Source: Todiramphus chloris collaris | Lineage: Eukaryota; Chordata; Aves; Coraciiformes; Alcedinidae | Length of the DNA stretch: 64,000 nucleotides | Direction of reading: 5' to 3' | Assembly: GCA_025345505.1 (NCBI GenBank) | Contig: JANVCC010000040.1 | Location: 7,897,655-7,961,654 of the forward strand | Part shown: piece by piece, positions 1 through 64,000 of the stretch | How the letters are laid out: each line of letters begins with the position of its first letter | Numbering within the stretch: position 1 is the stretch's first letter | Made by a program: the position numbers and the translations under genes | Notes under the pieces: generated by a model | The model's input: only the letters and a program-made list of their open reading frames with translations | The model's database searches: none | Told to the model about the DNA's origin: nothing

Positions 1-1108
1 AGAGTGATCAGCAGAACTGGTACTGGTTGAACGAGAAAATGGGCAGTGAGAGGAAACACACTGTGACTAGCTAAACAGAGGGGAGAAGTTCATTTGAATG
101 GAGAAGCTAAAGTGGCGAGCATTAGGTTGGGTTAGTTTGGGACCAAAACTAAGTGACCTTTCTGGAGCAGAAACTCTTGATTAGACAGAGAGATCTGGGT
201 CTTAAAAGAGCCAGTCTGGGAAAGGAACAGAGTTGGGATATTCAGATGGAATGGAATAGCAGGAATTACATCTAGAAGTTACTCAAAGAGTCTGTGACCA
301 AACAGTAAATTCAGTAGCATTGTGCAGGAGATCTTTTACCTTCCTGAAACACGGAAACCCAGGTGAACTATTTGCATGTCTCCATCTCCTTTAAGAAGTA
401 GTTCTGTACCTAAGAACACAGTTCATGTGGTTAAAACTAAGTCTAGTATTTGAGCAGAATTAAACATGCATCTGTAATTAGGCTACTTCTGTGTATTCCT
501 ATGGGTGTGGTAAAGGCTGCTCCCAGTGGCATATCTCCTATTTTTTCTCCTCACTCATTGGGTAACTCACATCCTCATTCTGTAAAATTTGGCGTATCTG
601 TCACTGACGAGCACATTTCATGCTTTGTGTGTTGGGATGCTCCTTTTCCTAGAGACACTTGCCTAATTGATGGTATTGCCTTTAAGATCTGTGCCTGTCA
701 TTATTTAGGATATGTACTGTCATTATTAATGACAGTATTTGGAGCACAGTCTCCTTTGACATGCAACTATTCACACCCAAGATAGGTACACTTATTGTGG
801 ACAAGCAGATAAGTGTATACATTGTACATATATACAGACCATTATGTAACTGATTATACTGTCAGTGCACAAACGGGGAAAATAAGACTCTGCGAAAGAC
901 TTTGATTCTGGTTTTCCCGGAATTTTTTGAATACTTGGCTGTGTAGCATTTAACTTGTCTCTAGTCTGTGTATAAATAAGCAGATACATCAGAGCAGGAA
1001 TATGCAGTTGATAATGAAGTGAATTGGTGGCATAGATTGTCTGTGGAGAGGGTGGTGTGTATTATTCTGTATGTTGATCGTTCCTTAACTGAATTAATTT
1101 CTTGTTAG
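1..1108 (+). other. MAPK9: MAPK9 intron (3' part)
   Basis: The window opens inside an intron of MAPK9. The preceding exon should encode the segment ending HSAGIIHR and is not found here on either strand. The stretch is A/T-rich, holds only chance short open frames and ends in a standard acceptor (tttcttgttag) at 1108. Confidence 0.85.
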
Positions 1109-9712
<8,604 letters not shown>

Positions 9713-11812
9713 ACAGCCAGGATTGAAGACTTGACTTTGGAAAAGAACTCTTGCTTCCATTGGGCCTGAATTGCTTGTAAGTTAATGGAACCAAGTAGAA
9801 AAACTCCATGTTCTGCATGTTCTGCTAAAGTAATGCCTGTTTTTTTACTCAGTTGTTATGAAATTGCCTGCTTAATGTTGTAGAATGAAAGCAAATCAAT
9901 GTAAATTTAGACACTATTGTAGGCTCTTCTTTATTTCAGCCTATTTCAGGTGAGCAGTTATAATAGACTTTTAGCCAATAACTCCTCTTAAGCAGGTTCA
10001 TGGATCTTCAGTCCCAACTGGCAGGCTTCTGTGACACAGTGGTTGTTTACATTTTAGTACAGTATTGCTCATTAGTGGGTTTTTTGAATGTACAGTTTCT
10101 ATGAAGTTAGTTTGTTTTAATGTGTGACTGTTAATAAGGGCAGTTATTCTTCCACATAGCACTTTTATTTATTGAGCCCTTCCCATCTTCACTTCCCAAC
10201 AATCATCTATCTTCTTGTCGAAGAGATAAACGTGAAGCTTAAAGAATATAGCCATTACTTTGTATTTCACCTGTGATTATGTGTGTCTGACTTCTTTGAT
10301 TTGTTTTTTTTTAAACGTGGATGGAAGATACAGTGGCTTAATTAAATCTTAAGGAAGGGTGAGTGACTTATCTGTGAAGCAGTGCCTGTTTGAGAGAGGA
10401 GAGAGTGCTAAAATGTTCTATATTTTCTAGCTTGTGATACTGGTCCTTTAACAAAAACAAAGAGCAGAGGAAATTATATCTGTGATGCTCTTCATTCACT
10501 GCAAGCTGATAAAAGGATGGATGAATTGGAGAGACTTGCAGCCTCAAAAAGAGCTGCATAAATGTTTTCTGGGTTTTTTGTTGTTTGTGTTTTGTTTTTT
10601 TTTTTTAGTGGGTCCATTTTATCTAGGAAGTAATTAAATAAAAATACAGCATTTAACCTTAGGAAAAGCTCTATTAGTACTAGGGAAGAAAAACATATTG
10701 AATACATGTTTTCTAAATACGCATCAGAGGAGAGGAAGACATTACTTGCCATTTCAATACAGATTTATCGTTACAGATTCTGGAATCAGATAATGCAAAC
10801 CTTGCCCGTTACATTGCACAGTGTGTTGAATTAGAAACTGTGTTTGCAGTAGAGTAGAGCTTAAATTGCTTTATGCCACACACTTCTGAATTTGTGCACA
10901 TTCACTTTGGAGTGCGCTGGTGTGAAACTGTGCTAAAGGATCTTGTGTGTGCATGTGTGTGAGATTCGACTCTGAGTAATGGAGATGTACAAGATGAGGT
11001 AAAACACCACTTTCTTAAAGGCACTATATTTAGCTGTTGATCCAGATACTCTTGACTTGAATATATAAATAGAACTTCTAAAGCATACTGGCCCAGCCAG
11101 CCACTGCGTTACTGACATATTTCTTGTAAAAGAAAACTGTCCATTGTTTCTGACCTTACGATTTGAAAAGCAGTTTCTCTTAAAGCAAACATTGCTTTTG
11201 TATTAAAATTATACCCCTTTTTAAGAGCTTGAGTGGCTGTAGCAAAAATACTAAGCTTTTACTGTCCCAGAAGGTTAAAACAAAACGAAAAAATTACAAA
11301 GTACTTAATAGGATGTTGACGTCACAATTTTCATATGAAATCCTGGATTCTTAAGTTTCTGTTTAATTGGATTGCATTTTCTCTTGCTTGGTTTTAAACC
11401 TACGGATACCTTAGTTTGTCTTTGGATACTTATGGTATATTTGAAATATTTTTAGTGCATCTTTGTCACTGGAAAAAAATTTAAAATACCTATTTACTGA
11501 ATAGCAGAACAGTACAGTTTTTTGTTCTTTTGCATTTTTTTAATCCTTGAGGTTTTTTTGTGTAAATTCAAATTACTAAAGACATCTAGAAACAGTGAAT
11601 AGTAGTGACTCACTATGGCAGTAATCTGCTGGATTTCATTTTTCAAGATTTTTCTCTTTTTCAACTAAAGTTGCACTGTGCTGTGTTCATTTTAATAGTT
11701 ACTGCTTTAGAAGACCTAACACAACAAATTTTTTTTAATTATTTTTCTTTAATGTGTTTTGGGTATTCACAGAGTTGAATTTTTTCCTATTGCATTTGAG
11801 CTTCTTAGAACA

Positions 11813-11870
11813 CCAGGGGGTTCAACCAGATGACCTCCAGGTATCTTCCAACCTAAATTACTCTGATTCA
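11813..11870 (+). mobile_element. CR1-like LINE 3' end remnant
   Basis: The stretch ggttcaaccagatgacctcc followed by aggtatcttccaacctaaat and an ending ctctgattc matches the recurring pattern at the 3' end of avian CR1 elements (ggttggactagatgacctcc, aggtcccttccaacc, attctgtgattc). Only the last 60 or so bases remain and they are diverged, so it is an old 5'-truncated insertion. It lies in the presumed MAPK9 3'UTR in sense orientation. Confidence 0.75.
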
Positions 11871-13230
11871 AATTGTCTTTTAATGTTGGTTTTTTGTTTT
11901 GTTTTGTTCTTTAGCACAACTGCTCTATCTTCATGATTTGAACTAGTATCTGACATTCTTCTATTACATACTGTTAGCTTGAGTATGTACTCTTGGGGAA
12001 AAAAAAAAACCCCAACAAACCCTGAGATAAACTGAGCTTGTTTGTAAATATTGTTGGAGGAAAACCCGTCTTATACCTTAATTTTTTAAATGTCTTCTGA
12101 CTATGGCATACCTTGAAGCTTCAAAATTTTATAGAAATGTTGCTGCTTTTGGAGCATGCATGAAATACCTGTGAATATTGTGGATTTTGATTCCAGTATC
12201 ATTCAAAACCAAATTGCTAGTAACCTGTGTGTGCATCCATCTCAAGGCGGCACGTGGCTGATGATACTGAGAAAAACACATGCAGAGCAGAAGCATGCTA
12301 AAGCTCCCATACTATCTCAGTGTGCACATATAGACTATAAACACACTGCATGCAGGTTATATACATAGACTTGTATTTCTGACCACAGATTAAGTTCAGT
12401 GCCACATTTGTGAAATGGTTGTCAGTGCTGTGAGAACCTCATCACTGATGGAAAACAAAATGCACATGTAACTTAACAGGGGTATAAAAGTTTAGAGAGT
12501 TTGGTGTGCAATATAATCACCTTTATTCCTAATACTAAAATCATGTATGTAAAGTGATGCAATTGACCTTTTTTTTTTTTTTGCACTTTGGCATTTATAA
12601 ATATTTATATGTATTTAAAGATTAAGAATATGTGAGTGTGTGTATACATATATATATTAAGAAACCTGCTCAGTTTTGTAAACATGAATGTTACTTTTCT
12701 TTGAGAAACTTTGTATAGTGTTAACACTACTGCAGTATATGTAAACAGTTTATGAAATATGACTAAAAATAAGTGGTGGTCAACATAGATACAATCTGTA
12801 ATCTTAACTGCTCACCTGAAAAAAAGAGGGATCTATGGCTATCAATCAGATTATTTACCAGAAACATTATGTTAAATATATAAACACTGAGTAGCTGAAT
12901 GGCATTGCAGAAATGGAGTATGTTTTAAACAGTTCATTTCATCTGTGCTCATACCATTTTTCCTCACAGAAACAAAATAACCTTAGGAAAAGAAGCCTGG
13001 CCTTTTGAAATCTAGATAAGCAGCCTGTAAGTGTGCTTTGAGGAAATACATTGATATAGCAAGTCTATTTTTTTTACTGAAAATTATGAGAAATGAATGT
13101 CAAAATTAAGGCTTTGTCTGCATGGATCGTACAAAATAAACTAGTCTAATGCCTGGAAATTAGTGTCTGCAAACAGCCTTTGAAGTTTTATAATGTTTCC
13201 AGTAAAGGGTTTGTATTTCCTTGTCAAAAT

Positions 13231-13236
13231 AATAAA
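13231..13236 (+). promoter_or_regulatory. MAPK9: Candidate MAPK9 polyadenylation signal
   Basis: A canonical AATAAA with a second copy about 95 bases upstream (13135-13140), followed by a moderately T-rich stretch with gctgctttgttag near 13265. It is one of at least four candidates. Confidence 0.35.
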
Positions 13237-14393
13237 ACATAAAATCAACCTTAACTACAAATTAGCTGCTTTGTTAGTAAGGTTCAAGAACTGTTAAGAA
13301 CCAGAGGGCTCTTGAGGTTTTCTTTATCGTTTTTTTTCCAAGTCCTAACAGAGCATACTTGTTTATTCAAAATGAATCTAAAAGAAGTGATTCCATATGT
13401 TTATTTTTCTTTCATAAAGAAAGGACCTTACATTCTAAATTGGTTTCCTTCTAGATCTGATTGTATTTGGCTTAAAATTACAAATTTATGACTGAAGTAG
13501 GATTTAGACATTCAGAATGCAGCCGACACACCGAGTCTCCAAGAATGGAGTGGGTGACCCTTCTTTTGGCAGAAGCACAGTCCTCATTTGGTGTGCATGG
13601 GGAGTTCAGGTGTTAAAGTGCAGACAAATCTTTACTGAACAGAACTCCACTTTGGAGAACAGCTCCAGCCTGCAGCAGTATGGTTTGTGGGCAGTGTTTC
13701 ATTTGAACTGTGACACTTGAAATGGAGGCGCTTAAAGCGTAGTCGGGGGTAAATGCTGGACAGCCTTTGTCTGTATATTCTACGTATGTCATATGGATTC
13801 TGTTGGGGCTTGATGCTAAACCTAATGATGCCATATACTGGGAACCAAATTCTTTCCTGGGATGTGTATTGTATGATTCCTACTCAAAACTGGTTTTGAT
13901 CTGGGAACACCTGCACCCGGATGCAGAATTTGGACTGAGTTCCTGTGGATGAATCTAGTGATTTCTCTGCTTTTCGAGAGTGTCTTTTATTTTGTTTTAT
14001 TTTTTTAACATGTTGAGATATGACAGAAAAAGTGCATTCTGGCTCATTATTTTACATATATTTGAGATTGTTTATTACAAGAGTGATAGTGATGTTCTAA
14101 AAGCTTGTTACACAAATTATCAGATCAGTTTTATTTTTTGCCCGCTCTGCATGCTGAAAATGTCTGGAGCTGAACTAATCTTTTAAATAAACCATCTTTT
14201 CTCATATTAGTGTTGGAGGAAAGAGGAGAGAGAACCTTTGTTTCTGTTTGTGTTCTATAAAAATGACTATTTTTGTAGCTATAATTTTAGTTGTTGGATT
14301 TCAATCCCACAGTGTTGCTTTGTGGATATAAATTTACCTGGGTCCGCTATTTCAAACAGCATATGTATAACAAGTCCAGTATAGACTTGAACT

Positions 14394-14399
14394 AATAAA
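14394..14399 (+). promoter_or_regulatory. MAPK9: Candidate distal MAPK9 polyadenylation signal
   Basis: A canonical AATAAA followed within 10-30 bases by tgctctcttctgcagtttgt, a T/G-rich element of the kind found downstream of cleavage sites. It would give a 3'UTR of about 4.7 kb. Confidence 0.35.
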
Positions 14400-17300
14400 A
14401 TGCTCTCTTCTGCAGTTTGTTACTGAAAATATGGCAAATTATTTTGGTCCAAGAATTTAAAACAAAATAGAGAAAAATAGATTAACTACTTAAGGTTTTT
14501 ATTCCTTGATGCTGCTGCTTATTTTTTGAAAAGGTGCTTGCAGTTTTGCACAAAAGAAATCAACTTTATTAATTATTAATTGCTGAGTTTGAAGCACTTT
14601 AGGATTCTTCTAAATACAACCCGTATATGGTGTGAAAAGGAATGGCGTAAAAAAAAATGCTTAGCATGTTTCAATTTTGGTTGCAATCTTTGCTCTTTTG
14701 ATAGATTTGATCAGTATGTTCCTTTTAAATACAAAACTGTTTTCAGAGATTTGAAATTAGAAATTTTTTTTATGGGCTGAAATGTAAGACATAGTAAGAG
14801 ATCATTAGAGAAACATCTTGTACTCCAGTGCCTGCTGAGTGCCTGGAACAGCAATGTGACTACCAGCTGTCTGTGCTATAAAGATACACCAGGGTTCGTT
14901 CCCACAGCAAGGCCAGCTAGCTATGAGCACTAGGATTCTTTTTCTTAAACAACGAACTTTTAATTGACATTTGGCTACGCATCATAAGGCAGTAGGTATA
15001 TGCTGTGGTAAGGTGAGAACATCTGCTTCTTGGGCCTCTGCTGCAGTAGATGCTCTCTGAATAGCACCAGAAGACACTGTCCCCTGCTCTGAAATTCTAG
15101 TCTGAAGCCTTGGTGCTTTCTGGGCTGCCGTTAAGCAACTACATGTGCATTTGTTTCCTAGGCTGGGTCTGTAGTTCAGCACTCCATAGTTTCTTAGGAT
15201 ACCAAAAGTAGAGGATGAAGTAATGGGGTAAGAACAACTGTTTCTGTCCACTACCTGGAGCGGTAGTCCTGTTTGTTACTTGTAACAAAGCTGATTTAAT
15301 ACCCATCAGCATCTGCTATTTTATTGTCTTCTAATGGGGAAAAACGTTTTTTGCAAAACCAGGTGTGTCACTAGCTTTTCTATGAATTCAGATGCTAATT
15401 GGTGCTAATTTTTTAAAGGAAAATGTAACAGATGGTTAGCAGTGTTTTGTCTGTTTTTGATACCTATATTTTCTTAAATGGTGGCAAGCCAAACTTTATA
15501 AAATTACTAATGTGCATTTTCAGCTTCATCAGATTCCCAGATTTCCTAAAGTAAAATGTTTCAACTTCCACGGTATTGACTGCTTCGGCGCTATTGCTGT
15601 CAGGCATTTTACACGCTAATAAATGAACACAATTAGAAAAGACAGAAACACAGAACTCTCCCTTTAAATTATATGACATGTTGTGTTTCCCGCGTGGTTT
15701 CAGCAGTTTGGTGTAATCAAGATACACAATTAAAGAGCAAATCAGATAACCTGTGTGCAGTTAACTCAGTACAGTAAAGCCTTACTTGGTCATTAAGACA
15801 CTTTATAAAGATTATAAATTCTTTTTCTTCTATTTTAAAGAGGGAATAACAAATAGAAATAATGAACTGTTTGTGTACAAATTCAAAAGTTAATCCAGAG
15901 ATTATATTCCATAGTATACTCCAGAACACATGCTATTAAAGAGTGTAATGGGTTCCTTGTGTGATTTGTTATGAAATACAGTTTTATCTAACGACTCAAA
16001 CCCCCTCCAAAAATTAGTTCTTTCAGATCTTTTGAAATGCCTCCAAGTTTTAACACCCTTCAGAATGCTTACTACCTGTTGTTTTGGCCTCTTCCCTACT
16101 TTGTTTACTTAAAGTCACCAAAAGTAGCATCAAGCCCTATCACTTGTTACAGTGTTCTGATTTTATGGCCTTAATATTAGTTACAGTCTGGTATATAATT
16201 TCAGGAGAAAGATGTGCTTTGAAGTCTAATTATGTAGATACATGTGGCCTCTTCTTGCCTATGAGATTAGGCTTTGATTGTCATATCTCATTCTTGATGC
16301 TTGTGCAATAGGAACATGTTCCTTCCAAAGCAGTGGCTATTTTATCTGATGCTGGATGTTATTTTCAGGACTAGAAGGTTTTCTGTGTGTTTTTGTTTGT
16401 TTTGGGTTTTTTATTATTTACAGCAGTAATGCTTCCTTGTTTTGGGATTGATTTTCTTTAAGGAAACTAAAATTTCATAAGGAAAACTGTTCTGAACTAG
16501 TTCTGAAGTTCTAGTTAAAGTCTCATTCTGAAGCTTTTTGGTTGTTTTGGTTTTTATTTTCCCCTGCAAAAACCTTACCATAAACCAGTACTAAAGCCAC
16601 TGTAAAATTACAAATAAATAAGTATATTAAAAGATTTGAGCAGTCTGTCTTATTTTCCGTAGCAATGTTTTATTTTTCTTGGTTCTTCCTGTGTTGATGT
16701 GCAATGTTTTGCACAAGCAAAATGATGTATGCTCTTAGTTATCTTAAAACACAATTTTTCAGTTACCACTTCAGCTTCCTGTTAATCAAAAAGTAAGTAT
16801 TGGTGTGAAAAATGGATGAAGAACAGCTTTAAGAGATTGGTTGGAGCTGCTTTCTCCTGATCAGCTGGTACATCTGGACACATTACTGGCACTCGGTTTT
16901 ACTGACAAATGTATTCTGAAACTTTTTTTTTTTATTTGCAGAAGTTTGACTGGTAATACTGACAGATCTGTGTTCCCATCCATGTGCTTAAACAGTATCG
17001 TACCCAGAGCGTCAGGCTGCCTTGCTTAGGTTTCAGATAAGCTGCTGGCTATATACATGGGAGTGTGTGTAGATAGGTAGATAGATAAATAGATACAGCA
17101 AAGGATTTGGGAATAATTTTCTCCTCACCTTGTACTCAAACAATGTTGTGTTTCATTCTGTTCACATGTGACAAAAGACAGAGGTACAGCTAACTTTATA
17201 AAACAGTTCCACTGTGCTTTGCGGAAGAGGCAAGTATTCCTGCTAAGCCAGTGATGAGGTTTCCAGACACTTAGCAAAGCTGTCTGCCCTAACTCCAGGG

Positions 17301-19278
17301 AAGGTGAATTAAAACTTAACTGCCACTTTGATCTAATTGCTCTTTAAGGAGTTTTTCTAATATTAAAAGAATGGTTAACAGACCTGCTGTTCCAGACATG
17401 TGGCCAGGGCTCTCAGCCAGACTTGGTGGTGTTGTAGAAGCTTCACCTGTGACAGTTTGAGACAAGATCTACAGCAACATGGTGATGTCTTGTGTGGAGG
17501 ACTTGAAGTTTTCACTCTTCCCTACAAGGCATTGTAACAGAGTATCCAGATAAAGTTGTGATGCACATTAGATCCCAAAGCTCCCCTGTATTTCATGATA
17601 GGATGTTTTTCAGGTTGCTTCTTCAGCTAAAGAGGAAGGTCAGTTCATTAACAAAAGAACAAAAAAACCCGAACCATAATGAAGCAGGACACTGATGTGT
17701 GTGCGAGGAAGTGCTTTACAAAGCATTACCCAAGTACATCCCTTGCCTTATGCCAAACACTTTATATTTCGTACAAGTTCTTGAAGTTGGCTGGATAGTT
17801 CTAGAAAGGTCAGGAGGGAGGGAACTAATTAAACAAGACAACTTTTGTGGAAAGTGGGATAGAAGTTGAAGTTGTATTTTTCATAGTAATGAGGTCTCAA
17901 AAGACATGGGGGTGTGAGGGGGGCAAAGAAATAAGAAGAATGTAAGTGCCTGGAATTCAAATTAAAAACCTGCTCAGTTCATGATGCCTTGATGTGAAGG
18001 TAAGGCAGCAACCAAACAAGTTATGGTTCAACGATGCACTCACAGAGAGCGGGCAATGTGTGGAAGGGGTTGGCCAGGAGCACTGAGAAGTAAAGGGCCT
18101 GCAGCATTGACCTGAGCATGGAATAGGACAGGGCTGCTTCCCCCTCTGAATCTTGTGGGATTAGACTCTGGTTGTTTGATTCACTCATTCTTGATCTTAA
18201 AACAAGCTGCTTGCTCTTTTCTGGGGAAGGAGAAAAACATCTGTGCGGTTTCTGCTTGCACAGCATGAGCTGTTTTAGTGAGCTGCCGAGTTACCAAGTT
18301 AAATGGTCAGTCTTGCATTTAATCTTCCTGAAGAGCAAATAATGAACCACATATTTTTCTCATATAAGGCATAATTGTAAATTCAGTACAGGTTTAAGTA
18401 TACAAATGCCATTGATCATGTTAAAGTTCTTTTGCAGTGGGTTAAAAGAGCAGTAGTTATTTTCTTGATATTTAACTGTATGTGTCATTGATGCTGGTAC
18501 CAAAACAGTTAACACGTCTCTTGTGTGGAGAAGGGTAGCTCGGAAGAGGTGAGAGTGAGGGAGTGTGCCAGTGATGGTCTGAAGACTAATGTGTTCTTAT
18601 GGGAGTCCTGTAGTGAGGCTAATTATAATCCAGATGAGCAAATGGCTTTGGAGGAGACCTTCCCCTCCTCCTCCACAAATGAATATCCCTTCAGTGAGGA
18701 GAGGGGAACTGCACAACAACTCTGGATCCCAGGCCCAGGGAGTGCTGGGGACAGATAGAGGGAGATGCATCTGTGCTGTCTCTTCCTCCCCCTGCCCCCC
18801 ATATTCATCTCTACAGCTGATTTTGGGATGCAGGTATGACTGTCTCAGCACGCTCTAAAGCCCATGTAATACCTATGTGAATTCTGGAGTGGCTGGTAAA
18901 ACACATTCCAGCAAGTGAGCCATCCCTTCATTAACACCGCTCAGTCACTGATACATTTAGTGCATCAGTACAAGACTCAAGGCTAGCCCAAAACCACTAG
19001 GGTGGTTCCCCAGTACACTGCATAGGCTGGCTTGGAGTGCAGAGTGTCTCGAAGATATTTCCACTAGTAAGGGAAAGCATCCCTGGCATGAGCAGGGTGG
19101 TGCAGAGCTCCTGGAGTTCAGGGATCCCAAGGAGTTTTTATCAGCTGCTCACTATGGTTGGCAGCCTAGCTTTTACTGTTGGGTTTCTTGTTTCACCTCT
19201 GAAACGGGGGTATGTGCTGAAATTGGGATGTGGCCTTTCCCTCTCCTACAGCTCAGCTCAAACTGAACACGCTCCTGT
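14400..19278. other. Space between MAPK9 and the convergent - strand gene
   Basis: No gene was recognised. It is A/T-rich to about 17 kb and less so after that, with a GATA-type simple repeat at 17071-17095. It must contain the 3'UTR of the - strand gene that ends at 19279. A possible - strand ATTAAA signal lies near 18317-18322, but no AATAAA stands out close to the stop, so that 3' end is unknown. Confidence 0.6.
17071..17095. repeat. (AGAT)n microsatellite
   Basis: agataggtagatagataaat followed by agata, an interrupted tetranucleotide repeat of about six units. Confidence 0.85.
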
Positions 19279-19486
19279 TTATTTCAACCTGTTCATTTCC
19301 CCAAAGGTTTCAAAAAACTCTTCCATTTCTTTTTGGAGCATCTCATTTCTTCTCTCAGCGTCTTCCTTTGCTCTCTCCGCATTTTGCATTTTCCTCTCCA
19401 CCAGACTGTACCACTTACGCTGCTGTCCCAGTTTTGAATGCATACCCTTGATCTCCAACTGCAGCTCTCTGTTCCGCTGCTCCAGA
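19279..19486 (-). CDS. FilGAP-like gene, last coding exon
   Basis: A 208-base exon with an excellent acceptor (gtctgtctctccaacag, AG at 19488-19487). It joins in frame to the previous exon through a split Ser codon. It encodes SLEQRNRELQLEIKGMHSKL then GQQRKWYSLVERKMQNAERA, KEDAERRNEMLQKEMEEFFE and TFGEMNRLK, then TAA at 19281-19279. Conservation is strongest over the last 35 residues, the same part that is most conserved between ARHGAP22, ARHGAP24 and ARHGAP25. The uninterrupted frame, exact splice sites and family-like pattern argue for a working gene, not a relic. Confidence 0.9.
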
Positions 19487-20957
19487 CTGTTGGAGAGACA
19501 GACGGGGGAAATTACAGGGTTGGGGTTTTTTCCCTTCTTTCTTAATAAACCTATAGGCTTTTTTAAAGTTAGCCTTTTTTAACATATGTTCCTATAAATA
19601 CAAGTATTGGCATCCCCAGTACTTTTCCAATTGATGGTGTTATATATTAAAATAAAAGCAGCAATTTTTAGTTAGCCTAATTTACAATACATATAAATAA
19701 CCATATGGACAAAGGAGTCCGTTTGGGAGTGGTTTTTTTTTTATTGGTGGTGGGTTTTTTTGGGTTGGTTCTTTTTAAGTGGAATACTATGGTAATCTAA
19801 CAGCAGATGACAATGCAACTTATTTTAGGAAATGATGAGGATTCTGCTTATATTGCAGTTCCATTGAACTGCGAAGGAAAACATAAGCACAATCCAGCAC
19901 AGATTTAAAAAAAAAAAAAAAGGAAAAGGCTAAACCCTTAGGAACAGTTCCTTTACTAAGAAATTGATGAATTCTTCTTCAAGAAATCAGATTAAATGGA
20001 TGTTTTTTCCTTGCACAGTGTTCAAGGCAAAGCATCATTCAACCTTACCCACTTGCCATCTGTTGAAATGATGCATGTTGAGGTATTTTAGGTCCATTCG
20101 CATGGCATATCTGTAACTTACAGCCAATTAACAATATTATACTTAACGCTTGTTACTTTTTAACTACAAAGTAGAAAAGCAGTGTTGTTTGGAAAGCAGA
20201 GCCTGGAAATGTTACTGCCTTTTTGCTTTGATAATAAGCTCTGGCTAAATCTCTATTGAATTTCTAATCTTAGAAATTGGGAGAATACTTATGAATACTT
20301 TCCTCAGAGTTTTTAAAATTCATGACTTGCAATTTGTAAAGGATAATGACTTACTGCTCACACTGCCGAGAAGTCTGCACGTTTTTCCCTAGAGAACTTC
20401 TCAGTATTGGATTAAGGCAAAGGGGAGAAGTACACAATAGACCAGAGGCTTTTTGAGAGCTCTCTGCAGCCCTACAAAAAAAAATCATATAGATGCTTCT
20501 GAGTTTCTCAAGCACCCCATGTGAAAATGAATTCAAATAACTCTGAATAATTGCAAATCTAATCCTGTAATGCTGGATCCTGGGTGACATTCACGGTGAG
20601 TGGAAGCACTGACTGCAGCAGCATCCACATACCCTCCTCACAGCTAAGGACCCTGCAGTAGAGGTGCACAGTAGGAAGCCTTCTCTGAAGCCTCATAGTT
20701 TTTAAAATCCTTTACCTTGCAACTTTAGCTTCATACTCGGCCTTCTGTCTGGACATCAGCATCTTCAGGTTTGCCAGGTGGTGCTGCAGGGAGGTTGGGT
20801 TTGCAGGCAAGTCACTGGAGAAAGCAAAGCTGTCTCTGGTGTCCACTGTGTTCTCCTGATCCTGCAAAACGTGACTTAGAGCTGTGCTGGTTTCTTGGGA
20901 GTCTTCTGGGTGGGCAAGTCTTGTCAAATATCTGGAAGGAGGGTTTTCCTCAAACAT
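19279..20957 (-). CDS. FilGAP-family (ARHGAP22/24/25-like) coiled-coil C-terminus, two exons
   Basis: Joined exons 20957-20716 and 19486-19279 on the - strand encode 149 residues ending in a TAA stop. Residues 1-55 are Ser/Thr/acidic and low in complexity. Residues 56 to about 145 form a continuous coiled coil. The second half contains SLEQRN, NAERAKEDAERRNEMLQKEM and EEFFETFGE, matching the C-terminus of ARHGAP24 (SLEQRN, NAERAKEDAEKRNDMLQKEM, EQFFSTFGE) almost residue for residue. In that family the N-terminal PH and RhoGAP domains switch off Rac, and the C-terminal coiled coil serves dimerisation and filamin binding. Here the protein stops eight residues or fewer after FFETFG, without the longer tail of ARHGAP24. 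It is convergent with MAPK9, as ARHGAP22 is with MAPK8 and ARHGAP24 with MAPK10 in human. No PH or RhoGAP exon was recognised in the window. The N-terminal boundary is therefore open: Met at 20957, or a splice acceptor inside this exon. Confidence 0.85.
19487..20715 (-). other. Intron of the FilGAP-like gene
   Basis: A 1,229-base intron with a gtaaag donor and a pyrimidine-rich acceptor (ccccgtctgtctctccaacag). It is A/T-rich with an A run at 19908-19921. Nothing else was recognised. Confidence 0.8.
20716..20957 (-). CDS. FilGAP-like gene, exon with start of the coiled coil
   Basis: From an ATG at 20957-20955 this exon encodes 80 residues plus two bases of a Ser codon. It ends AEYEAKVA at a good donor (AAG|gtaaag, donor at 20715-20710). 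LQHHLANLKMLMSRQKAEYE matches the family segment before SLEQRN (LHSLVSSLKQEMTKQKIEYE in ARHGAP24). An in-frame TAA lies one codon before the ATG, so reading cannot continue leftwards in the protein without splicing. The ATG has A at -3. The alternative is an acceptor at ccctccttccag, with the exon then starting near 20933, which would join to an unseen upstream exon in phase 2. Both readings fit. Confidence 0.85.
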
Positions 20958-21540
20958 GGTTTAGCAGCGGGAGCTTGCTGAGCGTGCCCAGCCAGCACCG
21001 CCTGTGCCCTTGGGGCCTTCTCAAAAACTCGGTACTGTTTCTGTTTCAGAGGAGACCTTGTTTTCGTGTCTGTCTCACTCAGCCTTGTCACGGCCTGTGA
21101 GTTTCCTTCCCCCCCACAGCTGTTTGAAACTTTTCAAATACTTGGAAATAGTCCATTTTGCTGGAGCCTGGATCTTATTTCAGGCTCGAGCTTTGCTTTT
21201 TGTAAAGCAGGGGGTTGAAATCTTGAGCTGCTGTGCCTGTCTGCTGCCCGCTCCCCTTTATCGCCACGGCTGGCTTAGTCTCATCTCCAGGAGCTCCTCC
21301 TGCCCTCCCACCCTTGATCTGTTCAGTGCAGTTTGTCTGACATCTGCAGGTGGCTCGTTTGGTAGCTGTCCACCCTTGCCTAGTTCCCTTCCTGGGCTGG
21401 GGAGGTGAATTCCGCAGCACCAGCTCAGTTCTGGAGCTGTTCAGGGCGAGCAGGGTGCCTGCTGCACAGCCTGCAAGGACAGGGCTCCTTGTCTTCCCCT
21501 TCGCACACAGGAGAGATGCCTTGCATCTGCTTTGGCTGCA
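20958..21540 (-). other. Possible 5'UTR or upstream intron of the FilGAP-like gene
   Basis: The stretch between the candidate start codon and the CpG-rich patch has higher G+C than the flanks and no convincing coding exon on either strand. It would be 5'UTR if transcription starts in the patch at 21541-21720, or intron end if the acceptor inside the exon is used. Confidence 0.35.
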
Positions 21541-21720
21541 CTGGATCTAGTCGATCGAGCGTGAGAAACACTGTGTGAATGCAAAAGGGCTCAGCGTGCT
21601 GCTGTCACCAGTGCATCCGCTGCGTCTGCTTGGGAGAGAGCAAACGGCAGCGGTGGGAGCCGGGCAGCCTGGTTCCTCCGGTCACGATGTTGCAAGGACA
21701 AGGAGCCGGAGGTTAAGGAA
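21541..21720 (-). promoter_or_regulatory. Small CpG-rich patch, candidate promoter
   Basis: By my count 12 CpG dinucleotides fall in about 180 bases (for example gtcgatcgagcgtg, catccgctgcgtc, acggcagcggtg), while neighbouring stretches of this length have only a few. It sits about 600 bases upstream of the candidate ATG of the - strand gene. No TATA box or known motif was identified, so promoter function is inference. Confidence 0.35.
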
Positions 21721-24700
21721 AAATAGGCCACTTGTCAGTTATATTTCAGTTCATCTTGGAAAAGCTATTTGATGTGAGTAGATACAGAGTGTTTATTTTA
21801 GCTGCCTGTTCTCACAAGAAAATCAAGCACCGTACAGAAATAGCTTGATTATCAAAAAGAACAAAATAGGCATACAGTTTAAATACATAGCTCAAAAATA
21901 ACAGAGATGGTTTCAAATGATCAAGAAAATAGTTTCCTCTTCCTGACCCCTGCTTGTTATTCTCTTGGCACAAGAAGTGAAAATCAGCTGGTTTAAGTGC
22001 CTTTGGCTTCTGGTAAGTGTTTTACTGCTCTCCTAGGTGAGAACCAGTCCTGGTTTTCACTCTGCATACCCAATCTGTGATGTGTTCCTTCTCAAAGTTG
22101 GGGCTGGGAGGTTATTGAAGACACTTTCCCACTGTAACCTGCACTTCCTTCAGTAGGAAGAGCAGAAATGAGCAGGCAGGTAGGTTAATATTTTAGCAAT
22201 CTCAACAAGGCCTGGGGTGAGCATTATATCAAGGAAAAAAAAGTAAGGCTTTAGCCTTCTGAGGGTGAGATGCTGTATTGGAGGAAGGAGGGAATCCACT
22301 AATCCACTAAAAATCCACTAATTTGACTTTGCAGAAGTAAAAAAATAAACTGATCTAAACACCACAATCAACACCCCTCTCTCCCCACCCCACACTGCAG
22401 TTGCTCCTAACCTAAACTTTTCCTCCAGAAAAAGATATCCCTGGAGTATTAATACCAATACATTACACGAGTTCTGTGTCTATTAATAATCTAACAGATG
22501 GCTGTAGTTTCTGATGAATTGGAAGTGGTTTCATTGATAATCTGTTTTCTTCGCAGCCCTCAGGAGAGAGGCAGCAGCTCTACCACCCGGCAGCTGGCTC
22601 CAGCCCTGCCTCTGTGGCACCTCTGCTCAGAATGGTCCCAGTGTTGCTGCCCACTGAGAGGCTGGTAGGGAGCAGGTCCGTCCCCTTTGACACATCAGGA
22701 CAGAGAAGCGCAACAGCAGAGGGGTCCCCGTTTGAGAGCAGACAGAGTGGGAGGAGCCTGACTTTCATGGTCTCTTTGCAGTTACAGTGCTGTCATGACA
22801 AGGTGTGGATTCAATTAAGGAAGTCAATGAGATACAGGAAACTCAGAGCTGTGCTGAAGACATGGTCATGGTCACCAAACCACTGTATTGCTGGAACTGG
22901 TTCAAGGGGCTCATTGGGGGAGAACCTTTAGAGGCAGCAGGTTTTAAGCACTTTGGACTGGGACCTGGGAGCAAGCAGCCTTTAGTCCCATGCCTTAAAC
23001 ACCAGAGCTGTGTGTGTTGGCACTGAGTGACCAGTTCCTTCTCTTCATACTTGATGATTCAAGGAAAGTGTAAAACCTCCACTCAGCTGTGGAGCCAGCC
23101 ATGAAATAAGGTGACCATGGGAAACGCTTGTGAAGGTCTACTGCTTAGTGCTCCTCTGCCTCGCTTTCCTTACTCATCTTAGCACTGACCTGGGTGCTTG
23201 CTTTAGCTCCTGCTCCTCTGGGAGAGCTCTCTTTATTTTCACGTTTTGCTAATTACTCACCTTGATGTTACCTTGGAGGTAATGTGCAAAGAAAACACAA
23301 TGATAGAGGGATGGAAGGAGTCCCCTTCCCAGCTGCCTCTCACACACGCTCACTTCAAGTGCTGGGGTGGCTTCAGAGAGATGTGAAGCACATCGGTGCT
23401 GATGCTGAAACCAAGTGGGGCTGAAAACGATGCAGCTTCTCCACTTTCTCCTGGAGGTCAGTGCTGGCAGTGGGGCTTTACAGCAGGAAACACAGCAAGA
23501 AAAATACTCCCTGGGTTAGAAGCTGACAGCTCCTCTGTGACAAGTTGTTAATGTGTGAGCTGGGCTGGCAGTGTCAGAGGGAAGAGGAAGATGAGTGAAT
23601 AAAAAATTACATTGAAGGTTGTTGCACAGGGACTAGCTTCAAGGATGGGTTGAAGCTGAGGGAGTGATGCAGAGGATCCTGCTACAGAAAATGATTTATT
23701 CATGCAGGAGACTGTCTTCTGCGTGTCCTGCAGTTAGGTCACAGACCCAGGGTATAGAATGGCTTTCTGTGGTGTGTGCCAGTACTGACGACAACTGATT
23801 TCTCAGAAATCACATCCCTGTGATTCTTAGACAGTCCTGTGACACCTCTCTTCCAGGGTGGCTGCTGAGCTTCAGCTTAGGAGCTCAGTAGTGCACCAGA
23901 GCAACATCAGTGGGGTGTGACAACTGGAATCTCATCTACTCTGTGGTTTCTCTCCTAATTACAACCTTGATCAGGCACAGCACCAGATAGTGTTGATTTC
24001 CTTGCCCCACACCCCTCTGGATTTACATTTACTCATAGGCCATGTTCTCCTTTCACCTTCCCCATGGCTTCTCAGGGAAGATTGCTTGTATTAGTTTCCT
24101 GACAATGTAAAGGTCAACAATGAAGAGAGCTGTGTATTTTGTTGCCCAAAGGAAGAGCTCCATTCCAGACTCTCAGCTTGCAGGGAGCTGGGATGTTTTG
24201 AAAAATTGTTTCTTATTTTGGACTGACTTGGGATGGAGCTTGTGATTCTCTGCGATGACCTCTCCCTGGAGCGCAGAGATGCTGCCATGTGTGGTTAAAA
24301 TTTAACATGCTTGAAATAGTTCCTCCAGGCGCTGTGGGATTCAGCCTCCCTCAGTTCTGGTCCTGTGCCAGCTGCCTGTTCCCCTGCATTGCCTCTGAGC
24401 TCTGAAAGAGAGACCAGGGTATCCTCACCTTGGCTTTTGGAGGGTAGCGTTTGCACCACAGACAGATAAGAAGTGACTGTTCCCAAAAGCATGTCAGATT
24501 GCCTAGGGATGTACATCTATGAGGTTACTGCCTAGATAAAACCTCATAATTTCCTTTCTACAAAAGCTGATGATAATTGGGCCTCTGTTTCTGTAAGGTG
24601 GGTTTATCAGCACTTTCTCCTCTTCAGCCTTGTGGTAGAGATGAGCTCAGTTGCCAGCAAGTGAGAAACCAGAGTCACCTGTGGGACATCTCCTTATGCT

Positions 24701-25478
24701 GGCCACAACTAACTCGGTGTGCTAAAATATCTTTGTTTAGTGATCCTGGCTGGCCAAAATGCACTACCAGGTGTCCACCAGAATGGCTGGGACAAGGTAG
24801 CATCTAAACACTATCTCTGTGCTCCTGAGTCACCCTGCCCTGCTCTTGATGTGCAGTTGAGGTGGAGAAGGTGTCCTGGTCTGGGGAAACAACCTGGGGA
24901 GGCTGACACCTCTTCAACAGGTCAGAGCTGTGTTTGTGTGATGCCAGCATGGACAGGCCTGAAGTTTAATCACTTCACACGTTCTTTGGGAAAATATTTT
25001 AATTCGCTTTGGTAGCAATGACACACTTGCCCTGAAATACTTCTCCTAAGCTCGGTATTTGTCATAATTATTTTGGAGCTAGGTTAAACCCATACATTTA
25101 TATGAGTTGTTTGCTTGTGAGCATTAATTCAGACTAAAGTTCCACAACTTCTCTGTGTTGTAATGAAAGAAGCAGCTCTCATGGACTGACTTGCAACAGA
25201 ATGATTTGCCTTGAGCTATGTTTGGAAACTAGAACCCAGTAAAAACACACAAACTGATTTTTGTGATAAATAAAAGTCCTTGTAGTGAACACAGTTTGCA
25301 TCTAAAATTGACTCTAATACTATGTTGGTTTGCCAGTATTGAATTGAAAGTTTTGTTCTTTCATGTATTTTTTTTTTCTAGCCTGGACTTCCATGATATT
25401 AGGATGGTGAATCCTGGGGTCTTATCTCTGATTTTGTTTTTAATTCAACTGCAAAAAGAAAAAACAAGTTTCCTTTGC
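21721..25478. other. Non-coding stretch, nothing recognised
   Basis: Mixed-composition sequence with short open frames on both strands, none with recognisable domains. A short aatccacta tandem repeat lies at 22293-22320. Open frames near 22580-23026 on both strands lack splice borders that would make a consistent exon. It may be part of an intron of the - strand gene. Confidence 0.6.
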
Positions 25479-25506
25479 TTTTTTTTTTTTTTTTTTTTCC
25501 CCCCCC
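25479..25506. repeat. T20 C8 homopolymer junction
   Basis: A run of about 20 T directly followed by 8 C. On the - strand it reads as a G run followed by an A run. Confidence 0.9.
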
Positions 25507-27399
25507 TCTTTCAAATCCCTTTTGGTCTTTGTAACTCCGAATATTTACTGTGCTGAATATGTGGAAAAAATGGAAACAAAGAATATGTTCTCTCTGCACC
25601 TCCAGAAAGAGGCCCAGGACAAACCACTCCTGGCTGGGACAGACTCTTATTCCAGGTGCTCCATCAACTTCAGGAGTTTCTGTGCTTTTAAACTTTTGGC
25701 AGCAGTCCTGAATTGTTTGATAACAATCTCTTTGCAAAGAAAAATAGAAACAAAATAATAAGAAGCAAACATTCATAACTTAATTTTGAAAGCTAATTAA
25801 ATTTTTGTCTTTATTTGCTTTTTTATGATGCTAGTTCTTATACAGGGGTGTTGCCTCATCCCAGCAGAAGAGGAAGAGGAACGTATGGCTCGATGCCGTA
25901 AGAAACTGAGCTTTTCAAGCTTTGGGGCTTGTCAGGAGTATTGTATATTGCCTCATCTGCATAATCTAATGCTTTGGTGCATAAATACAGAGATCTGCAG
26001 CTAGATAGAATCATAGAAAATGAGGGCTCTTGCCTTTGGGCAGCTGGAAGCTGCTTGAAAAAGAAAGCTGGAGTCTCCTTACTGTGACCCCAGCAAAAAG
26101 CTGGGAGCATTTTGTAGGCTTTTTTGCTCATCCCAGGGCTGCAGCTGACCGTGGCATCCCCCCTTTCCCCGTGGGAGCCGCGATGTGTCCCCGGCAGCAG
26201 CCGCTGCCCGGCTGGAGCTGGCTGGGGGCTGCGGAGTCCTGTCCTGGCCAGGGATGCTCTCTAAGTAAGGGGTGGTTGTTGCCAGTGCAGGAATGAGTGG
26301 AGAGGGTAAAAAGACTTTTTTTTTTTTTTTTTTCCCCTTGAGGTGAAGAGTCTTATTCAGGCACTCCCCCACTAGGTGTCACGGTTGGGTCTGGATTCGT
26401 GCTGCAGTGACCGGTGCTGTCTGAACCCAAAGGGCTGTGGAGGAAAAATTGCACCTTTTTTGTCAAGCTCGCTGGCAGTTTGTGACCAGCATCTTATAAA
26501 AGCAAGCCATAAATTAATTTGTATCACTTAAACAAGGCAAAACGGCTGATGAGGGGGAATATTTTAAAACCAGAGGCTCCTGGCAGGAGAGGGCACTGTG
26601 TACTTGGCTATATCCGAGGGAACGTGCGTTCAGATGTGTTTATTTTAGGTGGGTGATTGTGGAGCTGAAGAGCAGACACTCCACTGCTCCTGTGTTGCAT
26701 ACAGCCCCCCTGCCATGGGGAAAGATCCTGAGGAAGGATCTGGTGAGCCCGGAGCTGCTATTCTTCCCAATTAAGCCCTGCTTTTTACGTTACGTGGGGT
26801 TGACGTGGGTAGAGGGGCTGTTGATGGAAAGGGCTGGGGGAAGGCAGAGCAAGCACGGGGAGGGGTGAGCCAGGGCTGCAGCATGGTCAGCATCTCCATC
26901 GGTCCTCAACAAAAGCATCTTCTGTAAATACATGCAAATAGCTTTAATCTAAGCTGATTCCCTCCCCCCATGTATTTTGTGTCTTGGACTTTGTTTACCT
27001 GTTTGCTTAACTGTAGGCTTTCCATCTAGGGGGGAAATGGTGTTTCATTTGAAACACATATTCAAATTAACTTATCCTTTATTTTCTCCTGTATGATAAC
27101 TCCTGTCATGTTATAATGGAGAAAAACTGCTTGAAAGGAACCCTCCCAAGCTGCCTTCCTCATGGAATTGGAGGCAGTTTTGATACAATTCCCTACTTCA
27201 CTTTTCTTTTAGCTCTGGAGATCTGCAAGGAAGGATTTCAAGTTTGGCCAGTACTAAAGGCAAACTGGCTTTCTTGTTCTTTCAAAATGACCCTCGAACA
27301 CTCACAAGGAACAGCCTGTTTAGTTCAGCATTGGTATTTCTGGTTAACATTAATAGAAGCTGCTGATTTTCAGGCTGTCATTCAATTTTAAGGATTCCT
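25507..27399. other. Non-coding stretch with a small CpG-rich patch
   Basis: No gene was recognised. There is a T18 run at 26316-26333. A local G+C and CpG rise at about 26150-26240 (ccgcgatg, cagccgctgcccggctgg) could be a small regulatory island but has no adjacent recognised exon. Confidence 0.5.
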
Positions 27400-27416
27400 C
27401 CCCCCCCCCCCCCCCC
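27400..27416. repeat. C17 homopolymer
   Basis: Seventeen consecutive C, followed by T5. Its length may vary between individuals or reflect sequencing slippage. Confidence 0.9.
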
Positions 27417-30400
27417 TTTTTGGATCTTCCCAAGGCATGTTTCTATGTGGGACTTTTTCCTTTGCATTTGCATAAGGATAAGGCTTTGACTTAAAAATAG
27501 AAGGAGAAAAAAAAAAAAAAAAGTCAAAAGCTCCTGCAGTCCCTCTGGAAATGATCATTTTAACAAATGCCTGCTGCTCTGCTTAAAGTGAGCTGTCATG
27601 TTTAGCTGCATTTTGGATGGTGTCTATAAACACAGCAGCTGTCTGCATGCAAACGGGACTTTCCAGCAGTGCATAATATGAAAAGAATCTTATTACTAGT
27701 TTAAAAAAAAAGAAAAGCAAGAAAGGCTCCAAGAGTTTGTATGATGCCAGCTTCCTATCAGCTCCAACAATAGTCTAGACATCTCGGAGAGTCATCAGAT
27801 TAATGTGATGTATGTTCAGCAGTTAGAGCTCTACACTTCTTAAAGAGAGCTGGGAAAAGTGAGCTTTTCCCCAGGGACCAGTACAGCCCTGAAGGGCTCC
27901 TGCCTTCCTCTGTCCCACTTCTTATTTCTTTCCCTCCTCTCACACATGGGTTTGGGTGTCATGGGTCACTTCTTCAACAGAAGCACAACTGAAAGCATGG
28001 AGCAGTGACTTTAACGGCATTAACCTCATTGACACTTTTGCTCAGAAACCCCACAGCTTTTTGCAAACCCTCCTGGGACAAGGATATGGTCAGTTCATTT
28101 TGGCAGAGCATCCAGCCCCGTTGCAGGGCAGCAGCACCTCTGGCTGTGAGTTGTGCTGAGGCTGTCAGACCTTGGGTGAGTTTGATGGCTTCACCATCCC
28201 TTTCCCTGTCCTTCCCTCAGAGCGACAGAGACAGGATAAAGCCAAGGTCTGATCCCAGTGCAGATCTGACTGAATATTCCCCCAGCCCCATCTCCACCAT
28301 TAGCTGCTGCACCAGGGTACCCCAAGATGGGGCAGCTCGTTCAGCCAGGGACCATTTCTGAGTTGGGTGCAGCCATCACCTCTGGAGCGAGGCTGCTCTT
28401 CAGGGCAGGAATAAACTGTCTCCCAGCTGCAGGAGTCAATTTGTAAAACATAAAATCTGGCAAACCCCCCTAGTCCCTTGCTATTTAGGAAGTGATGTTA
28501 CTTGCTTGAGTGAAAAGCCAGGGACTGAAGTGAGTTTCGTGCCAGCCCTCGGGGCCAGCTGAGCCATGGGAGATCCGCAGGGGATACTTGTGCCTGCCTG
28601 CACTGAGGAGCTCTCCAGAAAACAAATACCAAAACACCAGAGGAAAGACTGCTCTCATGATGCCTTCTGGCCCATCCAGAAAGAGAAAATGTCAGACATT
28701 TCCCAAGAAAATCTGTAGTCTTTGATTTTCCATCTGAAGTGTCCAGAGCTGGCTGAGATGGAGAAGCACCAGTGCTCACAGGTGTCCTGACTCCTCACCA
28801 GTACTGAGACCTCTTGTTTCTGACAGGGCTCTTTTTTTTTTTTTTTCAGACATGTTCAGATAAAATATATTAGGCCCTTCTAGGTTTTTTCTCACGTTTT
28901 GTGTTGACACAATTGTGTGGAGAGCATGTTGGGCATGTACATGGCCGAAGCAGCAAGAAAAGGGCTAGGTTTGTAGAAATGTAGCACTTTTTTTGCTAGC
29001 TTTTTTTGAGAATATAGCACAAAATCCAGCAATCCTAAGCAAAGATAACTGAAGAAAGAGGGAATAAAAGAGGTACGTCACTTAACAATTGCCCTTTAGC
29101 TTGGGGTCCCGCCTGTGGGGCTGTGATGCTGAGTATGGGGCTGGGTGGGACAGTTCCCTCTCCTCCCTTCGTCCCCCCAGTGATGGGGGCTCCTTGTGGC
29201 TGAGGGAGAGCAGGAGGGTGCCTGGTTCAGCCAGTGCTGCAGTGGAGTTTTGGGGAGAATAAAGCAAAATAATGCCTGAGTCCTGTCCCCCTCGGAAGCT
29301 CCCAGGGAGGAGGAGGTTCAGGCAAGGCCAGTGCCATGGGTGACCCTGGCTGAGCTCAGGGCACTGAGAGGGAAAGCAGCTGTGTTAGACCCTCTGATGA
29401 AATCACTTTTTCCTCACTGTCACTTGAAGAGAGTGGTTGTAATGTTGAGTCATTACCAGCCATTTGCATGTACAATAACAACAAGGGGAAAAATAAAAAA
29501 TCAATGCAGGAATCAATAGAGAGCTCCCTGCTCTAGGTCTTTTGCCCAGAGCTTATCGTTAGCAGACACTTGAGGAGCAGAGTACTATTAATTAGAGGAA
29601 ACATTTGCAATCCAGGGGAAGTGACTGGCAGCTGGAAAATCCTCAGGTTTTTTTTTTTTTAAACTAGTTCTTGGAGGTGGGTTTGTTATCCTTTTCTCTT
29701 CTGGACTCCTCTGTGTCCCAAGTGAGGTGTCTCCTTCCCACCTGCATTTTGAAGGAAGGTAAGAGTTCTCTCACACGGGTTTTTGGGAAATGCTGAGTTT
29801 CCAAAACATATGAGCAAAAGTCAGGGACAGCCCTGATTGAGTTTAGCCCGTCTCTTAAATCTTTGACAGTAAATCTCTGATCTCTCCTCTCTCATAGCTG
29901 TCCCCCCCAGCAGTGCTCACTGCCTGAAATGGCACATAAATCAGAAATATACTGTGTTCCTTTTACAAACAGCAGTTGCCAGGTTTCCAGGAGAGGGAGC
30001 TCTCAGCTGGCAGAGCATCTTCTGAACTCAGCCCTGGCCTGAGCAGGACCGGGACCAGGAGAGTGGGTTGAGCATCTCTCTGCACTTCTTTAATCCAGGT
30101 GGAGTGACTTGCACCAAACTTGCAGGACACAGCCTCGCTGTCCCTGGGACAGTGTCGTCTCCTAATGCCTGGCTCATGGCACCATTGAAGGGGAGTGTCC
30201 GTGCCGTGGCTTTTGGCTGCTTGTTTGTGACAGCTGGGAAATATCCCTGTGCTGAAATTCATCTTCAGAGCCCCCAGCCCATGCACCAGCAAACAGCAGT
30301 TATAGATTGGGGGGGGAAGTACATAAAAAAACTTAAAAAAAAAAGTTTTTGCTTATTTCTGTGACAGTCCCATGAGCCAAAAGACAGATGAAATGCAGTG

Positions 30401-33400
30401 AAATGTTTTTAGGGATATCTGTGTGCTGCAGCTCTGCCAGTGGGCGAGCAGGGGCTGAGCCGTGGTGCTCCCTGCGGCATCGCACCCGTGGGAGGGCTGC
30501 GTGTGGCATCGTGTCAGGGAGCACCATCTCTCAGTATCCAAAATAAGTTGGGTTTTTTTAAGCATCTGGGGGGAGTTACAATAGGTTAAAAAAGTGGGAG
30601 CGTGTGCATGATCCTGCCCAGACTAGCTGAGCTGCAGACCTGGCTCTTGGCAGTGTGTTTGCTTTACTGTCTGTGGTTGTGTATATATTTTAATTAATAA
30701 ACATACACTGAAACCACATTTGAGATACTGTTTCTCCCCTGCATCATGGTTTAGCTGATCCAAGGCAGCCACTATTAGGTGGCTTTGTATTTTGGGGTGG
30801 TTTTTTTGACTTGCTATTACTACTGTGAAATCATTTACAGGCCCCAGGGAGGATGGTGGGAAAAAAAAAAAAAAATCCCTCTAAAACCAGCAATTATTCT
30901 TAGTAAAATATTCTAAATAATTCATTGCTTATTGGCTGCACTGTGCTATTAAATGCCTTTTAGCTACTACTTGTATAAACTCTTAGAGCCCTGGTTCAAA
31001 GCCAAGCTCAGGTTAATGATACAGCGATTTCTGTGGGAAGCTCAGCACTGCCGATAAAGCAGCTCCTGCAAACAGAGCCATGGGATGGTCCTGGGGGGAA
31101 GAGGGGCTGTGGGGTGCCCATGCTGGTACCTGGTGATGCTCCCAGCACCCCTCCTGTGGCTCATGGGTGTGCAGGAGGGCTGAGGCTCTGCCCCCCCCTT
31201 GGGGACAGGTGGGTCCCATTCAGCCCCAGCATGAGACTTAGCTCTGAGCCTTCAGGCAGTAGCTCTACCCCTACTTGTATTGGCACTGCTTTTCTGTTTG
31301 TGGGGTTAGATCTTAAATGTGTCGCAGTTTGTTGGGCTGAGGGGTTTTCAGTGTGTGCTGGTGCTTCTCCAGGTGATGGGAAGGCATGTGTGGGCATGAG
31401 CTGGTGTTGCTGTACTTGGTTTTAACCATTTCCCAGGATATCTGCACTTAGGAACTCTTCTCATTCTTGCCCATGTTCTGGAGAAGAGGGGTAGAAAATA
31501 TACTGTATTGGTGTAATGCTCTCCCAACAGTAACCATCAGGATTTAAGAATGATGACAACTGCCTTTAATTCATGGAAGAAAGGGCAATAATTGAGAATA
31601 CAGAGTGGCTTTATTAACTTGCTTCTCCAGCAGCCTGTTTTCTATGCACACACACTGGAGATAAATGAGTGTGATCAGCAGGCTGGCCTCAGTGCAGTGC
31701 CAACTATTCCCTGTCTGTGCAGCATGAAGGTGTTTTTTCTTTCTTTATCATATGCCTCCTCACCTCCATTGTGTATTTGTTTCTATTTGGTTTAATCTCA
31801 ATAATTTCCTTTTGCCTCATGCACTTCACTCAGTCTGATCTGGATGAGTACTTTCTTCACTGCTTTGGCTCTGGTGAAAGGCTGGGTGAGGGGGCTGAGC
31901 TGGGCACAGCATTAGACCCAAGTCATCTGCCTGCAACTCATCTCTTTGAGCATCTTTCTGGTGCAGCTATAATGAAATGACTGAAAGATCTTGAATCACA
32001 AAATTTCAGGTTTAAATTTTCTATACAAAGCTCTTTTTTTTTTTTAGTCACTTCTGCATTTATTTGCAGAAAATATCTTAAACATCTGGGTACAAGGTAA
32101 GAGCTATGACATGGCTCAACAGACATCATGCACATCAGATCTCAAGGCTGTTTTGATCTGTGATTCCAGCAGAGCTCTGCCCTCTGTAGGACAGGGCGTG
32201 TTTCCAGGGGAAATGCCTGATGGAACCAATTAAAGGTTTTTCAGTTTCATTTGCATTTAAAAGTTGAACTTTACAGAGTTTTGACTGTCACTGGGCTATT
32301 TATTTTGTTATTTCAAGTGTAAAATAGGTCAAATCATGACTTAAACCACAGTTTGCAGGGATGACTCAGCTTACTTTCTAAGAAACAGTATTTTGTTACT
32401 ACACCTGAAAATTATCCATCTCAACGATTAAACCCTCGTCCAGAAGCAGCTCACCCCGTGTCACTGGGGTCTCTTCCTTCAGGCTCAGTTAAAGACACAG
32501 GATTTGCAGGATCCAGCTCAGGGTGCTGTTCAGAACCAGTGGACATGATGTGAGGTCTGTTCCCCCTGAAGGTCTCACAAGTATTTCACAAACAGTGACC
32601 TTCGCTGTATCTCTTAGAGGTAGGTAAATAGTAATATACTCATTTTACAGATGACTAAACAGTGTAGAGCATTTAAATGACTTGGCCAAGGTCAGAGCAG
32701 ACAGTGGTGGGGTTGGGAGAAGAGCCCTGTCCTGCTAAATCCCATTGCTTCCTCTAATAGCTTTGAGCAGCCCCTGCCTTCAGCAGAGCTCAATGGCATG
32801 GTGTTGAATTTAAATGGATCTCAATTTCATATACAGCAAATGCCAGGATATAAACTGGGGGTTTCAGAGCAAATCTTTTATCTGGGCATTTTTTTAAGGG
32901 CTGTTTCATTTAAAATTGCACTCAGCAGAAATCGGGCTCTTGGAAATCGGAAAATAAGCTGCATCCTGAATGACAGCTACGAGGGAACAGGCGAGGTAGG
33001 GGATTAATTTGTTTGATTAAATCTTTAAAGAGTTTACTCTGAGAATGCAGACAGGCCTGCAGATTAAAGCATGGGTGCAGTGGTGGGCAAAGGAGTTATT
33101 TAGATAGAGCCCAGGCTCTATCTTTCATTTTTCTCAATCCATAATTACTAATAAATAAAATAAAAGCAAAACTACGACTGAAGCTGCAGAATTAATTACC
33201 GTGCTATTTTTGCTCCTCCAGGATAATAAAACAGTGTGAATGACTGATGGCAACCAAAGTGCCTCCTGCAGCCACCAGCACCCTGACATTGGAGCTCCAG
33301 GGAGAAATCCAACGGTGTAAATTACAGAGCACTCAGCTCCACGGCTTGTGCTCTGAGGAGAAACTGCACTCTATCTGGAAGGAACTCCAGCGTTTGGGCA

Positions 33401-33602
33401 ACATAAATTGTGCCTGGATCAGGCTTTTACCAGGCTATTTAAAGATTCACAGCTCATATATCTATAATGCTGCTGAAATAAGGACCTCAGGCTGCCACAT
33501 ATCAAACTTGTTGGCCAGAACTTGAAGTCTGACCCTAAGCTGAAAACACAAGTGTTGATTGTGGCCATAGTATTTAACCAGTACTTTCTAAAGCTGCTGT
33601 GG
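27417..33602. other. Non-coding stretch, no gene recognised
   Basis: It contains A16 at 27507-27522 and other A or T runs (28830-28847, 29649-29660, 30860-30875). Plus-strand open segments at 28221-28361 and 33247-33525 each follow a pyrimidine-rich AG; they are treated as leads only. Confidence 0.6.
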
Positions 33603-33645
33603 GTCATAGGATCATTGAATGGGTTGGGTTGGAAGGGACCTTTAG
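33603..33645 (-). mobile_element. CR1-like LINE 3' end remnant
   Basis: gtcataggatcattgaatgg followed by gttgggttggaagggacctt is the reverse complement of the avian CR1 3' end (aaggtcccttccaacccaac, cattctatgattctatg). Only about 40 bases remain, so it is an old, 5'-truncated copy in - orientation. Confidence 0.8.
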
Positions 33646-36600
33646 GAAACTTGTGCACAGCCTGTAGTTCGGGGCTGGATGGGCAATGGTGAAGAGGCTC
33701 CAGTCAGTGCCGCAGCCCAGGACAGCTTCTGGTAAAATAATTCTAACCTTCCCAAACGTTAAAGCAATTGCTGAAAGCACAAATTCAAGATAGAAACAGG
33801 TGAGAGGCACTGAAGTTTTGATCGGGTTAACGAGCTCTGTTTTCATTAGGCCTAAGAGGGTGAAACTTCCCCATTTGTCTGAGCATTTGAGCTGTGTGTC
33901 CAGCACAGCCCCACTCACAGGCAGCCGCACACAGAGCTTCAGAGAAGCGGCTTCTGTGTCACTGCCCGCGTGTTGCTGCCAGCTGATAACATAAGCACAT
34001 TTATTTAAATCAATAGTCATGAATGCAGGGGTTTTCCCTTCATTTTTTCCATGATGTATGCAATGCAGCAGGAGCACAACAACACAGGTTTTTACTTTAC
34101 TTAATGACTCTGAGTGCAGCAGTTCCCTGCCAGCCCACAGGCTGCCGTGCACCGGCTGTCGCAGAGGAGAAGCTGAAGGAGATGTTTAGTAAGAGTTTCC
34201 TCCCCAGGAGTATGATGGTTCCCAGCGATACCATCACTGTGCTGCAGATAGGGCAGCTAATGAACATTACTCTTGCTTGAATTCTTGTTTTCTTCAATGC
34301 ACGCAGGCTTGTTCTGAACCATTGACAGCCAGTGAATAGCAGCCCGTATTTTGTTGACTCCAAAACAATAAAAGTCCTTTCATGGAAAATGAATGGAAGA
34401 TCAGGTTATAAACATCTTACAGATGTGCTGTGGTGAGTCACTGGAAAGCCCAGGTCCATCTCTTGATTGCATCACTCTAATGTTATCTACACAGGTACCA
34501 GAATAAAACAAGCCCGCAAGTCACTGGAGCCATTGTTCCAGGGCAACTGAATAATAGCATCCATAATGTGTTGGGCAAGTGATGGTGTGAACCACAGAGG
34601 AACAGGACTGTGAGTGACAGGGACACGTGGGTGTCTCAGAACAAGGGCAGAGGAGCCCTTTGCATCAGGTAGTATCTCATCCTCCCTGTGAACATATCCC
34701 ATAGCAGAGAGGGCTCTGCTTGCCCACCCTGCTGCAGAAAATGTCTTAGTGGAGACCTGGCTGTTTTGTCTTTCTCAGGCTGGGATTGCACTTAATCTTT
34801 GATCTGTGAAGGCACTGGGTGTTTGTGATAACCTGCAGCCACTACAGCGTGTGTCCTGCTGGCCTCCCACCCTTACAGCTGCCAGCTTTACCTCTGCGAG
34901 GCTCCCTTGGGACAGATCTGTTCCTGGCTTTGTTGTATTGGAGCAAACTGAAGACGTGGCAGATTTTCAACACAAGCACTTTCCTATAGGTTCTTCATCT
35001 GATGATACACAAGTCTTCTAGGTTGGTCAGCAGTGGTGAGCAGGAGCTGGACACCCAATATGTCTAAATTCGTATGGCTTTGCAAATTGAAAGCAAATGT
35101 GTTTACCACTATCCTTGTCAAAGTGATGATGCTGGGCCAAATCCAGAGGAGCTCTCCTGAAGCTGTGGCAGAGGCTCCAAGCACATGTGGTGGTACTGAG
35201 AATAGGATGATCCTGCTGACTTTTTACAGCAAGTCTTTCCAGAGCAAAGAATTCCTGTAAAGCCAATGGCCCTGAGCTGTAATTTAATTGCATTTCTGTT
35301 TTTCTTTTTTTTTATTATTGTTATTCCAGAAATAGTTTGGATTCCCGTGATATTCTGCTTTTAGATGCGTATGTAGGAAACTGTCTGGTGAGAGATAGCT
35401 TATGGTGTCAAAAGAAATATCCTGAGGGACCAAATGCCTCCTAGTTTGGGTTTAAACTTTGTTTTTCTGTACAAGTCACCCTGACTGAAGGAAGGGTGGA
35501 GTCAGTGGAGCAGCAGGTGACATCCCTTTTATTTTTTGGTTGGTTGTTTTTGAGGAGGAAGACAATTAAAAAAAAATTCCAAAGCTATAAGGGTTTAGTT
35601 TTGCTGTAAAGACATAGCCAATTGAAGAGCAAAAGGAACTTTTTTTGCCCTTGTTTGCCATTTTAAGTATACCCCCCTCCTCTGCTTTTCTCTTTATTGC
35701 AGCATAAGTATTTAGCAAAGCATTAATCTTGCTTGTCAGTAATAACATGCAAATTAAACACCTGCTCTAGGAATCTGTAGTGCTTTGTTCCATTAGATGG
35801 TATTGACATGTCAGATATTTGGACTTTAATTCAGAAAAATGGTGCCGTTTTCATTTATCTCTCCTAATGAAGAATGAAGGTGTGCACTGATACAGGGCTG
35901 CCCACAGCAATGCAGCTAAAAGTGAAAAACAATACTTAATACAGCCACTAAATTACATGTGACATCTCATTTAAAGATAAACAGCCTGAAGGCATATGTC
36001 CAAGTGGCATTGATGAAACTTTTAAATGTTCCTTTGAATTCTCATTTAACCAGCAATTTGGTAGTGAGGGCACTGGGCTGCCTGGGAGACACAGTGTTGC
36101 TTCTTTAAATGTGAACTGAAAGCACAAGTAGGAGAAAGCTTCAGGTCCCAGAGGATGCAAATATGGATTGATCCAGGCATTCCTCTCCAGTCCCACAGGA
36201 AAACAGGAGCTGCACTCAGTGGGTGGTGGCTATGAGATGGGTGGATGGGGCTCTTGTGCTGTGAGATGTCAAAGCTCGCTTGTCCTCATTTGCAGAGCTG
36301 GCTCCTTGAGGGAGAAACTGGTACCACATGATGAGCATGGCATGGGTGAGTTCTCTGGTCTTGCAGGACTGTATGTGCACTGTGAACAATGTCTCATGGT
36401 CTTGTGAGCTGCAGGCTGAGCACTGCTGAGCCCCCACTGTGTCACATCTGACCCCAAATGCCTATCTTGCTCTTCAGGTTCCCACTGTTTTCCACTTTCT
36501 GTAAAAGTTCAGATCCACATTGAGAAATGTTCCTTAGCAATTTAAGCTACTCAACCAATGTTATCTTTGGAGATGGGTCCCTCCTCCGTCTGTGGAAGTG

Positions 36601-39600
36601 TAAGGGATGGTTGCTGGGAGCTCACTCCTTGGTCTAAGGGATGGCCAGTTACACCTGTCTTTGCTGACAGTCACCCATTCAAAATCTGTGGTTAAGGACC
36701 TCCTAGCTGGACATATAACAATCTTCTAATCTAATCCAGTGCTTTGCTCTCCTCAGATGCAGGAAGACCTTTACCCCCAGCATCTGCTCTGTATACTATT
36801 TTCTCTGGTTTGAGCTCATTTCTTCCTAACTGATTCATCAAAGCACGGAAATCTGGTCCCATCTTCTGTCTTAGTAGGGAATCCCTCTATGCATTTGAAG
36901 CTTCTCACTTTCCTCCCTTGTCCTTTTTTCCAGCCAAATAGTCCCTGTTCATTCAGGTTTTTTCTTCTGGTTTTCCAGGCTAGTAGGAAGATCCCTTTTA
37001 TTAGGGTTATGTTCCTGTTTATGCCATAGAAAGCTATGATTTTCAGGGTCACATCCTGTGATTTTTCCCTGTGTGGGCAATCTGGGCCATCAAGAAGGAA
37101 CAAGTTCCTTGTTTGGGCCATTTCTGGTACCTTGCACAGCCTGTTCCTAGAAGCAGGTCCTGGGACAAAGCATCTTGTGATAGAAATAAGCACTTCTGGA
37201 GGGAAGGCACGAAGCGTCATATTGTCCTGTCAATACTTGCCCACCTTTTGAACAGACTGCCTGAATTTGTGTCTCCACAGTGTTTTCTCATTGCTGTTCT
37301 TGAATGATAGCCATTGATTTACTTTCAACTGATTTCTTTTGAAGAGTGCTCCAGAGATGAGCTCTGTGATTTATTTTTGTCCAGCTTTTCTAAACTTGCA
37401 CCACATTTTTTGTGTGTTGGGTTTTTTGTTTATTTTCTTGTTTTCACCCAGAATGTAGCTGGCAGCAGCAGAAATGAGCTCAAGCAGGGGATGCTTTTGT
37501 GGCCAGATACTGAAAACACAAATGACCAGGATGCAGAGCTTCAAAAGCATTCAGCAGCACAAGAAAGCCACTCGGCAGAGGCAAACAGCAGGCGTTGTTA
37601 GACTGTTCCCCTCCAAATCTTTGATTAGCCACATTTAATGGGATTTCTTCTCATGTTCTTGAGCCGCACAGCTATGCTAGCATTTGGCCAATTTTCTTCA
37701 TGGTCCCCTATTACCAGCTTCAGGCAACCCCCCCATACATTAACTGAATGTTTCATGCTTCTCTGTGATAAACGTCAGGCTCCATCTATATTGCAGCTCT
37801 CAGAATTTCCTGGTATGGGGTCACTTGGCATTCAGCACTTGGAAAGATCACATACTTCTACTTGTTCAGTCTTGATTTTGATCAAGAGAAGAGTTGATGT
37901 CATTTCAGCATTCCTAAAGCTCCCCCCCCCTTTTGGCTTTTTTTTTTTTTTTTGAGTATAAAGCAATTCGACACAACAGGCTGTGCTTTGTTGATTCTTA
38001 TTTTTGCATCTTGCAATGTGACAATATCCATAATAAACACATGCTGGGGTTGCTTGTGGAGAATCTACACTTATTTCAAATAGATCCCTTTCCTGTTCTT
38101 CAAAAGATGCTTAAAATCTGCCTTATTAAAAATAATAGAAATCAATGCATTTCCCTTCTCATAAAATATTAAAAGCAGTTTGATGGGGTTTATTGTTTAA
38201 TAAATAGCTTGCACTCCCAAAGCTCTTTCCAGCAGAGAATGAGTACCTCAATCCTTTCCGGTGCCTGGCCATGCAACTTGCCTCTAGCAAAGAGAGCTCT
38301 TAATTCGTGTGGTACCTCCAGACGATGTGCAATTGTCAACCCAAACCCCAGCGCTTTCTAATCGCGGTTGGCACGAGCTTCCCCCTGCTGTCTTTCAAGC
38401 CGCAGGGAAGTCAGACATTTTCATGCCTGCTAAATCTGAGTGTTTTGTGGTGGAGACAGCAGCCTGTTAAAAACTGGACCTACTCCACCAGCTAAGCAGG
38501 AAGTGGGTATTTTGAAGACCAGGCTCACTTACTTACACTGCTGAAGTATCGTGATATGCTATGGACTTTAATATACGTCCCCCCAGATGATGAGAAATAG
38601 GGCTTTTCCATATCATATAACTTGAAATCGAGGCCTGCAGAGGGGAGGGGGCTTCCTGCAGAGCCTGAGGCAGAGCCATGAAGTCACGGAGGTCTGCTGG
38701 CATCGTGGCCTGATCCCTGCTCTAGTTGCTCATTCACATTTCCTTGAGCTGTGCAGCCCTGTGACAAGTGACATTTAGCAAATCATGTCAAGCTGGGGAT
38801 TTCTTGATATGATTCTTTTGGTCTGATGGGGACGAAAAACAGTGCCCCTTGTTTTTTCTTGCTAGTTCTTCTTAAGTTGCTAGTTAATTATCTCAGAGCT
38901 CTCTTCAGCACCAAATAAATACTCACTGAAGTAGCATAGCTGTGCAGGGGAGTTGAGTCTCTGCTGAGTTTCCTCATGCAAGGTGTTGCTTTGATTCACA
39001 GATTATCACTTGCAATATCTGGGTGACTTCACTTCCTTTTCTCCCAGCACAGTGCAGGTTATTTAGAAATGCTGAGGAGCAACAGCCCACAGTGTTCAAG
39101 GGCAGCTTCTGCCAGCCCCAGCCTGCTGATGGACCTCTGTGTAGCCCCACCATGCATGTCTACACCTCTCGAGAAAACTTAGATTTCATCACAAGATGCT
39201 TAAAAGTCCCTAGTACATGGTCACAGTTCATGTGTGTATTTTCTGATTTTTGCAGAAAAAAAAAATTCCACTCTTCTGGACGGCACGTAAGAGCTCTCTT
39301 GGCTCACAAATTGTGGCATCCTTTAGTTGGGTCTTTAAGGGTGACAGCTGCTGGGAAAGGCAGGGATAAGTTGTGATCTCAGCTCACTGTGCAAGGAGAT
39401 TGGGGTGTTTGAGAGACTCTGTTATAATGAGATGTAAGTGAAAATGGCAGGAGGGAATAGATTCTTAATTTAAATAATGAGTGCCCCTCGTTGCCTGACA
39501 GATGGTCATTTTCTGAGAAATGCGAAGTCTCTTTGGAGGGGTCAGATTGCTTGTATTTACGTGGAATAATGAGGGAGAGGCACTGGTCCCAACACATGCT

Positions 39601-42600
39601 GTGTTTTTCACTTTTTTCCAGGGGTATTCCCAGCTGTCTTTGAAAAGAGCAGATCTGATCCTTTGCAAACCTTGTGTGAATCTGACCGTGGATTATTGCA
39701 CGAAGAAATCAAACAGTAATGGGAGTGTCTCTGATATTCAGGCAGCTATTATAGTGCAATTGAAGCAAGCTTGATACTGATGCCAGAAAACATCTTGGGC
39801 CTGAATGTGCCTTTGCTTGTACAGGACTGGCTGCGGTCCAAGTTCCAGTTATCTGCATGCCAGTGGCATCTCCAGGATTTAACACGTGGGAAGGCAGATG
39901 TATGGCAAAGAATTTGCTAAGGGGTAGGGCACTTTCCTACACAGTTCCCCACATGCTGCGTCCAATTTTAATGTAACAACTAAAGATCAGGCACCCAGTA
40001 TTCTATTAGTTATTCCCCCAGTGCTGGTGATGGCCAGCAGGAGTTACACAGCAGGAGGGTTTTTTGGGTACATGAAGAACTCTTTGCTGTTTGATGCTGT
40101 TTTAACTGGGATGGTGGCAGCCCTGTTGGATATCATGTATGTTCTGACAGAATTGTCTCAATTGTCCACTCATTTCTCTGAAGCATGCTGATGCTTGTTG
40201 TCTTCATCACATGGCTCATAAAGCAAAGTGTCTTGTTCCAAGCCATTGGCTGGGAGATAAAGATCTGGTTGCTTATGGCTCCTGCTCCCACAATGCCCAA
40301 GAGTTGTGCTGCTTCTTGGCCGAGATCTTTTAGGCACAGCTGCAGGGTGTTTCATCTACACGAAAGCAGTCGAAGTACAACTCGAATGAATGGTTGAAGG
40401 AGTTGTTCAACCATCCTTGAACCCCACAGAACTCTTAGTGACAGTTGTTGGTCTTAGCATGGTTTCTCTCACCGTACCTAAACCACTGTTTAGGCTAATG
40501 TTTTAGCACAAGTAAGGCCCTTACAGTCCCATTAAACTTTTCCTGAAATAGAAAGGGAAGCAAACCCTAGTCTTGAACCAAAGAACTATTGTAATGACAA
40601 AGACTGTACTTATGTTCTTTCTGCCTTTTCCTGTGTCAGAGTCCCTCATTCTGCCCCATTTCTCCTAGTGCCAAGGAAGCATGAAGATTTTGTGTTGGGG
40701 AATGTGTAGTGATTACAGACAAGGGAGAATTGAGCTTGCATATACCAAAACAACCCTTTTCCAAGCTCCCCTTAGCAGTGTCAGGATAAGTTTTGGTATC
40801 ATATTTTTAAAAAGGCTAAAAAACAAACAACCCTTCTAGCCTCACAATTCTGAAAGCCACCAAGGGGCAAGCAAGTTTGAAAACGCCAAAGGCAGTGACT
40901 TTCTTTGTTGCTTGGCAGATGAGAGATGCTCCCATAAAATTCAGCAATTTCATACATCCTCACCATGTGGTCTTTAATCCCTGGGTAGCAATGTGTTTGG
41001 AAGAAGCCAAGTCAACACCCATTTTTCACAGTGAATCAACTACTAATGTCAAATTCTGGTCTGCATCTTGTGCCAGAAAAAGGCTTCTTGTCACCTAAAA
41101 GGGAGCATGCTGTATCAGGCTGCAAAATCATTTGTTTCCTGGATGTGTCTGTAAATTATATATTCCCTGTCAAGACAATATACCACAGTTATATTGTGAT
41201 AGGGCTTTTCCCCCCCCTTTTGGTTCATTGCTCTCCAAAGATGGTCACCTGCTGTCTTCCACACACCCTGTGCTCGGACTGACAAAGAAACAGGAGATTT
41301 GGGCAACATGGGGTCCCTGTTGAGATTTTTGCTCATCCACTTCTGTTGGCCAGGGCTACTTGTGAAGATTTCTGTGACTCTGGGAGGGATTTCCCAGGGA
41401 CTTGAAATTACTGGGCAATTTACAAAATGTTGCCCCCATCGCCTGCGTGGTTTCCTGGCAGCACATGGAGGCGTTACCTCTGCTCCGGTATGCTTAAGGT
41501 GTTACAGATTATAAAATATTTTCCTTTAAAAAATGGGGTTTAGCTGGTTGATCTGCAGTGAGCCAAACAGGTGATTTTTACTAGTGACATCCACATGGAT
41601 GAGATTTATCTCCAGGGGTGGGAAGAAAAGGAAAGAAACTGGAGCAGCAAAGCAGTTGACAGAGTGTAGCATTGACAGGGAGTGAAACCTACAACCAAGA
41701 ACAAAAGTAAGTTTTAAAAGGTTAGTATTCTACATTTAGCTCCAAAGCTTCTAAAAGAAGATGAAGGATGTTTTTCAATAGGTGACCCAATGGGTCTGTG
41801 ATGTCAAAGGCAGTGAAATATGTGTGTGGAGCAAAAAAAATAATGTTCATACTTTTCTTCACCCCATCATCCATGCAGGCTGTATTTGGGCTTGGGGATG
41901 AACAAGTGCATCTGGTGGTACCAATCAGGAATGATAAAGGATGCTCCCAAAGAACCTGCCCAGCTCTGTTGTGCTGTGTGTGATTGTAGATAATGAAATG
42001 CCATGTACTTTCATTACACTTCCAAATATAAAGGAAACCTTCATTTATCTACGCCTGGAGAATCAGAGAGAAAATCAGCATCAAAGAGAACCTCCTACTG
42101 AAAGCATTTGATGTTATAAAGGGTAAAAAGTATCTGGCAGAAGCCTTAAAGGAGGAAAATCAGACAGGCATTCAAGTGCTACTAGCAGTCCATCCTTGTA
42201 GCCTCCGGTTTAAATGTGCTCAGAGTACAAGGATAATGCACTGGGGCATTCAGAGCATAAATTGATGTTTTGTCTTTAATTTTTTTTTTAGTTGCACTAG
42301 GAATCTGCCCTGCAGCTCCTGGATTAATTAAATGCTGACAGTCTATGAGACTAGGAGCAGAGGATTTCTCCTGCCCTTTATGTGTGTTGCACAGGCTTGA
42401 GTACATAGTGCCCCCAGGAAACGAGCTTGTTCCATTAGGCAAAATCAATAAGGCAGAAATCTCTGTGAAATTCTTCTATTAAATTACAAATAGACTAAAC
42501 CCCTATACCTGGTGACAGCGATCATTGCTTTTGTGTCCTGCACAGATGCTCGTGGAAGCACTGGTCAAATACACACGTGCATTTCTTCTGCAGACATTGG

Positions 42601-44655
42601 TTTGACTTCACTGCTGTTTCCTACGGTGACTGATTTTGGTGGGTTTTTTTTCCCCTTCTTCTTCTTACAAGCATAAAACTTTATTTTGCCTCTGTGCTTA
42701 TTCTAAGAAATTGGCTGCTTTCTGGAGTATTTACAGTAACTTTGGTAAATCCATTCATATAAACATTTGCCACAGAAGGTAATTTTTCTGCCAGTAAGTT
42801 CAGGCTCACTTCCCAAGCAGGATGTCCTAAGTTTCTAATTCTCCTCTGTTGCAGCATGGGCTTTTTCTCATCACACAAGTTTTATCTCAAATCCAAGCTT
42901 GGAGCCTTCTGTCACAGTGGGGTAGGGATGCATGAACAGCTTGAACACCTCCTCAGCAAGTGACACTAGTGCTCAAGCGCTGCCTGAGATGAAACCTCAA
43001 ATGTGCCCTGCACTTACTGTCCCTGAGCAGCCCAATGTGACACATGGTTTGTGATCAACTTTTTTTGTCCTTAATCTTTTCATATCAGAGTGTTCGTTTC
43101 TGTAAGCAGATCATGGGCTACTTCTCACCTGGTGCAACAATCAACAGGTTCAACTTATGTCATAGGGAACCATGCCTCTAATGGCAAAAATCTGGGCAGC
43201 ATCAGCTTTTGATGGGCTCTCAGACACCTGCCACACTTTTCACCTTCTCTTCCGTGTCCTGTCTCTAGCAGGTTTATCACACTGATGAGCTGTTAAACCC
43301 TTGTGGCATCTGCTGCTTTATTTTCTTAAGAGACACAACATGGGAAACATTTGCAAGGAAATCATGATCCTTATTAGTGTCATTTTCACAGAAGATTACA
43401 GTCTCCCGCTGTCTCCATGTTGCACGGAGAGACCCAATCCTGGAAAAGTTTCTTTGATACACTTATATGAATGCTGGGGGATTTTACATCTGGTGGATGG
43501 GGCAGGTGAAGAGCAGAGTTAAGCTGCAGCAAGCAGAGCACATGTGGACATTATAAGAAATGGGACCAGGGACTGGATTGCTTTGATGATAAGGATGGGA
43601 CAGTCCCCATCTTGAGAAACTCTTAAGGACAGCTTGGGTAAGGTTTGTCAGAAGTGTTTTCCCTGACTGACAGCCTGAGGAAAGGGTTAGGTCACTTCTG
43701 GTCCTTCTCATGGTTATTTGCCATCAGTGCTGAAGGTCCAGTGTTGTGTCAGGGTGCTGTGTATGAAACTACTTCTTCCTTAGAGGATTCCAGAACTGAA
43801 GTCCTCCTGACAGTTCCTGGGAAAAAAATGGCTTTTGAGGGACATATTTCGTTATGAGAGTCAGAGATTAACACCCTTCCCAGCATCCATAGCAACCTGC
43901 CTTAAAAATCTCTGCTTGAAAATCTTTTAATCTTCCTTGGATGCTGCTTGAACATTTTCCAGGAATATTCTGCTCTTTCCTATTCACAACTACTAAATAT
44001 ACATTCAGTTTGGACTGCAGACCCCAGTCTATTTTTACATTTGTTTTCAGCATGTTTTGATTTTTTTTTTTTCCTACCCTGGATACAACAATTTGGTCTG
44101 TTCTTAAACCCCAAGACCTCGCTGCCCCGTCTCCTCTCATTGTCCCAGCATTCAGTACAAGGAGTTTCTTATTTTGGGGTACTTTTGTGTGGACAAGGAG
44201 TGTGCTGGTTGCTGGCTGGCTAGAGACAGACTTAAAACTGGTGAAAAGTAGTCAGAAAAAGTAAAATCTGTTGACCCTATACAAAGCATCTCTGTATCCT
44301 CTATCCTGTTTGTAAATGGTTAAGTGAGTTCTGGGACAGAAAATACTGTAATAGAGCAGTGAATTCACGCTTGTTGGAGCATTTCTCATTCCTTTGGGTT
44401 GAAACGTCCAATGGTTTTCATGTGTAAGGCAGAAAACAAGTGTCTGCCTGCTTGCTTCCCCATCCTCCTGTGTGCTAATGTTTAGAAAGGCTTTGTTTAT
44501 TTGATTAGGTGCAAGGAATATGGTCTCATTGTTTGCATTGCATGAATAGAATGGCAAGAAATTTTTATATTTTTTTTAAATTATTGCTACTCTTGTCTTT
44601 GGTTGCTGCTTTGGCCTCCTGGAGTGTTTCTTTCTAGATCTGGTGAGGATTAAAA
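33646..44655. other. Non-coding stretch, no gene recognised
   Basis: No domain-bearing open frame was seen on either strand. Local features are a splice-like open segment at 37452-37601 (+), a 9-base inverted repeat at 40390-40414, and T runs near 37937 and 42280. A 182-codon - strand open frame at 33604-34152 runs into the CR1 remnant and resembles no protein I know. Confidence 0.6.
40390..40414. repeat. Short perfect inverted repeat
   Basis: atggttgaa and ttcaaccat are exact reverse complements separated by 7 bases (ggagttg). They would form a 9-base-pair hairpin. No promoter or gene end is nearby, so a function is not evident. Confidence 0.7.
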
Positions 44656-44680
44656 GGGGTGGGGGGGGTGGGGGGGGAGG
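44656..44680 (+). repeat. G-rich run with G-quadruplex potential
   Basis: GGGG-T-G8-T-G8-AGG within 25 bases allows four G-tracts of three or more. It follows a stretch rich in T (44561-44635) and precedes a run of A. Confidence 0.8.
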
Positions 44681-46102
44681 AAAAAAAGTGAGGGAAGCAA
44701 GGTTTGAGAAAATATTCTCAGGCATGTGGGCAGTGAAGGATGATTCCATTTGGTTAATCTTCTACATCTCCACTTGACCTTCATATGGAAATTCACCCTT
44801 TAAATAGTGTTCCTAAGTCTCCAGGGTCAAATCCAGGCTTCTGTGATGCAAAATGTTACTAATGATATTACTCTGTGCTGAGCTGACAGCATCTTGCTGG
44901 GCAGCAAGGCTGAGGCCAGGACAGTGACGCTGTGGTCCAGCTCTGCTTGAGATCTACCTCCAGCCTTTGGGAAGGGGGCTTAAAGCCAGAAATGATGAGT
45001 TTTTAATTGTGGGTTAATGCACTGCAAAGCTTAAGTCCCACAGGGACAGCCACAGTCCTGGCCCATCACTTCATTTAACTAGCACCCACCACAGCTGCTG
45101 GCTTGCCTCTGCTTATTTGTTTTTCTTTTAGCCATGGGCTGTGCCCTTTAATAGTGACAGCGATAAATTCACCTCTTCCAACAACACTGGTGCTTTAGAA
45201 ATTGGGGAAAAAAAAGCCCAAGCCCCAAGTCTATTACTATAGATGGATAAAATCCTTCATTCACTGGGGTTGGATAGTGCTGCAGAAATGTTGACCAGTG
45301 TTTCCAGCATGAAGGCAGGTGAAAGGGTTAAAGACAAAGCTGGTGCTTGTTCCTCTATGGCATTATCTGTATGATTGCTTTTCATATCTTGTTTATTGTG
45401 GTTAGCAGAGCAGCTATAATATAGAGTGCTACATGCAATAAATCTTGTCATTGTGAACAGCATACTTTTCATCAGAGCTCAAGGAATTGCAAGGTAAGCT
45501 TTCAGAGGCAATCTATAGATTTAATTATATAAAAAGTCTGACCTGTGTGGATCTTAAAGGAAATTATAGCCGTGAAGATATTATGTTCAGTTTTGCTTGT
45601 ATTACCTATATTATCCTATTTTAGTCGTTACGAGGACACAAACAACGGCACTGCCAGCATGGTATCTTCTGTGGTTTCGTATCAGCACTGAACAGCCAAA
45701 GATGCTGGTAATTTAAGGGTTGAGGCTTTTTCCCTTTATGACAGCTATGTCTATAAATTTATATTCCTGCATTTTAAAATCTTCTCTGATGTTAATTGTA
45801 GCCCGAGAAATCCCATGGGCTAAAGGAAATCATCTCTGATTTCATTTATTTAGTGCAAGACAGGCCTGTGACCATAAAGCAAAACCGCATGGGAGTGACA
45901 GGTCCAAATTGCTCTAATCTCCCACTGCCACACTTGCCAGCTTGGTCCCTGGCACTGGGTTGGTCCTGACATGTACCCCACTAGAGGGACCCACTAGACA
46001 TGTCCACAGCCTGGACAGAAGTGTGGAGGTCATTTACCCTGTCAGTGAAAACCACCCATAGGAATCCTTGGGTGTTTGGGATTATAACAGTTTTAGCAAC
46101 TT
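44681..46102. other. Non-coding stretch, nothing recognised
   Basis: Mixed composition, no open frame with a recognisable product and no repeat of note. Confidence 0.6.
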
Positions 46103-46120
46103 CCCCCCCCCCCCCCCCCC
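46103..46120. repeat. C18 homopolymer
   Basis: Eighteen consecutive C, flanked by tt on both sides. Confidence 0.9.
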
Positions 46121-49100
46121 TTACTTGTAAAATCTCCATCCTAGGTTGTGCTGATGTGTGGGCTTGAGGGGGAAGGTCAGCTGACCTGTGGTACAGGGTC
46201 CTGAGGGGTCAGGATGGGTGGTTTTAGGGCTTCTCCCAGCCTCTAAATTTCATGCTAGCTATTTGCATCAGCCATTTGCTACCCAAAATCCCTGAGTGTT
46301 GGCTCATTGCAGTTGTCCCTTGGTGGAGCGTGAGCATCAATGCCCAGTGGGTTTTCCTCCCTCAACACAAATTCTGTGGAGACTGCCAGAGTGCAAGAGG
46401 CAATGCGGGAGGTTTTTGCTGAGGGTAGTGTTCCTTGGAGTAGCCAATGCAATGAATTTGAGGCTCTAAGTAAACTTCTGGTACTTGAGTTGCTCTGCTT
46501 TGGGGTGCAATGTCTGGTTCATTGATGGTTTCCCAAGCTGAGGCCTGAGTAGAGTTGCTTGCCTCAGGCTCAGTTTCCCAGAAGGGACAGAAATGAGACC
46601 ATTAGAAATGGAGAGATGAGTTTATCATTGCTAATTAGTGATGAGACCAAGCTGGACTACAGTACTCAGCTCTGTATACACGGTGGCTGCTGTGCAAATT
46701 CCACGACATGGTCTGTAGTTGAGAGAACCTGTACTGGTCCTCCCAGCTCAGGAGAAGGTCTGGGGAGCTCCTTGGTGGTACGTGAAATTTCCAGATGGGT
46801 CACGGAAGTGTTTCACTTAGACATGAGTGATTGATGCTGTTGTGGGCACTCCTACCTGTTCATGAGTCATGAGGCAGTTGCCCAATATGCCCTCAGGGGA
46901 AAAAGCTGCTCGAACTGGTTTGTTCAGGAAGGAGCACCAAGAAGGCTTAGCTGGGAAAGGGTAGAGCAGGAGATGGATCTTCATCTCTCATGGATGGATC
47001 ACTGTTCTCAGCTGCAGCCCTGAGAAGGGTTGAGGAATGTTTGCAACCATTTCACTGACTCACTGGTCACCTGTGCCTTGTGTCATAAAAATGGAGTTTG
47101 CTGCCTTATGGACAAAACGATGCAGGATTGCTGCCAGCTTATTTCATTATGCTGGGCTGTAAACTGTGATTTTTCAGGAGTTACTGCACAAGGCCTTGTG
47201 CCATTAGGGCACAGCGAATCTCAGAGATGCTGCCAAGCAGAAGTGGAGAGGCCACAATATCACCAAAATTCACAAGGTTTGTTTCTGGTCCTGGCTTTCC
47301 CCCCATGGCATTGCCCAAAGTTCTTGGGGTCTGCAACTGCTGAGTTTATCCAGTGCTTCCATTCACCACCCTTCATTAGAGACAGAGATTTCCTACTTCA
47401 TGCTGAGGCTGGAAAGAGAGAAGTTATCGGTAACTGGAAGGTGTTCTGCTTAAATGGTTAGAGTAGTATAAGCACAGGATAAAAACTAAAAAGTGTATTT
47501 TTCTTTCATCTCACTAAAGTAAATCACAGCTGACTGGAGAACATAGTCTAAAATCACTAAGAGCTGAGCATCCACAAAAAATAAAGCACATGTCTTTAGT
47601 TAGCACAAAGCACTTATTTCTGTCCATAAGTAACAGATGCTAAGTTTTCACTCCTGCCTTCCTGACAGCAGCCTTGGTCTCTGTGAGACCCCCTCACCAA
47701 ATCTCCTGAGGACTGGGACAACAGCAACTTGGATCTTGTGATCCAACAGGAGCTTGGACTTGTGCAGTTAAGATGCTGAACAGGATGAATTAAAAATAAA
47801 AGGAATTTCTGACAACTGTGCCAGTGATAAAACTTGGAATAATTGTTTTAATTTCTGTGTGCTGGGGTGATAGGATGGGGGAGTGTGGCTCAGTCCCCAG
47901 CGCGGCAGGAGCAGCAGGGAGGTCACTGCCTGGACCGTGGTGTGAGCAAGAAATGCCTTGGGGGGAATTTGCAGCCCAGCTGTCTACTTCCCTTGCTGCC
48001 CTTTAAATTCAGGGATATTTAAAACAATCAAAATAAAACCAACCCCAACAATCCAACCAGTATACGTTTGAGTAGCAGCACAATCCCAGAAACGAGCTCT
48101 TTTGTTCGTACACACAGTAGGAGCTGGAATGTATGATTTATTTGTGTGAACTGGGGAAATCCTGGCCCATGTTGTTTTTAATGAGATGTTCTTACAAGCT
48201 GGTTTTTGTGCTGATGGCAAACCTGTGATACAAGCTGGTTCCAGCAGCTGTGCACACAAGGACTTGTGTGCTTTTTAATTCAACACAGGCATGCTATCAT
48301 GAAGAAAAGCCCTCCTTCCTAAAACTCTCCCAGGACCCCCCCTGCCCTCACCCACCTCCTAAACTTCTGTGACTCCCTTCATACTTCTCCTGCTCTGGTG
48401 GGAAAAACAAAGCGTCTTTGGTGACCTTCTACTTGTCCTAGTTCTTGGCTGAGAAGGAAAAATCTCTCCTCTACAGCTCTGATACAGATCTTGGTAGTTT
48501 CTCCTGCACAGGATCGATAGCTCAGATAAGTCGGGCATTGAGCTATACCCTGATGCTTGCACAAACCTACACTCTTCACCAGCCTACTGAGAAAATCTCA
48601 CTCTTGATTCAGCCAGATTGTATTTGGAGTGGTGCTGAGCTCTCCTAATCTCAACTGTTATCTTTCCATTGGCTTCTCCAGGGGCTGAGATTCCCATCCT
48701 GGTTCAGGATTAGTCCCCAGGGACTGTAACTGTCCCTGCTCTCTCTGACCAGGTGCTGGGTAGGTTACAAACGGGCACAATCATGGCACATGCCTAGATT
48801 TTAGCACACAGAGCGGGTTTGCTAATGAAGCGTTCTGTTAATGCAGGAGGAAATGGGTGGATATTAATGGCTCTCCTGCAGTTTGTCACTTTTCATGTGG
48901 GCTATTGGTGAAATAACGGTAAACTGAGGGGAAACAACAGAGGAGAAACAGAGGTTGGGAACAACCTGAAGTCAGGGGAAAACCCCCATATGGGCTGGGA
49001 GCAGAGAGATGCTATGTTTTAAGCTGAGATTTTTCCAGTAAGTTTGCCAGTATCCAAATGTTTCAGGAATTCTTCTCGGGCCTCACCAAGCTGGTTGTAG

Positions 49101-52100
49101 AAAAAGTTGTTCTGAGAATCAAAACATTACTTTAACACTTCCAAAATGAGCCATTTTGATTTTTCTTCTCAAATCTCTCACTTTACATTCCTTTCACTAG
49201 GAAACCTGCAGATTTGGAGGAAGGGGGGGAAAGAAGCACACCAAACCTCATACAGACCCAAACTGAGAGCAGAGCTATATAATTTTAGTCTAAGCAGAGT
49301 GTGTTTGATCCCTGAAAATTTTTCAACTTCTCTTTTCTACCTTTTCCTGCACACTTGCTTTCTTCTTAGGGATTGCAAATGAACAGTAATAATGGAATTG
49401 CTCTCCCTGCTGGGGATAAACTCCTCTGTTGCAGTGGTAATAGAGAGTTTATTGATGTTGGACCCAGCAGACCATTCAGCATGGACAGCACTTAGATGAA
49501 AAATGATGGTACGTTGTTCTGTGCTGAATCCAGCCAAATATTGTTATGTTCGTCTTGGACCAGCTCTGGGGAGGGGAGTCTTAATTACCCAGGTAGGTGT
49601 TCGTTTATTGGCTTCTGAAATTTAGCAGGGAATATAACCACTTAAAAGGCATTGCTCCTTTTGTAGCAGCAGCACTATGTGTGCTATCTGCAGTACAGAG
49701 AGGAGCAATGAGCAGGTACATGTATTTAATGAAGTGTATTAAATTTCCTATAAACAGCAGAATCTTTCATGGTGTTTTCTTTTGCCCTTTACAGATAGAG
49801 AGTTATGGTTTCTTTAAAGATGCAGTTATACAACAGCCTTTGGTACGGGGAAAGTCCAGGGGAGAACAGAGTGCACTTGAATTGATTTTGCTGTGAATTT
49901 AGAGAAAGCTTTGACCTTAAAGAGAATAGCATAGCTTTGCTCTGCCTGTTTGCACTTTGCATTGCTTAGTGATGTTCTCTAGTTCTCAGGATGTTATTTT
50001 GACATGCATTTCTAATAATCCTCTCTCTGTGCTTCAGTCTCTTCTCCATTCTGGCCCCCTCGCCCTCAGTCACTGCATTCCTGGCACGAGCAGTAGGCTG
50101 GGCTGTCCAAGAGCTGATAGACAAAACAATCCCATGTTCTCACCAATTTTAAACACAGGGAAAGAAGCTTTTCTTGAAGAAAAGAGCTACTCTGCTTTAA
50201 GTAGCATCTGAGTTTGATATCCCAAACATGAGACTCTTCTCCCAGAGAGCAAGGTTGGGAAAAGCTTTTTCTAAATAGACTCAGCAGCACTCTTTCTCTT
50301 TTTCACTGCTTCTCTTCCCCTCAACTCTGATGTAAAGAGTAATTTGGCTGACAGCTGGTGCCAGCCACCTATATCATGTATGATTAACACTCCTTGCACC
50401 CACTGGACCTGTTAGCACGATTTTCTGCCTGCAGTTCCAGGAGTGATGACCACATCGTGGGTATACCTGTGTCCCTGGGCAGGGGGAAATTCAGATTCTC
50501 CAAAAAACACTCTGAGGATAAAGGGGTTGCATGGGGCTGGTTTTACAGCTCCCCTTGAAGATATCAGCTTCCCTGCAGCTACCACAGCTAGCATGTGCTC
50601 ACTAGCATCTGTTGTGTGCTCTTATCAAAAGATTCAGCCCAAAGTTTGCTTCATCCTATTTACAAAGCAAAATTGGTGCTGCCAGAATTGGACCAAGCAA
50701 GTCCACAGGTGTGGGATCCTTCTGTGAGCACCCATCACAGCCCTCAGTGGAGCAGGTACAGGTAATCAGGCAGACACGGGGGGGATTTGATGCACATAGC
50801 TGCTTGAAGTGCAATTGAGAGATGTCCATCAGAGCATGGCTGCTGCTCCCTGGCTGGAACCCCATCAGCCAGGGCTGCTGGAGGGAGTGCAGCCCATGGG
50901 CAAAGGACTGCTTGGGCACTGGACAGGTATTTCCCTACCATGTCCCTGCCTCCCTTCTACCTTGGTGTGGGAGCAAGAGATTTTCCATATAGTCTGTTCC
51001 TACTGGAAGAGGATAGACTGATTTCAGTGTCTATGTTCAAGATCAATGCACCTAAGCAGAGATGCTTTTAATATCCAGCATTTGGTGCACGCTGTTTGGC
51101 CTTGTGTCTGCCTGCCTGAGGTGTTAATGTCACCATGGTCACTGTTTGTCCCCCTCACCACTGTCCTTCCCAGCTGGTGGAAGCTGCTTGCCTGCATCAT
51201 ACTCGTACCTCTTGCCTGCAAACAGGCTTCACGCTGCTGTGGGCACTGGTAAGAGTCATGAGCATGTGCAGAGCTCTTTGGATAAGCAATGTCAAGGACA
51301 AAAAATTATTTATTATGGCTAGGATTTTGTACAGGTGCTAAAATATGGGGATTTTGTAGAAGGTAAGGAAATGTTGGAAAACCTGGGTGAAAACACTGGG
51401 GTTTTTTTAATGTTCTAGTTTGGCAAAACTACTTTCCAGGCTGTTCTTGGAAAGAGTCACTTGGTGTGTGTTGCATGGGGCCATTGAAGCAAGCCAGGCT
51501 CAGCTGGGCTTCTGGTTTGGAGTGATGGCACAGCACTTCTCAAACAGGGGTAAAGAAACTCTAAAGGGCCTGCAACTGGTGATGCTTTCTCCTTCTGGGA
51601 TGCCCTGAGCCATCCCCTGGGTCAGTTTTCATGCCCCAAAGCAGCTGACTTTGAGGATCTGTCCTAATGTTTCTGCAGACTTCCAGAAAAGCGATTCAGA
51701 CAGATCTCTCCCAGTGCTCAAAGTGGAACCATGAGTCCTGTGGATGTTGCTGTCACGAGCGAGAGTCACGGCAGAGCCTCGGGAAGGGTCTGTACGCAGC
51801 CTCTGAGCAGCTCCGTCTGCCGCTGGCATGTTCATAACTTCAAAGGCAGGAACTGAGAGGTTTCTCAGAGCCTTGGCTTTGTTATTCATCTTCTCCGATG
51901 CTCATAAATTATCAACAAACAACCTCAGCTATCAAGTCGGTGAGGAGGACTGGGTAATTATGTTTGTGGTTCAAAATGAGGGTTGTCAATTTTAATTAGG
52001 GAAAGCTGAGGGCACAGGGAATTTTTAATGTCACTACCTAAACTCACGAGTGCTGCACAGAAAGTAATCGTAAATGCAAAATTAATCTGGGCTTGGTAGG

Positions 52101-55100
52101 GAGTGCATGGGGTACTCCTTTTCCTCCTATTTTATTATTTTGTTCTCTTTGAAGCGAATTATAGTGATACAATTGATGATGGGTTTGCTTTTCATTGCAA
52201 TGAAAAAAAGCTATAGGCATGTACCAGAGGGGCTGGGTGATTTCAAGGGGAATAGGATTTGTAAAGCCCAGGAATCACTAATGTTTAGAGATTTCTCAGG
52301 TATGAATTTCAGAAGCAAGCCCACTACCTGAGTGGCATTGCTCTCTGGGGCTCTGGTATCAGCAAAGCAGTCTTGAGCTGTTACCTGTCCTGCCAGTGCT
52401 GATGTCCATGCCCAGGCCTGCAGGTTTTCTCTTGTCCTGGTGCTCTGCCCTAGGACAGGCAGGATTTGGGCTTTGTACCCTTCCTAGGCAGAGCTCAGCA
52501 GTGTGTAAGAAGAAGCTTAAAAAAGGCAAAATGAATTGAATTGTGAATCTCCCCTGGTGTGTGATTAGTGGGAGTCATTTTGTGCTTTTTGTGTTCCTAT
52601 AGATATACCCCTCTGTGGTGAGGGTGACACCAGAGCACATCCCCAGGGATGATGGAGGGGGAAGGGGGTGCTGGGCTGTTGTTGCATGGCAAAGGGCTTC
52701 TCCCCTGCATAGAGAGAAACACTGGGGAGCATTGGTCCCATTGTACCTGTTCCTTCTAAAATCAAGGGAGCTTCATCCTTTAATGTCACCAGCAGCCAGA
52801 GGGGCTGTCTGTGTGATTGCAGTTATCTGAAGAGCTGGGAAATGTCAGCCCATCATAGGGAGGGTGGGTTAAGTTTTAATCAGCAGGACAGTTACCGCTC
52901 CTAATTTTTTTTTTTTTTTTCCATTTAGACAGGATTTGCTGCATTGCATGTGATCTTGTGAATATTTATAATGAGAATTTTTTTTTTCATGCTGCTTCTG
53001 TGATTAACCAATTTGGTACTTGCCAAGGACATGCACAATGAAGGTTAAAATGAAAAAGCCCAGTCCTTTCTTGGTGTTATCCTTTGAGCACTAGCAGAAT
53101 TGTGTCAGGCGTGATTATGGGCTCTGCACATTCACTACGAAGGGTTTTTCCTCAGACAGACAACACTACCTTTCTTCAGGTCTGCTTGGTACCAGCAAAG
53201 CCAGATCCAAAATATTTCCAAGACAGCAGAAAGATGTTGTAGAGAGCTTATATCAGGCTCGAAGTGAGTCAAGTGCCGCAAATGATCTCCCATTCTCTCA
53301 TATCCCAGATGCAGGCAAGTAGTTGGCAACTATAGTAGTTGTCAAAAAGAAAAATTAAAAAAAGCAATTATTTTTTAATATTACAAACTTTCATTACAGT
53401 AAGAATATGCTAAATCCCTATTTGGGAATACTTCGGATTGCTTGGCTAATGCTGGCAGGGAAGATGAGATTTTACAGCAGGTTACGTGTCACTGGCTGGA
53501 TTCACAGCCCTGCTGACAGCCTGGTGATGCAAAAGCAAAGCCAGTCTAGATCAGCAGGCAAATGAAAGTCTCTTGGTTGCCCCTTATTGCCATGGCATGT
53601 TAAGTGGTCCTAAGTCAACCAATAAATGCAAGGACCAACTCTGATCTCAGTTATAGTAGTAAAAATTGAGCATAATTTTACTGCCATTGACAGACTCAAT
53701 ATTTCACCATTTTTGCAGATTGACAAGGATTTGGGTGGATCCAAAAAAGCCCCCACACCTCCATGTGGTGGAATGAGCTGGTGTCAGCCCTTCCTGTCTG
53801 TGCAAACTGAAGACAAGTGCAGAGGGTTAACTAGACCTCTGCTCTGACTCTGCCTCCAGCCTTGCAATCTCCCGTGAAAATCCCTGCCTTAATGCTGGTA
53901 AAGACAACAGATTTGTTCCTGTCACAGCCCCTGCAAAATCTTGTGGTGGGAGTTTCCAGGTGCTAGCCACATGGTTGGTTAAGGTCAGAAATTAAGGGAG
54001 GAAACAAGAGGAGCTTGTGATCCCACCTGTAGTTCTCTGGGGCACTTGTAGTCACAGAGCTCCCTTGGATGCTCGCTCTGTGATTCTGGAACTCTGGAAA
54101 GTGTCTGTGATCTGGGAGCACAACTCGGAGGATGTTTTTGCCAGGTAGGGTGACCCAAACCTCATTGACATATCGTGCCCAAATCAGGCTCTGGAGATAT
54201 CTGCCTCACTGTCTCTTATGAATTCATCTTCTCTCACTGCGGTTAGTGATTTGCCACCAGGCTCAAGGAATGGGGATATTTGTATCAAGGAAAGGCACAG
54301 GCAGGCTGAATAGCTGCTGTGCAGCGTGTTCATGTAGCACCATACCTAGTGCCAGCTCTTTAACTGTTTGACACTCCAGCATTTGGAGGAAAAACGTGCA
54401 CATGTGAAGTACACTCCTGGGAGCCTCCAAGTTGGTGATTGTTTCTGCAAATTGCAGCCAACTGTGCTTCAAGCTTTGCTGTGATTTGGGGACAGGAGGT
54501 CAAAGTCTGGCAATGAAACCATTTGGCCCCAAGGTTTAGAGACAGTAGAATCTTGAGGACATGATTAACGTGCAGTTACTTGGCTCCTATTTATTATCCT
54601 AGCTGAATACAACCAAGCCAGTTCCTTGTATCAGAAGATCTGGCCTGTTTGTGGGTTTATTCTGTCGTGAATAGACAAGCTGTGGGATACTGTCCTGTAA
54701 ATTGTTTGGTGCCCTCAATTATTTCTCTCCAGGAGCCTTCTTTGTTCAGCCTGCTTCCCAGGCGAGTGCCTGGCATCATCTGGAGGGCAAAAAGTACTGT
54801 TGTTCATCTGCACCGTGGTGGAGAGCTTGTAAACTGTCTGGCTGCAAATAGAATAGAGAATGGTAATTAAAATGTGCTCTCAGAACACAGAAAGAGGCTG
54901 CAGACAAGTATTTATCAGCTCCTAGGACTTCAACAGGCTGGTAAAACATCAAAGCCTATTTAAAACAACAGCTTAATTAAATGGTGCTATGGTTTTAACC
55001 TTTCCTAGGAAAATTGCTGGCTTATTTCCTCTAAAGCATGCATTTGGAAAGGGAAGGACAAGAACATGTATAGAGAAAAATTTGGGTTACTGGCCAAAAA

Positions 55101-58100
55101 TACCCAAAAATTGCAGTCAAGGGATAAAGTGCTCGACTGGGCTTCAGGAGAATGGCCCCTGTCCTGCTGCTGGCTGCTTCCCCAGGTCCCCCCCGGTCTC
55201 TGCATCCTCTTTGTCTGTGGAGAGAGAAAATTAAATGAGGGCTGGTTTGCAAAGAGCAGAGCTGCAAGGAGGCACCTGATACTTCTCTTCTTCCCATGGA
55301 TCCTTGCTCACCTGGGTAGCATTGTCTGCTACTAAGGCCTATGGGATGAGTTTGTCTAAAATGAGGGTTATAAGGGTAAATGGCAAACAAATGGGGCTGA
55401 GCCTGCAGTAAGACAGGGCGCAGGAGAACACGGTGCCTTCCAGTCACTGGCCTGGTGCTATTCTGTCCTCCCCCCCAGAGCTGTGCCAGGCACAGTCCAA
55501 ACAGTGTTAAATCACAAGGCAGTCCCCTGCTTTCTTGAGACCAAGGTGACTGAGGGGTAGCAAGGCTTCATGAGCTGGATTTTGAAAATGCTCATGAGCC
55601 ACAAATTGATGCTGGCTTATTTCTGTGCACCCAGAAATGCTTCTCTGTGTTTCTCTGAGAGCTGTTCAGTGGGCTGCTCTGCAGAGAGTCACCTATGGAC
55701 AGGGATCTCTGTCAAACCAAGCGAAGGGTCTGACCTCAGCTTCTGCAGCCCAATGTGGCTTATTTTTGGAGTGTGACACAAGTGTGGCAGGGGACGTTGT
55801 GCTCTGGAGCAGCCTGTATGTCCAAGGAGACTGTGCCAGTCAGAGGTGATGTCCGGCTGTGAGCACCCCGGCAGGGACTAGCTAATCATGCCTCGGTGCA
55901 GTCCTTTGAGAGCTTTTGGTCCTTGTTATGAAGCTGTTCCCAAAGATGAGTGTAAAGAACCGTAAGCGCCTTCCTCCCTGTCTGTTTGCATTTGTGGGAT
56001 CTGACCTACTTCTTGTTTTTTATAACACAAAAGCCTCCCTTATTTTCTGACTTTGCAGCAAGCTACTGCAGGAGTGCTCAGGGCCTGGGGGCCATCACCA
56101 GCTCCAGGAGAGAATCCTGGCCTCTACAACCACAATAAGCTTCACCTTAGAGAAGCTGACCCCAGGGAAGGAAGGCAGTTTTTGGGGTGGCTGATGCATA
56201 TATCCATGCATAGCAACCAGGATGTGTTCCCAGCCCTTCTGCTCCAACCTCCCCCTCCTTACACCTGAGCTCAGAGATGTTCCTCCTGTGGTCGGGGCTA
56301 TCAGGGCTCAGGTGTTGCTGCCTTTGTGCAAAACCTAACGATGTGAAAACCCTCAGCAAGAAATTCTACAAAATCATACTTCTTGTGACCACAGCCTCTA
56401 CCAGTTTCCAAAAGGGCAGGGATGGTTAAACCACTGTGGGGCAGGGAGCCTCTTCTCAGTCCCTGCACAGCATCACTTGACATGGCAATACTGCAGTTAA
56501 AACAAGAGGTGAAATGGAAGTGCAGAAGCCACTCCTTGTGTGGGCTGCACCCAGGCTGACTGTGCCTTGGTGCCAGGCAGCAGCATGCTGGTCCTCTGTC
56601 TGCAGCACCAGCGTCCCATGGGTGTGGATGTCAGTGGCTGCAGCAGCCCCCAGGGGGAGACCAGTCTTTTCTTTGAGGACATACAGAAATGGAGCCATTT
56701 CTATGCTAGGAATTGTGATGGACACAGTTGGGCTGTGGTGAGGAGCCCCAAAGGACTTTGCAGAAACCTTTTGCTTTCCCCCTCTACTCATCCCACCAGC
56801 AATCCAAGGCTGTTTCTTCCCAGGGGAGAAACAGACATTATGAGCTCAGGAAAAGACACACAGGATGCTCTGAGGATTTTGGAAAGACTGAGCTTGAACA
56901 GAGAGGAAACATTAATACATGTTCTTTCCCCTCGTAAATATTTCTTCAAAAGACACTGCAGCTATCTGGGATGCTCCTACACAACAGCAAGTCATAAATG
57001 ATGGCTTTCTTCAAGCAGAGTAGACTGGAAGCTCAGTTAAATACATCAAATTAACTGTCAGAATAATCTTCCAGGACCTGATGAGCCTAAAGATTAAACA
57101 GCATGTTATTTCTTCTCTATGCTTTTTTTATCTTAGCAAAAGGGATTTACAGTAGATTCCAAAATCCATATTTTAAATGAATTGCAAATAGTTTTTGTAG
57201 ACTTGGCCCATATGAAAAGGATTATTACCCAAAACAACCCCTCTGTCAGGGGTAATGTAAGTTAAAGAGAAACGTGAATGTAAATAAATGTAAAGACTGT
57301 ATAGTGAATTCTGCAGGGGGCATGTTTATTTTTCTCTTTGATTCTCCAAACCTGGCTTCCTATGCAATTAAAGGGTCTAGCTCTTCATTGAAAAACATAT
57401 GATAATTTCTTTTTTTTTTGTCATCGGTAAATATTTGGTCTGAAACTGTTTAAACATAAGCTTTCAATAATCTTTGTTTTGCTTTTTTCCTGTTCCCTGG
57501 CTGATCCTTGGTTTGAATTTCCATAGACTAAAAATACATGATTTTGTTTGAAGAGCTTAGATAATCTTGTTCATTTTGCTGTTTATCTATTACCAGGAAA
57601 GTCTAATCCTTCTTTGACTGATGTTCAGTGTCACGTAGCTAAACAGTGATACAGGATATACAGCAGGGAGTTATTCTTAACCACGTTCTTCAGGTACCTG
57701 AAGCCACTGCTGACATAGCGCATCCACCAATATTAAATTGTATCACCCTAACAAAACCTACTGCTGCAGGTCAGGAGCAAAAATGTTAACAAATAGATGC
57801 AAAAAGGTGATAAAGGGCAGAAATGGAAGAGGATATTAGGAGGCACAGGGCAAAGAGAGATTGGTAGCAGTCAATCCTGATTTTCAAGATAACAACGTGA
57901 CTCTGAGGCACCATTCCCCACATTGTTCAGGCTTGAACACTGACAGGAAAGGAGGGCGAGTGCCCAACCTGTGATATTTATCTAGGGCTCTGGATTTCAG
58001 CTTCCCTTCTAGGATGTTTTGTGGGGAACAGCTAGTCATTTCTTTAAATAAATTAAAGACCTGTAAAAGAAGCAGGGAGAGGTAAAGAAAGCCAATGTTT

Positions 58101-61100
58101 CTAAAGGCCCTCCCCATTTACTGGGCTTGTGGATGTTCATGTCAAAGTTAAAAAGTAACATTAATTACAGGCATCTAGAAAGAGCCATAATCATCTCTCA
58201 TTCATGGTGACAGGATGACATCTCCCATTTGGCTGGTTCAGCATTACCATTAGCAATCTCAGGAGCTCAGGCTACAATCCTAACTATTTCTGACAACCTC
58301 GAGAGATGAGTTTGACACTTTGGATGTATGTGTGTGGAAGGAGAAATGGTATGGTAGTGCAGGTATGTGTTAGGGCCTTCCATAGACAAAGACCAAACAG
58401 GTATTTTCATTCTGAGCAATATTTAGTTTGGATAAAAGGGGGAAATTAGCATAAAAGAAGAAAGCAAAGGTGGGTTACCCTGTGTGCCCTCAGTACAGCT
58501 TGTATATAGATTCACCACTATGTCCAGAGTCCCATTAAGGTAGATGCTGTACATGCCTAGTGACATTAAACTCCTCCACATAGTCAACAGATGAAGTATA
58601 TGATAAGCTATTAAACTGTGGCAACTCATTTGTGCATCTTATTCTTGCTCAGTCCCTTCTTTTTGATGGAGTAGGGTCATGTGCTGCCCAGTGGCTGATT
58701 AACCTGTCCAGAAGGGACCTCCTTGGAGCCTGAACTTCATATTTTGCTGCTGGAAATCTCCTTATGGATTTTCTTGTTTCCAGGATGAAATACTTGTTTG
58801 GAAAAAAAATAAAAACTACTAGCTGTTGAGAACTGGTCTGTTTGTACCTCTACATGTATGATGTTATGATTGTTATCAAAATCTTGCTTGAGAGTGCCTA
58901 AATCGAGTAATTTGGATGGGAGGGCAGCAGGGGCAGGAAGACCAGAGTCAAATAATGCACTCAGCATGCTGAGACTCACCAGGTCAGGGCTGGTAAGCAC
59001 CCATGTGAAGGCTAACAGCCAGCCAGTATCACAGTTCTGTGTAAAGCAGGGCATCAATGTCAGATCTTTTTTGTCTGGTTAGGGTTCCCCCCCCTGCCCC
59101 AGATATCAGTCTCTTGGAGAGTTGGCATATCTCATCCTCCCTGGCTCTGGCTTCTCTGTGTGTCTGCATGAAGCAGGCCCACGGGCTCCTGCTCAGCTCA
59201 GAGCTATGCGGGAATGAGGAGACCCTGCCTACATTGCTGCAGAGCATACAAGGAATGCAGCACCTTTGTTGCTTTTGATTACTAATGTGTCATCAGAGAT
59301 GAGCCATTTACCTGTGAAATTTGCTAATGACATGTTATATTAATAGTAGCAGAAATGAAGAATAAGGAAGAAAAACAAAACAACAAAAAAATCCCCATCC
59401 AACCCTCAGCTAAATAATCTAAGGAGTGGCTCTTCTGATCATCTTGCTACAGACTAGATCAATAGCAACATCCGAACGAAGCCAGGAGAGTGGCTCTGAG
59501 CCCAGAGCTCTGCAGCACTGGCAGCATTCACAGCCCTTATCATGGTTTATTACACAAATGTTTTCCCTGCACATCACAAGGTTCCTGGCTGGCTAATATA
59601 CAACCATTGTCGAAATAAATATTTTGTTAATTTTTTTTTCTTGCTAGAGGAGAGATCAAGCAGTAACTCTTCGCTGCCACTGGGAAAGAATATGCAAAAG
59701 GTCAGGCTCACATTAGACACTGAATACAGACAGAAAAGGCAATGTGTGCTCATTCTGCCCTTTGGGCAGATGATAGACCTTGCAAAGTTTGGTGTGTGAA
59801 GTATCTTTTTTTTTTTTTTTATACTTAAGGAATAATGTTTGCAATCTGGACTCTTTGAGCAAGTTGGTAAGAATCTCTGCTGGGTCTTGACATGAGATTT
59901 CTAACTAGCATGATGAATTTCTTTGTTTGTTGTGTTTATTTTTCTCCCTCAACTGAACCAGTCTCATAGTGTTTATTGTGTAGTTCATTATTTATACTGC
60001 AGCATTCAGCTGCCCTCATCGGATCAGCTCCCTCTGTGCAAACACACAGTGGGAAAGTCCCTTCTCTAAAGAGCTTTAGCCACTGGTGCTAATTAGAAGA
60101 CAAAGGTTCCTGCTGCTCTCTCCTACTTTGTTCTCTGTCACAATAAGAGGCAGTTTGTTTTCCATGATGTCCTGAGAGACGATGGGATTGTAGCTCCCTT
60201 GGGTCTTTTGAAAAGAGCCAGCTCCTCGAGGGTGCAGGTTCAGAGCTGTTGGTGGAGGATTTGTCCATTCTGTGAACAGAAGAAGATTTGCAAAATACTC
60301 CTTTCCTGTAAGACGCTGAAGTCTTAGCGTGTCATTGTTTCTTGTAACGTAAAATAAATCTCTTGGCCATAGGAAGTTATCATCCAGGTGCCTTTATGTT
60401 AGGCAACCAAAGACACCTGGCTGTTCTTGACAGGAATGCTGCAGGAGGTAAGGTCGTGGTAACATTCTCCAAACACACTGCATTGACTTTGAGGAATTGA
60501 AAGGCCTTTAGCTGCAATTTCATCTTCCATCTTTCTTTATCTTGGAGCTTTCCAGTCTCTATATGAGAAGATATGAAGAAATGGTTTCCCACGTTCCAAA
60601 TTATTACACAAGGGGAGAATGATATATCATGAAAGTTAAAATGATTTATAGCATAGAACGCTCCAAAGGATACACAACACAGGGAATGAGAGAACCGCTG
60701 GAACAGTCTTTTGGCAGTACATGAAAGCCCAGTAATGGTCTTGGAAATGTATTGATTCAGGGATTAGCATGAAAGGCAGCCAGCTAGGATACTTTGTTCT
60801 GGTTTGGGTGGCATCACTGGAAACCTTGAGGAAGGTCAGTAGGTCCCATTGACTCTCAGTCATTCCTGCTGAAAGTTGGGTAAGAAGTAAAGACCTTGTG
60901 GAGGAACAGATGCTGCATCCACACTTACTGTTCCATGGAAAATTCTTTTCATTTGTTTGAGCAGCTGTTGTTCTCCAGTGAATCTTCCACTTTACCATAT
61001 TCAAATGCAAGATGGCTAAGTAACTGTACTTATTTCAAATGATGGTTAAAGATAAATTAAAATTTAAATACATAATTCTATTGCCACTGAAATGGTACAA

Positions 61101-64000
61101 GTCACTTTGATAGTCAAAAGGGTTACAAATGTAGTGACAGAGAAAAAGCCGGTTGTGCTATCCAGGCACATTTCTCTTGCCTGCATTACACAAGGCTTTT
61201 TGGAAGAGGCAAGAAAAGTAACATCATGAAATAAGACCTGGAGGATCTGAAATGGTTTTAAAGTACAGCTGCTGTCATTTGCTTCCCCAGCTCCATCTCA
61301 GCTATTTCTGCAATGGGGGCCATTCAGACGCACGCATAGATAGATGTGGCTAAAAATGCAGACTTGGCAGCATGTATAGGATGCAAAGAATACTGTATAC
61401 CTTATAGGAAGATAAAGTCATGTCAAGCTAAAAATGGAAACCTAACACTTTGTGCTGCAGCTCTCCTCTGAGCTCTGCACAGCCTAACAAGATGGGATGG
61501 AAGAAATTGAGATGGATGCTGACTCCTGCACCTAGTCCATGTTGCTCAGTGCCTGCACTAGTGCTCTGGCTCATCCACATCATGCACAAAGAGCTGCACA
61601 TCCGCTGCAGTGGTTTCCTGCCCAAAGCATCGTGGCTAGCAAGCCTGTGCTCTGACTGCTGTGCTTGTCTGGTGACATACAAATGGTGACACCTCTGCAA
61701 CTGCAAGAGTTCAGTAACTGATTTTAGGTGGCTTTCACAATACATAAGTCTGACTGCAAACTGTACAGCTCCTTAATTAATGACTTGCTGGCTTCATTCC
61801 CAATTCATAGCTTGTTCATTTAGACTATTCCAGTCACATACACTCTTGAAACAGCTTTGGCTTTTATAGATGCAATCCAACAGATGAATAAATAACAATA
61901 AGCTCTGGCTGGAATGCATTCAGGAAAGGTTTGATAGGGACTAATTTATTTTACTATATTATTTAGCAAGCCAATATATAAAATTACCTAACACAACAGT
62001 AGATTAGCTGATGCACTCACTTTCTATTAGCTTTTGGTTGCTGTAATTGAAAGGCTTAAGTATCTTTTTGGAGAGGGAGTTGTGTAAGAAAGAGGGGTTT
62101 TATTAAAAAAAAGACAAGATATTGTAAGGGTTTCCTGACATAAAATTATACTGAAATAGTCCTGCATCATCAAACCTTTCAAATATTAGTCCCTTATTGA
62201 AGCTTCACCTTAAAAAGCTTACCTCCTAGGTTGGTTTTAAGGAAGACATCACTGAAAATTTTGTCATAAGGTTTACAGCTGATGCTACCTGTCCTCAGGC
62301 ACAAACTTTCCACTGCATGAGTAAGGTGTCCCCAGTGGCATGGAGCATCAGCTTAGATTTCCTTGCCCTCAGCAATGGAAGTAGAGCCCATTGCACCAAC
62401 TCATATCTAACGTCAAAAATGAAGCAGCATTCACAGGAAGAGTGAAACCCCAAATTAAATAAAGCAAAGTGTCTTCTTGTACATACAGTTCTTTGCTTGG
62501 GAAGGTAACACCGGATGCCCAGCTCCCTAAAGAACACTAGTGTCTTGGGCAGTTTCTGGGCTGCTCCCTCCTGCCACAGTCTGCAGCATCATGTTCAGGT
62601 TTGTACAACAGAGAAACTCATCATAAAGCACATGGGCAATCCTAAAATCCAGGAAGACTAAAATGAGCCTTAAGTAGCTTGGCTGTCCATGCACAGTCTT
62701 TGCCTTGCCTGTAGAATGTGGACAGACTCCTTGAAGTCATAGGAAACCAGAAAGGGTAGAAGAAAGAGAAGCCACATATATTCCCCTGGATGTAAATAGC
62801 CACTACTGCAGTAAAAACTTTTAGTTAGAAAGTGCATTTGCATAACTGAATAACAGAGTTACAATGCAAGGGTGAAAACTGGAAGAACAATTGGACTTTG
62901 GATCTCTGAAATGTCTCAGAAAGGAAAGCAAACCTTCAGGAAGTCCAACTACGGTGGAGTTTTTTTCATTTTTAGAATTTTTCTGTTGTATTCTGATTTA
63001 TGTTAGACAAAGGAAATGGCTTAAAAGAAATATTCAGGCTTCGAGCCTGAAACTGAGAACCAGACAGACATCTCATAGTATCTGAATTAAATAAATGTGT
63101 GATTCTTTGCAAGAGAAGAAACATGGTAATATTCTCTGAAAACCTTGCACCCTTGTTTAGTAGAAACAATAAAAAACTGAGCAAGGATAACTCTCTGAAC
63201 ATTTTATGGTTGGTCCAGACAGTGAAGAAATATAAATGGAAATCTGTCTATCACATACCAGGAGAATATGAAAGTTGAAAGTATTGTACGCTTGAGCTGT
63301 TTTATTTGTACAGTCATTTATTCAGCAGTCATTCTGGTAGTTTTTCTACCCCTTCAACTTTGTGAAATTGTAGAAAGTGACAGAGTTTCTTTACCAAGCT
63401 TTGTGTGGTTATATAGAAGTTAAACTCTTCATTACTTAAAAAGGACATATTATTGTGGTGTGTTTAAAAACTGGAATGATATACTATTTAATTTCAGAAT
63501 ATTTAGCAGAAAGCAGAAATCAATTAGTTAATCAAGAGACATGTCTAGAAAGACAGGAATCTGAAAATAAGGGTTTGGCAAGTAAAGGCAGATATGCAAT
63601 TCTTGGAGAGAAAATAAATTGAGAAAAAACTGAAAGCTTAGTGAAAGAAATCTATACTGGTGCAATTTTTCTAATGTATGTAAGAAGGCAGCTAAACAGG
63701 CAAGACTGGCAAATGTGTCAAAAAGAGAGTATTCAGATAGAGATAGGTCATTTTTAAGACAGGAAAGGTTAAGTGACTTTGAGTACTAACAATGTCCCCA
63801 GGGTTTGATGGGATAAAGCAAAGAGAGAAGTGTAACCAAAGAAGATAGAATATCGAGTGTACTAGAAAGAGCTGCCATTAATTAATTTCTGGGGTTAGTG
63901 GTAACACAGAACAACATGACATATGTCTGGGGGGACCTGTGGAAGAGAAGAGAAAGGGCAGGGAAGGGCAGTGGGGGAGAAATTCTCTTCTGCTGTCATC
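46121..64000. other. Non-coding stretch, no gene recognised
   Basis: Both strands were read for kinase, PH, RhoGAP and RasGEF signatures without a match. Open segments at 51629-51889 (-) and 58737-59247 (-) look mildly coding-like but have no identifiable homologue. Homopolymers include T near 52905-52920 and 59805-59820. A 124-codon - strand frame at 60636-61010 is without recognisable domain. It may be intergenic or intron. Confidence 0.55.

Follow-up and report, generated by a model that had tools for sequence, protein, structure and literature searches.

Two exons beside MAPK9 in the genome of the bird Todiramphus chloris collaris resemble the C-terminal tail of ARHGAP22, ARHGAP24 (FilGAP) and ARHGAP25, which raises the question of whether they represent a fourth member of this family and, if so, which parts of the family architecture it has kept. 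The window, that is the whole stretch of 64,000 bases analyzed here (C24:7897655-7961654), belongs to an assembly of 1.17 Gb in 889 contigs, in which the genome searches were performed.

The tail gene and its relatives in the same genome

The tail gene consists of two exons on the - strand, joined at GT-AG splice sites into a spliced open reading frame (ORF) of 149 residues. A preliminary description of the locus had recognized this arrangement, with two - strand exons that splice in frame and encode the coiled-coil tail of ARHGAP22/24/25. The features of the tail gene and of the neighboring kinase gene are as follows (window coordinates).

1109..9712, + strand: 3' coding exons of MAPK9 (JNK2), with the stop codon TGA at 9710-9712
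19278..19283, - strand: AATAAA hexamer, overlapping the last codon and the stop codon of the tail gene
19486..19279, - strand: exon 2, coiled coil and C-terminal EEFFETFGEMNRLK, with the stop codon TAA at 19281-19279
20715..19487, - strand: intron of 1229 bases in phase 2, with GT at 20715-20714 and AG at 19488-19487
20957..20716, - strand: exon 1, coding from the ATG at 20957; a divergent linker, then the start of the coiled coil
20961..20963, - strand: in-frame TAA immediately 5' of the ATG (TAA ACC ATG)

In ARHGAP24, the counterpart of exon 1 is the 3' end of its large next-to-last exon. The in-frame TAA closes the frame upstream of the ATG, so there is no read-in from that side without splicing. 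At the other end, the AATAAA hexamer is a possible poly(A) signal or a chance occurrence. No CpG island was found in the window from 1 to 64000 (500-base windows, step 100, GC >0.5, CpG obs/exp >0.5), and thus no CpG-island promoter by that criterion. Searches of Pfam and the PDB with the 149 residues gave no family, the best matches being ATG16 (20.3 bits, below the cut-off of 33.7) and a PDB entry at an E-value of 0.34, respectively.

A genome search with the 149-residue query revealed seven places: the window itself accounts for two, C113 and C148 for two each, and C74 for one. The exon-2 matches have E-values of 3.1e-19 on C113 and 9.0e-13 on C74; the ARHGAP25 tail at C148:426789 matched weakly (E 0.667), and the second match on C148, at 24138 (E 0.119), lies far from this tail. 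In all four genes (the window gene, ARHGAP22, ARHGAP24 and ARHGAP25), the tail intron interrupts the same codon in phase 2, which together with the exon-2 E-values indicates a family likeness well beyond chance. The near-identity of tail motifs noted earlier is also seen against ARHGAP24 of the same genome, with 18 of 20 residues identical in NAERAKEDAERRNEMLQKEM and 7 of 9 in EEFFETFGE. No stray relatives were found in the viral_contigs scan.

The gene on C113 is ARHGAP24, as its large exon, tail and first GAP exon are 75.6%, 92.6% and 97% identical, respectively, to those of a provisional human ARHGAP24 sequence. The genes on C74 and C148 we provisionally take to be ARHGAP22 and ARHGAP25, based on their adjacency to MAPK8 and BMP10, respectively, and on the character of their tails. 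GAP exons are present in all three. As separate ARHGAP22, ARHGAP24 and ARHGAP25 genes with GAP exons thus exist in the same genome, the window gene is, with high confidence, a fourth locus of the family, in agreement with the original proposal and independently of the outcome of the tail tree described below. The alternative raised at that time, that the window gene is ARHGAP25 in a different place, is ruled out: a separate ARHGAP25-like gene is present on C148 at ~15 kb from BMP10. A retrocopy is likewise ruled out by the retained intron.

Position within the JNK blocks and the tail tree

The kinase of the window is MAPK9, since its exon at 6710 best matches PDB chains of MAPK9. With MAPK9 on the + strand and the tail gene on the - strand, the two genes are convergent, their stop codons being 9.6 kb apart. 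On C74, the JNK gene is MAPK8 by best match and points toward ARHGAP22, with ~8.9 kb between the last coding matches. The claimed parallel between the two convergent pairs is therefore present in this assembly, as is the predicted GFPT2 gene near MAPK9 (C24:7870891-7882344, ~16 kb ahead of the first MAPK9 exon found). An exon at C24:8077649 on the + strand encodes a RasGEF, probably RASGEF1C. Two alternative MAPK9 exons sit side by side at 2246-2335 and 2546-2635 of the window; JNK genes possess a mutually exclusive exon pair.

Two other expectations on gene order were not reproduced. MAPK10 (C113:694725-718179) and ARHGAP24 (C113:503148-541982) are both on the + strand, and hence on the same strand rather than convergent, as they are in human; the difference would reflect either a local inversion or an assembly join. 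ARHGAP25, expected near GFPT1, is on a different contig from it: GFPT1 lies 134 kb short of the end of C76 and ARHGAP25 427 kb into C148, distances that make an adjacency of the two possible. C148 carries none of the 17 JNK-query matches. Human ARHGAP25 is on chromosome 2. C74, which harbors ARHGAP22 and MAPK8, also has GDF2 and a BMP3/GDF10-type gene (C74:1537783-1551262), and BMP10 (C148:411660-411962) adjoins ARHGAP25; these are further gene pairs common to the blocks.

The main text of PMC2453138, in which the term arhgap is absent, describes the JNK genes as part of a block duplicated in early vertebrates and assigns a fourth block partly to human chromosome 2. Within this JNK paralogon of MAPK8, MAPK9 and MAPK10 blocks, the window gene is located in the MAPK9 block. 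Regarding JNK neighbor and orientation, by which a JNK-FilGAP ohnolog is judged, it has MAPK9 as ARHGAP22 has MAPK8, whereas the ARHGAP24-MAPK10 pair differs.

For sequence comparison, we used 90 ungapped columns anchored on the intron. The window gene shares 51 identities with ARHGAP24, 38 with ARHGAP22 and 24 with ARHGAP25; ARHGAP24 and ARHGAP22 share 57, and bird and provisional human ARHGAP24 share 84. In a maximum-likelihood tree of the tails, the window gene branched outside the pair of bird and provisional human ARHGAP24 (support 74) and joined ARHGAP24 against ARHGAP22 plus ARHGAP25 (support 80). Two other groupings were not rejected (AU 0.136 each). Obtained from 90 columns of vertebrate sequences that include one fast lineage, the grouping is tentative. 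It also does not agree with the published JNK tree as reported in PMC3202601, in which MAPK8 pairs with MAPK10 and MAPK9 falls outside. For a split older than the bird-mammal ancestor, the support is likewise the value of 74, obtained from 90 columns with a provisional human row and a fast lineage, in a grouping that differs from the JNK tree. The linkage of GDF2 and BMP10 was considered as support for the tree split and then set aside: pairs retained between blocks do not indicate which blocks are sisters, and GFPT1-GFPT2 would pair others.

Domain loss and sequence constraint

The preliminary description had called the window gene a FilGAP-type gene. This architecture was not recovered: searches for a PH or RhoGAP exon found none in the window or the adjoining 20 kb, nor did the assembly show a fourth FilGAP-like place. 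The window gene is a coiled-coil-only relative and not a FilGAP-type RhoGAP, and its PH and GAP parts have almost certainly been lost. We built eight models (PH, GAP and large-exon start) from the exons of the paralogs. As a control, these picked up the GAP exons and the start of the large exon in each of the three paralogs, and the PH exons where they lay in the fetched stretches; part of the sequences are the same and match by construction. Over the window (3340 frame pieces), the best score was only 11.8 bits (GAP1, 22032..21916, - strand). In random sequences of the same composition (n=12), this score was reached by 2 of 96 best scores over all models and by 0 of 12 for GAP1, and the candidate was rejected as a remnant GAP exon, being at chance level over all models. 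Over the next 20 kb upstream, the maximum for the eight models was 7.3 bits. When the genome was searched for RhoGAP domains (113 matches, with 150 of 198 candidates scored), the three known loci appeared and nothing in the window. A joined ARHGAP24 PH-GAP query, containing one PH exon, gave 18 rows (87 of 87 candidates scored), among which there is no fourth FilGAP-like place: 12 fall in the known genes (C113 five, C74 four, C148 three), and the remaining six (C31, C57 twice, C24:8409408 on the + strand, C58 and C637), at 33-52% identity, are in our reading other RhoGAP genes. Across these searches, the assembly yielded nothing that could be assigned to the window gene as a PH or RhoGAP portion.

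Compared to ARHGAP24, which has the closest tail (24 of 29 residues alike in the last part, in addition to the core identities) and the same intron, the window gene has no PH, RhoGAP or large disordered exon found, and ends four residues past FGEM. ARHGAP22 shares the tail family, the intron and a convergent JNK neighbor at a similar distance; it differs from the window gene in its lower identity (38/90) and in possessing PH and GAP exons. ARHGAP25 belongs to the same tail family with the same intron phase, but has only 24/90 identities, carries PH and GAP exons, and adjoins BMP10 on a contig without a JNK match.

The constraint on the remaining tail is uneven. In the last 29 codons, where 24 residues are kept relative to ARHGAP24, there are 5, 2 and 19 changes at codon positions 1, 2 and 3, respectively (Fisher p 6e-7), and 16 of the 24 codons of kept residues are silently changed. 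The middle 36 codons have 13, 12 and 20 changes (p 0.06). At the end of exon 1, 9 of the last 25 residues are kept, with 13, 9 and 12 changes and no third-position excess (p 0.81); at the same exon-1 end, ARHGAP24 and ARHGAP22 differ by 8, 6 and 15 changes. Of residues equal in ARHGAP24 and ARHGAP22, the window gene keeps 19/22 in the last part versus 16/35 elsewhere (p 0.0024). The codon-position statistics thus indicate clear constraint only in the C-terminal part of exon 2. The silent distance between the window gene and ARHGAP24 is not computable, i.e., saturated. Gene conversion from ARHGAP24 is unlikely, as even the most similar part has differences at 19 of its 29 third positions. The window gene is probably coding.

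The best-surviving rival, which we consider a real but rather unlikely possibility, is a recently dead relic: the PH and GAP exons were lost, then the function, with too little time since then for the tail exons to have been disrupted. The window lineage is indeed fast, with 22 unique changes against 3 in ARHGAP24 (outgroup ARHGAP22), or 8 against 2 with ARHGAP25 as outgroup. In neutral runs with substitutions only and no indels, the ORF was still open in 44, 23 and 6% at 0.05, 0.1 and 0.2 substitutions per site, and an intact ORF by itself is modest evidence for coding. Moreover, the pairwise codon tests also take in the ARHGAP24 branch, which is under constraint, and the period preceding any loss. 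These three points make a recently dead gene possible, and the exon-1 end without third-position excess and the window without a CpG island by the criterion used fit it as well. The ORF, the start codon and both splice sites are nevertheless intact, and the strong protein-level conservation of the C-terminal 29 codons means that death could only be recent.

A longer gene, with a distant or new N-terminus spliced onto exon 1 and these two exons as its 3' portion, is quite improbable. An acceptor-like CCTCCTTCCAG does occur within exon 1, past the ATG, and ARHGAP24 has a PH exon 38 kb away from its tail exon; but neither the window nor the next 20 kb gave a PH, GAP or large-exon-start match above chance (the 11.8-bit GAP1 match being at chance level over all models), the genome search yielded no further PH-GAP place of FilGAP type, and the frame is closed by a stop ahead of the ATG. 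It is highly improbable that ARHGAP24, the closest paralog at 51/90, gave rise to a partial, lineage-specific duplicate that came to lie beside MAPK9 by chance, considering the 39/90 differences versus 6/90 between bird and provisional human ARHGAP24, the saturated silent distance, and a position that mirrors ARHGAP22-MAPK8.

A GAP-less tail and its possible role

Most likely, the window gene is a duplicate from the vertebrate genome duplications that was reduced to a dimerising tail and still codes. We assign a rough probability of one half to this reading in its full form, in which the JNK-FilGAP block would have been duplicated, the fourth family copy would have stayed linked to MAPK9, and this copy would then have dropped its PH and RhoGAP exons to become a coiled-coil protein of 149 residues.

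The predicted protein keeps the heptad hydrophobic pattern in the same register, at 15 of 24 a/d positions, a count reached in 1 of 2000 shuffles. In its filamin motif, F, T, F and G are kept, R occupies the V734 position, and the C-terminus follows two residues later. FilGAP residues are numbered here on a provisional 748-residue human sequence, which fits the numbering of PMC2654154. As reported in PMC2654154, residues 649-725 of FilGAP dimerise and residues 726-734 bind filamin A in a manner that requires the dimer; G730W or V734Y abolishes the binding, and T728V is stated to have no effect. With R at the V734 position, the filamin binding of the window protein itself is expected to be weak. 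The coiled coil of ARHGAP22 alone is reported to target Rab11 vesicles, and ARHGAP22 seemed monomeric (PMC4059726), so the family tail need not dimerise.

We tentatively favor a GAP-less partner of FilGAP, in view of the kept heptads, the partial motif and the FilGAP dimer data, set against the seemingly monomeric ARHGAP22; confidence in the mechanism itself is low. The gene would be transcribed, and translated from the ATG at 20957, and its tail might pair with itself or with ARHGAP24. A mixed dimer would have a GAP arm and an intact filamin site on one subunit only, resulting in a weaker avidity for filamin A, which in turn could alter the place where Rac is switched off. More doubtful still is the whole chain, in which the bird line would have retained a fourth FilGAP ohnolog over hundreds of millions of years as a natural competitor without a GAP domain, one that forms pairs with FilGAP and adjusts its filamin-A anchoring and Rac inactivation. 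More generally, such a tail-only gene may act with its relatives or block them, or may be slowly decaying.

If coding, the window gene would supply the last of the four copies that two genome duplications should give for the JNK-FilGAP block, provide an example of a signaling enzyme cut down to its dimerising tail, and predict a testable FilGAP antagonist in birds; if dead, it would still be a clear domain loss in an early-vertebrate duplicate. In the titles and abstract starts of open-access literature on the family, on synteny and on '-like' names, no such fourth gene is named. It may already be labelled in gene annotation databases; we describe it here as a coiled-coil-only fourth member of the ARHGAP22/24/25 family.

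The genome searches also yielded two observations on the assembly. C618 (3416713 bases) contains, at 55562-57355 and 763181-763756, matches including a 617-codon intronless open frame that is 39-43% like GFPT1; this frame resembles bacterial glmS, and the assembly may include a bacterial contaminant contig. In addition, equal or near-equal scores were obtained on separate contigs (C43:5465-9237 and C74:1537783-1543510; C4:2147167 and C5:2150222), which suggests unmerged haplotype copies in the assembly.
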